A stretch of 64,000 nucleotides of DNA, taken from contig CALXMC010000001.1 in NCBI GenBank assembly GCA_944389385.1, positions 62,001 to 126,000 on the forward strand, written 5' to 3'. Positions 1-64,000 of this stretch are shown piece by piece. The stretch's first letter is position 1; every line of letters starts with the position of its first letter. The position numbers and the translations under genes are program-made. The stretch is from an uncultured Alphaproteobacteria bacterium. Lineage in GTDB: Bacteria; Pseudomonadota; Alphaproteobacteria; Rs-D84. Below the pieces are notes generated by a model. The model saw only the letters and a list, made by a program, of their open reading frames with translations, was not told the DNA's origin and did not search any database.

Positions 1-784
1 GTACAGGCGCATTACTTAAATTCGGCACCTTTAACTTTTGCCCGACCGACAATGTAAACGGCGCACTTAAATTATTCATAACCGCCAAATCATTGACCGG
101 CACTGAATATTTTCGCGACAAAGAATACAAAGTATCGCCCGCCCCCACAGATATTTCAGATAACTCGACCCGCGTGGTTGTATTCGCGGTTGCCGGCACA
201 CTGACAGTCTGAACCGCCACAGATTCCTTGGCCACAGGGACTTTTAATTTTTGTCCCACAGACAACGAATACGGTGCAATCAAATCATTTTCACGTGCCA
301 ATTCATCGACCGTTGTGCCATACATTTGCGCCAAAGAATATAAAGTGTCCCCCGCTGCGACGGTTATTTCCGCCGCATCCATAACCATGGTAACACCGCC
401 ATACATTGGCACACGCAGATAATCCGCAGTTTCGTCACCTGCATCGGCAACGATTGGCGCACCCGCATCCACACTTGTAACCGGCGCACCACCATATAAA
501 TTGGTTGCAGATGGCGGCACGATGTAATCATTAACACTGGCGTATTCCACATAATCCGCATCATCAACCGAACCATACAACGTCGGCGACGCATATACAC
601 CATAGTCAATCGACGCAGCATTATAAATTTCTGGTTGGGTTTCCGGATCAGCCAACAACGCAGGATACCGCGCAGAAATAAATTCGCCAACTGTATCCGG
701 CAAAGCCAAGATTTTGGGTTGCAAATCGCACGCGGCAAACGCCAACGCAGCGACACCTATAAAACATACGCTGAATTTTTTCAT
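1..784 (-). CDS. LysM lipoprotein, NlpD-like (C-terminus outside window)
   Basis: The protein begins at 784 and runs off the left edge, so only about 261 N-terminal residues are visible. It opens with a lipoprotein signal (MKKF..., lipobox ending AFAAC, Cys19), followed by a low-complexity Asp/Ala/Tyr-rich stretch. Two LysM repeats follow (roughly residues 140-185 and 210-255), each with the pattern GDTLYSLa..Y....DLA..N.L..P..L.VGQKLKVP. LysM binds peptidoglycan; in the NlpD/EnvC family such repeats precede an M23 (LytM) domain that activates amidases during division, and that domain would lie beyond the edge. The pairing with an M23 domain is inference. A -10 box sits only 6 nt before the ATG, so the mRNA is probably leaderless. 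Confidence 0.85.
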   Translation of the reverse strand, partial: MKKFSVCFIGVAALAFAACDLQPKILALPDTVGEFISARYPALLADPETQPEIYNAASIDYGVYASPTLYGSVDDADYVEYASVNDYIVPPSATNLYGGAPVTSVDAGAPIVADAGDETADYLRVPMYGGVTMVMDAAEITVAAGDTLYSLAQMYGTTVDELARENDLIAPYSLSVGQKLKVPVAKESVAVQTVSVPATANTTTRVELSEISVGAGDTLYSLSRKYSVPVNDLAVMNNLSAPFTLSVGQKLKVPNLSNAPV

Positions 785-790
785 ACGAAC

Positions 791-799
791 ATTATACCA
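791..799 (-). promoter_or_regulatory. Extended -10 promoter of the LysM lipoprotein gene
   Basis: On the minus strand the sequence reads TGGTATAAT, an extended -10 (TGn) element, and the last T lies 6 nt from the ATG at 784. No good -35 is seen 17-18 bases upstream. The geometry places the transcription start at or next to the ATG. Confidence 0.6.
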
Positions 800-828
800 T
801 AAAAACAGTCATAAATCTTGACTTATTT

Positions 829-1545
829 TTACGCATCCCGCATGAACAGCAAACTGGCCTCGAACAAAGCCCACATCGGTAAAGCCAACAAAATCTGTGA
901 TACAACATCAGGCGGTGTTAAAACGGCAGCCACAACAACAATTAACACTATAATATACCGACGCATTTTAACAGCGGTGCCACGGGATAAAATGCCAACC
1001 CGGTTCAACAACACCAACACCAACGGCAATTGGAAGGCCACGCCAAACACTTTCAGCATTCCAATTGCAAACGCCAAATAATCAGTCGCCACCGGCAACA
1101 ACACAGACGGCACAGGCGACGACTGGTTTAATTCTATAAAAAATCCAAAAACGAATGGGAATAAAACATAAAACGCAAACCCTGCCCCCATCACAAACAA
1201 AACGGGCGACGCAATTAAAATCGGCCAAATTATTTTACGTTCCGCCGTCTTTAACCCTGGCGCAACGTATGCCCATATTTGCCACAGCGCAAACGGTGCG
1301 GTTATAAACAATCCGAACAAAACAGACAACGAAAAACGTATCATCAAACCGTCGGCCAATCCAGTATACAACAACGCACCATCCGGCCAAATATTTAACA
1401 GCGGCGCAGTTAACAATTGCTGCAAATATGGCGACAAATACCATCCGCCAATCAACGCCACAACAAACAACAATGCGACCCACAAAATCCGGCGCCGCAA
1501 TTCAGCAAAATGTTGACCCAAAGTCATACGGGGATTCTGCTTCAT
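829..1545 (-). CDS. tatC: Sec-independent protein translocase TatC
   Basis: TatC (238 aa) is the multi-spanning inner-membrane core of the twin-arginine translocase and binds RR signal peptides together with TatB. The N-terminus carries the family signature (HFAELRRRILW), and hydrophobic helices occur at about residues 20-40, 65-90, 105-130, 150-175, 190-205 and 210-230, consistent with six transmembrane segments. The start codon overlaps the tatB stop by four bases (ATGA), implying translational coupling. The third component, tatA, lies separately at about 11.8 kb. Length is typical of short alphaproteobacterial TatC. Confidence 0.96.
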   Translation of the reverse strand: MKQNPRMTLGQHFAELRRRILWVALLFVVALIGGWYLSPYLQQLLTAPLLNIWPDGALLYTGLADGLMIRFSLSVLFGLFITAPFALWQIWAYVAPGLKTAERKIIWPILIASPVLFVMGAGFAFYVLFPFVFGFFIELNQSSPVPSVLLPVATDYLAFAIGMLKVFGVAFQLPLVLVLLNRVGILSRGTAVKMRRYIIVLIVVVAAVLTPPDVVSQILLALPMWALFEASLLFMRDA

Positions 1546-1856
1546 TTGCGTTTTACCCCTGTTTTTTTACGTACGACTGATTTTTTCTTTGAAATTTTTT
1601 TAACATTTTTTATTGGTTCGGATATTCCATCCAGCATATCAGCCGTTGTTGTACGAATTAAATCATCGATTGGTTTTTCCAAATCGATTTGTTGCCTGAT
1701 TTGTTCAGACGCATCTGTAATTTTCCAAACCATTTTACGAATAAAAGTCACCGCACTGGCCAAAAAGCGTGCCACATCAGGCCACATTCGTGCGGGTATT
1801 ACCAACACTGCGACCAATAAAATCACCAAAAATTCAGGCCAACTGATTCCAAACAT
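1542..1856 (-). CDS. tatB: Sec-independent protein translocase TatB
   Basis: This is a 104-aa protein with an N-terminal membrane helix starting MFGISWPEFLVILLVAVLV, an amphipathic helix, and a very basic Lys-rich tail. The Glu at position 8 and the MFgIs start fit TatB, the partner that forms the substrate-binding unit with TatC. Its position directly ahead of tatC with a 4-bp overlap supports TatB over TatA, and a separate TatA is present at 11808-12032. The hinge motif reads IPARMWPDV, with Pro where the family usually has Gly-Pro. Confidence 0.9.
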   Translation of the reverse strand: MFGISWPEFLVILLVAVLVIPARMWPDVARFLASAVTFIRKMVWKITDASEQIRQQIDLEKPIDDLIRTTTADMLDGISEPIKNVKKISKKKSVVRKKTGVKRK

Positions 1857-1858
1857 TT

Positions 1859-2476
1859 TTAATCATAAAAATCGTCACCGCCACTGGTGCTGATTGTTCT
1901 GTGTCTTTGAATTTGGAAATAATCAGATGCAAAATTTGTTTTTATTTTCAAATTATGAAAAACAACATCCGTTACCGCCCCCGTTGCATCTGTGACAGTC
2001 CAAGAATCCAACATAACCGGATTTTTATCAAACACAACCGTCATGTTTCCCAAACCTTCTTGGCCACGCAAGTTCAATTTCAAAGAAAATTTATTATTCA
2101 AATCGGCTGTCTCGACAACATTTATATCTGCATTCCGTAAATCTATATGTTCACGAATCAAAATCCCGGCCGGTGTACTGGTCAAAGGCACAGTCGTAAT
2201 CTGATCCAACGACTTGTCAAAGAAATATAAATCACGTCCATCCGAAATCAGTTGCACAGGCATATTATCATAATCCAACCGAACGCGCCCGGGTCGCAAC
2301 ATAGAAAACACGCCATTTTCTTGTTTTCCATTGGCAGTCTGGACAAATGTCCCGGTCAGTCCTGTAACAGAATTCAAATAATTCTCGGCCACACCAACCA
2401 ATCCAGTATCAACATTTGCATAAACCGCACCACTTAAAAACATCCCCCAAAAGGCACAAAATAATTTTTTCATCAT
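1859..2476 (-). CDS. lolA: Outer-membrane lipoprotein carrier LolA
   Basis: A 205-aa periplasmic protein with a cleavable signal peptide (about residues 1-20, ending VYA). The region LTGTFVQTANGKQENGVFSMLRPGRVRLDY matches LolA, which ferries lipoproteins from the LolCDE transporter to the outer membrane; the RPGRvRldY element is the family hallmark. The C-terminal part (VFHNLKIKTNFASDYFQI) is also typical. It lies in the tatC-tatB-lolA-nrnA run; its ATG overlaps the stop of the upstream phosphoesterase gene. Two adjacent ATG codons are possible starts. Confidence 0.92.
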   Translation of the reverse strand: MMKKLFCAFWGMFLSGAVYANVDTGLVGVAENYLNSVTGLTGTFVQTANGKQENGVFSMLRPGRVRLDYDNMPVQLISDGRDLYFFDKSLDQITTVPLTSTPAGILIREHIDLRNADINVVETADLNNKFSLKLNLRGQEGLGNMTVVFDKNPVMLDSWTVTDATGAVTDVVFHNLKIKTNFASDYFQIQRHRTISTSGGDDFYD

Positions 2477-3432
2477 TTGAATTTCCCCCCGAACAAATCC
2501 AAAACCCGCTTGCGCGCATTTTCCAAAGTATCATATATAACGGCACCCGCAGCATACTTATGCCCACCACCACCCAAGGCGGCCGCAATATCATCAACCG
2601 CGCCCCCACGTCCCCGCAGTGACACACCAATTTGTTTTTCTTTCTGTTGCTTTAATACGATAATATATTCCACCCCATGAATCTGTCCCAACAGCGTTAA
2701 TATAATATTTCCGCGACCATCTAATTTTTTATACTCATCTTTACCAACAATCGCCAACGCCAACCGACCGCGATATAAAAATTCAGCACGTGACGCGACG
2801 GCAGCCTCGGTCAAAACGGTTTTGCGTGGTTTGTTATTTAATCCATCCATAATACTTTCAACACAAACACCCCCGTCAACCAAAGATGCCATTATACGCA
2901 ATACATTGCCACGACGCACATATCCGAACCAACCGGTATCAGTAATTATTGACGTTGCAATCAGTTCATTAACAACATCGTCACGCACCCAGTGTAACTT
3001 TTCAGCAATATTAAAAATTATTTCCCCGACTGCGGCCGCATTGACATCATTCAAAGACAAATCTGCGATTTCATCATCATTTTTATGATGATCGATTTCC
3101 ACTGTAAAACGGGCATTTTCAAACGCCTGGATTGCGCCCCCCAGATTTTTCATCACCCCATAATCCAACACGAACATTAAATCGAACGATTTGTTCAAAT
3201 CGGTTTTACCAACATATTTTATATCATCACGCATTGGCACCCGATCCAAAGCATCTGGGATGTTACCATCATACACACATACAGCATCGTGCCCAAAATT
3301 CAATTTTATCAACCGCGCCAACGCCAAAACAGAACACAACGAATCGCCATCTGGATTTTTATGTCCAACAACCAACACAGATTTTGCGGTCTTTATTTTT
3401 TCAACCAAAATTTTCAGTTTTTTTAATTTCAT
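2473..3432 (-). CDS. nrnA: DHH/DHHA1 phosphoesterase, NrnA-like (oligoribonuclease/pAp phosphatase)
   Basis: This 319-aa protein has the DHH phosphoesterase architecture: GHKNPDGDSLCS near residue 24, a metal-binding Asp in FVLDYG (about 90), the IDHHKND motif near 115, and a C-terminal DHHA1 domain ending GGGGHKYAAGA. NrnA enzymes degrade short oligonucleotides to mononucleotides and remove the 3'-phosphate from pAp, using Mn2+ in the cytosol. It sits next to recJ, a larger DHH protein, but the two are clearly distinct. Specificity (nanoRNase, pAp or c-di-AMP) cannot be read from the sequence, so the symbol is a family assignment. Confidence 0.85.
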   Translation of the reverse strand: MKLKKLKILVEKIKTAKSVLVVGHKNPDGDSLCSVLALARLIKLNFGHDAVCVYDGNIPDALDRVPMRDDIKYVGKTDLNKSFDLMFVLDYGVMKNLGGAIQAFENARFTVEIDHHKNDDEIADLSLNDVNAAAVGEIIFNIAEKLHWVRDDVVNELIATSIITDTGWFGYVRRGNVLRIMASLVDGGVCVESIMDGLNNKPRKTVLTEAAVASRAEFLYRGRLALAIVGKDEYKKLDGRGNIILTLLGQIHGVEYIIVLKQQKEKQIGVSLRGRGGAVDDIAAALGGGGHKYAAGAVIYDTLENARKRVLDLFGGKFK

Positions 3433-3434
3433 AT

Positions 3435-5198
3435 TTATATGGCAATATCTTCTACTACAAATTGGGCACTGCGCCGTCCATTGTAATCGTTTTCTTTTAA
3501 CTTACCCAACATTTTTATTTTAGTGTTTGTATTCATATCGTCCAGCAAAAAATCACCAACGGGCGTTCCCACTAAATTAAACCCAACAAAGGCCAACTGG
3601 GCACCATTACTGGTTACAACCGTTCCGCGCAAATGCGCACCATGTCCCATTATTGTGGCAAAACGTAATATTGCACCATCCAAAATCAACAAAGGTTCAG
3701 GATTACCCTGGCCGAATGGTTCCAATGCACTTAACTTATTTACCAGTTGTAAAGTTGCCCCACTTGCATCCATTTCAGCATCTGCAACAATTTCCTTGCA
3801 CGGAATAACGCCATTTAATTGTTCACGCACAGCATTTTCCAAAAATTCACAAAACTTTGCTTCATTTTCTGCACCCAACGAAAATCCAGCGGCCGCTGCA
3901 TGTCCACCACCCTCGGACACGATACCTGCGGCCAAAGCATCATGAATAATTTTTCCCAAATTAACCCCGTGTATTGACCGTCCCGACCCATTTACAACGC
4001 CATCCATTCGTGTTGCAACACAAGTCGGCAGATTATATTTATCCTTTAACCGGCCGGCAATAATTCCCATAACCCCGCCATGCCAATTATCACCACAGAC
4101 AAACAAACTGCACCGCCCCGCATCACAGCATTTTTGTGCCAATTCAGACGCGCTTATCATAATCGCATTTTGAATATCTATGCGTTCTTGATTCATTTTA
4201 TGCAATTTTTGCGCCAAATCATTCGCAATCAACGGATTATCCGTCAGCAACAATTCCAACGCAGGCGCCGCCGAATCCAAACGTCCCGCCGCATTTAAGC
4301 GCGGCCCGATTGCAAACCCAACAGAATACACCGATACATGCTTGATATCTGCCACATCCATCAACACCCGCAGTCCCAGATTTTGTCGTAAATCCAAAAC
4401 CTTTAACCCAGTCGCAACGAACGCACGATTCAATCCAATCAAAGGCATTGTGTCACAAATGGTTCCCAACGCCACCAAATCCATATAGTTCATCGGGTCG
4501 GTTGCCGCGACACATCGCGCCAACGCATCTGGCAAATCACGTGATCGTAATTCACGCCGCACTGCAACCAAAGTTAAAAACGCAACCCCCACACCCGCCA
4601 AATAAGTCAGCCCCGACGTATCATCGACGCGCTTTGGATTAACAACGGCGTCGGCCGACGGCAAAACCGAATCGGGTGAATGATGGTCAGTCACAACGAC
4701 GCGCATACCCAAAGACTTTGCGTGTGCAACCTCGGCCACGCCACTGATACCACAATCAACTGTAATAATTAACTTTGCGCCACTGGTTGCAATTTCATCT
4801 ATGGCGCTGACATTCAAACCATATCCCTCGCCTTCACGTGTGGGCAAATGCCACGTTACATCCACCCCCAACGCCCGGAAATATTTAACCAACACGGCAG
4901 TTGACGTAATACCATCAACATCATAATCACCATATATGGCAATTTTTTCACCGGCCACAATACTGTCTGCGATTATTTTTGCCGCCGCATCCATATCACA
5001 CAGCACACTGGGGTTTGGCATATATTCCCGAATACTTGGGTTCAAAAATTGTTCCATGGCGGCCATGTCAGTTATGCCACGGGACATTAAAATTTTTTGC
5101 AACAAATTATCTGGCCGACTTATACTGCTTTCTTCACCTGGATACGTCGCCACAGTCCACACCTGGCCCAGCATGGACTTATCTACTACTGTTCTCAC
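3435..5198 (-). CDS. recJ: Single-stranded-DNA exonuclease RecJ
   Basis: RecJ (587 aa) is the 5'-3' ssDNA exonuclease of the RecFOR repair, mismatch repair and base-excision pathways. Motifs seen: IYGDYDVDGITST (motif I), a metal-binding Asp in ITVDCGI, VVTDHHSP (DHH motif), then the DHHA1 domain with GRSIHG and SEGGGHAAAAGFSL, and a C-terminal OB-fold region from about residue 460. Length is normal. It lies between ftsI and nrnA on the same strand, 2 bp before nrnA, and is probably part of the long cell-envelope/division transcript. Confidence 0.96.
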   Translation of the reverse strand: MRTVVDKSMLGQVWTVATYPGEESSISRPDNLLQKILMSRGITDMAAMEQFLNPSIREYMPNPSVLCDMDAAAKIIADSIVAGEKIAIYGDYDVDGITSTAVLVKYFRALGVDVTWHLPTREGEGYGLNVSAIDEIATSGAKLIITVDCGISGVAEVAHAKSLGMRVVVTDHHSPDSVLPSADAVVNPKRVDDTSGLTYLAGVGVAFLTLVAVRRELRSRDLPDALARCVAATDPMNYMDLVALGTICDTMPLIGLNRAFVATGLKVLDLRQNLGLRVLMDVADIKHVSVYSVGFAIGPRLNAAGRLDSAAPALELLLTDNPLIANDLAQKLHKMNQERIDIQNAIMISASELAQKCCDAGRCSLFVCGDNWHGGVMGIIAGRLKDKYNLPTCVATRMDGVVNGSGRSIHGVNLGKIIHDALAAGIVSEGGGHAAAAGFSLGAENEAKFCEFLENAVREQLNGVIPCKEIVADAEMDASGATLQLVNKLSALEPFGQGNPEPLLILDGAILRFATIMGHGAHLRGTVVTSNGAQLAFVGFNLVGTPVGDFLLDDMNTNTKIKMLGKLKENDYNGRRSAQFVVEDIAI

Positions 5199-5241
5199 GT
5201 CTTTCTCTTTTTTTTATTATCAACGTGATTATAATTGAAAT

Positions 5242-6870
5242 TTATTCAAATAGCAACGGCAGTATACCATCTAAAATATTTCCCGTCGTTGGCACCGCAT
5301 TGAATGCCGCAGTACGCAAACCAAAAGATTCAGCCGTTCCCATTGGTTCATCCAATATCACCAATATGGTATATTGTGGCGCAGAAACGGGAAATATACC
5401 CACAAAAGCGGTTAAATTCTTTTTATGACTGACGCGTCCGTTTTCATATTTTTCGGCGGTTGCAGTCTTTCCCCCGATTTGAATACCTGCAACCCGCGCC
5501 TGTTTTCCACTGGTTTCTTCTGCGACATGGAACATAACCTCTCGCAGGCGTGCGGATATATCATCCGACAAAACCCGTTGTCCTTGGATTGGTCCGACGC
5601 CACGCTTTAACAAGGTCGGATATATATATATTCCGCCATTTGTCATTGCATTTACCCCCAACAGCAAATGCATCGGGGTAATCGAAATTCCATGTCCAAA
5701 CGACATAGTTGCACGTTCCACAGGCCCCCATTTTTTTGGCCACAACGGATGTTCAGTCGTTCCAAATTCCAAATTCAATGGTTCATCAAAATGCAATCTG
5801 TGAAAAAATTCTTGCTGTGCGTCATCCGGTAAATCCAACGCGATTTTGGCACTGCCGACATTACAAGAATACATCATAATTTCTTCCACGGTTAAATTCG
5901 GACGTGGTGGTTTGAAACTGCGCAAATCGGAAATAGTTGCAGCAACACGATTAAATTTATCACGTATTACAAACGGTTCTGCGATATAATATTCTTTATC
6001 TATGCCATTTTCCATTGCCATTGCGGTATTAAATATCTTGAAAATGGATCCCATTTCAAAAACGCCACGCAGCGGCATAAACATACGGTTTGACACAGGA
6101 TCTAAATCGCGATTTTCTGGGTCAAAATCTGGCAATGATACAATCGCAATCATTTCACCTGTACGTGAATTCATCAGCATTCCCATGGCTGCACGCGCCT
6201 TGTACTTCTGCATAGCAATGGTCAATTGGTCATAAAAAACAGACTGAATTCGCGCATCCAACGACAATTGTAACGGGTCGGAATTTTCAGATAAATAATC
6301 ATTATAAATCAGTTCTGCGCCCTCCAATCCATATCCATCACGTCCCACGAATCCAACAACATGCGAAAACAATCTGCGTTTTGGATAACGCCGTCTTTGT
6401 TCAGCATCTATATCCAACCCGTCCAAATCCGCTTCTTCCACCGCGATACGTTCTGCATCAGACGCATACGCCTTTCCCTTGACGGATATATATCTGCGCG
6501 ACGAATTCACTAAATCCAAAGCCTGGGCCAAAGTATATTCGTATGGCAATATTTGATGAATTGTTTGCGCCACAGCATCAGGATCTTTAACGGCACCTGG
6601 ACGCAAAATTATACGTCCCGACATAATATTTTTCGCCAATATATCGCCATTTCTGTCGATAATATCCGCGCGTTGCGCCATCCATTCACCATCAGCCGCC
6701 CCCCGACGCGCCCTGTCTGTTCCCTGGATACCCAAAGCCAAAGTACGCCCAATAAACACGACAAAAGCCGCCACAAACACATAGTAAACCCAGCGCATAC
6801 GCCGATGCCCGTCACGATTTTGTGACCTGAAAAAATTATGTCTTAAAATATCTTCGCCTATTTCAAACAT
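5242..6870 (-). CDS. ftsI: Peptidoglycan transpeptidase FtsI (PBP3)
   Basis: A class B penicillin-binding protein (542 aa) that cross-links septal peptidoglycan. An N-terminal membrane anchor (about 28-48) is followed by the pedestal domain and the transpeptidase domain. The SxxK motif is GSIFKIF (about residue 278) and the SxN motif is YSCNVGSAK. The third motif reads GGKTATAEK, where KTG is normal, so the conserved Gly is Ala. The gene starts directly after ftsL, the usual ftsL-ftsI order, but mraZ/mraW and the mur genes are not adjacent here. Confidence 0.93.
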   Translation of the reverse strand: MFEIGEDILRHNFFRSQNRDGHRRMRWVYYVFVAAFVVFIGRTLALGIQGTDRARRGAADGEWMAQRADIIDRNGDILAKNIMSGRIILRPGAVKDPDAVAQTIHQILPYEYTLAQALDLVNSSRRYISVKGKAYASDAERIAVEEADLDGLDIDAEQRRRYPKRRLFSHVVGFVGRDGYGLEGAELIYNDYLSENSDPLQLSLDARIQSVFYDQLTIAMQKYKARAAMGMLMNSRTGEMIAIVSLPDFDPENRDLDPVSNRMFMPLRGVFEMGSIFKIFNTAMAMENGIDKEYYIAEPFVIRDKFNRVAATISDLRSFKPPRPNLTVEEIMMYSCNVGSAKIALDLPDDAQQEFFHRLHFDEPLNLEFGTTEHPLWPKKWGPVERATMSFGHGISITPMHLLLGVNAMTNGGIYIYPTLLKRGVGPIQGQRVLSDDISARLREVMFHVAEETSGKQARVAGIQIGGKTATAEKYENGRVSHKKNLTAFVGIFPVSAPQYTILVILDEPMGTAESFGLRTAAFNAVPTTGNILDGILPLLFE

Positions 6871-7185
6871 TTATTGCTGTGTATCGGGTTGTTTGTTTGG
6901 TAAATCGGAAACAGACACATATTTATGAAAACTGACAATTTCGCTTTCTGGCGCAATACCGACAACCATATTTCGTAAAATTTCCGGTCGAACATACGAT
7001 GAGAAATCAGCCTGAGCCGCGGCAATATCCTGCTGCGTCTGGACAATTTCATTTCTGACACGATTGCGCATTTTACTTTGCGTGCGATAACAAACCTGTA
7101 ATATGGCAGACAGCATCAGCACCAAACACACTGACCACAATCCTATGTACCACATTTTTTTTGCCTCGCCCATTAACGCCCCCAT
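6871..7185 (-). CDS. ftsL: FtsL-like cell division protein
   Basis: A 104-aa bitopic protein: short cytoplasmic N-terminus, one membrane helix (about residues 12-30, YIGLWSVCLVLMLSAILQVCY) and a coiled-coil-like periplasmic segment. FtsL sequences are poorly conserved and the call rests on size, topology and the position immediately upstream of ftsI with no gap. FtsL scaffolds the FtsB/FtsQ complex and activates FtsWI. In-frame ATGs at residues 1, 5 and 11 make the exact start uncertain. Confidence 0.75.
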   Translation of the reverse strand: MGALMGEAKKMWYIGLWSVCLVLMLSAILQVCYRTQSKMRNRVRNEIVQTQQDIAAAQADFSSYVRPEILRNMVVGIAPESEIVSFHKYVSVSDLPNKQPDTQQ

Positions 7186-7203
7186 GTACTTATGGTAATA
7201 TTA

Positions 7204-7566
7204 TCATAAATTCTGCAAAAAACGAATCATAGAATTCACACCACCCAATCGCCCAGTTCCCAATTGCAACCCCAGTGACGCAAACTCGCCCGACAAATCC
7301 ATTTTTTTAATTTCGTCCGCACTTTTTCCATCAACCATTGCGGTAATAATTGCAACGATTCCACGCACCAACGCCGAATCGGCACGCCCATAAAATTTAT
7401 TTCCATCACGGCAAATTTCCGCACGCGACGCGCATCCAATAATTTCGCTGCACACGGCAGAATCCGGCACATCCAACATTTGGGCACCAAATTCCATAAC
7501 CGCATCCAATCGATCAACAGGATTGTCCAAAGCCAGTAAAATATTTTTCATCTGGTCATAATTCAT
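7204..7566 (-). CDS. sufE: Cysteine desulfuration protein SufE
   Basis: SufE (120 aa) accepts persulfide sulfur from SufS and hands it to the Fe-S scaffold. The active-site Cys is in the segment EIIGCASRAEI (about residue 45), and the C-terminal part (SLGLQLGTGRLGGVNSMI) matches the family's L...R..G..SM pattern. The gene is shorter than many SufE proteins but keeps the core. It follows sufT and sufS on the same strand. The scaffold genes sufBCD are not in this window. Confidence 0.92.
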   Translation of the reverse strand: MNYDQMKNILLALDNPVDRLDAVMEFGAQMLDVPDSAVCSEIIGCASRAEICRDGNKFYGRADSALVRGIVAIITAMVDGKSADEIKKMDLSGEFASLGLQLGTGRLGGVNSMIRFLQNL

Positions 7567-7570
7567 GGCG

Positions 7571-7885
7571 TTACCATCCTTGCTCGGTCAAATCCAGTTC
7601 CAACCGCGCCGCATCAGACATACGCGACAAATCCCATGGCGGATCCCAAACCAAATCTATATGCACATCACGCCCACCTGCGACGGCCGCAACAGATGCG
7701 TGAATTTGTTGTAATAAATCCTCCATCATGGGGCACGTCGGACTTGTGAAAGTCATCTTGATATTTACATCTTTTTCGGCAATCGCAATATCATATATCA
7801 GCCCCAAATCCCAAATATTAACCGGGATTTCAGGGTCATAGACAGACTTTAACGCATCTATAATTTGCCCACGTAACTGTTCCAT
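7571..7885 (-). CDS. sufT: SufT/MIP18-type Fe-S assembly protein (DUF59)
   Basis: A 104-aa MIP18-family protein: YDPEIPVNIWDLGLIYDI followed by MTFTSPTCPMMEDL, the DPE.P..I.dLGLIy and T...CP signatures of DUF59. SufT-type proteins help mature Fe-S proteins, probably as carriers or assembly factors. It is sandwiched between sufS and sufE with a 4-bp gap on one side and none on the other, which supports the role. The exact biochemical step is not established for this family. Confidence 0.88.
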   Translation of the reverse strand: MEQLRGQIIDALKSVYDPEIPVNIWDLGLIYDIAIAEKDVNIKMTFTSPTCPMMEDLLQQIHASVAAVAGGRDVHIDLVWDPPWDLSRMSDAARLELDLTEQGW

Positions 7886-9025
7886 TTATTTCACCACACT
7901 TTCGATTATATCGGCCGCGCGCACCACATCATCCATCACATTCATCGACCCCACAGAAATACGTGCCGTACCAGCCACACCCAATACTTTATGAATCCAA
8001 CTGGCGCACATATTACCAACGCGCAAACACACGCCGCGCGCGCCCACAGACGCCCCAAAATCCAAAATATGCATACCATCAACATAAAAAGTAAATAATG
8101 TTGAATCACGCGGGGTAATAATTTTTATCCGCGGATTTTCAGACAATCTGTCATATAAATATTTTATTAAATCCAGATTGGGCCGATTCGCAGACAAATA
8201 ATCCACTGCCGCCGGCAATCCAATAATTTGCGTCAATGGTAACGTACCCGCTTCAAATTTGGCCGGCGCACTTTCCCATTGAAAAGTAACATTATGTTCA
8301 ACCGCACTGCCTGTTATTTTTGAAATCATTCCGCCACCAAATTTATCAGGACTTATCCATCGGTCAGGATTTTTTACATACATAATTCCCAAACCCGTAT
8401 CGGCCCCTATTTTATGCGCCGAAAAGCACATAAAGTCACAATCCCATTCTTGAACATCGATTTCGTTATGCACAACATATTGCGCGGCATCCACAACGGT
8501 TATAACATCTGGATTTTTTTTACGGGCCGCGCGAACAATCGCGCCAACATCCTGGGGCATTCCCATCACATTTGACATCGCGGTTATAACAAAAACGTCC
8601 GCGCGTGGTAAATCTGGACACACCAGATTGTATTTTTCATCCATTGGACACAAAACAATTTTGCACAAATCAGAATCATATAACAATTCAAATGGCAGGC
8701 GCGCACTGTGATGATCCAAATCAGACACCATAACAGTTTTATTTTTTATCCCCGCACCGCACACACAATCATTTATTATATGAACAATTCTGTTCATACC
8801 ATCGGTTGTACCAGACGTAAAAACAATCTGATCTGGGGCCGCATTTATAAACCGCGCCACATCGGCACGCGCATTTGCAACCATATTGTCCACATTACTG
8901 GCACGTCCGCAAATTCCCCGTCCTGCATTGGCATAGGCATTCTGCAAAAAATCCATTTCCGCCCGTATCACAGATTCGGGCTTTAACGCACTGGCGGCTG
9001 AATCCAAGTATATGACTTTATTCAT
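7886..9025 (-). CDS. sufS: Cysteine desulfurase SufS
   Basis: A 379-aa PLP enzyme of the class-V aminotransferase fold that removes sulfur from cysteine for Fe-S cluster building. Visible elements: YLDSAASALKP at the start, FTSGTTDGMNRI (PLP phosphate region), the PLP lysine in FSAHKIGADTGLGI (about residue 205) and the active Cys in RVGNMCASW (about 340). It heads the sufS-sufT-sufE group and is divergent from trxA. It is somewhat shorter than the usual 400-410 aa of SufS. Confidence 0.94.
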   Translation of the reverse strand: MNKVIYLDSAASALKPESVIRAEMDFLQNAYANAGRGICGRASNVDNMVANARADVARFINAAPDQIVFTSGTTDGMNRIVHIINDCVCGAGIKNKTVMVSDLDHHSARLPFELLYDSDLCKIVLCPMDEKYNLVCPDLPRADVFVITAMSNVMGMPQDVGAIVRAARKKNPDVITVVDAAQYVVHNEIDVQEWDCDFMCFSAHKIGADTGLGIMYVKNPDRWISPDKFGGGMISKITGSAVEHNVTFQWESAPAKFEAGTLPLTQIIGLPAAVDYLSANRPNLDLIKYLYDRLSENPRIKIITPRDSTLFTFYVDGMHILDFGASVGARGVCLRVGNMCASWIHKVLGVAGTARISVGSMNVMDDVVRAADIIESVVK

Positions 9026-9053
9026 TTAATGTTTTCTCTTGCATTTTGTGGGG

Positions 9054-9081
9054 ATTATAATACACTCGTGTGAAATATCAA
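9054..9081. promoter_or_regulatory. Face-to-face sufS and trxA promoters with overlapping -10 boxes
   Basis: The stretch attataat at 9054-9061 reads TATAAT on both strands: 9056-9061 on plus (for trxA) and 9054-9059 on minus (for sufS). The minus promoter has TTGATA at 9076-9081 with a 16-bp spacer; the plus -35 is weak. A small palindrome (ACAC-TC-GTGT, 9062-9071) lies inside the sufS spacer and could be an operator. Because the -10 boxes overlap, the two promoters cannot both be occupied at once. Confidence 0.55.
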
Positions 9082-9098
9082 CAAGGAAGGAGCAAAAG

Positions 9099-9419
9099 AT
9101 GGCTATTGAACACGCGACCGACGCGACGATTGAATCTTTGATGGGTTCTGGGGTGACGCTGGTTGATTTTTGGGCACCATGGTGCGGACCATGCCGTATG
9201 TTTGGGCCTATCTTTGAATCAGTATCAGAAAAAATGCCAGACGTAAAATTTATCAAATTTGAAATCGATGAATCAAATCGCCGCACACCGGCCAAATATG
9301 GAATTCGCAGCATCCCAAGCGTTTTGGCATTTCGTGCCGGCGAATTGGTCGAGGCTCGAACCGGTCTTATGGACGAAGAAACATTGACGGATTGGATACG
9401 TGAACTAAAAGGATCCTAA
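9099..9419 (+). CDS. trxA: Thioredoxin TrxA
   Basis: A 106-aa thioredoxin with the canonical redox motif in DFWAPWCGPCRMFGP (about residues 25-39) and the cis-Pro region IRSIPSVLAF. It reduces protein disulfides and is itself reduced by thioredoxin reductase (trxB is at 43808-44713). I chose the ATG at 9099 because it is preceded by a strong ribosome site (AAGGAAGG, 9083-9090) and gives the normal family length; an upstream in-frame ATG would add about 20 unrelated residues across the promoter. Confidence 0.96.
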   Translation: MAIEHATDATIESLMGSGVTLVDFWAPWCGPCRMFGPIFESVSEKMPDVKFIKFEIDESNRRTPAKYGIRSIPSVLAFRAGELVEARTGLMDEETLTDWIRELKGS

Positions 9420-9420
9420 T

Positions 9421-9852
9421 ATGCCAGCAAAACAAGATTATAAAAAAATTGAATTACCACCAAAATACACACCAAAAAAATCGGAACCATATATGTGTCC
9501 GCAACATTTGGCGTATTTTTATCATTTACTGTCCGCACAAAAAGAAGAATTATTGCATGATTCGGCTGAAACATTGAATGCGGTACGTATGGCGGATAAA
9601 ACAGATACAGCGGGCGTTGGCGACGAATCGGATAATGCCGCATTTGAACAAGAAATCACAATGAACCTGCGCATGTCGGAACGCGACAACAATTTATTGA
9701 AAAAAATAAATTCTGCATTGGAACGTATTGAAAATGGCACATACGGTTACAGCGTGGTTTCTGGTGAAGAAATTGGCCTGGCGCGTATGATGGCGCGTCC
9801 ATTGGCAACCATGACTGTGGACGAGCAAGAAGAATACGAAAAGCGTAAATAG
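9421..9852 (+). CDS. dksA: DksA/TraR-family transcription factor lacking zinc cysteines
   Basis: A 143-aa DksA-like protein: coiled coil around residues 30-105 with the tip-type acidic segment (TDTAGVGDESDNAAFEQE), then the degenerate zinc-finger region YSVVSGEEIGLARMMARP and the C-terminal helix. DksA binds the RNA polymerase secondary channel and works with ppGpp to adjust rRNA and biosynthetic promoters. The IGLARmmARP core is conserved, but all four finger cysteines are absent, so it should be a zinc-free form, as known for some DksA paralogues. The gene starts one base after trxA and is followed by a terminator. Confidence 0.88.
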   Translation: MPAKQDYKKIELPPKYTPKKSEPYMCPQHLAYFYHLLSAQKEELLHDSAETLNAVRMADKTDTAGVGDESDNAAFEQEITMNLRMSERDNNLLKKINSALERIENGTYGYSVVSGEEIGLARMMARPLATMTVDEQEEYEKRK

Positions 9853-9870
9853 TATTGTGATTCGTAAATA

Positions 9871-9900
9871 AAAAACGTGCGTCCCGCGCACGTTTTTTTA
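9871..9900. terminator. Bidirectional terminator between dksA-like gene and module A
   Basis: A hairpin with arms AACGTGCG and CGCACGTT is flanked by an A-run and a T-run, so it can act on both strands: for trxA-dksA on plus and for module A on minus. Confidence 0.85.
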
Positions 9901-10623
9901 TTATTTGTTAATTAAAATATTTCCAATTGCACCGCCAACGACACCCGCGCCGCCAACAGAACCGCCGGTTTTTACTTTGTTTTCGCTTTCCACACTCTGC
10001 GCATTCCACTCAGCCGCGTCCGCACCATCGGGATTTGTTAATGCACGCGATACAGACGCATACGCACCATCAGTTACACCAATTGACACATTGTCGTATA
10101 AACCAGGCATCTCTTCTGGAATATTGGATTCTATCCCAGGCGAAAGCCCAAGTTGCTCTTTCCTTTGTTGCAAATCGATCGCCAACGCGATGTATTCGTT
10201 TCTTAGCGGCAATAATATATTTGCACCAGGTAATTGTACATTTGTTGTCCCACCCGCTATATTTCGTCCCGCACCATAATCACATTTGAAAGTCGCCAAA
10301 TATGCCGCCATGTCTTGTTCAGCCGCTGCATCGGCAGACATCTCGGCCAATCCAGACGCCAACATCATCCCACCAATACCGCCTGCACCAATTGCCGCCC
10401 CGCCCAACATACGATTCGCAAACGACTGCTCGTGCGATACAGTGGCATTGTATTCCTTTTCCAATATAGAAATTTTGTCGTATGTATAAATAATCATCAA
10501 AGAATCTGTTTTGCGGTACGCCGCCATGTACGGGTTATCGCCCAACCCCAGATCATCCACCCCCACAGCAAAGGCAGATTTTATAAAAAATCCAACAATA
10601 AACAGCGGCATCAAAGTTTTCAT
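9901..10623 (-). CDS. Module A conserved secreted protein with glycine-zipper segments
   Basis: A 240-aa protein of unknown function. It has a signal peptide (about 1-19, ending AFA) and a variable stretch to about residue 57. A region nearly identical to the protein at 21401-22120 follows. Two Gly/Ala-rich hydrophobic segments stand out: LGGAAIGAGGIGGMMLASGL (about 73-92) and VGGAGVVGGAIGNILI near the C-terminus. Between them is a conserved soluble part with one Cys (FKCDYG). Glycine zippers often pack against membranes or oligomerise, so an envelope role is possible but unproven. The start directly abuts the stop of the upstream gene. The last 545 bases match module B with about ten mismatches and no gaps. 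Confidence 0.85.
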   Translation of the reverse strand: MKTLMPLFIVGFFIKSAFAVGVDDLGLGDNPYMAAYRKTDSLMIIYTYDKISILEKEYNATVSHEQSFANRMLGGAAIGAGGIGGMMLASGLAEMSADAAAEQDMAAYLATFKCDYGAGRNIAGGTTNVQLPGANILLPLRNEYIALAIDLQQRKEQLGLSPGIESNIPEEMPGLYDNVSIGVTDGAYASVSRALTNPDGADAAEWNAQSVESENKVKTGGSVGGAGVVGGAIGNILINK

Positions 10624-11523
10624 TTACCGAAAAATCCCAGTTGTTTCAGTGTCCATTCCCCATACATCTAACCCCGGCAAAGTATTATCTGGATTGCCAT
10701 TTTCATACTGATTTATAAATTCTTTTCTTTCTCTCTTACTCATGCCGTTCAAAGCGTTATTCAGTCGCCTTGCACGATTCTCGTATTCTATCCACTCGAT
10801 TAAATTTCCGACGCTGTACGACATCCCCAAAGAAACCCCTCCCTGAAATTCTGTTCCTTGGCTATATTCATCTTTATTCAAATAAATATCATAAAAAGCA
10901 AAGGTATTATCGGCGGCATCGCCCTTGATAACAAAAATTTCATCGGATCGAATTACCAATGTATATTCTTCAAAATCCAACGCATATTCACATATTTCAA
11001 CTTCTCGGAATCCGTCTTTGGAATAACATTCCGTTGTATCGTATTTTCCCCTGTCCAACCAAAATTCACATATAAAGGCGTCGCCCGTACAATTTTCAGA
11101 AATATATTTATCCAACTCATCATCACTTAAAAAAACACGATTTATATTTTGTGACTCGATTGTTGTTATATAGCGTCCTGTGTTTTTACTTTTTAATTTC
11201 AAATCCGCAATTAAACGATTTTTGTACCAATCGAACGCTTGGGTTGCCAACCACGCCCGATACGCATAAAATTGCTCCATTTGCGACTTGGATTGCATTT
11301 GATTATATAAATCAGGATTCATCTGGCGCACAAATTCGGCAATTTCGTCAAATTCAGAATTTATAAGTTCCATCTGTAATTCTGCGGTGGCCTTGTACTC
11401 GTCCGTATTCAGATTTTGATTTGCCACATTACCGCCGGCCAAAAACGATGTTGTCGTTTCATCTGCCGCCAACGCCCCACACACAATAAATCCGGCACAA
11501 AACAAAGATATGCAAAATCTCAT
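10624..11523 (-). CDS. Module A variable secreted protein
   Basis: A 299-aa protein, family not recognised. I start it at 11523 (MRFCISLFCAGF) because a strong GGGGAAGGGG ribosome site precedes this ATG and a signal peptide follows (cleavage after ...CGALA). The mature part is rich in Asp, Glu, Tyr and Asn and has four Cys between about residues 145 and 180 that could form disulfides in the periplasm. The protein at 22113-23009 has almost the same length (298 aa) and position but little sequence identity beyond a short N-terminal pattern (LM.AYL/WLA.........FeyY). Expression is expected to depend on the upstream leader with its terminator. Confidence 0.8.
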   Translation of the reverse strand: MRFCISLFCAGFIVCGALAADETTTSFLAGGNVANQNLNTDEYKATAELQMELINSEFDEIAEFVRQMNPDLYNQMQSKSQMEQFYAYRAWLATQAFDWYKNRLIADLKLKSKNTGRYITTIESQNINRVFLSDDELDKYISENCTGDAFICEFWLDRGKYDTTECYSKDGFREVEICEYALDFEEYTLVIRSDEIFVIKGDAADNTFAFYDIYLNKDEYSQGTEFQGGVSLGMSYSVGNLIEWIEYENRARRLNNALNGMSKRERKEFINQYENGNPDNTLPGLDVWGMDTETTGIFR

Positions 11524-11544
11524 TCCCCTTCCCCAATCCATAAC

Positions 11545-11714
11545 AAAAAACCACCGAAAAATTCAGTGGTTGGAGGTTCGAAACTATAATCTGGTATAGT
11601 GGGCTTATTCTTGATACTCGCCCCCTCCAACCCAATTTGGTTGGAGTGTTTTTTATGTCACACAGACACCAGATTCAGGGGTTTCGAATCCCCAATATGG
11701 CAATACACCATATC
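11545..11714 (-). promoter_or_regulatory. Structured leader RNA A ending in an intrinsic terminator
   Basis: The predicted transcript (start near 11714) folds into these elements in order: a hairpin ATATGG/CCATAT (11695-11713) with loop TGTATTG; a GGGG/CCCC hairpin (11678-11693) whose loop contains TTCGAAAC; a strong stem CTCCAACC/GGTTGGAG (11625-11646); a stem ACTATA/TATAGT; the segment GTTTCGAA (11577-11584), complementary to the earlier loop; and CCTCCAACC (11568-11576), able to compete for the GGTTGGAGG arm. An intrinsic terminator follows (ACCACTGA/TCGGTGGT then a T-run, 11545-11570). The terminator lies just before the ribosome site of the 10624-11523 gene. Leader B has the same order with compensatory changes, so this looks like an attenuator or riboswitch-like element. 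I do not recognise the family. Confidence 0.72.
11658..11711 (-). CDS. Possible 17-codon leader peptide in leader A
   Basis: An ATG lies inside the first hairpin, 9 nt after the -10 box, and opens a frame MVYCHIGDSKPLNLVSV followed by TGA. The leader B equivalent reads MVYCHIGVSRPVT. The first seven codons are identical at the nucleotide level, so peptide and RNA conservation cannot be separated. Translation here would cross the segment that makes the long-range pairing. Real translation is unproven. Confidence 0.3.
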   Translation of the reverse strand: MVYCHIGDSKPLNLVSV

Positions 11715-11720
11715 ACATAC

Positions 11721-11749
11721 ATTTTAACACAACATTATATCCCGCGCAA
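11721..11749 (-). promoter_or_regulatory. Promoter of module A
   Basis: TTGCGC (-35, 11744-11749), a 17-bp spacer and TAAAAT (-10, 11721-11726). The module B promoter has TTGCAC, 17 bp, TAAAGT, and the DNA from -10 into the leader is almost identical between the two loci. Confidence 0.75.
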
Positions 11750-11753
11750 GGAT

Positions 11754-11782
11754 ACAAAAAAATGCGTGGCCTTGGCCACGCA
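11754..11782 (-). terminator. Terminator of the SPOR-tatA transcript
   Basis: A perfect GCGTGGCC/GGCCACGC inverted repeat (with an outer T-A pair, 11763-11782) followed on the minus strand by a run of seven T. It separates tatA from the module A promoter, whose -35 begins 5 bp downstream. Confidence 0.85.
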
Positions 11783-11807
11783 ACTGATCAAAAAACGAAT
11801 CGGATTT

Positions 11808-12032
11808 TTATTTTTTATCACCACTTTTTTTGGCGGATTTTTTCGTCGGGCGCGCCCCGGCTTTTACCGGCTTTTTCGCGTCTTTTTGTGACTTGTTTTT
11901 TATTTCTTTTTTGAACGTATTTATTCCATCGGCCAAATTCTTCATCATGCCCGGAATTTTATTATGCCCGAACAGAATCAACACCAATATAACTATGACC
12001 AGTATTTCAGCCCAACCAAATCGCCCAAACAT
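11808..12032 (-). CDS. tatA: Sec-independent protein translocase TatA
   Basis: A 74-aa TatA: N-terminal helix MFGRFGWAEILVIVILVLILFG, the FG-hinge (LFGHNKIPGMMKNLADGI) and an amphipathic helix, then a Lys-rich tail. TatA oligomers form the transport pore of the twin-arginine system, whose TatBC receptor is encoded at 829-1856. The gene lies 15 bp downstream of the SPOR protein gene, an arrangement also seen in other alphaproteobacteria, and ends before a clear terminator. Confidence 0.95.
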   Translation of the reverse strand: MFGRFGWAEILVIVILVLILFGHNKIPGMMKNLADGINTFKKEIKNKSQKDAKKPVKAGARPTKKSAKKSGDKK

Positions 12033-12047
12033 TTTTATCCCCCACGC

Positions 12048-12860
12048 TTATTTTGTTACATAGCATTCCAGACCATCGGCCTTGGCATTACGACAGAAAT
12101 TATTTGCATCCGCCGCGGCATTAAACCCAACGCGCAATCTGTACGTTGTATTACCATTCGGCAACTGGGCCGCCAAAATTACAAACTGGTGCCCACTGAA
12201 TAAATTCGCATGCGACGCGCGCAATTGACGTTGGCCATTTTCAGCCGATGCGCGGGTGCTGTACGAACCGATTTGCGCATACCAAGAATACACACGCGGC
12301 GCATTTTGCGCGGCACGCGCCGCATTATTATTTGCACGACGCGCAGGCTGCTGGGCGGCCGGCTTTGGCGCAGGTTTTGGTACGGGCTTTGCCGCCGGTG
12401 TTGGCGCAGGTTTCGCATCTGGATTAAACGTGACATCACGTCTGTCTTCTATAACGCGAACAGGAACCCCCGGCGTAGTATTTTGCACATCTGGCTGCGC
12501 CGCGGGCGCGGGTTTCGGTGCGGGTTTTACCGCAGGCTGTGGTGCCGGTGTTGGCGCAGGCGCAACATTTGCGGGTTGTGGTGCGGGCGTTGGCACAATC
12601 AACGGCGCATTTGGATCAACCCCATCGACGATAACCGCCGGTGCATCCAAATCGACCTGCATTGTCGACGAAGAATCGTCGGCAACAACACGAATAATGA
12701 CGTATGTCGCCAATATGATAATCAGCACCCCAATCCCCAACAACAACCACGGCTTTTTCGCACGCGGCGCGGCCAGCGGGGCGGCATCTGGCAAACTATC
12801 ATCCAATTCGACATCGTCGTCGTTCAAATCCAATAAGTCCAAATTATCGTCATTATTCAT
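12048..12860 (-). CDS. SPOR-domain membrane protein
   Basis: A 270-aa bitopic protein: acidic cytoplasmic N-terminus (residues 1-30, many Asp and Leu), a membrane helix (about 35-60, LLLGIGVLIIILATYVI), a long Pro/Ala/Lys repeat linker (about 90-190) and a C-terminal SPOR domain (about 195-270, starting YSWYAQIGSYSTRASAENGQ). SPOR domains bind denuded glycan strands at the septum, so the protein probably acts in cell division, like FtsN or DedD. The low-complexity linker should span the periplasm. A -10 box (TATAAT, 12888-12893) precedes the gene. Confidence 0.9.
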   Translation of the reverse strand: MNNDDNLDLLDLNDDDVELDDSLPDAAPLAAPRAKKPWLLLGIGVLIIILATYVIIRVVADDSSSTMQVDLDAPAVIVDGVDPNAPLIVPTPAPQPANVAPAPTPAPQPAVKPAPKPAPAAQPDVQNTTPGVPVRVIEDRRDVTFNPDAKPAPTPAAKPVPKPAPKPAAQQPARRANNNAARAAQNAPRVYSWYAQIGSYSTRASAENGQRQLRASHANLFSGHQFVILAAQLPNGNTTYRLRVGFNAAADANNFCRNAKADGLECYVTK

Positions 12861-12932
12861 TACACGTCCCCTATGGTTTGTCGTACCATTATACCATAAA
12901 AAACCGCACTTTCCAAAGATTAAGTAATAAAA

Positions 12933-13076
12933 TTACTTTGGCATTTGCCCAAAATTTGGTGGCACGATTAACTTATGATTTTCTTCGACTATTGGTTCAG
13001 TCTCGCACGAACCGGCACATGCCGTCAAAATGATTGGCGCGACCAATATTGCCAACAATAAAAATACTTTTTTCAT
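12933..13076 (-). CDS. Small lipoprotein (47 aa)
   Basis: A 47-codon gene between thrS and the SPOR gene. The product starts MKKVFLLLAILVAPIILTAC, with a typical lipobox (LTAC, Cys20), then CETEPIVEENHKLIVPPNFG... to QMPK. An AAAGGAAT ribosome site precedes the ATG and TATAAT (13103-13108) lies upstream. It would be a lipid-anchored peptide of about 28 residues. Small lipoproteins of this type (for example LptM or entericidin-like) have diverse roles; the family of this one is not recognised. Confidence 0.7.
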   Translation of the reverse strand: MKKVFLLLAILVAPIILTACAGSCETEPIVEENHKLIVPPNFGQMPK

Positions 13077-13102
13077 AATTCCATTCCTTTGCTTATACAC
13101 AT

Positions 13103-13108
13103 ATTATA
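13103..13108 (-). promoter_or_regulatory. -10 box of the small lipoprotein gene
   Basis: TATAAT on the minus strand, directly after the hairpin at 13109-13131, so initiation would begin right behind the thrS terminator. Confidence 0.5.
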
Positions 13109-13139
13109 ATGGCGCGGACACGCCGCGCCATATTTTTTT
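13109..13139. terminator. Hairpin after thrS
   Basis: A 9-bp stem ATGGCGCGG/CCGCGCCAT with a 5-nt loop lies just downstream of thrS. The long T-run is on the plus-strand side, while on the minus strand it is followed only by TATAATATG, so it may be a weak terminator for thrS. Confidence 0.6.
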
Positions 13140-13143
13140 ACGT

Positions 13144-14877
13144 TTATGCAGGCATTTTAACCGCATCCACCATTTGCGCGACAAATTCATCGGCGGGAAT
13201 GGTTTCTTGCTTTTCCACACCCAAACGGCGCAGCGTCACAGATTTATTTTCCATTTCCTTTTCGCCTACTATCGCGATGATTGGCGTTTTTGCCAACGAC
13301 AATTCGCGGATTTTATAATTAACCTTTTCATCACGCAAATCAGCGCGTGCATACACACCCGCGTCGCGCAGACGGTCTGCGATTTCAACGGCATATTCGC
13401 GGAATTTTTCTGAAATCGGGGTCACAACCACGGGTTCAGGCGATAACCACAGCGGCAAATTCCCACCCGTTGATTCCAACAATATACCCATAAACCGTTC
13501 AATCGAACCCAACATAGCACGATGCAACATAATCGGACGATGCTTTTCGCCATCTTCGCCGATATACGACAAATCAAAGCGTTCCGGCAAATTCATATCC
13601 AATTGCACGGTGCCACATTGCCACGTACGCCCCAGCGCATCTTTCAGATAGTTATCGATTTTCGGCCCATAAAACGCGGCATCGCCCGGCTCGATTTCGT
13701 ATTCGATGCCATTTGCATCCAACGCGTGTTTTAATGCGCCTTCGGCCTTGTCCCAAATTTCATCCGAACCGATACGGAATTCAGAATCTTTACGCGTGGC
13801 CAATTTCATGGAAATATTGGTAAATCCGAATTTGGCATAAACATCCTTGATAAACCGCAGGATTTTTACAACCTCGTCCTCCAACTGTTCTTCGGTACAG
13901 AAAATATGCGCATCATCCTGGGTAAATTCGCGCACACGCATCAGACCGGACAGACCGCCTGCGGCCTCGTACCGATTAACTTTACCAAATTCGGCCAAAT
14001 ACATCGGTAAATCCTTGTACGATTTAATACCCTGGCCAAACACCAACATCCCACCCGGACATGACATAGGCTTTACACAGAATATTTTACCATCCTGGGT
14101 TTTTCCGGAATAATTGTGTTCGCCATATTTGGCCCAATGCCCACTGCGTTCCCACAGCGACCGGTCCATAACCGACGGCGTGGAAATTTCCAGGTAACCG
14201 GCGCGTTCCTGGCGATGACGGATATAGTCAATCAGTTTGCGATAAATTTTATATCCCTTGTCATGCCAAAACACCGCGCCCGGCGCATAATCTGGTTCAA
14301 AATGGAACAAATCCATTTCTTTGCCCAATTTGCGGTTATCACGCGCGGCGGCCTCGGCCTGCATTTTCAAAAATTCGTCCAATTCTTCCTTGGTTGCGAA
14401 CGCATCAACATAAATACGTTGCAGCATTTTATTTTTTGCGTCGCCCTTCCAATACGCGCCGGCAACAGTACGAATTTTGAACGCGTCACGCGGTAAATCT
14501 TTGGAACTTTCAACGTGCGGCCCACGACACAAATCCACAAAATCGCGGAAAGTATATATCGACAAATCCTCGCCCGCGGCATCATATTCGTTCAGCCATT
14601 CCATTTTATATGGCTGGGATGCGAATATTTCCTTGGCTTCGTCCAGTGATACATTACGCTGTTCAAACCGACCGTTTGATTTGATTAAATCGCGCATTTC
14701 ACGTTCGATTTTTTCAAAATCCTCTTCGGAAAAACGGTGTTCAGTATCAAAATCGTAATAAAAACCATTTTCGATGGCCGGGCCACCCGCGAACTTTACA
14801 TCTGGATATAATTTTTTCACCGCCGCCGCCATAACATGCGCCAGTGAATGTCGTACAGTTTCAATTGGATATGACAT
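13144..14877 (-). CDS. thrS: Threonyl-tRNA synthetase without TGS domain
   Basis: A class II synthetase (577 aa) that charges tRNA-Thr. It begins directly in the editing (second additional) domain, with HSLAHVMAAAVKKLYP as the zinc-like H..H motif, continues through the catalytic core (MSCPGGMLVF, RVREFTQDDAHIFC, CGTVQLDMNLPERF) and ends in the anticodon-binding domain (about 475-577). Usual bacterial ThrRS has about 640 residues; the roughly 60-residue N-terminal TGS domain is missing, and no upstream in-frame sequence could supply it. The ATG has an AAAGGAA ribosome site. The upstream region encodes a Thr-rich leader peptide, pointing to attenuation by charged tRNA-Thr. Confidence 0.96.
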   Translation of the reverse strand: MSYPIETVRHSLAHVMAAAVKKLYPDVKFAGGPAIENGFYYDFDTEHRFSEEDFEKIEREMRDLIKSNGRFEQRNVSLDEAKEIFASQPYKMEWLNEYDAAGEDLSIYTFRDFVDLCRGPHVESSKDLPRDAFKIRTVAGAYWKGDAKNKMLQRIYVDAFATKEELDEFLKMQAEAAARDNRKLGKEMDLFHFEPDYAPGAVFWHDKGYKIYRKLIDYIRHRQERAGYLEISTPSVMDRSLWERSGHWAKYGEHNYSGKTQDGKIFCVKPMSCPGGMLVFGQGIKSYKDLPMYLAEFGKVNRYEAAGGLSGLMRVREFTQDDAHIFCTEEQLEDEVVKILRFIKDVYAKFGFTNISMKLATRKDSEFRIGSDEIWDKAEGALKHALDANGIEYEIEPGDAAFYGPKIDNYLKDALGRTWQCGTVQLDMNLPERFDLSYIGEDGEKHRPIMLHRAMLGSIERFMGILLESTGGNLPLWLSPEPVVVTPISEKFREYAVEIADRLRDAGVYARADLRDEKVNYKIRELSLAKTPIIAIVGEKEMENKSVTLRRLGVEKQETIPADEFVAQMVDAVKMPA

Positions 14878-14960
14878 AATAAATTCCTTTGTCAGTTATT
14901 TTGTTAAATTTCGAATTGATTAAATTATTACATTACGCGGAAAAAACCGCAAACAGAATC

Positions 14961-15020
14961 TTACACCCCCGCGGGGGTTGTAGTAGTTGTTGTGACAAAG
15001 AAAATAAAATATTTTTTCAT
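14961..15020 (-). CDS. thrS leader peptide with six consecutive Thr codons
   Basis: A 19-codon frame, MKKYFIFFVTTTTTTPAGV, lies between a good promoter and thrS, 83 nt before its start. The six Thr codons are ACA ACA ACT ACT ACA ACC. The last codons form a CCCC-CGCG-GGGG hairpin ending at the stop. The ATG is exactly 10 nt after the -10 box, so the message is almost leaderless and no ribosome site is needed. A run of cognate codons before a synthetase gene is the hallmark of ribosome-mediated attenuation: stalling when Thr-tRNA is scarce would raise thrS expression. The terminator arms are not fully resolved; GCGG followed by six T (about 14937-14946) is the best candidate. Confidence 0.8.
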   Translation of the reverse strand: MKKYFIFFVTTTTTTPAGV

Positions 15021-15030
15021 AACAAAACGA

Positions 15031-15059
15031 ATAATAGTACCAATTTATATAAATGTCAA
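15031..15059 (-). promoter_or_regulatory. thrS promoter
   Basis: TTGACA (-35, 15054-15059), 17-bp spacer, TATTAT (-10, 15031-15036). The spacing from -10 to the leader-peptide ATG is 10 nt. The promoter sits just before the end of the hemolysin III gene, so thrS can be transcribed independently of that operon. Confidence 0.8.
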
Positions 15060-15063
15060 TATG

Positions 15064-15801
15064 CTAAAAATCAATTATGCATCCGAATAAAACCGCGAAA
15101 AAGAAACACACACTGCCCCCGATTACAAACAGATGCCAAATCGCATGTGAAAACTTCATTTTCCGCCACAGGTAAAATATTACCCCCAACGAATACGACA
15201 ATCCACCCGCCAAAATGAACCACAATCCACGCGGCGGAATATTATGCAACATTGCCGGCAATATGAACAATAACGTCCACCCCATAACCAGATACAACGC
15301 AACAATCCATTTTGGTTGCTGCTTTGGACTGCGAATTTTCATAATTGCCCCAAAAATCACAATGGCCCACAAAATGCCGAACACAGTCCAGCCCAATCCA
15401 CCGCGCAAATTCACCAACAAAAACGGCGTGTATGTGCCCGCAATCAAGGCATATATGGCAACGCTGTCCCAGACTTCGAAAAAACTTTCGCCCCGTCGCC
15501 CGATTGTCGCATGGCACATTGTGGAACCGAAATATAATGTTATCATCGTCGCACCAAAAATCGCGCACGATACAACCGCCCACGGATTATGCGCCAATGC
15601 CGCAAACACAACCAACAAAGTCAATCCTGCAATTGCCAACCCAACCCCAATACCGTGGGTTAAAATGTTCAAAACCTCTTCTGCATGGGTGCTGGGGCGT
15701 TCCCAACGAAACAGCCCCGTCGCCCGCAAAATCCGCAGCAAGCGATTCGCACGCGAATCGGATTTAACCTGTTTTAATTGTGCGCGTTTTGTTTTTGTCA
15801 T
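15064..15801 (-). CDS. Hemolysin III / PAQR-type membrane protein
   Basis: A 245-aa protein with seven hydrophobic helices after a basic N-terminus. Family motifs seen are the N-terminal THAEEVLNILTHGIGVGLAIAG, the YFGSTMCHAT segment with a Ser/His pair, and the C-terminal HAIWHLFVIGGSVCFFFAV, matching the hemolysin III (YqfA/PAQR) family of putative metal-dependent membrane hydrolases or channels. The conserved His residues are present. The biological role of the bacterial family is not settled, and the name does not imply toxicity. Its start overlaps the gltX stop by 4 bp. Confidence 0.9.
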   Translation of the reverse strand: MTKTKRAQLKQVKSDSRANRLLRILRATGLFRWERPSTHAEEVLNILTHGIGVGLAIAGLTLLVVFAALAHNPWAVVSCAIFGATMITLYFGSTMCHATIGRRGESFFEVWDSVAIYALIAGTYTPFLLVNLRGGLGWTVFGILWAIVIFGAIMKIRSPKQQPKWIVALYLVMGWTLLFILPAMLHNIPPRGLWFILAGGLSYSLGVIFYLWRKMKFSHAIWHLFVIGGSVCFFFAVLFGCIIDF

Positions 15802-17375
15802 TTGATTAAGTCCCCTATTCTTGCCACAACACGTTCGGCACCCATAACCTGCATAATCGAATACAAATCCGGGGTATTTGTGCGTCCCGTCACCGCCACA
15901 CGCAGATTCATCGCAACATCGCCATTTTTAACACCCGCGGCCGCCGCAATCGCAACAATTTTATTCCACCAAGTATCTTTATCATCGCAAATGTCAAACC
16001 CATCCAAAAACGCGCGCAACAAATCAAGATTAAACGCATATTCGGTATTCGGCGCGAACAAATCGTCCCAAAAATAAGACACTTCGTCCAAAGTTTGTTT
16101 CCACGTAATAAAATCTTTGCGAATGCGTTTTGGATTATCGCGTTCAATTGCCAAAATATTTTTCAGATATTCCGGTTTATCACCGATTCGCGCCGCCCAC
16201 ACCGGGTCATATTCATTTGCCCAATCACGAACGCGGCGCGCCAATTCATCAACCGGCAACGTCCCGATAAATTCACGCGCCCACCATTCCAGTTTTTTCA
16301 TATCAAACAACGCGCCCGACATAGGTATTTTTTTGGGCCGCAATTGGTATTCCCAAATATTTTTAACCTGGCCTTTGTTTTTTGCCTCTTCATATCCAGA
16401 TGCCGCAATATTGAATAAATATTCCAACACAGCCTCAACCGGCCAACCATCGGCCAGAAAGAATGCAACATTCGCCTCGGGGTCATGACGCTTGGATAAC
16501 TTTCTTTGTTTGCCTGTATCCGGGTCAATTTTATCTATGGTTGAGGTATGAATATATAATGGCGGCACCCACCCCATCATGCGAAATAATTGAATATGCA
16601 ACGGAAATGACGGCAGCCATTCTGCCCCACGCACAACATGCGTTATACGCATAAAATGGTCATCACACAGATGCGCAAAATGATATGTTGGTAAACCATC
16701 ATTTGATTTAATTAAAACAATATCTTCGTTATTTTCTGGGAACCCGATTGAACCACGAACGGCATCTTTACAGAAAATACGTTGTTCGGGGTTACCAGTT
16801 GAATACAAACGAACAGATGGCACTTCGCCGGCGTCCAAACGACGAATTATTTCATCATCAGTAATATCACGGTCGCGCGCAAATTCACCATAAATACCGG
16901 TGGCAAATCCCGCAGCCTTTTGATTTTCGCGAATGCGCGCCATCTCGTCCGCGGTTAAAAAGCACGGATACGCCAAACCACGCGCCAATAAATCGGCCGC
17001 CACACTGTGATAAATATCGCGCCGCTGGGACTGGTAATAAGGTCCATAAACTTCGTCATTATTATATTCAAAACCGAATCGCCTCATAGAATCTATGATT
17101 ATTTTCGCAGCATCTTTTACCTCGCGCTTTGTATCAGTATCTTCTATACGCAATATAAACAGGCCATCGGTTTGCTTTGCCAATTTATAATCTATCAAAG
17201 ACATGTACAAACCACCAATATGCATATATCCCGTGGGGCTGGGCGAAAAGCGCGTTACATACGCACCATCCGGCAAATTACGCGGCGGGAATTTTTCTTC
17301 CAATTCCGCCAAAGTATATTTTGCCGCCGCGCCCAACACACGTGCGATTAAATCAGCCGATAAACCTTTACGCAT
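15798..17375 (-). CDS. gltX: Glutamyl-tRNA synthetase
   Basis: A class I synthetase (525 aa). The HIGH motif appears in RFSPSPTGYMHIGGLY (about residue 45) and the KMSKS-type motif as GKQRKLSKRHD (about 295). The N-terminal 40 residues precede the Rossmann fold as an extension (VLGAAAKYTLAELEEKFPPR). Alphaproteobacteria often carry two GluRS paralogues, one acting on tRNA-Gln, so the specificity cannot be fixed here. The start overlaps the end of the GNAT gene by 8 bp; no leader peptide precedes this gene. Confidence 0.94.
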   Translation of the reverse strand: MRKGLSADLIARVLGAAAKYTLAELEEKFPPRNLPDGAYVTRFSPSPTGYMHIGGLYMSLIDYKLAKQTDGLFILRIEDTDTKREVKDAAKIIIDSMRRFGFEYNNDEVYGPYYQSQRRDIYHSVAADLLARGLAYPCFLTADEMARIRENQKAAGFATGIYGEFARDRDITDDEIIRRLDAGEVPSVRLYSTGNPEQRIFCKDAVRGSIGFPENNEDIVLIKSNDGLPTYHFAHLCDDHFMRITHVVRGAEWLPSFPLHIQLFRMMGWVPPLYIHTSTIDKIDPDTGKQRKLSKRHDPEANVAFFLADGWPVEAVLEYLFNIAASGYEEAKNKGQVKNIWEYQLRPKKIPMSGALFDMKKLEWWAREFIGTLPVDELARRVRDWANEYDPVWAARIGDKPEYLKNILAIERDNPKRIRKDFITWKQTLDEVSYFWDDLFAPNTEYAFNLDLLRAFLDGFDICDDKDTWWNKIVAIAAAAGVKNGDVAMNLRVAVTGRTNTPDLYSIMQVMGAERVVARIGDLIK

Positions 17376-17928
17376 TTTTATTTTCCTTTTCCCATTCTGA
17401 TTTTAATTTTGAATACACCGCGACATCAGTTGACTCGTCACGCAAAATATACGCGCCGCGCAAAACGCCTTCATACACATATCCGGCGCGCTCGGCCACC
17501 GCACATGATTTTTTATTACGCACATCCGCACGAATTTCCACCCGGCGCATTTCCAGCATATCAAATGCCAATTTTTCCATCGCACGCACCGCACGCGTCA
17601 CAATTCCGCGCCCATTATAATCGCGCGATAACCAATACCCAATCTCGGCCGTTTTATGGCTTTCAGAAATTCTTACAAAGTCAATCGAACCGACAATTTT
17701 ACCTTCCACGGTAATGTAATATCCAGGATATGTTATCTTAGATAGACTCAACAAATGTGGATACATATCTTCTGGGCAATTTGATTTATCCACCCATCCC
17801 AACCATTCGGCCATATACTCACGTTGGGAATCCACCAATTCAAACAGATAACGCGCCGTATCGAACGTTGGCGCGACTTTTTCCAAACGGAAATCACCAC
17901 AGTCTATTGTTTTTGGAAAATCGGTCAT
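17368..17928 (-). CDS. GNAT-family N-acetyltransferase (RimJ/RimL-like)
   Basis: A 186-aa acetyltransferase of the RimL type. The core reads VGSIDFVRISESHKTAEIGYWLSRDYNGRGIVTRAVRAM, with the acetyl-CoA pyrophosphate loop R.YNGRGI, followed by RVEIRADVRNKKSCAVAERAGYVYEGVLR. Members acetylate N-termini of ribosomal proteins, antibiotics or amino acids; the substrate cannot be told. It is the first gene of a GNAT-gltX-hlyIII run, with overlapping ends. Confidence 0.88.
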   Translation of the reverse strand: MTDFPKTIDCGDFRLEKVAPTFDTARYLFELVDSQREYMAEWLGWVDKSNCPEDMYPHLLSLSKITYPGYYITVEGKIVGSIDFVRISESHKTAEIGYWLSRDYNGRGIVTRAVRAMEKLAFDMLEMRRVEIRADVRNKKSCAVAERAGYVYEGVLRGAYILRDESTDVAVYSKLKSEWEKENKNA

Positions 17929-17939
17929 TTTATAACTCC

Positions 17940-17968
17940 TTGTTTTATCAACTTTTGAATTTTATACT
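17940..17968 (+). promoter_or_regulatory. trmB promoter
   Basis: TTGTTT (17940-17945), 17-bp spacer, TATACT (17963-17968). The ATG follows after 6 nt, so the transcript is probably leaderless. Confidence 0.6.
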
Positions 17969-17974
17969 AAATAT

Positions 17975-18607
17975 ATGGAAAAACAAGAAATAAGAACATT
18001 TGGCCGCAGACACGGCAAAAAATTATCGGCCCGTCAAACTATGCTGATTGACCGGGTTTTACCGACAATTTCACCAACAAATTTGCCGGCAAATACCGGT
18101 AAAATACTGGAAATTGGTTTTGGTTCGGGCGAACATTTGCGTGAAATTGCCCGGCAAAACCCGGGTAAAATCATAATCGGCGCAGAACCATTTATGAATG
18201 GCGTTGCATCATTATTATCGGCAATTACAAACGAATCGAATACTGTTCGCGATGAATATAAAAATATCAGAATTTTTGCCGACGATGTGCGCGATTTTTT
18301 GCGCCAAACCGATTCGCAATTTGAACAAATTTGGATTCTGCATCCCGACCCCTGGCCCAAGGCACGACATGAAAAACGCCGCCTGCTGCATGCAGAATTT
18401 TTAACAATGTTGGCCACGCACCTGGCACGTAGCGGTGAAATTATTATCGGCACAGACCACTGGGAATACTTTGATTGGATAAAAAACGAAGTATCAAAAA
18501 CCGCGCTGGATGCACGTACGCCTGACTTACAGACGATTCATACACGTTATCAGGCAAAAAATATGGCCGGCACCACAATGCCAAAATATCTGGTTATAAA
18601 AAATTAA
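17975..18607 (+). CDS. trmB: tRNA (guanine-N7-)-methyltransferase TrmB
   Basis: A 210-aa SAM-dependent enzyme that makes m7G46 in tRNA variable loops. SAM-binding motif I is ILEIGFGSGEHL (about residue 45), and the diagnostic catalytic segment is WILHPDPWPKARHEKRRLL (about 125). GRRHGKKLSARQ at the N-terminus is also family-typical. The stop overlaps the 3' end of the convergent gene at 18604 by 4 bp. The start lies 6 nt after the -10 box with no ribosome site. Confidence 0.95.
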   Translation: MEKQEIRTFGRRHGKKLSARQTMLIDRVLPTISPTNLPANTGKILEIGFGSGEHLREIARQNPGKIIIGAEPFMNGVASLLSAITNESNTVRDEYKNIRIFADDVRDFLRQTDSQFEQIWILHPDPWPKARHEKRRLLHAEFLTMLATHLARSGEIIIGTDHWEYFDWIKNEVSKTALDARTPDLQTIHTRYQAKNMAGTTMPKYLVIKN

Positions 18608-19266
18608 ACATTAACAAAGAACTTTAACTTTGGCGCGGCATCCCCCCGCACAGAATTAAATAATCGGGACGCCTGTTCGATTCGGTTTGGCAAATTTCCA
18701 ACAACGAATTGCAGCGACATATTTTTCATGTCCCACGCATTTGCCGCCGCATACACCCGACCAACAAAATCAGACTTATCGCCCGCATCATGCGCCAACA
18801 CCAACGTTACGCCATCTGCACGAATTTTTTTAATCGCGCCAAACACCCCGTCCCAATCCAGCGGATTTATTTCACCAATATCCATCCCAATAAATAACTT
18901 TTTATTAAAAAACAAATCATCACGAATAACATACACCTGGGATACAAACGCATCCACATCATCGGGCGCAACAAAGACCTGGGCGCCATCGGCACCATTT
19001 TTGAATGCTGAATTTATATTTTGGGTCACAGCTGATACAGTAACCTCGGACGCATCATTCACATAAAATCGCGATAAGATTTCAATACCGCGATTTTCAA
19101 CCCATGGCCAAATAACCCCCACACCCGCCGGCGTAACAGACACCGTCGATAATTTATTTTCTATTGCAACCGATGCGGCCCGCGCCAATTCGGTCGCATC
19201 CATTTCCGCACCACACCAAATGGCGGCATCATAATTTTCAAAAACAAGATTTTCCAGATTTATCAT
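18604..19266 (-). CDS. Hypothetical protein, possible TIM-barrel-like fold
   Basis: A 220-aa protein with no signal peptide or membrane helix and no family I recognise. Alternating beta-strand and helix segments (for example KLFIGMDIGEINP, VTLVLAHDAGDKSDFVGRVYAAANAWD, MSLQFVVGNLPNRIEQASRLF) suggest a soluble alpha/beta protein, perhaps barrel-like. The C-terminus (LKFFVNV) is a strand. It converges with trmB and diverges from the 19310 gene. Codon use looks like its neighbours, so it is probably a genuine resident gene. Confidence 0.7.
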   Translation of the reverse strand: MINLENLVFENYDAAIWCGAEMDATELARAASVAIENKLSTVSVTPAGVGVIWPWVENRGIEILSRFYVNDASEVTVSAVTQNINSAFKNGADGAQVFVAPDDVDAFVSQVYVIRDDLFFNKKLFIGMDIGEINPLDWDGVFGAIKKIRADGVTLVLAHDAGDKSDFVGRVYAAANAWDMKNMSLQFVVGNLPNRIEQASRLFNSVRGDAAPKLKFFVNV

Positions 19267-19309
19267 TACCCTTTATACTTTATCACAAATATGATATAAT
19301 AAAAGCCAA

Positions 19310-20233
19310 ATGAGAATACGTTTTGACAATATATTATTATCGTTTTTATGGTTACTGGTGGTAACACTGGGGACTTGTTTTTGGTTTAATATCGCATTTG
19401 GTTTTGACATATTTTCATCCACACATTGGGGATATGTCGCGTCAATGCAGGCATCCCAAAACCCGATTAAACCCGCATTCTATATATCTGTTGCGGCGGT
19501 AATATTTATAACAATATTTGGTTTGTATTTAATTGTCCGTCCACGCCGTCGCCGTATCAAATTGCCTGTCGCCCAGACTGCAACCACGCCACAAAATATC
19601 GCTTTTCAGCAAAACAATGCGGCATCAACGATTGACATTTTACCGGCCGAGATGCAGCCCGCAACCATGAAACCGACGCCTGTCAATAACGCACCATCGG
19701 CCACTGCGCGACCACCGCGATTGAATATACCAATTCCATCACATCCGGTAATGCCGCCGTCGCCCACCCCGACCCAAACGGCGCCACAACCATCACGCGC
19801 ACCCCAGACAACGGTTTCATCCGATTGGCCTGAATTGCGTGAAATATTTACCAACGCCGGATACATAATTAAACCCACCCCGCGTGTGAATGGAATTCAA
19901 ACTGCACTGGTGGCAATCGGCACGAACGAAGTCATGTGGATTGGCTGCGTCGGCGTCGCAACAACCGCAGTTCGCACGATAGTCGACAAATTTAATCAAA
20001 TTTTTACAGACACATTGGATGAAACGGAAATTGACATACACGGATTTGCGATTGCTGCACCCGACGCGGCGACATCTGAATTTACAGACATTTTAATGTT
20101 TGACACACCGTCCGCGCTGCGCGAATATATAAATGAAAATCCGAATCCGCCATTACCGGACGATGACGATGGCATGTTCGACGCGTTTTCAGAATACATA
20201 GATGCAGTAATTAACCACATAGGCAAAATTTAA
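19310..20233 (+). CDS. Hypothetical membrane protein with Pro-rich linker
   Basis: A 307-aa protein: two membrane helices (about 8-30 and 60-80), a basic patch RPRRRRIK, a Pro/Ala/Thr linker (about 90-170) and a soluble C-terminal domain (about 170-300, beginning SSDWPELREIFTNAGYIIK). The C-terminal domain resembles nothing I can name; it ends in a very acidic stretch (PDDDDGMFDAF). TATAAT ends 9 nt before the ATG. It starts a four-gene plus-strand cluster; the next gene overlaps the stop by one base, implying coupling. Confidence 0.7.
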   Translation: MRIRFDNILLSFLWLLVVTLGTCFWFNIAFGFDIFSSTHWGYVASMQASQNPIKPAFYISVAAVIFITIFGLYLIVRPRRRRIKLPVAQTATTPQNIAFQQNNAASTIDILPAEMQPATMKPTPVNNAPSATARPPRLNIPIPSHPVMPPSPTPTQTAPQPSRAPQTTVSSDWPELREIFTNAGYIIKPTPRVNGIQTALVAIGTNEVMWIGCVGVATTAVRTIVDKFNQIFTDTLDETEIDIHGFAIAAPDAATSEFTDILMFDTPSALREYINENPNPPLPDDDDGMFDAFSEYIDAVINHIGKI

Positions 20234-20742
20234 TGCAATTAACACGTGAATCTGCTGAACAACGTTTGCATGATTTTAATATGGGCGATATGCCGGTGAT
20301 GGAATTGCGCCCCACCCCCACGGTGGTCACGTCAGACTGGTTTACAAAATATAAAAAACTGTGCCATGAATTTACACAATCTTTAACTGATTCGGTTGAT
20401 GAATTGGCGTTAATGAATTTAACGACCGATGAATTTATGGGTCTGATTATGGGTCATGCTGTACCACAAAATTTATCCATACGATTCCGCGTGCCATTAA
20501 CATGGGGCGGGAAATTGGAATTGGATAATTTATTTATGTGCAATACGTTTCCAAATTCCCAACGTCTGGACGAATTCATAATCGCACAAAGCGACGCACA
20601 AACCGTATGGTTACCAAACCCGTCGCGCAAGATATACGTACCCGGTCACAACATCGCGGGCGCAGACGGCGGCAACGCCACATCCGACCGATTAAGTCAA
20701 ATTGCCGCGCAAATTGTTGCGGCGCGTTCAATGGGGCAATAA
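20233..20742 (+). CDS. Hypothetical protein of the 19.3-21.4 kb cluster
   Basis: A 169-aa soluble protein of unknown family, with no signal peptide. It has a helical N-terminal half (WFTKYKKLCHEFTQSLTDSVDELALMN) and a segment FRVPLTWGGKLELDNLFMCNTFP. The ATG overlaps the upstream stop (TAATG). Its position between the membrane protein and the next two genes suggests they function together, but nothing in the sequence gives a reaction or a partner. Confidence 0.65.
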   Translation: MQLTRESAEQRLHDFNMGDMPVMELRPTPTVVTSDWFTKYKKLCHEFTQSLTDSVDELALMNLTTDEFMGLIMGHAVPQNLSIRFRVPLTWGGKLELDNLFMCNTFPNSQRLDEFIIAQSDAQTVWLPNPSRKIYVPGHNIAGADGGNATSDRLSQIAAQIVAARSMGQ

Positions 20743-20748
20743 TAAAAA

Positions 20749-21183
20749 ATGAACTGTGACGAATTTATATTACAAATGAAATCACATGGCGCAATGCTTG
20801 CGCCGGGTGCAAACGCACGCGCAATTGCAATTGCAAATTCAACATTACAAAATATGCGCGTTGCAACATTGCCAAAATTCATGATCGATTTTTATACACA
20901 ATGCAGCGCGATGAATTTGGGTTCTGGGTATATATTCGGGCCGACCCAGGTTAAACGTGGAACAAAATATCCAATACCTTCATTGGTTGAAATAAACACA
21001 GGCCTGACTGGATTTCCAAAATTGCGCGGCAAAACGCTATTTGGTCGTAATGATTTATTTTGGTTTGCATTTGATGCGTTTGGCAATTGCTTTATGTTGG
21101 ACAACACAAATTTGAATTGCCTGCGCCAGTATGATGACGCATATCGCGCAATGACAGATTGCTTGGTTGCGGGGAAATTATAA
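20749..21183 (+). CDS. Hypothetical protein, weakly SUKH (SMI1/KNR4)-like
   Basis: A 144-aa soluble protein. The pattern LPKFMIDFYTQCSAMNLGSGYIFG ... LFGRNDLFWFAFDAFGNCFMLD resembles the lP..y..fl...ng and f..dg.G..f.ld spacing of SUKH-type immunity domains, but the match is by eye only. If correct it might bind or neutralise another protein. It lies 6 bp after the preceding gene and ahead of the RHH gene. Confidence 0.6.
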   Translation: MNCDEFILQMKSHGAMLAPGANARAIAIANSTLQNMRVATLPKFMIDFYTQCSAMNLGSGYIFGPTQVKRGTKYPIPSLVEINTGLTGFPKLRGKTLFGRNDLFWFAFDAFGNCFMLDNTNLNCLRQYDDAYRAMTDCLVAGKL

Positions 21184-21185
21184 AC

Positions 21186-21389
21186 ATGAAAAAAATATCA
21201 GTATCTTTATCGGGACATCAAACCAGTATTTCACTGGAATCCGAATTTATTGACGCACTGCATGAATTGGCACGTGCGCAAAATAAATCGATTGCGTCAA
21301 TTATCGCACACATTGACGACAACCGCACCCCAGACACAAACTTGTCTGCGGCCATCCGTGTCTGGATTTTACAACAATATAAATCCTAG
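21186..21389 (+). CDS. Ribbon-helix-helix protein (RHH_4-like)
   Basis: A 67-aa protein starting MKKISVSLSGHQTSISLESEF, followed by FIDALHELARAQNKSIASIIAHID and NLSAAIRVWILQQY. This matches the small RHH_4-type domain found as single genes in alphaproteobacteria: a beta-strand that contacts DNA and two helices. It could be a regulator of the cluster. I chose the ATG at 21186 because it directly follows the upstream stop and begins the conserved domain. Confidence 0.8.
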   Translation: MKKISVSLSGHQTSISLESEFIDALHELARAQNKSIASIIAHIDDNRTPDTNLSAAIRVWILQQYKS

Positions 21390-21400
21390 AATTACTGCAT

Positions 21401-22120
21401 TTATTTTATGTGGTTAATTAAAATATTTCCAATTGCACCGCCAACGACACCCGCGCCACCAACCACGCCGCCGGTTTTTACTTTGTTTTCGCTTTCCACA
21501 CTCTGCGCATTCCACTCGGCCGCGTCCGCACCATCGGGATTTGTTAATGCACGCGATACTGACGCATACGCACCATCAGTTACACCAATTGACACATTGT
21601 CGTATAAACCAGGCATCTCTTCTGGAATATTGGATTCTATCCCAGGCGAAAGCCCAAGTTGCTCTTTCCTTTGTTGCAAATCGATCGCCAACGCGATGTA
21701 TTCGTTTCTTAGCGGCAATAATATATTTGCACCAGGTAATTGTACATTTGTTGTCCCACCCGCTATATTTCGTCCCGCACCATAATCACATTTGAAAGTC
21801 GCCAAATATGCCGCCATGTCTTGTTCAGCCGCTGCATCGGCAGACATCTCGGCCAATCCAGACGCCAACATCATCCCACCAATACCGCCTGCACCAATTG
21901 CCGCCGCCCCCAACATACGATTCGCGAACGACTGCTCGTGCGATACAGTGGCATTGTACCGTTCTTCCAACACAGATATTTCATCATACATAACCAATAT
22001 TTCCAGATTTTCTGTATTCTTATACATATCTTCATACGGATTATCCCTGACCGGCGCAAACGCAGATGCGTTACGCGCCAATAAAAGCATTGGTAAAAGA
22101 ATAATAATAAACTTATTCAT
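21401..22120 (-). CDS. Module B conserved secreted protein with glycine-zipper segments
   Basis: A 239-aa relative of the 9901-10623 protein. The first roughly 57 residues (signal peptide MNKFIIILLPMLLLARNASA, then a divergent part) differ, while everything after YNATVSHEQSF is nearly identical, including both Gly/Ala-rich segments and the single FKCDYG Cys. At the DNA level 21414-21958 matches 9908-10452 without gaps. The start overlaps the upstream stop by 8 bp, so it is coupled to the variable gene. Function unknown; the shared half must be important or freshly copied. Confidence 0.85.
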   Translation of the reverse strand: MNKFIIILLPMLLLARNASAFAPVRDNPYEDMYKNTENLEILVMYDEISVLEERYNATVSHEQSFANRMLGAAAIGAGGIGGMMLASGLAEMSADAAAEQDMAAYLATFKCDYGAGRNIAGGTTNVQLPGANILLPLRNEYIALAIDLQQRKEQLGLSPGIESNIPEEMPGLYDNVSIGVTDGAYASVSRALTNPDGADAAEWNAQSVESENKVKTGGVVGGAGVVGGAIGNILINHIK

Positions 22121-23009
22121 TTAATTCGACCAACGAACGCGATGTCATAGATGACCAGTCACGCGTACGCCAACTTGCATGCACCCCAGGCAATTTATTT
22201 GATTCCCATTCACGTGATTCATCCATGGCAATTCCAATTGGCCCAAATGGCGAATTTGAATCACTGGATTGAGACACATCCGAAACTTCTATGTATTTAC
22301 CAGCACGAATATCTGCTTTTTCTTGATTTTGCCACTTGTACCACTCGTCATACTCGAATTCCTCGACCATTGTATTCAATATAATCTTGTCGTAACTTCG
22401 ATATTCTTTATAAACGCCAACATCTGTGTCATAATCATTACTCTCGTTGGTTAAATTTATACTGATTGCATAATGAATATTTGCCGCGACATCATCCATA
22501 CTAACATCCAGTGTTTGAATATTTCCCCCGGTATTTTTGGTGATAAAAAACGCTTCAAAATTTTCTGGCCAATCGCACGCGCGCCGCGCCAATAAATTAT
22601 GGCATTTGTCTGAATCATATAAATCGCCGTAATCCAAGTATATGTATTCCAACACTTGGCCATTTTTCAAATTATGCAACTCATGCTCTATTGACCGTCC
22701 AGTGGATTGCGATGCATCACGCAGCATTTGCATATATTTTTCGTCATAATACTCAAAAGATTTTTGCGCCAAATATCCACGTATCAGACGCACCTGTTGC
22801 GCCGGCGTTTCAGATTCTACATAACTGACAAAATCGGCATCCATAATGGCCAATCTTTCTTTGATTGGTTTTAATTCCGCCAACAAAGCATCATCCATCA
22901 TAAATATTAAATTTTCTGTATCATTTGATGCAATTAAATCCACAGACTCGTTGGCACAGCACGGCATAACCACATAAAACACACACAATATAAAAATCCA
23001 GCGTCTCAT
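22113..23009 (-). CDS. Module B variable secreted protein
   Basis: A 298-aa protein, family not recognised. I start it at 23009 (MRRWIFILCVFYV), after a GGGGGGGCGG ribosome site; a longer frame would run back through the terminator. The signal peptide ends near ...MPCCA. The mature part is rich in acidic and aromatic residues, with Cys at the positions matching a CHNLLARRACDW segment, and has a charged C-terminus. It matches the 10624 product in length, position and general composition but scarcely in sequence. Both may be secreted or surface proteins under the same leader control. Confidence 0.8.
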   Translation of the reverse strand: MRRWIFILCVFYVVMPCCANESVDLIASNDTENLIFMMDDALLAELKPIKERLAIMDADFVSYVESETPAQQVRLIRGYLAQKSFEYYDEKYMQMLRDASQSTGRSIEHELHNLKNGQVLEYIYLDYGDLYDSDKCHNLLARRACDWPENFEAFFITKNTGGNIQTLDVSMDDVAANIHYAISINLTNESNDYDTDVGVYKEYRSYDKIILNTMVEEFEYDEWYKWQNQEKADIRAGKYIEVSDVSQSSDSNSPFGPIGIAMDESREWESNKLPGVHASWRTRDWSSMTSRSLVELNE

Positions 23010-23035
23010 ACCGCCCCCCCAAAAAAATCCACAGC

Positions 23036-23218
23036 AAAAAACCACCGAAAAATTCAGTGGTTGGAGGTTCAAGACTAAAACATAGTATTAGTGTGTTTAT
23101 TTTGCGCGAACGCATTATTCACAACCCTCCAACCCATTTCGGCTGGAGAGATTTTTCATCGCATAACGCGACGCTATGTTACGGGTCTTGACACCCCAAT
23201 ATGGCAATACACCATATC
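23036..23218 (-). promoter_or_regulatory. Structured leader RNA B ending in an intrinsic terminator
   Basis: This is the second copy of the leader described at 11545-11714, in the 338-bp gap before the YbeY-Lnt gene. Elements: ATATGG/CCATAT hairpin (23199-23217, identical loop); a GGGT/ACCC hairpin whose loop holds TCAAGAC (23185-23191); a variable hairpin CATA...TATG; the stem CTCCAGCC/GGTTGGAG (23127-23148, one G-U); a UUCG-capped TGCG/CGCA hairpin; a stem ACTAA/TTAGT; GTCTTGA (23069-23075), pairing with TCAAGAC; CCTCCAACC (23059-23067); and terminator arms ACCACTGA/TCGGTGGT with a T-run (23036-23061). Relative to leader A, the long-range pairing keeps complementarity although both strands changed. 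Confidence 0.72.
23174..23215 (-). CDS. Possible 13-codon leader peptide in leader B
   Basis: ATG inside the first hairpin, 9 nt after the -10 box, reading MVYCHIGVSRPVT then TAG. It parallels the frame in leader A (first seven residues identical). Translation is a guess. Confidence 0.3.
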   Translation of the reverse strand: MVYCHIGVSRPVT

Positions 23219-23224
23219 ACATAC

Positions 23225-23253
23225 ACTTTAACACAACATTGCGTCCTGTGCAA
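23225..23253 (-). promoter_or_regulatory. Promoter of module B
   Basis: TTGCAC (-35, 23248-23253), 17-bp spacer, TAAAGT (-10, 23225-23230), with the same geometry as the module A promoter. Confidence 0.75.
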
Positions 23254-23320
23254 GGACACCTCTGTTTTGTTTTCGTTTTTCTGTGCATCCACGCAAAATA
23301 TTGAAAAAAATATGAAATAT

Positions 23321-23349
23321 AAAAAACGCCACATTATGTGGCGTTTTTT
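23321..23349 (-). terminator. Terminator of the mucR-lysozyme-ybeY/lnt transcript
   Basis: An ACGCCACA/TGTGGCGT hairpin flanked by six A and six T overlaps the stop codon of the YbeY-Lnt gene and separates it from module B. Confidence 0.85.
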
Positions 23350-25333
23350 ATTTACGTTTTTTTGCTGTACCTGGCACAAACGTGCATATACACGAAAACA
23401 ACAATATAATAATCATCCACCAATCACGCCCAATTGCACGATATGGTGTAATATGCGCGCCCGTTACAACACCATCTGAATACCCCGCATCACCAATACC
23501 GATTTCCCCGGACACAGAACCATCAGGCGCAACAAATGCACTTATACCTGAATAATTTGCGCGCACGATTGGCAAACCAGATTCAATCGCATACCGCCGC
23601 ACCATATCCAAATGTTGATACGTACCAGGCGTCGCACCGAACCAAGTATCATTTGTGATATTTATAATTGCATCCGGCGCTGCATCATGTGGCACCAAAG
23701 AATCTGAAAATATAATTTCGTAACATATTGCGGGCGCAAAAGAAAAATTCCCAACTTTTATAATTGTTGGCCCTGCCCCACGCGATAATTGGCCGGGCGT
23801 TGGGATAATATCACCAAACGGCCGATATTCACCAAACGGCACAAGATGTGATTTGCTGTATATGGTGTCAATCATACCATCTGGCGACGCCACCACCATC
23901 GAGTTATATAATTTACCATCTAAAAAAGAATTAACGCCAACGATAACATCGCGTCCCAACATTTGTCCCAACGGCATATTATCGCCATCAACAATAACAA
24001 ACGGATATGAAGTCTCGGGGAAAACAATAATCTCAGGATTTCCCGGCGCATTCGCAATTTCAGCCATTATGCGCACATTTTCATTTGCGTTACGTACTGC
24101 ATCCGCCCGTGAATGCGTTGCCTTTTGCACTGCACTGCGCGCGGGTTGCACAATACGAATAACCGGACTTGCGTCATTCGCACGACGGGACGTGTGAATA
24201 TTTTTATATCCGTATATCGCACCAACACATACCAAGATGCAAAATACGGCAAAACCGCCCCAAAGACGCCTGTCGCGCCGATTCGTTAATAATTCAACCA
24301 CGAACGCAATCAAACCAATAATTACAAATGTTGTACCCAACGCCCCCCACAGCGACATAGCGTTCGCAACAATCGGCATTGTCATGGTAATATTTGCGAT
24401 TGGATTCCAAGGGAACCCGGTCAACAACCATTCGCGCAACCATAATACAATTGTCCAAGATGCAGCAAATAGAATCGCCCTGTGCGCCGGAAATGTGCAT
24501 ATACGCGATGCCACAACAAATGGAATTGCAAAAATTATACCGCCAAAAATTCCAATTCCAATTAACGCAGGCACCGTCCAAATTGCAAATTGCGCCGCCA
24601 ATTCAGGCACAACATATATCGAATTTGTAACCCACCAAAACATAGCCACCGCATATACCGCACTGAACGGTAAAATTTGCAAAAACGCCCGCCATACATT
24701 ACGCGGCGCGGCGCGCACAATTAACCAATACGCCAACCCAATCGCAATAACGGTTGCCCACCATAAATTAAACGGTGCAAAACCCAGCGCAGATACCGCC
24801 CCCAACAAAGCCATAATAAAATATTGCGCGACACCATTTGGCAGAATTTTCATACGATGAAATACCGACAAAAATTTCCCCCCAGGACACGCGCATGTGC
24901 ATGATTCCGGCGTATAGGGATTTTTTATCCCCAAAGTTTTTAATATTTCAACCTCGGTCTTTTCCATTTTTTTTGCATCACGATTTTTTATGTGGTCATA
25001 CCCCTGTAAATGTAATACGCCATGCACAACCATGTGCGCAGTATGTTCTGCAATTGAAATGTTTGCATCCGCTGCCTCGCGTTGGACGGTATCAAAAGAT
25101 ATATAAATATCCCCCAGCAAAATATCATCGCCCAATTCGAACGATAATACATTGGTTGGTCGGTCAATTCCGCGATATTGACGATTTAATTTATGAATAT
25201 TTTTATCATTGGTTAAAATAATCGACACCTCGGCATCGGGGCTGCAACGTAACGCAGCCGCATTTGCGATACGTTCAAAATCTATTTTATATTTGCGCCA
25301 CCGTGCATCATCATAATTTACGTATACTTTCAT
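23348..25333 (-). CDS. YbeY-Lnt fusion: rRNA maturation endonuclease joined to apolipoprotein N-acyltransferase
   Basis: One uninterrupted 661-aa frame holds two enzymes. Residues 1-150 are YbeY, the metal-dependent RNase of 16S rRNA maturation and ribosome quality control, with HMVVHGVLHLQGYDH as its zinc-binding motif. Residues from about 170 onward are Lnt: multiple membrane helices, then the nitrilase-type periplasmic domain with Glu in IVFPETSYPF, Lys in YSKSHLVPFGEYRPF and Cys in AICYEIIF. Lnt adds the third acyl chain to lipoproteins. The two are normally separate genes close together in the ybeZ-ybeY-corC-lnt operon. No internal ribosome site is evident, but a second start near Met160 or cleavage cannot be excluded. 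Confidence 0.9.
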   Translation of the reverse strand: MKVYVNYDDARWRKYKIDFERIANAAALRCSPDAEVSIILTNDKNIHKLNRQYRGIDRPTNVLSFELGDDILLGDIYISFDTVQREAADANISIAEHTAHMVVHGVLHLQGYDHIKNRDAKKMEKTEVEILKTLGIKNPYTPESCTCACPGGKFLSVFHRMKILPNGVAQYFIMALLGAVSALGFAPFNLWWATVIAIGLAYWLIVRAAPRNVWRAFLQILPFSAVYAVAMFWWVTNSIYVVPELAAQFAIWTVPALIGIGIFGGIIFAIPFVVASRICTFPAHRAILFAASWTIVLWLREWLLTGFPWNPIANITMTMPIVANAMSLWGALGTTFVIIGLIAFVVELLTNRRDRRLWGGFAVFCILVCVGAIYGYKNIHTSRRANDASPVIRIVQPARSAVQKATHSRADAVRNANENVRIMAEIANAPGNPEIIVFPETSYPFVIVDGDNMPLGQMLGRDVIVGVNSFLDGKLYNSMVVASPDGMIDTIYSKSHLVPFGEYRPFGDIIPTPGQLSRGAGPTIIKVGNFSFAPAICYEIIFSDSLVPHDAAPDAIINITNDTWFGATPGTYQHLDMVRRYAIESGLPIVRANYSGISAFVAPDGSVSGEIGIGDAGYSDGVVTGAHITPYRAIGRDWWMIIILLFSCICTFVPGTAKKRK

Positions 25334-25337
25334 TTTC

Positions 25338-27275
25338 CTATACCCGTTTTTGCCCAGATTGTTTAACGACCTGATTTACATCAACCCCAGACGTTTTGTC
25401 ATTCATATTTAATTTATCCGCCGCATCATGAAATGCAATGGTTTTGCCCCTTATCATTTTTTGCACACGCGCCACATCATTTGCCACACGCGAATTACCA
25501 TTTTTTACGGATAATTTATAATTCATTAACGCCCTGTCATAATCGCCAAGTTGTTCGTACGCGACACCTGCGTTATATTGCGCTGCGGCATATTGGCTTT
25601 TATCCCCGATACGATGCAGTATTTCACGCGCCTGTTGTACAGCATCATTATATTGGCCAAGTTTGTTATAAGTTGCAGCCAAATCATTATGCAACAAAGC
25701 ATTGTTTGGATATTTTTTTATCATTTCTTGTAAAGAATGCGCGGCATTTGTATATTCCCCGGCGTTATACTGCGCGATTGCATTCTTGTATTGCGCATCG
25801 TATCCCAACGTATAAGTTTCCACTTCGACTTTTTTGCGCATATCGACATGCCTGTTAAAATCTTTATTGTCAAAATTACATTCCCCAGTTTGACAATACG
25901 CCAATATATCCCCCGGCAGATAATCGCCAACTTTATTCCATTTCGTCAGCGAGTTACCCTTTTCATCCACAGGATTTTTTAACCATTGTTGGAATATTTC
26001 ATACGTATCCATATTAACTTGTCGTGAATTAACCGCACCGGTAAAAAATGCAGACTTCTTTTTCCCCATATACTTATAAAATTCATACATTCCATTCGCG
26101 GGACAATCCAACATCATCTGGGGCGTTATTCTTCCGGTCAGTAATCCAGCCTCTAACCACCGCCGCCATTGCAGACCGCGCCCCCCGGCCAAAAATTCAC
26201 CCAATTTATCAGCCATCATATTTGCATCAGAATCCCTAATCCACGCATTACCAAAACTGGTTAAATTTGTAACGGGATATTTATCAAACACATGGCGCAC
26301 TTGTTCATCAGACACAGCATATCCATATTCATCCAACAAATTCCTTAATTCGCCAAATCTGTTTTGATAATTTTTATCGTTTGGTTTTTCAATCATATCA
26401 GCATACGCATTGTATATAATCGAACTCATACCAAACGCTTCACTGGTGGTATTAACATCAACATTCTGTAATCCAATGTCATAACAATACAGAACGAAAT
26501 ACGTTTCACCCTCTTCCAAATGCCACCGTGCCAATTCGTATGCTTCTTCGGTGGTGATTGGCGCAGTATCCATTGTAACCCGACTGCCATCTTTTAACAC
26601 GGTTGACCCAAATCCGATTGTTGGCACGCCCCCAGAATCCAGGTATGGTTTATGCAGCCCATGTTCATCCAAATGCACACCTTCTTTGGCAATCAAATCA
26701 GCAATCATAAACGGTGTAATCGGACGCATTTTATTCAAAAACGCACGATATGTACCCTGGGCCTCTTGTTCGGCCTGGCGTTCTGCATCACGCGCATCCT
26801 GCCTTTCTTTAACCTGGGCAATTTTTTCGGGCACAATTTCACCCCCGACATAACCGCCACCTGCGACCGCGGCCAACCCCAACAACCACAGTATATGCGC
26901 CGAAAAATTCGGATATTTTTTTGCAAAACTTGACATCATCTTGGGACGTCCGCGCTTGTTTTTTCCAACGTTTTGCACGGCAAAATGATTTTCCATCTTT
27001 CTCAGGAACACATTGTCCATCGTCATCCATCGCGCCAAAGTCAATAAAAATTGCGCGCCACCCGCCGCCAACCACGCCGTCCATTTTGCAGTATTTAACC
27101 CAAAAGTTGCGGCGACATCATTTATTTTTGCGTGTCGCCCACTAAGTCCCTCTAAATCCCGCTCTGCGCGTCGCGCACGAATATAATTTGCCGGGCGTGT
27201 TCTTTCAATCACCTTTCGCAATTTCGCGGCCGCCTGTTCCGGCGTTGCGACAATTTTTTGAAATTTTTCAGCCAT
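25338..27275 (-). CDS. Membrane-anchored GH24-type lysozyme with TPR repeats
   Basis: A 645-aa protein starting MAEKFQKIVATPEQ at 27275; this ATG overlaps the mucR stop (TAATG). A longer frame upstream is the shadow of mucR. Layout: basic N-terminus, hydrophobic helices near 75-95 and 125-145, a charged coiled segment, then a T4-lysozyme-like domain with catalytic Glu in LIAKEGVHLDEHGLHKPYLD and the Asp/Thr pair in DSGGVPTIGFGST (about 190-220). A long central region follows, and the C-terminal half carries about three TPRs (YNAGEYTNAAHSLQEMIKKYPNN, YNKLGQYNDAVQQAREILHR, YEQLGDYDRALMNY). A peptidoglycan-cutting enzyme with a protein-binding tail suggests envelope remodelling or secretion assembly. 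The combination is new to me. Confidence 0.8.
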   Translation of the reverse strand: MAEKFQKIVATPEQAAAKLRKVIERTRPANYIRARRAERDLEGLSGRHAKINDVAATFGLNTAKWTAWLAAGGAQFLLTLARWMTMDNVFLRKMENHFAVQNVGKNKRGRPKMMSSFAKKYPNFSAHILWLLGLAAVAGGGYVGGEIVPEKIAQVKERQDARDAERQAEQEAQGTYRAFLNKMRPITPFMIADLIAKEGVHLDEHGLHKPYLDSGGVPTIGFGSTVLKDGSRVTMDTAPITTEEAYELARWHLEEGETYFVLYCYDIGLQNVDVNTTSEAFGMSSIIYNAYADMIEKPNDKNYQNRFGELRNLLDEYGYAVSDEQVRHVFDKYPVTNLTSFGNAWIRDSDANMMADKLGEFLAGGRGLQWRRWLEAGLLTGRITPQMMLDCPANGMYEFYKYMGKKKSAFFTGAVNSRQVNMDTYEIFQQWLKNPVDEKGNSLTKWNKVGDYLPGDILAYCQTGECNFDNKDFNRHVDMRKKVEVETYTLGYDAQYKNAIAQYNAGEYTNAAHSLQEMIKKYPNNALLHNDLAATYNKLGQYNDAVQQAREILHRIGDKSQYAAAQYNAGVAYEQLGDYDRALMNYKLSVKNGNSRVANDVARVQKMIRGKTIAFHDAADKLNMNDKTSGVDVNQVVKQSGQKRV

Positions 27276-27649
27276 TATTTTCCCCTTTTCTTGCCCAGTC
27301 CGGTTTTCTTGGCGATTTTCGAACGACGTAACGAATAATTCGGCGCAACAAACGGATAATCCATTGGCAGCCCCCACTTTGCACGATACTGGGCGGGCGT
27401 CAGATTAAATTTCCGCCGCACATACCGACGCAACATAACATGCCACGTACCATCTTCCAAACATTGAATTTTATCGGGCGTAACAGATGCCGCAATTTGT
27501 GCCGGCGTAACGGATGCCCCGCGCAGACTTTCACGTGCTGCCCGCACGGCATCCTGCATGGACAGCGTTGGATTTGCAGCCATCGCAGCAGCCGCCAAAT
27601 TTGACACCGCCAACGCAAATTCAGACGATTCTTTATTCACACTTACCAA
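27275..27649 (-). CDS. MucR/Ros-family transcriptional regulator, degenerate zinc finger
   Basis: A 124-aa MucR-type protein. The N-terminal half is helical with repeated Ala residues, followed by SVTPDKIQCLEDGTWHVMLRRYVRRKFNLTPAQYRAKWGLPMDYPFVAPNYS, very close to the family consensus. MucR proteins act as H-NS-like repressors of exopolysaccharide, motility and surface genes. The usual zinc ligand Cys is present (QCLED), but the two His of the H-x3-6-H pair are replaced by Tyr and Lys/Phe positions, so zinc binding is doubtful. The frame opens with TTG; an in-frame GTG at 27640 is an alternative. It is divergent from rarA. Confidence 0.88.
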   Translation of the reverse strand: MVSVNKESSEFALAVSNLAAAAMAANPTLSMQDAVRAARESLRGASVTPAQIAASVTPDKIQCLEDGTWHVMLRRYVRRKFNLTPAQYRAKWGLPMDYPFVAPNYSLRRSKIAKKTGLGKKRGK

Positions 27650-27729
27650 TTGAAAATCCCCATCTTATTTACTAAAATCCATTATATCACAAATAAAGGT
27701 CAAATAAAACCAAAGTAAAACGAATAAAC

Positions 27730-29013
27730 ATGCAATCTGAAAACAGACCCCTTGCAGATTTAATGCGTCCCGCGACAATTGACGAAATCGTGGGTCAACC
27801 GCAATTATTGGGTGAAAATGGTTTGGTTCGTCGAATGGTTGATAATCATAAATTATCAAATTTGATTTTATGGGGGCCGCCGGGATGCGGAAAAACAACC
27901 ATCGCACGCGCACTGGCAAAATCAGTTGATATGGATTTCGTACCTATGTCCGCCGTATTTTCGGGCACCGCCGATATAAAAAAAGCGATGGAGGCCGCCC
28001 GTATGAACCGTGAAATCGGCCGCGGAACATTGTTGTTTATCGACGAAATTCACAGATTTAATAAAACCCAACAAGATACATTGTTGCCATATTTGGAAGA
28101 TGGCACCGTCGTGTTCATGGGTGCAACGACTGAAAACCCCAGTTTTAATTTGAACAACGCGCTGCTGTCGCGTTGCCACGTTGGTGTGCTGCAACCATTA
28201 TCCACCGAAGATTTAATGACACTGATAACGCGCGCCGAAAAATTTTTGGATAAAAAATTACCATTGGATTCAGACGCACGATTACATCTGGCACAAATGG
28301 CGGATGGCGACGCAAGATTTTTATTAAACACAATAGAATACCTGTCGAATGCGAATTTCAAAAAAACATTAACGCCGGACGCATTGGATCGTGCGATACA
28401 GAAACGCGCGCCTTTGTCGGATAAAACGGGCGATGAACATTATAACTTGATATCGGCGGTACACAAATCCCTGCGCGCCAGCGATACAGACGCCGCACTG
28501 TATTGGACCGCGCGCATGATGACATCGGGCCAAGATCCGATGTATTTATTCCGGCGTCTGACGCGTTTCGCAATAGAAGATATTGGTTTGGCCGATCCAA
28601 ACGCGATGCAAATCGCCCTGGCCGCCTGGCAGGTTTATGAACGCATGGGCAGCCCCGAAGGCGACCTGGCATTAACCGAACTTGTAATATACTTGGGCAC
28701 TGCACCAAAAAGCACTGCAAATTATCGCGCACAAACGGCGGCATATCGTACCGCCCGCGAAACAGGCAGTTTAATGCCCCCGAAAAACATTCTGAATGCC
28801 CCAACGCGCATGATGCGCGACATGGGATACGGCGCAGGATACATTTACGAACCCGACACAGAATCTGGATTTTCGGGACAAAATTGTTTTCCAGAATCCA
28901 TGACACGCCAGAAATTTTATTATCCGATTGAACGTGGCTTTGAACGCGAGATAAAAAAACGGTTGGATTACTGGGACACGTTGCGTAAAAAATTAAATGG
29001 CGACAAAAAATAA
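27730..29013 (+). CDS. rarA: Replication-associated recombination protein RarA (MgsA)
   Basis: A 427-aa AAA+ ATPase of the clamp-loader superfamily that acts at stalled forks. It begins with PLADLMRPATIDEIVGQ, has Walker A in LILWGPPGCGKTTIARAL (about 48-58), Walker B in TLLFIDEIHRF (about 100) and the family's tetramerisation domain at the C-terminus. Length is standard. It is the only plus-strand gene between 21.4 and 40.9 kb and ends at a bidirectional terminator. Confidence 0.95.
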   Translation: MQSENRPLADLMRPATIDEIVGQPQLLGENGLVRRMVDNHKLSNLILWGPPGCGKTTIARALAKSVDMDFVPMSAVFSGTADIKKAMEAARMNREIGRGTLLFIDEIHRFNKTQQDTLLPYLEDGTVVFMGATTENPSFNLNNALLSRCHVGVLQPLSTEDLMTLITRAEKFLDKKLPLDSDARLHLAQMADGDARFLLNTIEYLSNANFKKTLTPDALDRAIQKRAPLSDKTGDEHYNLISAVHKSLRASDTDAALYWTARMMTSGQDPMYLFRRLTRFAIEDIGLADPNAMQIALAAWQVYERMGSPEGDLALTELVIYLGTAPKSTANYRAQTAAYRTARETGSLMPPKNILNAPTRMMRDMGYGAGYIYEPDTESGFSGQNCFPESMTRQKFYYPIERGFEREIKKRLDYWDTLRKKLNGDKK

Positions 29014-29036
29014 AAATCCCGCGTCTGCGGGATTTT
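29013..29036. terminator. Bidirectional terminator between rarA and the barrel genes
   Basis: AAAATCCCGC-GTCT-GCGGGATTTT, a perfect 10-bp stem that serves convergent genes. Confidence 0.9.
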
Positions 29037-29043
29037 ATAAATC

Positions 29044-29769
29044 TCAGAACAAGATATTTACAGCCAATCCGACCTGTAAATCATGGCTTTCAAATTCATA
29101 ATCCAAATGTCCTGCATACTGCGTACGTCCATATTGGCGCAGAATTTTTCCACCAATCCATTCTTGATTATAATGCGGGTTTGTGGCCTTGCGTAAAGTA
29201 AACTGAGCCCCCAAACGCCAATCTTCTGTAATACGAAAATATACCTCGGGCATGAAATCTATATACGCCATCCCCAATGGTACATCATCAAAAATCCAAC
29301 TGGATTTAATTGTGGCTGCCAACGTCATACCCGCCCATTGCCGTCCGAACCGATAACCAACATAGTAAGTGGAATCCGCATAATCAGGCGTACGCACACG
29401 TGACGAACCACCAAATTTCAAACCGAATAAAACATCGGAAATAATACGCGCACTGTTACCATCCGCAGTCCCAACGCGATACACACCACCCAAATCAACG
29501 GCACCGAATCCATCCTGGGGGCCATCAAAATCTTGTTGAAAATTTGCATTTATACCAACAGACAATCTGTCGTTAATACCGTATGACAACGTTTCTTGCA
29601 ACCGCAACACATTGTCCCAATATGTCAATTCGGTTTCAGACAAAACATCATTTGTTTTCAGCATAAACAATGGATCAGATGTATCTAAATCCAAACCACC
29701 TGCGCGCGCACCGACACACGGCACAACACCGATGACGGCCGCAAAAATGGCAAATAAAAATTTACGCAT
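29044..29769 (-). CDS. Outer-membrane beta-barrel protein
   Basis: A 241-aa protein with a signal peptide (about 1-23, ending GARA) and a mature part of alternating hydrophobic and polar residues, rich in Gly, Tyr and Phe turns (VYRVG.ADG.SARII.DVLFGLKFG...). The C-terminus ends LQVGLAVNILF, a terminal Phe that is the BAM recognition signal of barrel strands. Family not recognised. The next gene upstream (29854-31080) is similar in type, so the two may be co-transcribed. Confidence 0.8.
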   Translation of the reverse strand: MRKFLFAIFAAVIGVVPCVGARAGGLDLDTSDPLFMLKTNDVLSETELTYWDNVLRLQETLSYGINDRLSVGINANFQQDFDGPQDGFGAVDLGGVYRVGTADGNSARIISDVLFGLKFGGSSRVRTPDYADSTYYVGYRFGRQWAGMTLAATIKSSWIFDDVPLGMAYIDFMPEVYFRITEDWRLGAQFTLRKATNPHYNQEWIGGKILRQYGRTQYAGHLDYEFESHDLQVGLAVNILF

Positions 29770-29804
29770 CTCTCTCCCTTTTTTTGTCTTGATGCAGATA
29801 AATC

Positions 29805-29830
29805 CGGGTTCTGTATTTCCCCAGAACCCG
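29805..29830. other. Intercistronic hairpin between the two barrel genes
   Basis: CGGGTTCTG/CAGAACCCG, a 9-bp stem with an 8-nt loop in the 84-bp gap. It lacks a T-run on either strand, so it may stabilise the upstream mRNA or attenuate read-through rather than terminate. Confidence 0.55.
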
Positions 29831-29853
29831 AATCACCAACCAACTCAAAAAGC

Positions 29854-31080
29854 CTAGAACATAAATATGGCCTGCAAACCGACCGAGACTTCGGAATAAT
29901 TATCCATCGTTCCGACGCCCATATTTATAAATTGTCCTTTGGTTTCGCTGTTTTCACCTGTATCAGTTTGCCAGAAAGCAAACTCGTCATTATTGGCAGA
30001 ATCCCACAACGCCACGCGACCATACAGATTCAGCGCAACCCAATCATTCGGTTGCCAACCGATGGCAGCCTTCAAACTGGCCTGATTATGCCAATCATAG
30101 TAACCCAAGATAGCCTCGACATTCAGCGTCCAATCTTCATCCAGTACACTGAACACACCGAAACCACCTTCGATAAAGAACGTATTATCGGCATCTGTAT
30201 TATAAGCCAAGAAGAATGTTGCATCTTCCCCTTCGGGTGTTTTACCAGTCACGCCATTACCATAAGAATTACCATCAAAATTCAGATACCAACCACGTGC
30301 CAATCCATACAGGGTGGAAGAACGGATTTTATAACCGGCCTTCAAATCCAACACCAAATTATTGGAAATATCGGGTTGATACTGATAATACGCAGACGCA
30401 GTTGCGATCCATTTTGATGTATCAGCGAATCTCCATTGCACACCCAATCCCAACAAACTGAAATCACTGTCATCCATTTTATCATCTGGGGTCTGTGGCA
30501 ACGACCAGTCAAATTCGTAACTGGACACATCGAAACGCGCAGTCGCCAACAAAGTAACAGTATCAGTAATACCAAAACTTAAATCTTCCTTGATGGAAAA
30601 CTGATTCATATTCCACGTTGTACTGGGGTCAGAAATCTGGGTTTTGCCCGGGATTGGTTCCAACGACAAATCGTATGAAACGGTATTATACGCCAAATCT
30701 GTCACAGAACCGAATTTGCCCTTGGTGGGTTGAAAGAACGGATGCGCCAGATAATATTTACGTCTTAATTCGTTACGATAAACCTCGGCACGGGTTTGAC
30801 GAACATTTGTCTCTGGTTCAGACACACTGTACTGTTTGTACAATTCGTCGCGCTTATCCGGTTGTGTGTAATAAATATTTTTTGCATCCGCCGCATCAAA
30901 AGTTTTTGTTGATGTACGCGTTTCATATTTTTCATAGTTAATCTGTGTACGTTCACGCACAGCCGGTGCCCCAGATAAATCCACACTGGATCCTGCACGG
31001 GTACCGAAATTAGTTGCCGCCACCGCCGGCATTGCCAAGAAAGCCGCGAACAACCCGACCAAAGAAACGTTTGTTTTCAT
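29854..31080 (-). CDS. Outer-membrane beta-barrel protein, larger
   Basis: A 408-aa protein with a signal peptide (about 1-21, cleavage after AVAA) and a polar N-terminal part (about 30-120, many Tyr, Arg and Glu) that may fold separately. A barrel with many short strands follows, ending SVGLQAIFMF (terminal Phe). Several strands (WRFADTSKWIATASAYYQYQ, LARGWYLNFDGNSYGNG) are typical of porin-like outer-membrane proteins. Family not recognised. A promoter is present: TTGTTA, 16-bp spacer, TATAAT (31104-31131). A good AAGGAG site precedes the ATG. Confidence 0.8.
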   Translation of the reverse strand: MKTNVSLVGLFAAFLAMPAVAATNFGTRAGSSVDLSGAPAVRERTQINYEKYETRTSTKTFDAADAKNIYYTQPDKRDELYKQYSVSEPETNVRQTRAEVYRNELRRKYYLAHPFFQPTKGKFGSVTDLAYNTVSYDLSLEPIPGKTQISDPSTTWNMNQFSIKEDLSFGITDTVTLLATARFDVSSYEFDWSLPQTPDDKMDDSDFSLLGLGVQWRFADTSKWIATASAYYQYQPDISNNLVLDLKAGYKIRSSTLYGLARGWYLNFDGNSYGNGVTGKTPEGEDATFFLAYNTDADNTFFIEGGFGVFSVLDEDWTLNVEAILGYYDWHNQASLKAAIGWQPNDWVALNLYGRVALWDSANNDEFAFWQTDTGENSETKGQFINMGVGTMDNYSEVSVGLQAIFMF

Positions 31081-31103
31081 TACTAAAACTCCTTTTTGTA
31101 CAC

Positions 31104-31131
31104 ATTATAACATAAAAAAACGAGATAACAA
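31104..31131 (-). promoter_or_regulatory. Promoter of the larger barrel gene
   Basis: TTGTTA (31126-31131), 16-bp spacer, TATAAT (31104-31109), 23 bp before the ATG. Confidence 0.65.
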
Positions 31132-31167
31132 AGCATTAAAAGCAAAAACCTTTGCTGTGTAAATTCG

Positions 31168-33399
31168 TTATAAAATATGTCGTTTATTGTTTGCGTCTGG
31201 GGGACTGACAATACCTTCGGCCTCCATACGTTCCATCAGACTGGCGGCTTTATTATATCCAATTCCCAAACGTCGTTGCAGATATGATATTGTCGGCTTT
31301 TTATCACGAATAACTATTTCTTTGGCCTGGACATACAAATCGGCATCTTTATCAGCCTTGCTTGGCGCCATACCCGGGATTCCAGGAATTGTATCGCCCC
31401 CACCATCGGTTACCCCTTCGGCATATTCAGGCTCACCCTGGGAACGCAAGAAATCACCAATTCGTTTTAATTCTGTATCCGTAATAAATGCCCCATGTAT
31501 ACGCACAGCCCTGTGACCGCCCTCGCTGAATAACATATCGCCGCACTTTAATAATTGTTCTGCGCCTTTTTCACCCAAAGACGTCATCGAATCCGTCACA
31601 CTGCGTGCCTGGAACGATACACGCGTTGGGAAATTCGCCTTGATAACACCGGTAATAACGGTCGCATCGGGTCGCTGGGTTGCCATAATTAAATGGATAC
31701 CAGCGGCACGCGCCTTTTGCGCGATACGTTGAATATATGCCTCGACATCTTTTTTGGCAACATTCATCAAATCTGCGACTTCGTCTATTATAATCACGAT
31801 ATATGGCATATCTGACAAATCGACTTCTTGGGTTTCGAATAATAATTCGCCGGTTTCTTCATCCGTCCCCACAGCAACTTGTTCAGTAACATGTTCGCCA
31901 TTGGCACGTTTTTGCGCCGCGATTTCATTATAAGATTCGATATTACGTGCCTGTAACTTTTGCAGTTGACGATAACGATTTTCCATTTCATTCACAGCCC
32001 ACTTTAATGCGGCAACTGCGGCATTGGCATCCAATTTGACAATCGGGGTAATCAAGTGTGGAATATCATCCCACGCGCCAAAATCAACACCTTTGGGATC
32101 GATAATCATCAGTTTACATTTATCCGGTGTAAAATGATATACGATTGACGTAATTATGGTCTGCACGAACACAGACTTACCCGAACCGGTACGCCCCGCT
32201 ATTAACATGTGCGGCATTTTTGCCAAATCATAATACATCGGATCGCCGCCAATATTCACCCCCAAAGCCAACGGTATTTTATAACTGGAATTAACGAACA
32301 TATCGTTTTCCACCAACGACCTGAATCGTACGGTCTGGGGGTGTAAATTCACCATTTCAACCCCGATTAACTGGGTATTTGGAATTAAAGATATACGAAT
32401 TTTTTCGGTTGCCATTGCACGCGTCATATCTTCGACGGTTTTGTTTACATCCGCCATACGCACGCCCATTTTTAACAAAAATTCATACAGCGTAACAATT
32501 GGCCCAGGCCGTATACCGACAACCTTGCCCTGGACATTATATTGTGCGAATGCGACCTCCATCGCGGCGGCATTACGCTTTAATTCCGGCGTAACAACAT
32601 TTTTCCCGAAATTCGAAGTTTCCAAAAAGCTTGGGTCAGGCAGCTGATATTCACGCACATCTGCATCATTTACCGTCCGCACAACATTTTTATTTCGTCC
32701 AGATTTTCGTGCACTGCGACGTTTTGCCTTTCTGGGTTCAGGTTCTTCGACATATTCTGTTTCTTCATCTTGCTCGGCTGCTTCGGAATCTTCACCATCG
32801 TCCTCGGGCACCTGGACCAAATGAAACACAGACAGCAACCAACGCACGCCACGCACAAAAACACGCCCTGCACTTTTCAGATGATTCCACTTTATATGTA
32901 ACAACACAGACGCCAACGCGACAAAAACCAACAAAGTCGCAACACCAATCGCAACACACCATATTCCCATAACAGAATACAAATCATGCGCAACAATCGC
33001 CCCAAAAATTCCGCCCCACGTATGCGACGGCATAATCAGCCCCAATCCAGTCGCCCCGACGCACAATGCTATAAAAAAACGCAGGAAATTATATTCTGGC
33101 GACACATCATCATGCCAATTTGCCATCCATGCCAACCCCCATCGTGCGACACATAAAATCACAAACAAAGTTGGTATAACACCGATAAAATAATACAAGA
33201 AACCAATAACCTGGCCCATTACAGATTGCGTTCCAAATGTGCTGGCCACTGCGAATCCGTCCAGATACGGGTTAAAAACGATGGCTGCAATTAACAACCA
33301 TATCGCCAACGCCAACATAACAACCCCAGCCACACGTTTCACCAACACTTTCAGCGCACTGGAAATACTTTCTGGAAAAAATTTAGAAGACTTTGCCAT
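31168..33399 (-). CDS. ftsK: DNA translocase FtsK
   Basis: A 743-aa septal DNA pump that segregates chromosome dimers and guides XerCD. Four to five N-terminal membrane helices (about 20-190), an acidic/basic linker (about 200-270) that is very short for FtsK, the RecA-like motor with Walker A GRTGSGKSVFVQT (about 418) and Walker B IVIIIDEVADLM, and a C-terminal gamma domain (about 680-743, SYLQRRLGIGYNKAASLMERME) that reads KOPS. I start it at 33399 (MAKSSKFF). An upstream ATG overlaps the -10 TATAAT itself, and the chosen ATG lies 7 nt after the box. Confidence 0.96.
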   Translation of the reverse strand: MAKSSKFFPESISSALKVLVKRVAGVVMLALAIWLLIAAIVFNPYLDGFAVASTFGTQSVMGQVIGFLYYFIGVIPTLFVILCVARWGLAWMANWHDDVSPEYNFLRFFIALCVGATGLGLIMPSHTWGGIFGAIVAHDLYSVMGIWCVAIGVATLLVFVALASVLLHIKWNHLKSAGRVFVRGVRWLLSVFHLVQVPEDDGEDSEAAEQDEETEYVEEPEPRKAKRRSARKSGRNKNVVRTVNDADVREYQLPDPSFLETSNFGKNVVTPELKRNAAAMEVAFAQYNVQGKVVGIRPGPIVTLYEFLLKMGVRMADVNKTVEDMTRAMATEKIRISLIPNTQLIGVEMVNLHPQTVRFRSLVENDMFVNSSYKIPLALGVNIGGDPMYYDLAKMPHMLIAGRTGSGKSVFVQTIITSIVYHFTPDKCKLMIIDPKGVDFGAWDDIPHLITPIVKLDANAAVAALKWAVNEMENRYRQLQKLQARNIESYNEIAAQKRANGEHVTEQVAVGTDEETGELLFETQEVDLSDMPYIVIIIDEVADLMNVAKKDVEAYIQRIAQKARAAGIHLIMATQRPDATVITGVIKANFPTRVSFQARSVTDSMTSLGEKGAEQLLKCGDMLFSEGGHRAVRIHGAFITDTELKRIGDFLRSQGEPEYAEGVTDGGGDTIPGIPGMAPSKADKDADLYVQAKEIVIRDKKPTISYLQRRLGIGYNKAASLMERMEAEGIVSPPDANNKRHIL

Positions 33400-33406
33400 G
33401 CCCCGC

Positions 33407-33412
33407 ATTATA
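33407..33412 (-). promoter_or_regulatory. -10 box of ftsK
   Basis: TATAAT on the minus strand, 7 nt before the chosen ATG. No clear -35. It implies a leaderless ftsK mRNA. Confidence 0.5.
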
Positions 33413-33454
33413 TCACAAAAAACATTAAAATGTTAGGATTTTAGATAAAAACAC

Positions 33455-34159
33455 CTATCTGGCAATTTCTGCGCCGTAACGCTTCAACCATGCTTTGACC
33501 AAATCAGCCGCCACCATACCCAAAAACGCGCCAAAGATAACATCAGACGGCCAATGCGCCCCAACGCACACGCGTGAAACACCAATCAAAATCGCCAACG
33601 ACCACGTAAACCACTTTATTTTGGGTGCCAACAACCCCAACATAACCAATCCTGCGAACGATGCAAACGCATGCCCAGATGGCATGGAATTAAACGCCCA
33701 ATCGGTTGAAAAAGGAACAAAACCCGTTTTATCCAAAGCCTCGAAAAACAGGGGGCGCATACGTCCAATTATAATTTTCAATAATTTACCAACGACGCTG
33801 GCCGCCAAGACAGAACATAAAACAAAAAACGCATAACTGTTACGAACCTTGGAATAAAAATCACGACAAAACGTATTAAAGCAAGGTTTGTTTTGCGAGT
33901 TTCTGTACCGTACCCCAACGGCCCATGCTTTTTTCAAATAAAACACCAACAACACAATCCCCGATACAATAATCCATATTTTTGCATCAAACAATTTGTC
34001 GAACAAACGGAACAAAACGCAATCAAAATTCCGCAGGAATAAATAAACCGGCTTATCAAACCACGCGATACCACACGCCACCAACCCAGCGGTTATCGCC
34101 CCACCCCACGCAATCCAATTCCATTTGACTTTATTATCTGCCGTTAAAAACATCCGCAT
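33455..34159 (-). CDS. PAP2-family membrane phosphatase
   Basis: A 234-aa protein with about six membrane helices and the three-part PAP2 signature: KLLKIIIGRMRP (KxxxxxxRP), PSGHAFASF (PSGH, catalytic His) and SRVCVGAHWPSDV (SRxxxxxHxxxD). Members dephosphorylate undecaprenyl diphosphate, phosphatidic acid or lipid A phosphate on the outer face of the inner membrane; the substrate here is not determinable. It follows the S41 homologue with a 16-bp gap. Confidence 0.92.
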   Translation of the reverse strand: MRMFLTADNKVKWNWIAWGGAITAGLVACGIAWFDKPVYLFLRNFDCVLFRLFDKLFDAKIWIIVSGIVLLVFYLKKAWAVGVRYRNSQNKPCFNTFCRDFYSKVRNSYAFFVLCSVLAASVVGKLLKIIIGRMRPLFFEALDKTGFVPFSTDWAFNSMPSGHAFASFAGLVMLGLLAPKIKWFTWSLAILIGVSRVCVGAHWPSDVIFGAFLGMVAADLVKAWLKRYGAEIAR

Positions 34160-34175
34160 CCCCGCATCATAAGTT

Positions 34176-35681
34176 TTATTCTGATACCAGTTTATTATAA
34201 ACCTTTTTATCGGTCAATATTTTTACAGACACCGCAGCAGCAACGGCATCTTCATCCGCGCCACTTGTAATAACCGGACAGCCGCGCCGAACCGCAGCCG
34301 GATCGATTTTATCATCTTTATTAAAATCTTGGGAATTAAAATCGTTGTTTATAACATTCAAAAAGAACGCATTTTGTTGATTTATCGAACGAATATTAGA
34401 CAAACATACAATCGGGAAAATTCCACGTTCGTCTATTGCGCGTCCAGTTCCTGTTTTGATAACTTTATTCAACAATTCCAACGCACCACCATTATTCAAA
34501 TTTATACGCGATGCTATACGCGCTTTACCGGCAGTTGGCGTTCCCACCAAAACCCCACGTCCATATTCATAAAACGCGGCCGCCACAGATTCAGCCGTTC
34601 CACGTGTCATATTCGACATCAACACCACGACGGGAACATCCGTCACAGAATCGCCGCCTGGTATAACTTCAACCTCGTCACGCGCAGTTTCAACTATCCG
34701 CATAACAGGTTTTTGTCCGATGAACAAGCCCGCTAATTTTGCTGCGGCACGTTCATCGTCGCCGGTTGTTGCACGTAAATCCAAAATTATACCGGATATA
34801 TCTTGGTAATTTGCCAAAGCCTCGTTCACGATGGATGCGGCATTATCAGATATTTTATGAACAACGATTTCCAAAATTCCGCCGGCCTCTGGGTCGCTGC
34901 GATGAACAATATCTGCATCGGCCAAAATTATTGTTGCGCGCCGCAAAACCACATCTTTATCACCGGCCGGTGTTAACAACTTAATCTTTGACGTCCCGGA
35001 ATTAAACCCAGACATTTCAGCGGCTATATCTGAATCGGACATTTGATCAACACCCACACCATTTATTTCTATGATTAAATCGCCCGCGCGAATTCCTGCA
35101 TTATCGGCCGGCGAATCTTTATATATACCAGTCACCCGCCAATTACCACGTGCATCACGTGCACCTTCTAATCCGACACTGGTTAAAATACGTCCATCTT
35201 CTGTAATTTCTGCGCGCCGCGAATATATATATCGCCCATTTTCATCTATGCCGCGCATCAAACTGTCAACAACCAATTGGTATGTTTCGCTTTCCGACGC
35301 TCCACGTAAAAGTTCATCATTTGCACGAATTTTCAACACCAACGCAGTTGTAATTTCCCCAAACCCATTCCAATCACCGGGTTCAGGCCGTGGATAATTT
35401 GCAATAATCGAATCGCCCCACACCAACACAACCCGTTCATCAGTCGCGGCAATATGTGCATTTGTGTTCAAACTTTCCAGACTTTCAATTGCGACGTTAA
35501 TATTTTTTCCGCCCCACTTAACCCCATCCAATTTTTCATAAATATCTGCAAAAGTATCACTCATTTCGAACACATGCAATCCGTCCTGGACGGGTTCATC
35601 TTCGAAAAACAAACTTTCTGCGAAACACGGCACAGTCCCCAGGGCGAATAATACGCATGTTATAATTTTTAATAATTTCAT
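34176..35681 (-). CDS. S41-family protease homologue lacking the usual catalytic Ser
   Basis: A 501-aa secreted protein (signal peptide about 1-21, ending CFA). A PDZ domain occurs at about 175-255 (AGIRAGDLIIEINGVGVDQM), followed by the S41 carboxyl-terminal-processing peptidase fold. The Lys side of the Ser-Lys dyad is present (VLVGTPTAGKARI, with downstream GRAIDERGIFP), but the nucleophile segment reads SNMTRGTAESVAAAF, where SASASE is usual. By alignment the Ser is Gly, so activity is doubtful; a neighbouring Thr cannot be excluded. It may be a scaffold or inhibitor-type pseudoprotease. It lies downstream of secDF. Confidence 0.8.
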   Translation of the reverse strand: MKLLKIITCVLFALGTVPCFAESLFFEDEPVQDGLHVFEMSDTFADIYEKLDGVKWGGKNINVAIESLESLNTNAHIAATDERVVLVWGDSIIANYPRPEPGDWNGFGEITTALVLKIRANDELLRGASESETYQLVVDSLMRGIDENGRYIYSRRAEITEDGRILTSVGLEGARDARGNWRVTGIYKDSPADNAGIRAGDLIIEINGVGVDQMSDSDIAAEMSGFNSGTSKIKLLTPAGDKDVVLRRATIILADADIVHRSDPEAGGILEIVVHKISDNAASIVNEALANYQDISGIILDLRATTGDDERAAAKLAGLFIGQKPVMRIVETARDEVEVIPGGDSVTDVPVVVLMSNMTRGTAESVAAAFYEYGRGVLVGTPTAGKARIASRINLNNGGALELLNKVIKTGTGRAIDERGIFPIVCLSNIRSINQQNAFFLNVINNDFNSQDFNKDDKIDPAAVRRGCPVITSGADEDAVAAAVSVKILTDKKVYNKLVSE

Positions 35682-35708
35682 ATTATCCCCCCTGGTTTAT
35701 AAAATAAT

Positions 35709-36587
35709 TTACTTTCCGTTTGATATTGTATCATCACGCAAATTAAAGTGATACAAAATAACATTAGAAATATAAATACTGGTAAATGTTCCCATAACAA
35801 CCGCGAACGTCATAGCGATTGAAAAATCACGCAACGCCGGCCCACCAAATATAAACAACGCAACCATTGCCAAAATAGTGGACAACCCAGTCATAATGGT
35901 ACGCCGCATCATCTCGTTCACAGACAAATCGATCAAGTCATCCATAGGCATTTTATGATATTTTTTTATATTTTCTTCGATACGGTCGTAATTAACAACT
36001 TTGTCGTTTATCGAATAACCGACACCCATCAGAATAACAGCAATGGCCGTTTGATTAAATTCCAATCCTGTGATTGAAAAGAAACCAAACATAATCACGA
36101 AATCCAAACACAGTGATATAAACGAACCAATTGCATAGCCGCCACGATACCGCACCCACACATATACAGACATCAGTATAAATGAAAACAATATGGCCAA
36201 AATACCACCACGCACCAATTCGCCACCTATTTTTGGTCCAACGATTTGCACCTGGGAATATTCGACATTATCGCCCAAAATATTTTTAATTTCGGTTACG
36301 CGTTCATTTTGTTGTGCGTCTGTTGCACCACGTGGTAACCCAACGCGCACCAAAACAGCACCACTGTCACCAACAGATTGCAATTCAGGATTAAACTCGT
36401 CCAAAGCCGCACGCATCTTATCGATTGTATAATCGGCTGTGACGGGTGTTACCTCCATAGAAATACCACCTGCAAAATCGATACCATAATTCAAACCACG
36501 GAACATCAAAGATATCACAGACAGCAAAATAAACGCACCCGCAATCCAGTACGATAATTTGCGATATTTCATAAATTTTAATTTCAT
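35709..36587 (-). CDS. secF: Protein translocase subunit SecF
   Basis: A 292-aa inner-membrane protein with six helices, the N-terminal YGIDFAGGISMEV motif and the C-terminal VGYSINDKVVNYDRIEENI element, both diagnostic of SecF. SecDF uses the proton motive force to pull proteins through SecYEG from the periplasmic side. It follows secD by 12 bp; together with yajC this is the standard yajC-secD-secF operon. Confidence 0.96.
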   Translation of the reverse strand: MKLKFMKYRKLSYWIAGAFILLSVISLMFRGLNYGIDFAGGISMEVTPVTADYTIDKMRAALDEFNPELQSVGDSGAVLVRVGLPRGATDAQQNERVTEIKNILGDNVEYSQVQIVGPKIGGELVRGGILAILFSFILMSVYVWVRYRGGYAIGSFISLCLDFVIMFGFFSITGLEFNQTAIAVILMGVGYSINDKVVNYDRIEENIKKYHKMPMDDLIDLSVNEMMRRTIMTGLSTILAMVALFIFGGPALRDFSIAMTFAVVMGTFTSIYISNVILYHFNLRDDTISNGK

Positions 36588-36599
36588 AACCCGTACCTT

Positions 36600-38162
36600 T
36601 TATTTATTTGTTTTCACGTAACTGATTTTTTTATTTTTGCCATTCATATACCAATCGATAATAACCTTTGACAACGACACACATGTAAACAAAGTTGTCA
36701 GCACACCGATGGATAACGTGACGGCAAACCCACGAATCGGACCTGCGCCAAACTGGAACAACACCAACGAACAAATTAAATTCGTCAAATTACCGTCCAA
36801 TACCGCTTTCATAGAACGGTGGAATCCGGCCTCGACTGCGCGTAACGAAGTTGATCCCGCGGTTATTTCATCGCGTATTCGTTCGAATGGCAAAATATTC
36901 GCGTCCACAGCCATCCCCAACGTCAACACAATACCTGCGATACCGGGCAAAGTAAGCACCCCACCCAGCACCGCGGTAATTCCGATAATCATCGCCAAAT
37001 TTATCAGCAACACAAAACTGGCAATAACACCAAATCCGCGATAGCAAATTATCATAAATATCATTATGAAAATCACACCGACAACGGACGCGACTTTACC
37101 GGCTGCAATTGTATCAGCCCCCAAACCTGCACCAACGGTACGTTCTTCGATAACCTGTAATGGGGCCGGCAAAGCACCACTGCGCAACAAAACCGCCAAA
37201 TCCTGGGCACCTTGCAGCGTAAATCCGCCGGAAATTTGCCCCCGTCCCCCTGGAATAGGTTCACGAATTGTTGGCGCGGACAAAACCTCGCCATCCAGGA
37301 CGATTGCAAAACGTTCATTAACATGTTCGGTTGTTAAACGCGCAAATTTACGTGCACCCGCTGCATCAAACACAGTTGTCACAACCGGCATATTATTCTG
37401 ATCAAATGCAGCCTGGGAATCTTTTAACGATTCGCCCGAAACCTCGACCCGGGTGTACACAGGAATCATCTGTCCCGGCGCATCTATTAACGGTAAAAAT
37501 TCAGTTCCCTTGGGCGCATGTCCCGACGCCAATTGTTCGGCCGTGATATCTTCATTTACCAAATGGAAAGTCATTTTTGCCGTCTGCCCAATCAGTTCCT
37601 TGATACGTTCTGGATTATCCACACCCGGCAATTGCACCAATATATATTTTCCGCCCTGGGACTGGATAGATGGCTCTTTGGTTCCCAGCGCATCTATACG
37701 ACGGCGAACAATTTCGATACTGCGCGATAAAGCATCCTGAACCATTTCTTCGCGCGCACGCGCTGAATAAGACAAAGATACATTTTGACCATCAACCTCG
37801 ATATCAACTGTGTCGCCAAACTCGCTGCGCAAACGTCCACGCGCACGGGATACATCATCTTCTTCACGCACCACAAAAGACACAACGCCATCGATATTAC
37901 GCAAATTAGAAAAACGAATAACGCCCTTGTCACGATCGATTAACGCACTGCGTGCCTCTTCATACAACTGGGCCGCTTTGTCGTTCATCATGGTATTTGT
38001 ATCAACTTCTAATAATAATTGCGCACCGCCCTTCAAATCCAAACCCAATTGGATTGGTTGCACCCACGACGGAAAATAAGGCGACAAATTTGGAAACATT
38101 GTCGGCACAGCCAATAACACGCCGAACACAGCGACAAAAATTATTGCCAATTTTTTTAACAT
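36600..38162 (-). CDS. secD: Protein translocase subunit SecD
   Basis: A 520-aa partner of SecF. It begins with a membrane helix, then PIQLGLDLKGGAQLLLEVD, the periplasmic head with ARGRLRSEFGD and IVRRRIDALGTKEPSIQSQGG, and a C-terminal six-helix domain including TLPGIAGIVLTLGMAVDANILPFERIRDE. These are the conserved SecD motifs, including the functional Asp in the fourth-helix region. It is preceded by yajC with an 18-bp gap. Confidence 0.96.
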   Translation of the reverse strand: MLKKLAIIFVAVFGVLLAVPTMFPNLSPYFPSWVQPIQLGLDLKGGAQLLLEVDTNTMMNDKAAQLYEEARSALIDRDKGVIRFSNLRNIDGVVSFVVREEDDVSRARGRLRSEFGDTVDIEVDGQNVSLSYSARAREEMVQDALSRSIEIVRRRIDALGTKEPSIQSQGGKYILVQLPGVDNPERIKELIGQTAKMTFHLVNEDITAEQLASGHAPKGTEFLPLIDAPGQMIPVYTRVEVSGESLKDSQAAFDQNNMPVVTTVFDAAGARKFARLTTEHVNERFAIVLDGEVLSAPTIREPIPGGRGQISGGFTLQGAQDLAVLLRSGALPAPLQVIEERTVGAGLGADTIAAGKVASVVGVIFIMIFMIICYRGFGVIASFVLLINLAMIIGITAVLGGVLTLPGIAGIVLTLGMAVDANILPFERIRDEITAGSTSLRAVEAGFHRSMKAVLDGNLTNLICSLVLFQFGAGPIRGFAVTLSIGVLTTLFTCVSLSKVIIDWYMNGKNKKISYVKTNK

Positions 38163-38180
38163 ACCATAACCCTTTCTTTT

Positions 38181-38516
38181 TTACTCTACACTTGCGATGG
38201 CGCCTTTGGCCACTTCAATAACCACGCCATTTGCGATTTCCAATTCGATTGTTTTTTCATTTATTTTTTTTATTGTGCCATAAATGCCGGCAGCCATAAC
38301 ACGGTTACCAACCTGCAATGAATCTATCATTTTTTGATATTCGGCCATACGCTTTTTATTTGGGCGCACCATAAACAGATAAATAATTGCGAAAATAATC
38401 ACACAATATAACAATAACCCCCACCAATCCATCGTTTGATTGGCCGGATTTGTTGCGACATCAGTTGCGACATCAGCCACCTGGGCAACGGTATTAACAG
38501 CATCTGTTTCTTGCAT
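38181..38516 (-). CDS. yajC: Preprotein translocase accessory subunit YajC
   Basis: A 111-aa single-span protein: N-terminal variable part, membrane helix (about 30-50, LLLYCVIIFAIIYLFMV), then the family signature RPNKKRMAEYQKMIDSLQVGNRVMAAGIYGTIKKINEKTIELEIANGVVIEVAKGAI. YajC associates with SecDF. A good AAGGAG site precedes the ATG, and it heads the sec operon. Confidence 0.95.
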   Translation of the reverse strand: MQETDAVNTVAQVADVATDVATNPANQTMDWWGLLLYCVIIFAIIYLFMVRPNKKRMAEYQKMIDSLQVGNRVMAAGIYGTIKKINEKTIELEIANGVVIEVAKGAIASVE

Positions 38517-38594
38517 AAATTTCTCCTTGAATAATGATTATTATGGATTCAGATTAGTAAAAAAACCCCAATATGTAAAGAAAAATAGTTATAT

Positions 38595-40328
38595 TTATAT
38601 ACGTTCAAACCAACCATCTATTTCAGTTATTGGAATTATTTTGTACACAGGCCGCCCATGGTTACATTCGCCCCCACGTTCTGTATTTTCCACATCACGC
38701 AACAGCGCATCCATTTGCGCCATATCCAATTTTTGCCCTGCGCGCACACTGTGATGACACGCATAATTTGCCAATTTCAAATGCAATCGTTCATCCAATT
38801 GGGCAGATGTCCCATTAACACGAACCTCGTCCGCGATGGCCTGGAATAATTCGGCCCAATTCAAATCCCAATCAGCGGGCTTTTCAAAAATCGCAACCGC
38901 ATCATCCCCAAAAGAATCCACATGTAACCCCGACGCCCGTAACTGGTCTGACACAGATAACACAGCGATAACATCCACATCACGCAAATGCACAACAATC
39001 GGCGTCAACAATGGCTGAGACTTCATCGCATGCCGACGCAAACGTTCGTATGTTATGCGTTCATGGGCGGCATGTTGGTCAACTATCACCATATTATCCC
39101 CACTTTGCGCCAAAATATATTTATTTGCAATCTGGCCAATCACCCGCCCCAAAGGCCTTGTGTCATCTGAAACAATATCATTTGTAATATCTGGCTTTGT
39201 TGGCGACGCTGCATACCCCGCCCCAAACATAAACGCAGCATCAGGTCCATTATGACGTGGCGACGCAACAAACGTACGCGACATATTAAATCCCATCGAC
39301 TGGGGACGTGCCGCGGGCTGCACAAACGTCGGCGCAACATCGGACATTCTGTCATTCAGCGGCTTTGCCAACACATCGCGCAAAGATTTAATAATAAACG
39401 CACGCACATGTGACGGCTCCAAAAAATGCACATCCGTCTTGGCGGGCGACACATTCACATCAACACTGCGCGGATCCAAATCCAGGTATAACGCACACAG
39501 CGGAAATTCACGTGCATGCATTACATCCATATACGCAGCCCGCAAAGCGCCAATTAAAACCTTGTCCCGAACGGGTCGATTATTTACGAATAAAAACTGG
39601 TCAACAGACGTTGCGCGCCGCAATGTTGGTTCAGAAATAAATCCGTGTAAACGCATACCTGAATTTGAGCCAGATTCTGCATCAACCGCCAGCATCCGCC
39701 CCCGCACATCATCGCCCATGACGGCGACTATGCGTTCATCCAAGTTTTGATTTTTTGGGAAACGCCATTTATTATTAACGGTAAACCCAACATCGGCACG
39801 CGCCATTGCCAAACGCTTGACAACATCCAAGACAGACATCATTTCAGCCCTGTCCCCACGCAAAAACTTTAACCGCGCAGGCGTACGTGCAAACAAATTT
39901 TGCACCCGAATACGTGTACCCGCATCCCATGCAGATGGCCGAATTTCACCCGTATTACAATCCAATGTCCAACCATTATCATCCGCGCCATTATTTGTAT
40001 CTATTATCATATCTGACACAGACGCAATGGATGGCAAAGCCTCGCCCCGGAAACCCATAAAATTTATATTCAATAAATCGTCGGACGGCAATTTAGACGT
40101 CGCATGTCGTAAAATACTGTGCGCCAAATCATCACGTGACATTCCCCCACCATTGTCAATAACCGAAATCATTGTACGTCCACCATCGGTAACATCGACA
40201 ACAATCTGGTCTGCACCCGCATCCAACGCATTTTCCACCAATTCTTTAACAACACTTGCAGGACGTTCTACGACCTCGCCTGCGGCAATTTGATTTATCA
40301 AAAAATCAGGCAAAACACGAATTGGCAT
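38595..40328 (-). CDS. mutL: DNA mismatch repair protein MutL
   Basis: A 577-aa GHKL ATPase and mismatch-repair coordinator. The N-terminal ATPase carries IAAGEVVERPASVVKELVENALDAGA (motif I), VIDNGGGM (motif II) and FRGEALPSIASV (motif III); the C-terminal dimerisation domain spans about 395-577. The C-terminal region has QHAAHERITYERLRR and ACHHSVRAGQKLD, but no DQHAxxERxxYE-type endonuclease metal site is fully clear. It follows greA by 9 bp and probably is read from the greA promoter. Confidence 0.95.
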   Translation of the reverse strand: MPIRVLPDFLINQIAAGEVVERPASVVKELVENALDAGADQIVVDVTDGGRTMISVIDNGGGMSRDDLAHSILRHATSKLPSDDLLNINFMGFRGEALPSIASVSDMIIDTNNGADDNGWTLDCNTGEIRPSAWDAGTRIRVQNLFARTPARLKFLRGDRAEMMSVLDVVKRLAMARADVGFTVNNKWRFPKNQNLDERIVAVMGDDVRGRMLAVDAESGSNSGMRLHGFISEPTLRRATSVDQFLFVNNRPVRDKVLIGALRAAYMDVMHAREFPLCALYLDLDPRSVDVNVSPAKTDVHFLEPSHVRAFIIKSLRDVLAKPLNDRMSDVAPTFVQPAARPQSMGFNMSRTFVASPRHNGPDAAFMFGAGYAASPTKPDITNDIVSDDTRPLGRVIGQIANKYILAQSGDNMVIVDQHAAHERITYERLRRHAMKSQPLLTPIVVHLRDVDVIAVLSVSDQLRASGLHVDSFGDDAVAIFEKPADWDLNWAELFQAIADEVRVNGTSAQLDERLHLKLANYACHHSVRAGQKLDMAQMDALLRDVENTERGGECNHGRPVYKIIPITEIDGWFERI

Positions 40329-40337
40329 TTACGAACA

Positions 40338-40808
40338 CTATTCTTTGAATTTTACTTCCAATATTTCATATTCTTTTTCGCCTGCGGGCAATTTGACAAC
40401 ACATGTATCACCGACACACCGCCCGATTAAAGCCCGCCCCATTGGCGACGTACATGAAATGACATGCTTGCCATCAGATTCAACATCGGACAATATACGG
40501 CACTGCATACGATTTCCATCTTCATCTTCGGCAACGACACGTGCACCAAAAACAACCCGATCGCCAGACAAACTGTCCACATCTATAACATCTGCATTAT
40601 TTATAAAATCTTCTATATATTGAATACGCTTGTCAATTTGGCGTTGTTTTTCCTTGGCCGCGCTGTAATCGGCATTTTCAGACAAATCACCCAACGACCG
40701 CGCCCATTGTACAACCTTTAATATTTCGGGTCTTTGTACTTCTTTTAAGTCTTTTAATTCTTTTATCAGGCCGTCAAACCCAGCCCGCGAAATCGGTTTT
40801 TTATCCAT
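40338..40808 (-). CDS. greA: Transcription elongation factor GreA
   Basis: A 156-aa cleavage factor that rescues backtracked RNA polymerase. The N-terminal coiled coil (about 5-75) carries the acidic tip DLSENADYSAAKEKQ, and the C-terminal FKBP-like domain ends GEKEYEILEVKF. The start LKELKDLKEVQRPEILKVVQWAR is typical. A divergent promoter with TATAAT (40838-40843) and TTGCAA (40860-40865) precedes it. Confidence 0.95.
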   Translation of the reverse strand: MDKKPISRAGFDGLIKELKDLKEVQRPEILKVVQWARSLGDLSENADYSAAKEKQRQIDKRIQYIEDFINNADVIDVDSLSGDRVVFGARVVAEDEDGNRMQCRILSDVESDGKHVISCTSPMGRALIGRCVGDTCVVKLPAGEKEYEILEVKFKE

Positions 40809-40837
40809 AGTTATTCCTGTCCTGTTATTTTGTTGGA

Positions 40838-40888
40838 ATTATAAGCATTCATTTTAATTTTGCAATTATCAAATGAACAAGGTATACT
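40838..40888. promoter_or_regulatory. Divergent greA and lptG promoters sharing one palindromic -35
   Basis: TTGCAA at 40860-40865 is its own reverse complement and serves both sides. For greA (minus) TATAAT is at 40838-40843 with a 16-bp spacer; for lptG (plus) TATACT is at 40883-40888 with a 17-bp spacer. RNA polymerase could bind in only one orientation at a time. Confidence 0.65.
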
Positions 40889-40911
40889 CCTTTGGTTAAC
40901 TTGAAAAAAGC

Positions 40912-41973
40912 ATGCGATTAAGACCTGGTATTTTAACACGTTTTTTACTGCGCCGATTTTTTTACGGCGTTGGGTTGGTAATGTTGGTTGTATGCGGCAT
41001 TATTATGGCGGTCACGTTTGTTGAACGATTGCCATCAAATCCAACGGCGCTTGCTGCACTGGCGGACACGTGGCGCAGATTATTGGAATACGTCCCATTA
41101 TTTTTACCGTTGGCGGTATTTATGGGAACATTATTGGCGTCGTATAACCTTACAAAATCCAGCGAAACTATTATTATTTCCAGCGCAGGTTTATCCCCAT
41201 ATCAAATGGCGCGCCCATTTTTATTTGGGGCGGCGCTGATTGGCATAATTGCGACAACATTGGTAAACCCATATTCGGTTAATCTGAATTCCGAAGATAT
41301 AACCCCCGATCATCTTGTGTTAATTGACGACGAAATATGGCTGCGCGAGGCATCAGACAACGGTTACATCACAATGAACGCCAAAAACATGCACAAATCG
41401 GGCAACATACTGTTATTTGATAATGCAACGGTATACATCCAGAATAAAAATTTTCGTCTGACCGAACGAATCCAGGCCGCCACCGTCACATTATCAGACA
41501 ACGGACTGTCCGCATCAAATGCAACCACATGGAATTCACACGGCATACCATCGGTTGGCGCATGGGAAACAACAACATTGTTAAACCCACAAACGGTATT
41601 GGAACGTTATCTGCAACCAGATCAAATTTCATTTTGGAAATTGCCTGAATTTATAACAAAAATGCGTGCGATTGGTGTACCAGTACGTGCACACCTGGTA
41701 CAGTTTTGGACATTACTGTTTTTACCATTAACAATGATTGCGATGGCAACATTGGGTGTGGCATTTTCACAAACACGCCAACGCAGGAATTACAGTTTTG
41801 GTATAAAATTTGGGTTGGGCATATTAACATGCTTTGCGGTATATTTTTTGATTAACATGTTTAATGCATTGGGCTCGACCGGGGTGATTCCCCCATTATT
41901 GGCTATCATCGCGCCCCCACTTATAATAATTGCAGCATCGGGCGTTTTTATAACCAGTTTCGATACAATATAA
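40912..41973 (+). CDS. lptG: LPS export permease LptG/LptF family
   Basis: A 353-aa inner-membrane subunit of the Lpt ABC transporter that extracts LPS. Three N-terminal helices are followed by a periplasmic beta-jellyroll-like domain (about 125-260) and three C-terminal helices, with AVFMGTLLASYNLTKSSETIIISSAGLSPYQMARPFL as the coupling-helix region, typical of LptF/G. Which of the two permeases it is cannot be decided with certainty; gene order favours LptG. Only one copy is visible in the window. Confidence 0.85.
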   Translation: MRLRPGILTRFLLRRFFYGVGLVMLVVCGIIMAVTFVERLPSNPTALAALADTWRRLLEYVPLFLPLAVFMGTLLASYNLTKSSETIIISSAGLSPYQMARPFLFGAALIGIIATTLVNPYSVNLNSEDITPDHLVLIDDEIWLREASDNGYITMNAKNMHKSGNILLFDNATVYIQNKNFRLTERIQAATVTLSDNGLSASNATTWNSHGIPSVGAWETTTLLNPQTVLERYLQPDQISFWKLPEFITKMRAIGVPVRAHLVQFWTLLFLPLTMIAMATLGVAFSQTRQRRNYSFGIKFGLGILTCFAVYFLINMFNALGSTGVIPPLLAIIAPPLIIIAASGVFITSFDTI

Positions 41974-42000
41974 TAACAAATAATACAATGGGGTTAAGGC

Positions 42001-42132
42001 ATGCCATTACGTAAAAAGAACACAAAACGAAACGCGATTATAATATGGACACTGGTCGCTTTGATAATAGTACTTATGATAATATCATTTCCAGTCACCC
42101 AGAATGTAACCGAAGTCGTTTTATACCAATAA
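42001..42132 (+). CDS. Small single-span membrane protein (43 aa)
   Basis: A 43-codon gene between lptG and the recombinase. The product is MPLRKKNTKRNAIIIWTLVA... followed by LIIVLMIISFPVTQ...VVLYQ: a basic cytoplasmic head, one membrane helix (about 12-32) and a short outside tail. The stop overlaps the recombinase ATG (TAATG, 42130-42134), so translation is coupled, and a GGGGTTAAGG-like ribosome site precedes the start. Family unknown; the coupling argues that the product or the coupling itself matters. Confidence 0.6.
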   Translation: MPLRKKNTKRNAIIIWTLVALIIVLMIISFPVTQNVTEVVLYQ

Positions 42133-42998
42133 TGAACTACATTGACATTTTTTTAGAATCATTATCCGCCGAACGGGGACGCAGTCAACGTACCTTGGCC
42201 AGTTATGCGTCGGATTTACGCCATGCGGATGAAAATTTACCCAACGGATTATTGGGCGCGACGGCCGCGGATGTACAAAATTATTTATCCAAATTGCCCG
42301 AACGCGCGACATCGATTGCCCGCCACGCCAGCGCACTGCGCGGATATTACAAATTTTTAATGTTGGAAAAAATTATCTCGGAAAACCCGGCGGCTAATTT
42401 AGAATTACCCAAACGCAAACGTGCACTGCCGAAATTTTTATCAGTACAAGAAATCGAACTGCTAATATCCTCTGCGGGCGACATACATAACACGGCGCGA
42501 CTGCGTGCGATGTTGGAATTGGTGTATGCGTCCGGCCTGCGTGTGTCTGAATTGTGCGAATTACCAATGACGGCAAATTTGGGGGATAAATTGCTTATTC
42601 ACGGCAAAGGCGCCAAAGAACGCATTGTTCCCATGCATGAACGTGCGCAACATGCCCTGGCTAAATGGTTGGAATTGCGTGGGGACGACAAATCAAAATA
42701 TGTATTTCCAGGCCGCGGTAAATCAGGCCACATAACCCGCGACGGATTTTTTAAGTTATTAAAAAAATGCGCCGTATTGGCGGGCATCGAACCGTCACGG
42801 GTCAGCCCACACGTACTGCGTCATTCGTTTGCGTCACATTTATTGGCGGGCGGTGCAAATTTGCGCGCGATACAAACGATGTTGGGACACGAAGACATAT
42901 CGACGACACAAATCTATACACACGTTTTGCCGGATAAATTACGTGAAACAGTTGTGTCACATCACCCATTGGGACATTCGGGGGAAAATAATAAATGA
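42132..42998 (+). CDS. Tyrosine recombinase XerC/XerD
   Basis: A 288-aa site-specific recombinase for chromosome-dimer resolution at dif. I start it at 42132 (MNYIDIFLESLSAERG) because the longer frame would run through the coding region of the small upstream gene, and TAATG coupling fits. SAM-like N-terminal domain about 1-90; catalytic residues Arg in YASGLRVSELCEL (about 145), His-x-x-Arg in SPHVLRHSFASHLLAGG, and the Tyr in TTQIYTHVLPDKL (about 270). XerC and XerD cannot be separated by eye. Confidence 0.93.
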   Translation: MNYIDIFLESLSAERGRSQRTLASYASDLRHADENLPNGLLGATAADVQNYLSKLPERATSIARHASALRGYYKFLMLEKIISENPAANLELPKRKRALPKFLSVQEIELLISSAGDIHNTARLRAMLELVYASGLRVSELCELPMTANLGDKLLIHGKGAKERIVPMHERAQHALAKWLELRGDDKSKYVFPGRGKSGHITRDGFFKLLKKCAVLAGIEPSRVSPHVLRHSFASHLLAGGANLRAIQTMLGHEDISTTQIYTHVLPDKLRETVVSHHPLGHSGENNK

Positions 42999-43501
42999 TA
43001 AAAAAATGCGATCATCCGGGCTGTACAAAAGCCGGTACTTGCCGTGCACCGAAAACACGGGATTTGCGCGAATACTGGTGGTTTTGTCGTGAACATGCGG
43101 CTGAATATAATAAAAATTGGGATTATTACGCAGACATGACCCCCGAAGAAATCGAAGCCGATTGGGAACGCCAAACATTTGGTGCACCCCTGCGTGATAA
43201 ATCCCAGGTCGAATCGGATCAACGCGATTATATAAAATTTTTGAACGATTTTATATCGGGCCGCGACACATTTGATAAAGCCCCACCCCGCCCACGCGCA
43301 TCAAACCGCGTAACATCTGCATTGGCTGTATTTGGATTACCAATAACTGCATCATGGCGCGAAATATCCGCCAAATATCGCACATTGGCAAAACGACATC
43401 ATCCCGATACAACAACGGGCGACAAAGACGCCGCCGCCAAAGAATTTACAAAAATTACCGACGCATATAATGTGCTGAAAAAACATTTCGGAAAAAAATA
43501 A
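42995..43501 (+). CDS. J-domain protein with N-terminal Cys/His motif
   Basis: A 168-aa protein. The N-terminus (KCDHPGCTKAGTCRAPK...CREHA) has four Cys and two His that may bind a metal. The C-terminal J-domain (about 100-168) is ALAVFGLPITASWREISAKYRTLAKRHHPDT, followed by EFTKITDAYNVLKKHFG; its HPD motif at HHPD is intact. J-domains stimulate Hsp70 ATPase, and single-gene J-proteins of this layout occur in alphaproteobacteria. The start overlaps the recombinase stop by 4 bp. Its stop codon is followed directly by a tandem repeat. Confidence 0.88.
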   Translation: MIKKCDHPGCTKAGTCRAPKTRDLREYWWFCREHAAEYNKNWDYYADMTPEEIEADWERQTFGAPLRDKSQVESDQRDYIKFLNDFISGRDTFDKAPPRPRASNRVTSALAVFGLPITASWREISAKYRTLAKRHHPDTTTGDKDAAAKEFTKITDAYNVLKKHFGKK

Positions 43502-43505
43502 CCCC

Positions 43506-43803
43506 GAATCATAAAGCAATCAGAACCATCGCAGATGCGATGTGGTTGGCGACGGGAGCGTACAGAAGTTACGTGACCAAAGCCAACCACAAGCAAATGC
43601 GTCATCCGAATCATAAATCAATTAGAACCATCGCAGATGCGATGTGGTTGGCGACGGGAGCGTACAGAAGTTACGTGACCACAGCCAACCACAAGCAAAT
43701 GCGTCATCCGAATCATAAATCAATTAGAACCATGCAGATGCGATGTGGTTGGCGACGGGAGCGTACAGAAGTTACGTGACCAAAGCCAACCACAAGCAAA
43801 TGC
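43506..43803. repeat. Tandem repeat of a 102-bp unit, about three copies
   Basis: Units start at 43506, 43608 and 43710, spaced exactly 102 bp apart, with few differences (the third has lost one base in CATCGCAG). Each unit has an imperfect palindrome: GTGGTTGGC and GCCAACCAC arms enclosing CGTA-CAGAAGT-TACG, plus outer CGCA...TGCG arms. One frame stays open across the repeats, as expected for a 102-bp (34-codon) unit, but it is an artefact. It fills the 306-bp gap between the J-domain gene and trxB. This resembles REP/BIME-type intergenic repeats. Confidence 0.9.
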
Positions 43804-43807
43804 GTGG

Positions 43808-44713
43808 TTATAATTGATTTAGGTAGTTGATGGCGTCCATGGCCGCACCACACCCCGTTCCGACGGCCGTCGCAATTTGCATTTTTAATTCGGATTGAAC
43901 GTCGCCGGCGACAAAGATACCACGAGGCAAAGCATCGGGGGACAGGCGCCCCATGTTGTCACGTGCGACATCTTCGGTCAGGTAATCGGTGTTGGCCTCG
44001 TGCCCGATGGCAACAAATAATCCGTCACAGATGATTTCTTTGTCGTCGGTGGTGGTGACAACCAGTTTATCGTCGTCACGTTTGGCAATTTTTTTCAAAT
44101 CGGTATTGAACAAGCATTCTATATTTTCACGTTCGGCGACACGATTGCGCAGGACGGCCTCGGCCCGGGTGAATGCGCTTTTGCGATATACGATTTTTAC
44201 ATTTTTGGCAATGTCGGCCAAATATAATGCGTCATTCAGTGCGGAATTACCACCACCCATAACGATTACGTCTTTTTCTGAATAAAAGAATCCATCGCAT
44301 GTTGCGCAATAAGATACACCTTTGCCGAATAATTCACGCGCACCTTCGATTTGTAATTTACGTGGGGATGCGCCGGTTGCAATGATGACGGATTTTCCGA
44401 CATAACGATTGCCATCATCGCCCAGAATATTAAATCCACTTTCGGCATCGCCGGCAATTGTCTTTGCAGAAACAAATTTTATTTTGGCACCGAATGTTTC
44501 AGCCTGCTGTTTCATAAATTCCGCCAATGCCAGGCCACTGCCCGCCCAACCGGGATAATTTTCCAACGTTGCGATACCGGCCATCTGACCGCCCAAAGTA
44601 TCGCCACCCAATACCAATGTGTCTTTGCCCGCGCGACCGCAATACAATGCAGCGGTTAACCCCGCCGGCCCAGAACCCAAGATAATTACATCATGCATAA
44701 CGATTTCATTCAT
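43808..44713 (-). CDS. trxB: Thioredoxin reductase
   Basis: A 301-aa flavoenzyme that reduces thioredoxin with NADPH. Motifs: FAD-binding VIILGSGPAGLTAALY (about 8-24), TLGGQMAGIATLENYPG, the redox disulfide YCATCDGFF (about 135) and NADP-binding VIVMGGGNSALNDAL. The C-terminal FAD segment GIFVAGDVQSE is present. Promoter elements TTGCGC, 17 bp, TATCCT precede it. Together with trxA at 9.1 kb it makes the thioredoxin pair. An internal ATG at residue 7 is an alternative start. Confidence 0.95.
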   Translation of the reverse strand: MNEIVMHDVIILGSGPAGLTAALYCGRAGKDTLVLGGDTLGGQMAGIATLENYPGWAGSGLALAEFMKQQAETFGAKIKFVSAKTIAGDAESGFNILGDDGNRYVGKSVIIATGASPRKLQIEGARELFGKGVSYCATCDGFFYSEKDVIVMGGGNSALNDALYLADIAKNVKIVYRKSAFTRAEAVLRNRVAERENIECLFNTDLKKIAKRDDDKLVVTTTDDKEIICDGLFVAIGHEANTDYLTEDVARDNMGRLSPDALPRGIFVAGDVQSELKMQIATAVGTGCGAAMDAINYLNQL

Positions 44714-44796
44714 TATTTGAACTCCTGTTTTTTGTCGGTCTCAGGATAACATAATGCGAATGTGTGCGCAAATAAATTCACATTTTTACAAAAACG

Positions 44797-44825
44797 TTGA
44801 TTTTTTCATCGGACAACAATATAAT
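44797..44825 (+). promoter_or_regulatory. serS promoter
   Basis: TTGATT (44797-44802), 17-bp spacer, TATAAT (44820-44825). The leader-peptide ATG lies 10 nt after the -10, the same spacing as at thrS. Confidence 0.75.
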
Positions 44826-44835
44826 GGTTGGTGTT

Positions 44836-44895
44836 ATGAAGCATGTATTTTTATCTTTTCGTTTTTCATCATCCCCGTTTGGGGTGCGTTTTTAA
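44836..44895 (+). CDS. serS leader peptide with Ser codons
   Basis: A 19-codon frame, MKHVFLSFRFSSSPFGVRF, located between the serS promoter and serS. Four Ser codons: TCT at residue 7 and the run TCA TCA TCC at 11-13. The run is followed directly by CCCC-GTTT-GGGG, a hairpin with extra CA/TG pairs and a CGTTTTT tail that overlaps the last codons and stop. The ATG is 10 nt after the -10 box. Stalling at scarce Ser-tRNA would affect hairpin formation and tune serS. Length, position and hairpin match the thrS leader peptide, which makes a chance frame unlikely. Confidence 0.78.
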   Translation: MKHVFLSFRFSSSPFGVRF

Positions 44896-44965
44896 TTGTT
44901 CATAATATAACACATATATAATATAATCATTTTGTTAATAATATTTTTATCAAAGGAATACAACT

Positions 44966-46246
44966 ATGTTGGATATGAAATTTATTCGTGAAAACCCAGA
45001 TATTGTAAAAAACGCATGCCGTGTCAAAGGCTTTGATGACCATGTTGATGAAATTTTGGCACTGGATGCGCGCGTACGCGAACTGAAAACCGTGACCCAG
45101 AACATGACGGCCGAAAAAAATAAAATCACACGCGAAATCCCGACCGCCACAGACAAAGCACCACTGATTGAAAAATCCAAACAAATTGGTGCCGAGATTG
45201 CGGCAGATTTGGCTGAATTGGCGGAAAAAGAAGAAAAGTTAAACGACTTGCTGCACCGCGTACCACAAATACCAGACGCATCGGCACCCGTTGGACCCGA
45301 CGATTCGTATAATACCGAGGTAAAACGTGTCGGCACCCCGCGTGAGTTTGATTTTACCCCCCGCGCGCAATGGGATTTATTGGACATGAACGGATGGTGG
45401 ATGCCTGAAAAGATCGCGCAAATTTGCGGCACACGCACATACTGTTTAATTGGTGAAGCCGCCGAATTGCAATTGGCGATTGAAACATACGTCATCCAAA
45501 AACTGATTTCGCGCGGATTTACGTTCATAGAATGCCCATCGATTACCAAACCCCAAACAATCTTTGATGCGGGTCACTTTATGGGCGCAGATTTATCGGT
45601 TATGAACAACGACGTGTTTATGTTGGCGGGCACAGACAGATGTCTGGCGGGCACGGCTGAAATCGTATTGAATTCGCTGCACAGTGGTGAAATTTTACCC
45701 GAAAGCGCATTGCCAATTAAATACGCCGGATTTTCGCCATGTTTCCGTAAAGAAGCCGGCGCCGCAGGCCGCGACACACGTGGTCTGGCGCGTTTCCATC
45801 AGTTTAACAAGGTTGAACAATATGTATTTTGCACACCCGAACAATCGGACGAAATGCACGAATTATTATTGAACAATTTGTGTGATGTTGTGGCTGATTT
45901 AGAATTGCCATATCGTGTGATTGCAAATTCGACGGGCGACATGGGATTTAACAAAGTTAAAATGAATGATGTCGAGGCATGGGTTCCATCGGAAAACGCG
46001 TACAAAGAACTGGGCAGTTGTTCGACCATCGGCACTTTCCAGGCGCGACGCACAAACACCCGTTATCGTGAAAACGGAACGAACGCAGTAAAGTTCTGTG
46101 CGACATTGAATAACACAGGCATCGCCGTCCCCCGCGCATTGGTTCCATTATTGGAAGCACATCAAAACGCCGACGGCAGTGTGAATATTCCAAAAAAATT
46201 GCAGCCTTTGATGGGTGGTCGCACGAAAATTGGTGGGAAACATTAA
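44966..46246 (+). CDS. serS: Seryl-tRNA synthetase
   Basis: A 426-aa class II synthetase with the long N-terminal coiled-coil arm (about 30-105) that recognises the tRNA-Ser variable loop. The core carries the motif 2 segment GFSPCFRKEAGAAGRDTRGLARFHQFNKVEQ and motif 3 near RTNTRYRENGT..AVKFCATLNNTGIAVPRAL. Length is normal. An AAAGGAAT ribosome site precedes the ATG, 70 nt after the leader-peptide stop. Also charges selenocysteine tRNA in other bacteria. Confidence 0.96.
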   Translation: MLDMKFIRENPDIVKNACRVKGFDDHVDEILALDARVRELKTVTQNMTAEKNKITREIPTATDKAPLIEKSKQIGAEIAADLAELAEKEEKLNDLLHRVPQIPDASAPVGPDDSYNTEVKRVGTPREFDFTPRAQWDLLDMNGWWMPEKIAQICGTRTYCLIGEAAELQLAIETYVIQKLISRGFTFIECPSITKPQTIFDAGHFMGADLSVMNNDVFMLAGTDRCLAGTAEIVLNSLHSGEILPESALPIKYAGFSPCFRKEAGAAGRDTRGLARFHQFNKVEQYVFCTPEQSDEMHELLLNNLCDVVADLELPYRVIANSTGDMGFNKVKMNDVEAWVPSENAYKELGSCSTIGTFQARRTNTRYRENGTNAVKFCATLNNTGIAVPRALVPLLEAHQNADGSVNIPKKLQPLMGGRTKIGGKH

Positions 46247-46250
46247 AACA

Positions 46251-46275
46251 AAAACCGGCAAATGCCGGTTTTTTT
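46251..46275. terminator. Bidirectional terminator after serS
   Basis: AAAACCGGC-AAAT-GCCGGTTTT followed by T-runs, serving serS on plus and the convergent 46274 gene on minus. Confidence 0.9.
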
Positions 46276-46711
46276 ATCTTTGATTTTGTTTTACCTTTAC
46301 CGCAAATTTTGTCGGCAAAGAAAGCGAATAATATAAATCTTTGAACACATTTTTGTTGTTTTTACACCTAATATCTTTCAGCGATTCCAACAAAACATCA
46401 CGCGCGGCCGCACGGTCATATTCATACGGACAATCCAGATTTTCCACAATCTTCAACACGCGTTCATATTTGTGCAATACCCCACTTTGCCACAAATCAG
46501 ACGGCAAATTACCAAACAACAATCCATTATTTGCACGTACAGCATAATCAGAAAATCTTTCGGGATGTGACGCAGTACGCTTAATTATTGCAATGGCGTC
46601 ATTTATTTGTTCGACGGCAACCTGGTCGTGCGAACGTTGGGCACGCTTTTCCAAAAACTTGACACATTCGGCAAAATACGCCTGTAATGTGGCTTTATAA
46701 TCTATTATCAT
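46274..46711 (-). CDS. Hypothetical protein (first of a paralogous pair)
   Basis: A 145-aa soluble, mostly helical protein with no signal peptide. It shares a layout with the 46835-47248 product: a start ..DY.A....FF/YFAECV.FL, a central R.S...R(F/Y)SDYxVR......G, and an alternating helix pattern after it. The family is not recognised. It has a promoter with TTGACA (minus, upstream of the ATG). The two genes are separated by a terminator, so each is its own unit. Confidence 0.7.
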   Translation of the reverse strand: MIIDYKATLQAYFAECVKFLEKRAQRSHDQVAVEQINDAIAIIKRTASHPERFSDYAVRANNGLLFGNLPSDLWQSGVLHKYERVLKIVENLDCPYEYDRAAARDVLLESLKDIRCKNNKNVFKDLYYSLSLPTKFAVKVKQNQR

Positions 46712-46782
46712 AATCAGTCCTTTTATCTTATATACATCACATTATAATATAGACAAAAAATACAAATTGTCAACCCATACTA

Positions 46783-46809
46783 CAAAAAATCTGCACAAAA
46801 TCGTGCAGA
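46783..46809 (-). terminator. Terminator of the 46835-47248 gene
   Basis: TCTGCAC/GTGCAGA hairpin followed on the minus strand by six T. Confidence 0.85.
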
Positions 46810-46834
46810 CTTTATTTAACATTCCACCAAACAA

Positions 46835-47248
46835 TTATCTGGCACGAACCAACTTTTGACCCGCAACGCGCGCCAAAACGGCTTTGAAACGGTTGCCAGA
46901 CAACGCATTATGCCACTTTGCCATACTTTTATTAAACACTTCGCCCTTGTTCGGCAAATCAGAATTGCAATATGCGTCAATACCGTTTAACGCAATCAAA
47001 AATTCATCATAAATATTTGTCTGTCCGCGCACAAAACCAACCTTTGACGGATTATTTCCCGACATTTCGCGCACGCGATAATCAGAATATCTGTGTGGTA
47101 AACGCGAAATTTCCTTTATACAAACCAAATTTTTCATAATTTCTGCACGCGCATCAGGTTTAACCTTTCTGGCATTTGTGACCAACAACCAGCGCACTGA
47201 TTCAAAAAAACATTTTACACTTGCTTCATAATCTATATTTGACTTCAT
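46835..47248 (-). CDS. Hypothetical protein (second of a paralogous pair)
   Basis: A 137-aa helical, basic protein (many Arg and Lys, C-terminus GQKLVRAR). It resembles the preceding gene's product at DYEASVKCFFESVRWLL and LPHRYSDYRVREMSGN. No domain recognised. Its promoter (TTGACA, 18 bp, TATAAT at 47281-47310) is among the best in the window, so it is probably well expressed. The basic charge could mean nucleic-acid binding, but no motif supports this. Confidence 0.7.
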   Translation of the reverse strand: MKSNIDYEASVKCFFESVRWLLVTNARKVKPDARAEIMKNLVCIKEISRLPHRYSDYRVREMSGNNPSKVGFVRGQTNIYDEFLIALNGIDAYCNSDLPNKGEVFNKSMAKWHNALSGNRFKAVLARVAGQKLVRAR

Positions 47249-47280
47249 ACTTTCACTGCTCCTTTTACAGTCAAAGGATT

Positions 47281-47310
47281 ATTATATCGCACAAAATATA
47301 AAAATGTCAA
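47281..47310 (-). promoter_or_regulatory. Promoter of the 46835-47248 gene
   Basis: TTGACA (47305-47310), 18-bp spacer, TATAAT (47281-47286), with an AAAAGGAGC ribosome site downstream. Confidence 0.75.
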
Positions 47311-47325
47311 GATTTTTACAGATAC

Positions 47326-47354
47326 TTGTTGAAAACGCTGATTTATAGTATAAT
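47326..47354 (+). promoter_or_regulatory. Promoter of typA and probably the glycan genes
   Basis: TTGTTG (47326-47331), 17-bp spacer, TATAAT (47349-47354). It faces away from the 46835 gene promoter 16 bp to the left. Confidence 0.65.
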
Positions 47355-47394
47355 CTTATGGTTACGAAAAATTTAAGTATACGGGGTTAATTCG

Positions 47395-49233
47395 ATGGTT
47401 ATGAAGATTCGCAACATAGCAATAATTGCACACGTTGATCATGGTAAAACGACACTGGTTGATAATATGTTAAAGCAATCGGGCACATTCCGTGAAAACG
47501 AACGTGTAGCCGAACGCGTAATGGACAGTGGTGATATAGAACGCGAACGCGGGATTACTATTTCCGCCAAACCAACATCCATCCAGTGGAATGATTATAA
47601 AATCAACATTGTTGATACCCCCGGCCACGCAGACTTTGGGGGCGAGGTTGAACGTATTTTATCCATGGTTGATGGCGTGGTATTGTTGGTCGATGCGGCC
47701 GAAGGGCCCCTGCCCCAGACCAAGTTTGTATTAAGCAAGGCATTAAAACTGGGGCTGCGTCCGATTGTATGTATTAACAAAATCGACCGGTCTGACGCCC
47801 GCCCAGACGAAGTTTTAACCGAAACATTTGATTTATTTGATAAATTGGGTGCAACCGATTCGCAATTGGATTTCCCGTACCTGTACGCATGCGGCCGTGA
47901 TGGTTGGGCTGTGCGTAACCTGGACGACGAACATAAAGACCTGACACCATTATTCCAATTGATAATAGACCACGTCCCCGCCCCAGACTGCAATGGCACA
48001 CGTTGTCAAATTGACGCGCCTTTTTCTATGTTGGCAACAACGTTGGAAGCAGACCCATACGTTGGCCGCATTTTAACCGGCAAAATCGAATCGGGCACGG
48101 TACGCGTTGGCCAGACTGTCAAAGCCATCAACATGAATGGCGAATTTATTGAAAATGCAAAAATCACAAAAATTATTGAACATCGCGGAATTGAAAAAGT
48201 ATCATTGGAATCTGCATCTGCGGGCGACATTGTTGTTGTGGCGGGATTTTCACGTGCAACCGTGGCGGACACCCTGTGCGCGCCGGATGTTACCGAACCG
48301 ATTCCGGCCATGCCGATCGATCCGCCGACACTGACCATGACATTTTTTGTAAATACATCGCCATTGGCGGGTCGGTCTGGGAAAAAATTAACATCACGTA
48401 TGATTGGCGAACGCCTTTTCAAAGAGGCTGAAACCAACATCGCCCTGCGTGTCACGCAAAGTGCAAACAACGAATCGTTTGAAGTGTCTGGTCGTGGCGA
48501 ATTGCAATTGGGAATTTTAATTGAAACCATGCGCCGCGAAGGATTTGAATTAAGCGTATCCCGCCCACGCGTTGTTATGCACGATGGCGAAAACGGCGAA
48601 AAATTGGAACCTATTGAAGAAGTTGTTATCGACGTTGACGACGAATTTTCCGGCGTAGTTATTGAAAAAATGACCAAGCGCAAGGCGCAAATCACAGAAA
48701 TGAAATCATCCGGCGGTGGTAAAACGCGTATAGTATTTTCCGCACCATCCCGCGGTTTGATTGGATATTTATCTGAATTCCGCACAGACACACGTGGCAC
48801 AGGCATCATGAACCGTGTGTTTTCTGGATACGAACCGTACCGCGGTGCAATTTCACAATACCGTCCGGGCGTGTTGGTATCTATGGAAAGCGGCTTGACC
48901 ACCACATACGCGCTGCATAACTTGGAACCACGCGGCGTATTGTTCGTCGGCCCCCAGACCGAGGTTTATTCCGGCATGATTATCGGCGAACACAGCAAAG
49001 AAAATGATCTTGAGGTTAATCCGGTCAAAGGCAAAGAATTAACAAATGTGCGTTCGGTTACGGCGGATGAAAAATTATTCTTGGCCCCGCCGCGCAAAAT
49101 GTCACTGGAAGAAGCATTATCGTATATCCAAGACGACGAATTGGTCGAAGTAACACCCGCAACGATTCGTTTGCGCAAAAAAGAACTGGACAGCAACATC
49201 CGCAAAAAAACACGAAAAAATGTCGAAGAATAA
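47395..49233 (+). CDS. typA: Ribosome-associated GTPase TypA/BipA
   Basis: A 612-aa translational GTPase. G1 is IIAHVDHGKTTL, G2 ERERGITI, G3 DTPGHADFGGEVERI, G4 NKIDR; then the EF-G-like domains II, III and V and the TypA-specific C-terminal region (GLIGYLSEFRTDTRGTGIMN, SGLTTTYALHNLEPRG). TypA aids 50S assembly and stress and virulence responses. A second in-frame ATG at residue 3 is possible. The end overlaps the next gene by 14 bp, linking it to the glycan genes. Confidence 0.96.
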   Translation: MVMKIRNIAIIAHVDHGKTTLVDNMLKQSGTFRENERVAERVMDSGDIERERGITISAKPTSIQWNDYKINIVDTPGHADFGGEVERILSMVDGVVLLVDAAEGPLPQTKFVLSKALKLGLRPIVCINKIDRSDARPDEVLTETFDLFDKLGATDSQLDFPYLYACGRDGWAVRNLDDEHKDLTPLFQLIIDHVPAPDCNGTRCQIDAPFSMLATTLEADPYVGRILTGKIESGTVRVGQTVKAINMNGEFIENAKITKIIEHRGIEKVSLESASAGDIVVVAGFSRATVADTLCAPDVTEPIPAMPIDPPTLTMTFFVNTSPLAGRSGKKLTSRMIGERLFKEAETNIALRVTQSANNESFEVSGRGELQLGILIETMRREGFELSVSRPRVVMHDGENGEKLEPIEEVVIDVDDEFSGVVIEKMTKRKAQITEMKSSGGGKTRIVFSAPSRGLIGYLSEFRTDTRGTGIMNRVFSGYEPYRGAISQYRPGVLVSMESGLTTTYALHNLEPRGVLFVGPQTEVYSGMIIGEHSKENDLEVNPVKGKELTNVRSVTADEKLFLAPPRKMSLEEALSYIQDDELVEVTPATIRLRKKELDSNIRKKTRKNVEE

Positions 49234-50071
49234 ACGATTGTTTTTAATCGCAGGCTACAGCGCAAAAAACATTATTGATGCGTCGTTGGTGTATATGGTG
49301 CAAAAACTGTCTGACTGTGGCGATGTGATTTTGGTTATGGATTGCGATGCGCCTGATTCGGAACTGGATAAAATTTCCAAATACACTGTTTATGCCATGG
49401 CGCAGAAACATGGCGAATACGATTTCGGTTCATATCGGCGTGCATACACATACGCACGGGATACAGGCATTTTATCAAAATACGAATTTGTATATTTGAT
49501 AAATGATTCAGTATATGGGCCACTGTATGAAATCGCGCCATATTTTGAAAAAATCGAATCGTTTAATACCGACGCTTTTGGTTTGGTATATAATCCGAAC
49601 AAACGTAATCCACATCTGGAATCTTGGTTTATCGGAATGCGCCCAAATGTATTTTTATCAAATTGGTTTGATGAATTTATATCATCGGTTACAAAACAAA
49701 AATACAAATATCAAATAACATCTTTGTACGAAGATGGATTTACCCGCAACTTGGATAAACACAATCACACATATCGCTGTATGTACAGCGCACCGGGGCG
49801 CAGCGTTTATAACCGCATAAAACATTTTTATCGCATCGGTATGCCATTTATGAAAAAAAACGCACTGCTAAGACACAATGGCGCATTGGGAAATCAGATA
49901 TTATACGTATTAAATCATATCGCCCCCGACACACGTGACGCAATTTTAACCGGCGCACGCCAGACATTGGGCGACGAATATATAAACTGGCTTTTAACAA
50001 AAAATCCGTTTATAATCTGGTACAGACGTATGAAATATTTCATAAAAAAAATCTGTACGGATAAATTATGA
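49220..50071 (+). CDS. RgpF-like polysaccharide biosynthesis protein
   Basis: A 283-aa protein of the rhamnan-synthesis-F (RgpF) family. The segment HGEYDFGSYRRAYTYARDTG followed by FVYLINDSVYGPLYEI is the family hallmark (glycosyltransferase fold). Related proteins extend polysaccharides containing rhamnose in capsules and O-antigens. It overlaps typA and the next gene overlaps its stop by 4 bp, so all three are probably one transcript. Acceptor sugar unknown. Confidence 0.85.
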   Translation: MSKNKRLFLIAGYSAKNIIDASLVYMVQKLSDCGDVILVMDCDAPDSELDKISKYTVYAMAQKHGEYDFGSYRRAYTYARDTGILSKYEFVYLINDSVYGPLYEIAPYFEKIESFNTDAFGLVYNPNKRNPHLESWFIGMRPNVFLSNWFDEFISSVTKQKYKYQITSLYEDGFTRNLDKHNHTYRCMYSAPGRSVYNRIKHFYRIGMPFMKKNALLRHNGALGNQILYVLNHIAPDTRDAILTGARQTLGDEYINWLLTKNPFIIWYRRMKYFIKKICTDKL

Positions 50072-50910
50072 AACCACAAAAATTGAAAAAAATCGCAGCC
50101 ATCACAATGGCACGCAACGATGAATTTTTTCTGAGCCACTGGATAAAATATTACGGCGACGAAATTGGTACTGAAAATCTGTATATATATCTGGATGGCA
50201 CAGACCAAGTTACCCCAAAAAACGCGGGCGCGGCGCACATAAAAAAATTGCCACACACAGATATGCCCCGCGCGGCGGGCGATAAATATCGAATCGGTTT
50301 AATGAATGATTTGGCACGCGAATTATTAAAAAGTTACGATATTGTTATCGGTTGCGATTGCGATGAATTTTTAATTGTTGATACAAACACAAACAAAACA
50401 TTGGCCGAATATTTATCCGGCATAAAAATCAAGAACACAGTATCGGGATTGGGATTGGACGTTGGGCAAAATATGAATTGCGAATCGACACTGGACGCGT
50501 CCGCCCCCATATTACCCCAGCGCGAATACGCATTACTTTCCACACGATACACAAAACCGGTTGTAAAAAACGCCCCCGTCGATTGGGGTTCTGGATTTCA
50601 CAGCATATCCGGTCATAATTTTCATATCGATAAAAATTTATATCTGCTGCATTTTGGTGCGGTGGATATGCAAATGTTGGAACAAAAGGCTGCGGCCCGT
50701 GGCGCAGATTGGTTAAATCACCTGCGCAGACGTGGCAATGGCACAATTAACGCTGTAACTAATCTGCCCGCGCGGGATGAAAAATGGCTGCGCCGCGCGC
50801 GCATATTACAAACCTTTGCGCGCCCAATATACGCATTGGATAAACCGGGTATGTTTGGATTAAAACGCGTGGTAAAAATTCCATCACGCTTCAAAAAATC
50901 AGGAATATAA
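50068..50910 (+). CDS. Glycosyltransferase, Glyco_tranf_2_4-like
   Basis: A 280-aa soluble GT-A-type enzyme with ITMARNDEFFLSHWIKYYGD at the N-terminus, the acidic DCDEF metal/nucleotide motif near 95 and many aromatic residues thereafter. Such proteins transfer sugars in glycan assembly; they also resemble GT92. It lies between the RgpF-like and Stealth genes, with 2-4 bp spacing, indicating one operon. Donor and acceptor are not evident. Confidence 0.8.
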   Translation: MKPQKLKKIAAITMARNDEFFLSHWIKYYGDEIGTENLYIYLDGTDQVTPKNAGAAHIKKLPHTDMPRAAGDKYRIGLMNDLARELLKSYDIVIGCDCDEFLIVDTNTNKTLAEYLSGIKIKNTVSGLGLDVGQNMNCESTLDASAPILPQREYALLSTRYTKPVVKNAPVDWGSGFHSISGHNFHIDKNLYLLHFGAVDMQMLEQKAAARGADWLNHLRRRGNGTINAVTNLPARDEKWLRRARILQTFARPIYALDKPGMFGLKRVVKIPSRFKKSGI

Positions 50911-50912
50911 CA

Positions 50913-51893
50913 ATGACTGACAGAAAGATAGATTTAGTTTATTTGTGGGTTGATGGCAATGATAAAAAATGGCGTGCGCTTAAAAATCATTGGCAAAAAA
51001 TTGAATCTGGTCAATCCACCTTGGATGACGAAGGCACATGCGAAGCACGTTGGCGCGATAACGATGAATTCCGTTATGCAATGCGCAGCGCGGCAAAATT
51101 TGCACCATGGATAAATCATATTTATATTGTTACCTGTATGGGGCAAAAACCGAAATGGTTAAACACAAAGAACAAAAAAATATCCATCATCGACCACAGC
51201 GAAATTATGCCCACGGATGCGTTACCAAATTTTAACGCGACCGCGATTGAAAATTGCATTATAAATATTCCTGGATTGTCTGAATATTTTATATATGGAA
51301 ATGACGATACGTTTTTTGGTCGTCCATTAACCCCAGATTATTTTTTTGATAAAGATGGCAATCCAATCGTTCGGTATCATTTTCACAAAAAACACGGTCG
51401 CCAATCCATGTACACAGAAATGCTTTATCGCATGGGGTTGTTATCCGAAACATTGTTTGGCCACCCGCATCCAAACTGGGGTCCGAATCACAATATCGAA
51501 CCATACAGAAAATCCACCATACGCGATTTGCTGAAACACCCGGTACTGGATTTATATTATCAAATAACGATACATAATAAATTCCGTAATGAATTCGATT
51601 TACATCGTTGGATATTCACGTTATATGATTTGGCAAAAAATCCGCGTAAAGCGTTCAGGGTTCATAACCCAAAAAAATCTTCACGTTTGATATATAATTT
51701 TATACATCGCATAAACGGTGATTTCAAAAATGCCGCGGTATATTCAACCAACGCGAAAAAATCAAATATTATGAAATGGCGCCCTGCTTTGTTTTGTATA
51801 AACGACACAGAAAATACCACGGATGCAGACCGCGCCGATAATAAAGAATTTTTGGAAACCATGTTCCCTGAAAAATGTGAATACGAAAAATAA
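50913..51893 (+). CDS. Stealth-family capsule polysaccharide phosphotransferase
   Basis: A 326-aa protein with the Stealth conserved regions: CR1 KIDLVYLWVDGNDKKW, CR2 RWRDNDEFRYAMRSAAKFAPWINHIYIV, CR3 with ALPNFNATAIE..IINIPGLSEYFIYGNDDTFFG, and CR4 near 280. These enzymes transfer hexose-1-phosphate to sugar acceptors and make phosphodiester-linked capsules that can hide cells from host immunity. That fits a host-associated organism. The hairpin at 51896-51911 terminates the operon. Confidence 0.9.
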   Translation: MTDRKIDLVYLWVDGNDKKWRALKNHWQKIESGQSTLDDEGTCEARWRDNDEFRYAMRSAAKFAPWINHIYIVTCMGQKPKWLNTKNKKISIIDHSEIMPTDALPNFNATAIENCIINIPGLSEYFIYGNDDTFFGRPLTPDYFFDKDGNPIVRYHFHKKHGRQSMYTEMLYRMGLLSETLFGHPHPNWGPNHNIEPYRKSTIRDLLKHPVLDLYYQITIHNKFRNEFDLHRWIFTLYDLAKNPRKAFRVHNPKKSSRLIYNFIHRINGDFKNAAVYSTNAKKSNIMKWRPALFCINDTENTTDADRADNKEFLETMFPEKCEYEK

Positions 51894-51895
51894 AC

Positions 51896-51921
51896 CGCCA
51901 CATTTGTGGCGATTTATTTTT
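51896..51921. terminator. Terminator between convergent glycan operons
   Basis: CGCCACA/TGTGGCG hairpin followed on the plus strand by ATTTATTTTTT. Confidence 0.8.
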
Positions 51922-52951
51922 TACACTTTTTTATAAATTCGCATATTTCGCGACGCAATCGCCGCGCCATGCGCATCGGCGGATTATCCAAAGCCCCAAT
52001 TTTTTCCAATTCAACAAACCGCGCACGCGCCGCATCAACATCCACCTGATTATCCAAATATTTAATTTTGCCAAACGCACGCCGCACAAAATACCACTTA
52101 AAATTTTTATTCCATTGGCGCATCTGATAATCATTGGCGTTTTGTTTATATAACCCAAACGCGTTTTCAATTCCATCACATAAACTGTGCAATATTTTTA
52201 ATTGTTTGGCGGACAAAACTATTCCACCAAAATTCGGCCGATAATAATACAGCGGCAAAGGCGCAATTGTCACACGCGGATTTTTCAACATCACTGCGGA
52301 CCACCACGGGAAATCTTCGAATAAAATTCCGCGGATAAATGGAATATCAGAAATCAAATCGCGCCGATATAAATTTTTCCAAACCTGGCAATGCTTTATC
52401 AACCATTTACGACGTGGATTAAAAGCGTTGTGTGTTTGCTCGGTCGCATACGCATATACATCATCCGTCACCAAAGTCTTGATGGCGGCGGGACTGTACC
52501 GACGCAACACACCACGTGGTTCAACATTATCCGTATCCAACCCCAATTTATGCCGCACCATTAACTTTGGCCTGTAACGCCGGTCGTATGTAAAAGATAC
52601 TATATCAGACCCATCGCGCACCGCCAAAAAATAAACTATTTCCATAGTTTGCGGATGAATAAAATCATCACTGTCCAGATACATAATGTATTCGCCATTT
52701 GCGTGCTGCATACCAACATTGCGCGCATCCGACAATCCCCCATTTTCTTTATTCACAACAACAAAACGCGAATCGCGCGCGGCATATTCAGCCAAAATGT
52801 CACCGCACTTATCAGGACTGCCGTCATTGACGCAAATTGCATTCCAATCGGTAAAAGTCTGGGCCAGCAAACTGTCCAAACAACGTCGCAGATATTTTTC
52901 GACATTATAAATGGGTACAATAACAGATATTTTTGGCTTAACGTTTGACAT
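51914..52951 (-). CDS. Family 2 glycosyltransferase (copy 1)
   Basis: A 345-aa inverting GT-A enzyme: VIVPIYNVEKYLRRCLDSLLAQTF, NDGSPDKCG, NGGLSDARNVGM and the metal motif YLDSDDF. The C-terminal region is specific to this pair (THNAFNPRRKWLIKHCQVWKNLYRR, FEDFPWWSAVMLKNPRVTI). The neighbouring gene at 52938 is a close duplicate, differing mainly in the last 110 residues. The reading frames overlap by 14 bp. Confidence 0.93.
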   Translation of the reverse strand: MSNVKPKISVIVPIYNVEKYLRRCLDSLLAQTFTDWNAICVNDGSPDKCGDILAEYAARDSRFVVVNKENGGLSDARNVGMQHANGEYIMYLDSDDFIHPQTMEIVYFLAVRDGSDIVSFTYDRRYRPKLMVRHKLGLDTDNVEPRGVLRRYSPAAIKTLVTDDVYAYATEQTHNAFNPRRKWLIKHCQVWKNLYRRDLISDIPFIRGILFEDFPWWSAVMLKNPRVTIAPLPLYYYRPNFGGIVLSAKQLKILHSLCDGIENAFGLYKQNANDYQMRQWNKNFKWYFVRRAFGKIKYLDNQVDVDAARARFVELEKIGALDNPPMRMARRLRREICEFIKKCKK

Positions 52952-53978
52952 GTTTGCAATCCTTGCCTATGAACTTGTTAATTTTGCGGCGCAGTTTTTT
53001 TCGTTTCTTATTCGGTGGCGTATCCAACGCCCCGCACTTGTTCAAATCACAAAACCAATCGCGCGCAATTTTCAAATCAGCCGCACTTGTAAAATGTTTA
53101 ATTTTTCCAAACGCCCATTTAATAAAATACCACTTGAAATTTTTTGCCCATTGTTGGTTTTGATATTGTGAAGCATTTTTTTGATACAATAAAAAAGTAT
53201 CCTTTATCCCGACACAAATCCCACAAAACGCATTCATTTGCCCGGCCGATAAAAATATCCCGCCAAAATTCGGCCGATAATAATACAACGGCAAAGGCGC
53301 AATTGTCACACGCGGATTTTTTAACATCACCGCGGACCACCACGGAAAATCTTCGTATAAAATTCCATCTATAAATTTAATATCAGAAATCAAATCACGC
53401 CGATATAAATTTTTCCAAACCTGACAATGCTTGATTAACCATTTGCGGCGCGGGTTAAAAGCATTGTGTGTTTGCTCGGTCGCATATTTGAAAATATCAT
53501 CCGTTACCAATGTCGCAACACGTGCGGGATTATATCTGCGCAAAATACCACGCGGTTCAATGCCGTCAGTCTTTAACCCCAATTTATGGCGCAACATCAA
53601 CTTTGGTCTGTAATTACGATTATATGTAAAAGACACAACATCCGTTCCATCGCGCATTGCCAAAAAATATGTGATTTCCATAGTTTGCGGATGAATAAAA
53701 TCATCACCATCAACAAACAAAATATAATCACCCGTCGCAGCCGCCATTCCCATATTACGCGCCACCGACGGACCCGCACGTCCAGTATTTGTAATTACCA
53801 CAAAACGCGAATCACGCGCGGCATATTCAGATAAAATTTCGCCACTTGTACCCGTGCTGCCGTCATTTACACAAATCGCATTCCAATCGGAAAAAGTCTG
53901 AGATAACAAACTGTCCAAACAACGCCGCAGGTATTTTTCGACATTATACACAGGTATTATAACGGATATTTTTGGCAT
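52938..53978 (-). CDS. Family 2 glycosyltransferase (copy 2)
   Basis: A 346-aa sister of the preceding enzyme: VIIPVYNVEKYLRRCLDSLLSQTF, NDGSTGTSG, GPSVARNMGMA, FVDGDDF. The stretch TEQTHNAFNPRRKWLIKHCQ is identical in both. Differences cluster in the acceptor-binding part near ARNxGM and in the C-terminus, as expected after duplication and change of acceptor. It follows the caps_synth-like gene by 15 bp. Confidence 0.93.
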   Translation of the reverse strand: MPKISVIIPVYNVEKYLRRCLDSLLSQTFSDWNAICVNDGSTGTSGEILSEYAARDSRFVVITNTGRAGPSVARNMGMAAATGDYILFVDGDDFIHPQTMEITYFLAMRDGTDVVSFTYNRNYRPKLMLRHKLGLKTDGIEPRGILRRYNPARVATLVTDDIFKYATEQTHNAFNPRRKWLIKHCQVWKNLYRRDLISDIKFIDGILYEDFPWWSAVMLKNPRVTIAPLPLYYYRPNFGGIFLSAGQMNAFCGICVGIKDTFLLYQKNASQYQNQQWAKNFKWYFIKWAFGKIKHFTSAADLKIARDWFCDLNKCGALDTPPNKKRKKLRRKINKFIGKDCKHVKR

Positions 53979-53993
53979 AAATCCCCCCCCACA

Positions 53994-54902
53994 TCAAGTT
54001 TTATACATTTGGTTAATCATAACGTCGGCAAAACTGCCGCTTATTGGGTTTTCTGTTCCCCGATAGGTAGTTTTTTGGAAAAACGCGCCCGACGTTACCT
54101 GATTAAAAACCTGTTTATCAAAGGGCTTATCGGCATATCGCCACCACAGCGCATGCGTTGGCGCCTGATCCACATGGGGCATTTTGGCAAAATAATTTTT
54201 TGCGCGCGCATCATTCATAACCAATGTTTTGAATATCAACTGATGCACAAAATATTCCATAGCACTGTCTTCATGCACCCAATAATCCAAAATCATCGCC
54301 CGCCACGCAGCCAACAAATATGCGCCCCGCCGTGCCCGGATAAAACAATTTTGCATAAAACTGTATGAAAACGCACCATCCGGCCCAACCAAATATACAA
54401 AGAAATCTTCGTCCGTTATCCATTTTGGAATTGCCCCCGTCGCAAACCCGGTTGAATCCAGCCAAATCCCACCATGCTCGTACAGCAATTCGACACGACA
54501 AATATCCGCAAAATGCGCATGACCAATTTTACCGGCCGCACGCTTTTGCCAAATAATATCGGGCAAAGTAATATAATCGCGCACGGATTTTTCGTCCAAC
54601 ACAACCAATTCTTGTTTGCAATTTTTACGCACGGACCGGAAACAAGCCTGAACCAACGGCGGCGCTTTATCTTCGCCCTGCAACCACAATGTCCAGATTT
54701 TTTCATTTTTATCGTCACGCACAACGGGTGATTCAACAACCGCGGCGGCGGCCGGCAAATATCGCCGTAAATAATTCGGGATAACTTCGGACAATACCTG
54801 GGCGCGCACAGCGTGACGCTTTCTGCGATTACGCCACAACCAATTAAACACGTGCCCACGCATTATCATATTGGTTTGCGCCCAAAGTCTTGCCCAATTC
54901 AT
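53994..54902 (-). CDS. Capsular polysaccharide synthesis protein (GT32-like)
   Basis: A 302-aa protein of the Caps_synth family. KIWTLWLQGEDKAPPLVQACFRSVRKNC is the entry motif and the DxD-like site is HFADICRVELLYEHGGIWLDSTGF (about 125-150). Members add sugars during capsule or O-antigen assembly. It lies 10 bp downstream of recA, so it and the two GT2 genes may be read through from the recA promoter. The opposing group of typA-linked glycan genes lies across the terminator at 51.9 kb. Confidence 0.87.
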   Translation of the reverse strand: MNWARLWAQTNMIMRGHVFNWLWRNRRKRHAVRAQVLSEVIPNYLRRYLPAAAAVVESPVVRDDKNEKIWTLWLQGEDKAPPLVQACFRSVRKNCKQELVVLDEKSVRDYITLPDIIWQKRAAGKIGHAHFADICRVELLYEHGGIWLDSTGFATGAIPKWITDEDFFVYLVGPDGAFSYSFMQNCFIRARRGAYLLAAWRAMILDYWVHEDSAMEYFVHQLIFKTLVMNDARAKNYFAKMPHVDQAPTHALWWRYADKPFDKQVFNQVTSGAFFQKTTYRGTENPISGSFADVMINQMYKT

Positions 54903-54912
54903 TTATACACCT

Positions 54913-56007
54913 TTATTCTTCAACGCCGCCACCATCAACATCGGTTGCCACATCGTCATCATCGGCGGGCCCGGTTGTCATTTCTTCGGCAATGCCGTTT
55001 GCACGCGCCATAATTTTATCCAACAATTCTTTTTGAACATCTTCATGTTCTTTTAACCATTGGCGTGCGTTATTTTCACCCTGGCCCATGCGTTCATCGT
55101 TGTAAGAATAAAAACTGCCGGCCTTTTCAATTAAATCGTATTTCACGCCCATATCCAAAATTTCACTTATGCGCGAAATGCCTTCGCCATACATAATTTT
55201 GAAATCGACGGTGCGGAACGGTGGCGCGACTTTATTTTTCACAACCTTGACACGTGTCTCGTTACCGATAACATTTTCTTTGTCTTTAATCTGCCCAGTG
55301 CGACGAATATCCAAACGCACCGACGCATAGAATTTCAACGCATTTCCCCCAGATGTTGTTTCAGGATTACCGAACATCACGCCAATCTTCATACGAATTT
55401 GGTTAATAAAGATTAACAACGTATTACTGCGCGACACAGAACCGGCCAACTTTTTCAAACTTTGCGACATCAACCGCGCGGTTGTACCAACGAACGAATC
55501 GCCGATATTGCCTTCTAATTCAGCCTTGGGCACCAATGCCGCCACCGAATCGATAACAACAACATCAACCGCCCCCGATTTAATCAGCGTATCTGCAATT
55601 TCCAACGCCTGTTCGCCCGAATCGGGTTGTGATATAATTAAATTCGCAACATCAACACCCAATTTTTTCGCATACGACGGATCCAATGCATTTTCAGCAT
55701 CTATGTACGCGCATGTACCGCCTTTTTTCTGTGCCTCGGCCACGGCGTGCAACGCCAACGTTGTTTTACCACTGCTTTCAGGACCATAAATCTCCACAAT
55801 ACGCCCGCGCGGATAACCGCCAATCCCCAGTGCAATATCCAATCCCAAAGAACCGGACGAAATGGCCTCGATATTCTGTTGCGAACCATCGCCCATTTTC
55901 ATGATTGCTTCTTTGCCGAATTGTTTTTGAATTTGTGCCAATGCAGATTCCAACGCCGGATTTTTTGCCGGTGCGGATGTTGTACTTGCTGCTTCTTTTT
56001 TTGCCAT
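54913..56007 (-). CDS. recA: Recombinase RecA
   Basis: A 364-aa strand-exchange ATPase. I start it at 56007 ([13 protein letters not shown]), since the longer frame has no family similarity. Walker A is [14 protein letters not shown] (about 75), then [13 protein letters not shown], the L1/L2 DNA-binding loops around [20 protein letters not shown], and an acidic tail ([13 protein letters not shown]). A GACAAG-rich ribosome site precedes the ATG. No clear SOS box was identified. Confidence 0.96.
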
Positions 56008-56094
56008 AACTTGTCCCCTTTTCTTATCAGCAAAATCATACAATTTATTTACGCCACACGCAACGAAAATAAGACCTTTATTATTGCGACAAAA

Positions 56095-57279
56095 TTATTT
56101 TTTGACAACGACCAGTGCGGCTGATATCGCCCCAATAACCGCGGTCACAACCCAAACGGCGGACGTTCCGCCAAAGGCTGTGATACACATCGCCGCCAAC
56201 AGTGGCGCAATAATATTTGGTAAATTAACACTGGTACGGAACACGCCATAAAACTTGGTCTGTGCCGCGCGCGTTGTACCATCAAAGAATAACAAATCAT
56301 GCACAGATTCCATCAACGCACCCGATACTTGCCATGCAACGAATATGATCAGCAATGGGAAACCGGTTGCGAACGTTGCCAACACAGACATTACCGCAAA
56401 CGACACAAATCCCAACATCAGCCATTTTTTCTTGCCATCTTTACGTACAAAGTGCGCCATTGCATCCGACAATATTAAATAAGGAATAATTCCCAACGTC
56501 AAAACCCAACCCAGCGTATCTTTTGAAAAACCATTTTCAATAACGACAATCGGCACATATAAATACCGCATTGCGCGCAAAGCATAGTACCCAAAATTAA
56601 CCGCATACGCGCGCGCCATTCCACGCGTTTTGAAAAACGCAACTGCATTTTTTATCAACGCCCGCAACGTCCGCCGCGGATTAACAGGCGTAATTTTTTT
56701 ATCACTTTGCGCGACACGGAATAAATTAAACGCCATCCAACACGCAAAATAAATCAACGCCGCCGCAAAGAACGCCGCCCTGTTGTCGAATTGGTTTGCG
56801 ATTGCGACCGCGATTGTTGGCGCGAACAGCGCGCCCACATTCATCCACAAATGATAACGCGAATTTAATCGCGCCATACCAACGCGCCCTGAAAAATCAG
56901 ACATAAACAACGGTATTAAAATCCCGACCAACGTTACCGCCACCCCCGTTGCATAATCCAACATAACAAAAGTACTTGTACGCACAGAAAAACTCATCAT
57001 CGCGTATCCGGCCGCCAAAAACAGCGTTGCAGCAAAGAAAACGCGCACTTTGGAAAATCTGCGAAAAATCTCGTTCGCGAACAAACCAACAACCATGCAA
57101 AACGCGGCATAAATCGCGACATAGACACCAACAACTGCGGAATTTGCAAAAATTTCCATCAAAACCAGGGAATAAACCGCATTATAAATACCGTCTGCGA
57201 ACCCGGTAAATAACCCCAGGTTTGCAAACGAAAACCCATTCACCCCGCTTTTAACAGAAATATATTTGTCCCGTGCCAT
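56095..57279 (-). CDS. MFS transporter
   Basis: A 394-aa membrane protein with about 12 helices and a MFS layout. I start it at 57279 (MARDKYISVKSGV): another ATG at 57288 abuts the -10 TATAAT (57289-57294), while the chosen ATG is 9 nt away, the leaderless spacing seen elsewhere. RKDGKKKWLMLGF between helices 8 and 9 resembles the MFS loop. The substrate (drug, sugar or metabolite) is not evident. It lies between recA and secB on the same strand but has its own promoter. Confidence 0.85.
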   Translation of the reverse strand: MARDKYISVKSGVNGFSFANLGLFTGFADGIYNAVYSLVLMEIFANSAVVGVYVAIYAAFCMVVGLFANEIFRRFSKVRVFFAATLFLAAGYAMMSFSVRTSTFVMLDYATGVAVTLVGILIPLFMSDFSGRVGMARLNSRYHLWMNVGALFAPTIAVAIANQFDNRAAFFAAALIYFACWMAFNLFRVAQSDKKITPVNPRRTLRALIKNAVAFFKTRGMARAYAVNFGYYALRAMRYLYVPIVVIENGFSKDTLGWVLTLGIIPYLILSDAMAHFVRKDGKKKWLMLGFVSFAVMSVLATFATGFPLLIIFVAWQVSGALMESVHDLLFFDGTTRAAQTKFYGVFRTSVNLPNIIAPLLAAMCITAFGGTSAVWVVTAVIGAISAALVVVKK

Positions 57280-57288
57280 AGCGGACAT

Positions 57289-57297
57289 ATTATATCA
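57289..57297 (-). promoter_or_regulatory. Extended -10 promoter of the MFS gene
   Basis: TGATATAAT on the minus strand (extended -10), 9 nt before the chosen ATG. Confidence 0.55.
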
Positions 57298-57306
57298 TAA
57301 TAATCG

Positions 57307-57336
57307 CAAAAATAAAAATGCCCGCGCGACGGCGCG
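57307..57336 (-). terminator. Terminator of secB
   Basis: CCGCGC-CGTC-GCGCGG hairpin followed by GGCATTTTTATTTTT on the minus strand. Confidence 0.85.
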
Positions 57337-57363
57337 GACATAAAACAAACCAACAAACAAATA

Positions 57364-57825
57364 TTATTTATTGTTCGCAGGCGCAGCCGCCTGGGATTGA
57401 GATTGTTTTTGTCTTTCTTCATACAATTTTGCAAAATCAATCGGCTGCATAACGAACGCCGGGAATCCAGATTCCGCCGTCATACGTGTAATCATCGCAC
57501 GCACAGACGGGAACAACAAAGTCGGCACATCTATTAACAACGTACGTTTTTTAACTTCTTCGTCTTTTTCTTCCTCCATCTGGACCAGACCGGAATAAGT
57601 TGATTCAATCAAGAAAATAGATTTTTCATCTTTTTCCAATTTCGAATGAACTTTGGTGATTAAATCCACCATGAACATATTATTTTCTGCGCCCTTGATT
57701 TGGATATCGATGTTTATTTCCAATTTAGCCTGGCCATTATCGCGCTTAAAGAACAATTCAGGCACATTTGGGCTTTCAAATGAAAAATCTTTCAAAAATT
57801 GTGTAATGATGTTAAATTTTGCCAT
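57364..57825 (-). CDS. secB: Protein-export chaperone SecB
   Basis: A 153-aa cytoplasmic chaperone that holds preproteins unfolded for SecA. The N-terminus QFLKDFSFESPNVPELFF and the core VDLITKVHSK, EKSIFLIESTYSGLVQM, and LFPSVRAMITRMTAESGFPAFVMQPIDFAKLYEERQ match SecB closely. The C-terminal SecA-binding tail is Gln/Ala-rich. An AAAAAAAGGAG ribosome site precedes the ATG. Promoter candidates (TTGTAA, 16 bp, TATATT) lie in the divergent region with mltA. Confidence 0.95.
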   Translation of the reverse strand: MAKFNIITQFLKDFSFESPNVPELFFKRDNGQAKLEINIDIQIKGAENNMFMVDLITKVHSKLEKDEKSIFLIESTYSGLVQMEEEKDEEVKKRTLLIDVPTLLFPSVRAMITRMTAESGFPAFVMQPIDFAKLYEERQKQSQSQAAAPANNK

Positions 57826-57908
57826 TGCGTTTACTCCTTTTTTTCCGCATCATTTTATGGTAATATAGCATTATAAATAAATTTTACAAGTGGGGGGATG
57901 TAATAAAA

Positions 57909-59009
57909 ATGGCAGAATGGTTAAAACAGGCTGTATTTCGCATGATTGGCATTGTGATTGGTGTGGCGGCATTAACATCGTGCGACGTATCCACCCCAAC
58001 GCACCGCGGCGACAATTCGGTTATTCCGTCAAATCTGCGTATGGTGTCATACGATGAATTGCCTGGATGGCGGGACGACGATGTCCGCTATGCGTTACAG
58101 GCATTTCGTAATTCATGCCGCGCAAAGATTCAATATACGGGCCGCGTAATCCCAGATCGCGCTTTATTCGAAGAAAAATGCAGAATGTTACCATCTGCAT
58201 CGGCGGACGTTGCAACAATCCGCGCATGGTTTGAATCAAATTTCCAACCGTATCAGGTTTTTGACGACAACGGCGGCGATCGCGGCGTATATACTGGATA
58301 TTATTCCCCTATTATCCCTGCATGCAGAACAAAAACCGCCACATGTAACGAACCGCTGATGGGCGTACCAACCGATGGCCGCAATTACAAAGGCGTCGCA
58401 AAAAAACAAATTGTCGAACAACAAATCGGTCGCGTACTGTATTGGGCAAATATCGTAGATGTGCAAAACATCCAAATCCAGGGCAGCGGCATGTTACAAT
58501 TGGAAGACGGCACAATGGTAAAATTAAATTTTGCCGCGGTAAATGATATGCCATTCAAATCAATTGGCGAACAGTTGCGCAGCCGTGGCATTCGCCCACC
58601 AAACGGATATTCGGCCGACGCAGTATGGCAATATCTGAAACAAAACCCAACATTGGCGCGCGACGTTATATATAACAATCCGCGATATGTATATTTTTAT
58701 GAATCAGTCCCACCGGATGTAATTGGCAAATTGGGCACACCGCTGTCAAAGATACGTTCGATTGCGATGGACGACGACATATATACATTGGGTATGCCGG
58801 TGTATATCGCAACGAACCTGTCGGACGGGCGCGCATTCCGTCGCCTGATGATTGCCCAAGATACAGGCAGTGCAATCCGCGGTTGGATTCGTGCAGACAT
58901 ATTCTTTGGCAAAGGCGACGAAGCATACCAATTCGCCCACGGCCAACACGCGATGGGAAAAATGTATATTTTGATGCCCAAAGAATATACCTATGTCAAA
59001 CCCGAATAA
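57909..59009 (+). CDS. mltA: Membrane-bound lytic murein transglycosylase A
   Basis: A 366-aa lipoprotein (lipobox LTSC near residue 25) that cleaves peptidoglycan glycan strands to 1,6-anhydro products. The MltA domain runs about 65-265 (YTGYYSPIIPACR, IQIQGSGMLQLEDG), with a 3D domain at the C-terminus (DDDIYTLGMPVYIATNL...AQDTGSAIRGWIRADIFFG) holding the catalytic Asp. It is the divergent neighbour of secB; dciA overlaps its end. Confidence 0.93.
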   Translation: MAEWLKQAVFRMIGIVIGVAALTSCDVSTPTHRGDNSVIPSNLRMVSYDELPGWRDDDVRYALQAFRNSCRAKIQYTGRVIPDRALFEEKCRMLPSASADVATIRAWFESNFQPYQVFDDNGGDRGVYTGYYSPIIPACRTKTATCNEPLMGVPTDGRNYKGVAKKQIVEQQIGRVLYWANIVDVQNIQIQGSGMLQLEDGTMVKLNFAAVNDMPFKSIGEQLRSRGIRPPNGYSADAVWQYLKQNPTLARDVIYNNPRYVYFYESVPPDVIGKLGTPLSKIRSIAMDDDIYTLGMPVYIATNLSDGRAFRRLMIAQDTGSAIRGWIRADIFFGKGDEAYQFAHGQHAMGKMYILMPKEYTYVKPE

Positions 59010-59322
59010 TAAATTTACAAAACGTTCGGCGCGCCCCAGCACGATTGCCAGCGCGATGGGCGAGTTATTGCAAATTTTTGGCATACGCGCATCGGACGCA
59101 GACCTGGTTGCACGATGGGATAAAATCATGGGGTCAGACATCGCAAACATTGCAAAAATTGCGGCGATAAAAAAAATGCGTGATGGCCGATTTAATATAA
59201 CACTGCGCCCAACGAATCCGGCATTCACATTACAGTTGTCATATATGTCAGACGAAATAAAAAACAAAATAAATAAATATTTCGGTCGCGACGCCGTCGC
59301 AAAAATCAGTTTCCGAAAATAA
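58993..59322 (+). CDS. dciA: DciA-type replicative helicase loader (DUF721)
   Basis: A 109-aa protein of the DUF721/DciA family, which loads DnaB in bacteria that lack DnaC/DnaI. The core reads LVARWDKIMGSDIANIAKIAAI and MRDGRFNITLRPTNPAFTLQLSYMSDEIKNKINKYFG. The gene overlaps mltA by 17 bp. The low-complexity basic N-terminus is family-typical. Confidence 0.88.
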   Translation: MSNPNNKFTKRSARPSTIASAMGELLQIFGIRASDADLVARWDKIMGSDIANIAKIAAIKKMRDGRFNITLRPTNPAFTLQLSYMSDEIKNKINKYFGRDAVAKISFRK

Positions 59323-59389
59323 ACACATCATCCAATGGATGGGAAATCAAACCATACCGTCGCGGAAAAAAGTTCCTCATCTAGCGGCG

Positions 59390-59775
59390 GGGTGGTTTAT
59401 CACCCGAAGCCTTGGCAAAGGGTGGCACGAGTAACCAGTAACTCTACCCTTGTCATTGCGAAGGAGTACGAACAACGTTGAAAACGTTGGCGTACGACTG
59501 TGGCAATCCAGTTATAATATGTCTGCGGGCGAATGCCCGCAGTGCCTTTTTTATTTACTGGATCGCCACGCTCCGCTCGCGATGACAAAGGGGACTAAGT
59601 ACCTAATCCCATACTCTCTAACCACCCCGGCACTTCGTGCCACCCCTCCAATGGAGGGGAACTCAGCCCGCAACGGGAACGTAACAAGTTCCCCTCTGCG
59701 GAGGGGTGGCACGCGTCAGCGTGACAGGGTGGTTTATCACCCGAAGCCTTGGCAAAGGGTGGTTTATCACGAGTC
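59390..59775. repeat. Intergenic repeat island with direct and inverted repeats
   Basis: In the 485-bp gap after dciA: a direct repeat starting GGGTGGTTTATCACCCGAAG (59391-59425 and 59728-59762) flanks two palindromic blocks. Block 1 (59451-59587) has imperfect ends TGTCATTGCGAAGGAG...GGCAATCCAGT and ACTGGATCGCCACGCTCCGC...GATGACA, with an inner CTGCGGGC-GAAT-GCCCGCAG hairpin. Block 2 (59620-59743) has CACCCCTCC...GGAGGGGTG arms with AAGTTCCCCTC. Both resemble short mobile palindromes that spread through bacterial genomes; they carry no gene. Confidence 0.8.
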
Positions 59776-59785
59776 ACGAGTAACT

Positions 59786-59809
59786 AAAACGGGGCATTCG
59801 CCCCGTTTT
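59786..59809 (-). terminator. Terminator of the 59808-60086 gene
   Basis: AAAACGGGGC-ATTC-GCCCCGTTTT, overlapping the stop codon, with a T-run on the minus strand. Confidence 0.85.
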
Positions 59810-60086
59810 ACTGAATAACCCGTCTTTCCCACCAGGTTGCAATTGCCGGCACCAGGAAAAATATCACCCCGGCCAATCCCCACAACACCAAAGTTCCAAC
59901 TGCATAAATATAAAACATCGTTGCGGTAACGCCTGTGATTAAAACACCGAAATACATCAAAGCGGGCACGAACGTCAATCCCCACACCAACAACACCAAA
60001 ACAGTATTCACCACAAACGCGCGAAATAAAATACGTTGGCGCGATAATAATTTCAGATTTAATTTTTCTGCATAATCTTTTTTCAT
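59808..60086 (-). CDS. Small two-to-three-helix membrane protein
   Basis: A 92-aa protein starting MKKDYAEKLNLKLLSRQRI at 60086; a longer frame adds seven residues without a good ribosome site. Two clear hydrophobic helices span about 24-46 and 56-85 (LLVWGLTFVPALMYFGVLI, YIYAVGTLVLWGLAGVIFFL), with a basic C-terminus ending WERRVIQ. Family not recognised. It is single, with a terminator, between the repeat island and ruvC. Confidence 0.75.
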   Translation of the reverse strand: MKKDYAEKLNLKLLSRQRILFRAFVVNTVLVLLVWGLTFVPALMYFGVLITGVTATMFYIYAVGTLVLWGLAGVIFFLVPAIATWWERRVIQ

Positions 60087-60132
60087 AACGTCCCCCCTGC
60101 TTGCCATAATTATATCATAAAAAATAAAAAAT

Positions 60133-60609
60133 TTATAATTTGAATCTGCTCATATTGGCATGCGTTAATGCGATTGCGATTGCGTCACTTTCGTCGGGCG
60201 ACTTCGGATTTGCAGCCGGCAACAACATACGCACCATTTTATAAATTTGTTCTTTGCCTGCATGCCCGGCGGATGTCAAAGCCTTTTTAATTTTGTTTGG
60301 TTCATATTCAAAAATTGGGACATCGCGATTTGCAACTGCGACGATGGCAGCCGCCCGCGCATGCCCCAGAATCAGTGTGGTTTTTGGATTTTGATTCACA
60401 AACGTAATTTCGATACTGCACGCGTCCGGCGAAAATTTTTGACACAAACCATCAACGCCGCGAAAAATAGTCACCAATCGTTCAGGCAACGGCAAATTTG
60501 ACTTTGGCAAAATCACGCCACTGGCGACATAGTGATACGCCGGCCCATCGACATCAACGACGGCCCAACCAGTATGCAACAATCCCGGATCGATTCCCAA
60601 AATCCGCAT
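60133..60609 (-). CDS. ruvC: Holliday junction resolvase RuvC
   Basis: A 158-aa resolvase with the four acidic catalytic residues: Asp in ILGIDPGLLHTGW (about 7), Glu in SIEITFVNQNPKT (about 68), and the C-terminal Asp pair in SPDESDAIAIALTH (about 140). It works with RuvA (63300-63878). It lies 17 bp downstream of the secreted pair C. In many bacteria yebC and ruvC are adjacent, which suggests pair C was inserted between them. Confidence 0.95.
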   Translation of the reverse strand: MRILGIDPGLLHTGWAVVDVDGPAYHYVASGVILPKSNLPLPERLVTIFRGVDGLCQKFSPDACSIEITFVNQNPKTTLILGHARAAAIVAVANRDVPIFEYEPNKIKKALTSAGHAGKEQIYKMVRMLLPAANPKSPDESDAIAIALTHANMSRFKL

Positions 60610-60626
60610 TTTATACCTTTGCCGCT

Positions 60627-61445
60627 TTATTGGCGTTTTAATCTTAATTCATAAACGCCGTCGCCTATTACATAATCTTCCCAATTACGATTATTACAAA
60701 GTAAATCCAAATCACGCTGCAAATATGTTGTGTTCGGCAACAAATCACAATTCAAAGATGGCGTTGGTGCACAACTTATGTACGCATTTTCTGTGGCACA
60801 ATATCTATTGAGTATATATGATTGAATATAGAAAAACATGTTATGTCTTGCATAAGATGCGTCCATATCTGTATATTGAACAGTAATACTATAAATATCA
60901 TCTGGGTTACCATTCATATTGGCATCCATACGTCCTGACTGTTCTGCGGCCTCTTCGGCTTTTTGTTGGTTATCAGCCATTTCTGTAAACAATTGGCTTC
61001 TTTGCATATTCGCAGCATCAGAAAAAGTATCCCACACAAAATCACTACTTATTTGTTCCACAGAATTTGAATTATCTTTTAACATATCATGCAACACAGG
61101 ACACGAAACATCCGTATATTCAACTTTCATTATTACATCTGGGATATTATCGGCCAATACCCTTTCGAAAATATAACTGGCCATACCGTACAACTGCGAC
61201 ATAGACATACGAAAACCGTTTTTGCTTTCGTCATAATAATCATAATACAAATAATCCAAATATTTAAGATAATACATAAAGCACAACAGACCTTGCTTAT
61301 CCGCCGAAAAAAATCCAGTATTGGCAAAATTATCGTAACTTAACACCACCCGGGTATCCAATGTAAATCCACCCCCAGTATCATCCGCCGTCGCGGGTGC
61401 AACGAACATAAAAGCCGCCAAAAACATCATAAATAATTTTTTCAT
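60627..61445 (-). CDS. Module C secreted protein, downstream gene
   Basis: A 272-aa protein with a signal peptide (MKKLFMMFLAAFMFVAPATA, start at 61445). The ATG overlaps the stop of the upstream gene by four bases (ATGA). The mature part is Tyr/Asp-rich with Cys around 35, 93, 220-240 (YCATENAYISCAPTPSLNCDLLPN) that may pair. No family recognised. It resembles the variable proteins of modules A and B in size and composition only; here it comes second instead of first. Confidence 0.75.
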   Translation of the reverse strand: MKKLFMMFLAAFMFVAPATADDTGGGFTLDTRVVLSYDNFANTGFFSADKQGLLCFMYYLKYLDYLYYDYYDESKNGFRMSMSQLYGMASYIFERVLADNIPDVIMKVEYTDVSCPVLHDMLKDNSNSVEQISSDFVWDTFSDAANMQRSQLFTEMADNQQKAEEAAEQSGRMDANMNGNPDDIYSITVQYTDMDASYARHNMFFYIQSYILNRYCATENAYISCAPTPSLNCDLLPNTTYLQRDLDLLCNNRNWEDYVIGDGVYELRLKRQ

Positions 61446-62431
61446 CTTAATGCTCCCTCGCATTGATCTGCTATTTGAACCAAGTTTTTAACTGCGTTTA
61501 TCTGGGTTGCGTTAAATATCGTCGCCGTCAATGACGCAGCGGTTGTCGCACCACCCAAAACATTTGATGCAGTATTCAGATTCTTTTCACGCACTTCGTC
61601 GCCCCCGCGTGTTTGCGTTGAATTCGCAACGCCGGACGTAATTGTACCAGCCAACCCAGTCGCCGCACCAATTCCGCTGGAAATCGTTGCGCCTTTGGCG
61701 CGATTATCCACAACCGACAAATCCACAGTTTTATATCCACCGCACGCGTCAATAATCTTGTCCGCCCGAGCGACATCATCGGCCGTGACTGTGCCCGCCA
61801 CATACATCTGCATTTTGGCATTTTCCAACGCCCGCACAGCATCTATACAATCGTTAATCATTTCGCTTAATCCGCCCTGGGTGCGATTTTTACCGGCGAT
61901 TACCGCGCCTGCGATATTTGTAACCGTACCGGTCGCCAGCAACCCAGTACGCACATTACCCAAAGTCTTTGATTGTTGTGTTTTCTGATCCAACTCGTCT
62001 TTTTTGGCGGCAATTTCAGACAGGTCCGCACCGCCAACCACGGCACCAATTACCCCAGAACTTGCAACCATATTCATCAGTTCTTCTTTATCTATTGCCG
62101 CCATGTCGATTTTCGGATTCCCCGATGTATCGGTTGGCTGATTCTTAAAGCGATCCAACCAATCTTGGATTTCATCTGCCTGGGCATCGACGTTTGCTTT
62201 CACAACACCTGCAACGGTTGCGCCACCACTGACCAACGTTCCGACCCCGGTCACAGCGGTGTTAATCCCGGCCATACGTTTTAATTCATTCATTTGCCCA
62301 GACAAACCGTTACACGCCGCGCGTACATTTTGAATTGACACATCCAGCGCAGAAAAATCCGCCGCATTCGCGCCACACACAACCATCGCGGCAACCAAAC
62401 CGATAAAAACAGATTTCAATTTTTCCCCCAT
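61442..62431 (-). CDS. Module C secreted protein with repeated Gly/Ala-rich segments
   Basis: A 329-aa secreted protein (signal peptide about 1-23, ending ANAA). Four or five Gly/Ala/Thr-rich hydrophobic segments recur: TGVGTLVSGGATVAGVV, SSGVIGAVVGGADL, LGNVRTGLLATGTVTNIAGAVI, SSGIGAATGLAGTITSGVA and NVLGGATTAASLTATI, separated by charged helices. Two conserved-looking Cys pairs (AACNGLS, ACGGYK; MINDCID, ADQCEGAL) lie outside them. This repeated-zipper plan recalls the module A/B conserved proteins. TATAAT lies about 15 bp before the ATG. Confidence 0.75.
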   Translation of the reverse strand: MGEKLKSVFIGLVAAMVVCGANAADFSALDVSIQNVRAACNGLSGQMNELKRMAGINTAVTGVGTLVSGGATVAGVVKANVDAQADEIQDWLDRFKNQPTDTSGNPKIDMAAIDKEELMNMVASSGVIGAVVGGADLSEIAAKKDELDQKTQQSKTLGNVRTGLLATGTVTNIAGAVIAGKNRTQGGLSEMINDCIDAVRALENAKMQMYVAGTVTADDVARADKIIDACGGYKTVDLSVVDNRAKGATISSGIGAATGLAGTITSGVANSTQTRGGDEVREKNLNTASNVLGGATTAASLTATIFNATQINAVKNLVQIADQCEGALR

Positions 62432-62474
62432 ACTTATTTGAACGAATTATATCATAAAAATGCAGCATAAAAAA

Positions 62475-62503
62475 TAAAAAAAAACGCGGGGTATTTCCCG
62501 CGG
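62475..62503 (-). terminator. Terminator of yebC
   Basis: CGCGGG-AAATAC-CCCGCG hairpin followed by nine T on the minus strand. Confidence 0.88.
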
Positions 62504-62530
62504 ATACTGTCTGTGACCTGGAATTATGAT

Positions 62531-63247
62531 TTATGCAGCGGCGGTAAATACCTTCTGAACATCATCATTGTCATCCAAAGCATCAACCAATTTTTCCAAC
62601 TTGGCATACGCCTCGTCATCTAAATCCATTGGCATATTTGCAATCCAAGTCAATTCAGCCTTTTCCGGTTCGCCCAATTTATCGGCCAAAACCTTTTGCA
62701 CATTCATAAAATCATCGGGCTTGGTTGTGATGATAAAACCTTCTTCATCTGATTCCAGGTTATCAGCATTCGCATCCATAATGATTTCCATCATTTCATC
62801 TTCGCTTTTGCCGATGGATGCAGGATAAAAGATTTGTCCGGCGCGTGTGAACATAAATACAACACTGCCCTCTTCGCCCATGTTGCCGCCATTTTTTGCA
62901 AAAATATTGCGAATTTCAGGAACTGTGCGACGCGGGTTGTCGGTCAAAGCCTCGACAATAACGGGAACCGCACCCGGGCCATAGCCTTCGTAACGCACGG
63001 CTACATAGTTTTCAGTATTTGCGCCCGATGCTTTGTCAATTGCGCGCTTGATATTATCATTCGGCATGGAATTTTTACGTGCATTCAAAATCGCCAAGCG
63101 CAACCGCGGATTATTATCCGGATTCTTATCGCCCAATTTTGCCGCCATTGTTATTTCACGCGCCAATTTAGTAAATAAACCACTGCGCGCCGCATCAACA
63201 GCACCCTTTTTGTGCTGAATATTATGCCATTTGCTGTGCCCACTCAT
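62531..63247 (-). CDS. yebC: YebC/TACO1-family protein
   Basis: A 238-aa YebC-type protein (start MSGHSKWHNIQHKKGAVDAARSGL; the longer frame begins with unrelated residues). The three-domain pattern includes KNSMPNDNIKRAIDKASG, RYEGYGPGAVPVIVEALTDNPRRT and GNMGEEGSVVFMF. The family has been seen both as a transcription regulator and as a factor that helps ribosomes translate polyproline. It is divergent from ruvA and separated from ruvC by module C. Confidence 0.93.
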   Translation of the reverse strand: MSGHSKWHNIQHKKGAVDAARSGLFTKLAREITMAAKLGDKNPDNNPRLRLAILNARKNSMPNDNIKRAIDKASGANTENYVAVRYEGYGPGAVPVIVEALTDNPRRTVPEIRNIFAKNGGNMGEEGSVVFMFTRAGQIFYPASIGKSEDEMMEIIMDANADNLESDEEGFIITTKPDDFMNVQKVLADKLGEPEKAELTWIANMPMDLDDEAYAKLEKLVDALDDNDDVQKVFTAAA

Positions 63248-63299
63248 AATTTGACCTTTTATATATATTGGATTAAAATTACCGACAAAAGGATACCAA

Positions 63300-63878
63300 A
63301 TGATTGGCAAATTGCAAGGAAATGTTGATTACGTCGGTGATGGTTTTGTCATCTTGATGACGGGCGGCGTGGGGTATAAAGTTTTTACCCCGGAATACCT
63401 GACACCAAAATCAACGGTAACATTATGGATTGAAACAGTCGTACGTGAAGATTCCATCCGCCTGTTTGGATTTTCATCGATTGCCGCGCAAAATCTGTTT
63501 AACCAATTAACGGCCGTGTCGGGCGTTGGCCCAAAATTGGCACTGGCAATTATGGGCGCGATCAAGACTGATACTTTGATGTCGGCCATCGCAACTGGCG
63601 ACGCAAAAACAATCACCGCCGCACCCGGGGTTGGTAAAAAAGTTGCCGAAAAAATCATAGTCGAATTAAAATCCAAAATTGGCGGCGCGACATTAAACCT
63701 GGGCGATGTTGGTGGCGCGTCTGGTGCATTGCCCGATTTATTGGCTGCACTGGAATCATTGGGATACAGACGTTTGGACATTGTGGATATGGCACAAAAA
63801 TTGGTATCGGAAAACCCAGACGCAGACGTATCCAAACTGGTACCAATGGCATTAAAACAAATCAGCGGGAATAAATAA
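63300..63878 (+). CDS. ruvA: Holliday junction branch migration protein RuvA
   Basis: A 192-aa junction-binding subunit of RuvAB. It begins MIGKLQGNVDYVGDGFVILMTGGVGYKVF, has two helix-hairpin-helix motifs (LTAVSGVGPKLALAIMG and ITAAPGVGKKVAEKI) and a C-terminal RuvB-binding domain (about 140-192). An AAAGGATA ribosome site precedes the ATG. ruvB is not downstream; mnmE is. Confidence 0.95.
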   Translation: MIGKLQGNVDYVGDGFVILMTGGVGYKVFTPEYLTPKSTVTLWIETVVREDSIRLFGFSSIAAQNLFNQLTAVSGVGPKLALAIMGAIKTDTLMSAIATGDAKTITAAPGVGKKVAEKIIVELKSKIGGATLNLGDVGGASGALPDLLAALESLGYRRLDIVDMAQKLVSENPDADVSKLVPMALKQISGNK

Positions 63879-63881
63879 AAT

Positions 63882-64000
63882 ATGAACAATAACGAAACAA
63901 TTTTTGCGCTGTCATCGGGACATGGAAAATCGGGTGTGGCAGTCATACGTGTATCGGGCGACGATTTGTATAGTCTGTTTTTGCAAATCACAAATCGCAA
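63882..64000 (+). CDS. mnmE: tRNA modification GTPase MnmE (N-terminus only)
   Basis: Only the first 39-40 codons are visible. The start MNNNETIFALSSGHGKSGVAV followed by IRVSGDDLYSLF matches the N-terminal formyl-tetrahydrofolate-binding domain of MnmE (TrmE): IFAlSsg.GKsgvAvIRvSG. MnmE with MnmG modifies the wobble uridine of tRNAs. It lies 3 bp after ruvA. Confidence 0.9.
   Translation, partial: MNNNETIFALSSGHGKSGVAVIRVSGDDLYSLFLQITNR

Follow-up and report, generated by a model that had tools for sequence, protein, structure and literature searches.

A predicted attenuator-type RNA leader family related to sRNA-Xcc1 in uncultured gut Alphaproteobacteria

1. Introduction

A 5' leader of about 190 nt from an uncultured alphaproteobacterium, here termed leader A, belongs, on comparative sequence evidence, to a large family of folding RNA leaders that had not been recognised before. 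It lies in a window of 64,000 nucleotides, the whole stretch of DNA that was analysed. Leader A is likely to be a cis-acting transcription attenuator and a diverged, type II branch of the sRNA-Xcc1 superfamily. Covariation shows its predicted fold: six stems or hairpins (P1–P6), two long-range helices (L1 and L2) that join a 5' domain to a 3' domain, and a three-way choice of partners at P4. The family probably switches genes for secreted proteins and regulators in gut bacteria.

2. Architecture of leaders A and B

The original prediction described a promoter, a 5' hairpin, a strong stem and a terminator placed before the ribosome site. All are present on the minus strand, and the same order recurs in a second copy, leader B. 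The -35-like box, the additional TATAAT, P3 and the Shine-Dalgarno sequence listed below are read directly from the nucleotides; the other assignments carry the support given with them.

Leader A
About 11749 to 11545, minus strand: leader A, 5' leader of about 190 nt
11744-11749, minus: -35-like TTGCGC, 17-nt spacer to the -10
11734-11739, minus: additional TATAAT near the -10
11721-11726, minus: -10-like TAAAAT, 6 nt upstream of P1
11694-11714, minus: P1 hairpin GATATGG..CCATATT at the RNA 5' end; identical in leader B, variable in relatives
11678-11693, minus: P2 hairpin GGGG..CCCC with L1a in its loop; covaries, 87.8% of cells paired
11681-11688, minus: L1a, TTCGAAAC, in the P2 loop, partner of L1b; cognate versus non-cognate tests
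11669-11675, minus: L2a, AATCTGG, partner of L2b in the P6 loop; covariation and cognate tests
11656-11668, minus: P3 hairpin TGTC..GACA, with an A-rich linker after it; analogous hairpins in relatives
11625-11646, minus: P4 stem, P4a:P4b; 97.3% of cells paired, three-way covariation with P4'
11639-11646, minus: P4a, CTCCAACC, pairs with P4b
11625-11632, minus: P4b, GGTTGGAG, pairs with P4a
11601-11623, minus: P5, short stem GGGC/GCCC with conserved loop GAGTA..GAATAA; covarying, with G-U pairs
11584-11599, minus: P6 hairpin CTAT/ATAG with L2b in its loop; 94.8% of cells paired, also in RF02221
11588-11594, minus: L2b, CCAGATT, in the P6 loop, partner of L2a
11577-11584, minus: L1b, GTTTCGAA, partner of L1a (8 bp); covariation and cognate tests
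11568-11576, minus: P4', CCTCCAACC, antiterminator strand, able to pair with P4b in place of P4a
11545-11571, minus: intrinsic terminator AACCACTGAATTTTTCGGTGGTTTTTT; its 5' arm shares the last 4 nt of P4' (AACC)
11525-11534, minus: Shine-Dalgarno sequence GGGGAAGGGG of the first gene

Leader B
23036-23265, minus: leader B, same element order as leader A, 96.6 bits
23198-23218, minus: P1
23183-23197, minus: P2
23174-23180, minus: L2a
23127-23148, minus: P4
23092-23124, minus: P5
23075-23091, minus: P6
23069-23075, minus: L1b
23059-23067, minus: P4'
23036-23062, minus: terminator

The promoter layout of leader B (TTGCAC-17-TAAAGT) follows that of leader A, and its loop pairing, TCAAGAC/GTCTTGA, is compensatory with respect to leader A. 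The start of the first gene is best put at the ATG at 11521-11523, downstream of GGGGAAGGGG. G-U pairs in P4 and P5, read on the minus strand, point to this strand as the one present as RNA. On the plus strand, the P4 hairpin followed by GTTTTTT (11615-11660) resembles a terminator for transcripts of the opposite strand, and copy B has a similar T-rich run. The internal loop of P5 is conserved and common to the leader copies and sRNA-Xcc1.

Three pairings define the predicted switch. The GGTTGGAGG arm has two partners, upstream CTCCAACC or downstream CCTCCAACC. This two-fold switch had been proposed at the outset, together with the pairing of the loop TTCGAAAC to downstream GTTTCGAA, which comprises 8 bp in leader A; both are borne out by covariation in more than 100 copies. 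The overlap of the second arm with the terminator, put at three bases, is actually 4 nt (AACC). A second long-range pairing, between L2a (AATCTGG) and L2b (CCAGATT), was absent from that proposal.

The computed fold of leader A reaches -67.1 kcal/mol, compared with -46.3 +/- 3.99 for dinucleotide shuffles (z -5.2; 0/200 as good). In the fold favoured by RNAfold, P2 and P6 are open, and L1 and L2 form nested helices instead. L1 and L2 are mutually nested and clash only with these two hairpins, so that either loop pseudoknots or refolding would be possible. Because of the same clash, free folding was kept out of the evidence.

3. Covariation of the pairings

The fold is carried by comparison between copies. 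In 29 distinct aligned copies, 86.6% of cells are paired, versus 74.3% after shuffling. Changes on both sides of a pair occur in 22 pairs and 127 cells, compared with 40 cells in shuffled alignments, and exceed every shuffle. With the partner shifted by one column, the score for covariation is about 0.11 in place of 0.387. For L1, 98.3% of cells are paired and five of the six pairs show both-side changes in the same 29 copies.

An alignment-free test gives the same pairings. It asks for two ordered, exact 6-mer complementarities between the 5' and the 3' part, and its counts depend on the exact-match rules. The L1 and L2 double match is found in 104/124 cognate type II combinations versus 2.5% of non-cognate ones; with other limits the values are 101/118 and 5.8%. 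Both long-range helices covary copy by copy.

P4b pairs with P4' at 8/8 positions in 111/124 copies, with 25 distinct 3' strands, versus 1013/7112 non-cognate combinations. Whole helices are replaced, with P4a, P4b and P4' changing jointly, as in CTCCTGACC/GGTCAGGAGG/CCTCCTGACC and GGCAGGAAG/CTTCCTGCC. Most P4' variants belong to a small number of classes, and the raw counts therefore overstate the number of independent events; likewise, the related copies counted here are not independent events. The cognate tests are free of shuffles, and the shuffles used for the terminator, promoter-box and internal-hairpin counts given below preserve base composition only.

4. Terminator, promoter and proposed switch

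A hairpin with a U-run stands at P4' in 105/113 type II copies, and its 5' arm overlaps P4' in 100 of them (shuffled 6.8). A TATAAT-like box upstream of P2 occurs in 103/113 copies versus 54 after shuffling, a weak signal in AT-rich sequence. In L032, from a sister family, the terminator is replaced by a Shine-Dalgarno sequence, TTGGAGG, complementary to CCTCCAA. The anatomy, as anatomy, is that of a transcription attenuator: a mutually exclusive antiterminator and terminator precede the gene.

The proposed mechanism is as follows. (i) When P4b pairs with P4a, P4' would be left free, the terminator would form and the gene would be off. (ii) When P4b pairs with P4', the 5' arm of the terminator would be captured, and RNA polymerase would read through into the gene, which would be on. 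The assignment of on and off to these two states is itself inferred. (iii) L1 and L2 would hold the two halves together, as a framework that sets the balance at P4. Only one base separates L1b from P4', which could allow L1 and P4' to stack. As the trigger, competition by another RNA, or folding kinetics set by how fast transcription runs, seems somewhat more probable than a metabolite. The arrangement in phages described in §7 points to a competing RNA, as do tandem neighbours that share both L1 and L2 codes. A tRNA or a small ligand, both suggested originally as drivers, might act here. Translation of a short peptide, another driver suggested originally, finds no support: a start codon follows GGAGG in only 37/88 leaders, and open reading frame lengths are scattered. 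The leader-peptide identity was rejected on the same counts.

5. Spread of the family

Further copies with compensatory changes in related genomes had been named as a check, and a covariance-model scan found them. The model, R1, was built from 29 type II copies, and its E-values are rough. It matches 144/156 genomes of the genus, 179/201 genomes of the order and 20/23 genera. The genus, according to named records, comprises Candidatus Enterousia and related metagenome-assembled genomes from termite, ruminant and chicken gut; the order is Rs-D84 (PMC12306168). Single genomes of about 1 Mb hold 25, 26, 40 and 50 copies (R1, deeper scoring), which makes for a regulon of structured leaders in uncultured gut bacteria that is very dense for genomes so small.

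BLAST finds a third copy in the genome of the window, and copies in most relatives. With deeper scoring the covariance model gives at least six leader copies in this genome; one additional hit is leader A read on its reverse strand. Outside the window, the same genome (G000) carries an sRNA-Xcc1-like subset at C1:44581-44670, 202772-202862 and 231236-231324 (L304). The L304 copy, with L1/L2 complementarity of its own, stands before an adhesin-like protein that is predicted to be exported.

Beyond the order, 15 more genomes in other alphaproteobacterial families match, and the full architecture can be read from the DNA in most of them; weak matches at L296, and perhaps at L295 and L298, are unconvincing. 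A viral origin was considered for the IMG/VR copies L279-L281 and rejected. L279 and L281 precede a secreted-protein gene like that of the window and are therefore probably host fragments.

Tandem copies are frequent, with up to four in succession. Both L1 and L2 are shared in 7/20 tandem pairs, versus 1% of non-tandem pairs that resemble each other more closely in the rest of the sequence, although this sharing could reflect local or recent duplication. Individual copies vary in form. In L012 (1521-1649) the L1/L2 sequences of the 5' half mismatch those of the 3' half, which is close to that of L008, and the copy appears recombinant-like. In L018 (1527-1739) the P3 region, from L2a to P4, holds about 70-100 extra nucleotides, and L1 and L2 are still complementary.

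Multiple copies, tandem arrays, the possible hybrid L012 and the link of sRNA-Xcc1 to integron cassettes (PMC12444791) might together suggest an element that acts as DNA, such as a recombination or attachment site folded in the manner of attC. This is very improbable. G-U pairs are found on one strand only, the element is preceded by a promoter-like box and followed by a terminator or ribosome site, and the orientation to the gene is constant.

6. Kinship with sRNA-Xcc1

The 3' half of the type II leader is, by alignment of sequence and structure, a diverged form of sRNA-Xcc1 (RF02221). Leader A itself has no match to RF02221 up to E 10, so that the kinship stands on its sister copies. Against a curated threshold of 53 bits, sister type II leaders score 33-42 bits, below threshold, and other copies from the genus 39-58 bits, with one at 57.8. 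The far relative L293 reaches 66.2 bits, and its match covers exactly the 3' half. In the reverse search, R1, which contains type II copies only, matches phage and gammaproteobacterial copies at E 3.4e-5 to 2.6e-4. A position-by-position alignment places the type II copies on the RF02221 consensus structure. The original remark that no RNA family has this order of elements thus survives for leader A, which is without an Rfam match, but not for the family, since sister copies and far relatives tie its 3' half to RF02221.

The 87-nt RF02221 consensus corresponds to the type II 3' half, with P4b:P4' as outer helix, P5 with its AAUA..GAAUAA loop, and P6. It continues as type II does, with the single strand L1b and then the start of the downstream hairpin. 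Matches to RF02221 occur in 58/398 sampled Pseudomonadota genomes, 39 of them above threshold, and in 0/14 control genomes.

In Xanthomonas, sRNA-Xcc1 has been mapped as a stable 88-nt RNA (PMC2996969), and several copies lie in tandem in Xylella (PMC12189769). These observations would suit a family of stand-alone small RNA genes, in which the terminator would mark the 3' end of the RNA and the next gene would have no connection with it. Such a reading appears quite improbable for type II leaders: an open reading frame on the same strand begins within 110 nt at 87 leaders, few kinds of gene are found downstream, the pairing of P4' with the terminator arm is kept through sequence changes, and in phages the ribosome-site copies described next tie the RNA to the following gene. 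Cis-acting attenuation remains the preferred reading.

7. Arrangement in phages and Gammaproteobacteria

On phages and plasmids, a gap of about 20-45 nt separates the end of the element from a downstream gene of the ant, KilA-N, BRO or a similar kind. The first genes of 31 phage or gammaproteobacterial copies encode Bro-N (8), P22_AR_N, Phage_pRha, KilA-N and SymE (2 each), and AntA and ORF6N (1 each). DNA like that of Rac-SA53 occurs in 158/5,426 complete Escherichia coli genomes, and antA/AntB is annotated at two among the matches listed. Among the papers searched, none joins sRNA-Xcc1 with antirepressors.

Upstream of the annotated sRNA-Xcc1 lies a 5' domain made of P2 with L1a, then L2a, usually followed by a U-run hairpin. 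This 5' domain is undescribed in Rfam and in the literature examined. The L1 and L2 complementarity holds for 32/36 cognate phage and gammaproteobacterial copies, versus 81/1260 non-cognate combinations. The U-run hairpin between the domains is present in 25/36 copies (shuffled 0). Its loop is often CCCG[T/A][C/T]AG, a motif found in 21/36 copies under a strict definition. In contrast to type II, a terminator overlapping P4' is found in 1/36 of these copies (type II, 100/113).

A second copy of L1a and L2a stands at the ribosome site in 22/36 phage and gammaproteobacterial copies, versus 36/1260 non-cognate combinations (2.9%); TGCAAAGGAGACACAAG in L332 is an example. The ribosome site thus repeats the sequence of L1a and L2a, so that the phage 3' domain has two possible partners, the ribosome site and the 5' domain. 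In type II such a copy is seen in 9/124, which equals chance (non-cognate 6.2%). The ancestral device may have been a phage antirepressor leader, of which the gut bacteria would have lost the ribosome-site copy and gained a terminator; evolution in the direction from phage to host would be plausible. At L324, a match to c4-2 RNA (2890-2958; 34.8 of 41 bits, sub-threshold) lies about 1 kb from an antirepressor leader of sRNA-Xcc1 type.

This arrangement bears on whether the leader is flipped in trans. A base-pairing RNA, namely a 5' or 3' domain supplied by a different copy or by an infecting phage, may act through L1/L2 and give copy-specific control. The U-run hairpin found between the domains in 25/36 phage and gammaproteobacterial copies could release a short 5'-domain RNA, and both L1 and L2 are common to tandem pairs far above the non-tandem rate (7/20 versus 1%). 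The Gifsy-1 IsrK/orf45 system operates in this way experimentally, with a short RNA that activates an otherwise inactive read-through mRNA (PMC4825925). An internal terminator is present, however, in only 15/113 type II leaders, the L1/L2 sequences differ among most copies of one genome, and duplication may explain the tandem sharing. Control in trans is consequently a real possibility that falls short of being likely.

8. Downstream genes

Leader A is followed by two genes, both without Pfam match.

10624-11523, minus: first gene, predicted secreted protein
9901-10623, minus: second gene, predicted secreted protein

A same-strand open reading frame starts at most 110 nt downstream in 87 of the leaders examined. 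The first gene has a signal-peptide-like start in 50/87 cases (mean 184 amino acids, 13 cysteines), as called by a crude hydrophobicity rule in place of a signal-peptide program. Pfam searches of 76 downstream proteins, the window pair included, give HTH_31 in 14, HTH_3 in 11 and HTH_19 in 6, families that overlap, and a few matches to outer-membrane barrel families. Prepilin-like genes, recognised by eye from GRSMIEMLG motifs, follow some of the far copies, and some leader copies lack a clear downstream gene. For the first downstream protein, a search among viruses gave no relatives.

Two further features of the window concern neighbouring genes. The second genes of both pairs are 96% identical over 300 nt (9894-10193 versus 21400-21699). 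The first genes of the two pairs differ, and the pattern points to duplication or gene conversion in the recent past. The threonyl-tRNA synthetase gene (13144-14877) encodes 577 amino acids and starts near the editing domain; the protein may therefore be without the usual N-terminal TGS domain.

The nature of the downstream genes also weighs on an orphan riboswitch, in which a small molecule, bound perhaps at the P5 loop GAAUA..GAAUAA, would set the choice between P4 and P4' for a regulon of surface proteins and regulators. Unpaired P5 residues are conserved across alphaproteobacterial, gammaproteobacterial and phage copies, and the expression platform is a terminator or, in L032, possibly a Shine-Dalgarno sequence. 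In copy number, with tens in one genome, the family is like the riboswitch regulons that respond to second messengers. Yet the downstream genes share no metabolic function, the phage copies are accounted for by competition between RNAs, and no known Rfam riboswitch family matches. A ligand-driven switch is rather doubtful.

A wider picture can be drawn for the attenuator family. Tens of separately addressed switches, derived from a phage antirepressor RNA, might form a genome-wide set with private L1/L2 codes and cross-talk between tandem copies, in which free domains, including those of invading phages, choose the surface proteins and regulators expressed; at present this is unlikely. The more than 100 largely distinct RNA-RNA pairings constitute a natural set. 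For sRNA-Xcc1, long listed as a trans-acting small RNA, a full-length architecture is gained and a testable role as the hinge of a phage antirepressor leader switch.

9. Comparison with known systems

Rfam at curated thresholds gives no match in the window. Permissive matches in type II loci are due to chance, save for RF02221 and ordinary tRNAs. A tmRNA- or tRNA-like T arm, suggested by the look of GGGG-TTCGAA-CCCC, was ruled out, because the loop covaries with L1b.

Terminating riboswitches and T-box leaders offer a similar general anatomy, with a choice in the 5' leader between anti-antiterminator, antiterminator and terminator, as in type II. The type II leader differs in having no Rfam match and in preceding no metabolic or aminoacylation genes. 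In C4 antisense RNA of phages P1 and P7, an upstream RNA has two-part complementarity with an antirepressor leader. The C4 fold differs from that of the type II leader, and the Rfam C4 models have no match over the leader elements.

In Rfam and the literature examined, sRNA-Xcc1 is treated as a free, trans-acting small RNA, and the 5' domain, L1/L2, P4a and the downstream platform are omitted. The leader of the window is distinguished by predicted terminator control of secreted-protein or helix-turn-helix genes, whereas sRNA-Xcc1 precedes antirepressor or SymE genes.

The isrK model has no match in ten phage or gammaproteobacterial loci at E 0.5, and the scanned type II loci likewise gave none. 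There are two departures of type II from IsrK: the internal terminator is seen in 15/113 type II leaders versus 25/36 phage and gammaproteobacterial copies, and pairing of the regulatory domain with the ribosome site could be drawn in 9/124. IsrK/orf45-anrP of the Salmonella prophage Gifsy-1 is itself an antirepressor leader with two products, a short RNA that ends at a terminator and an mRNA made by read-through, whose translation is governed by alternative pairing with the short RNA (PMC4825925). It is the nearest working precedent for the phage arrangement.
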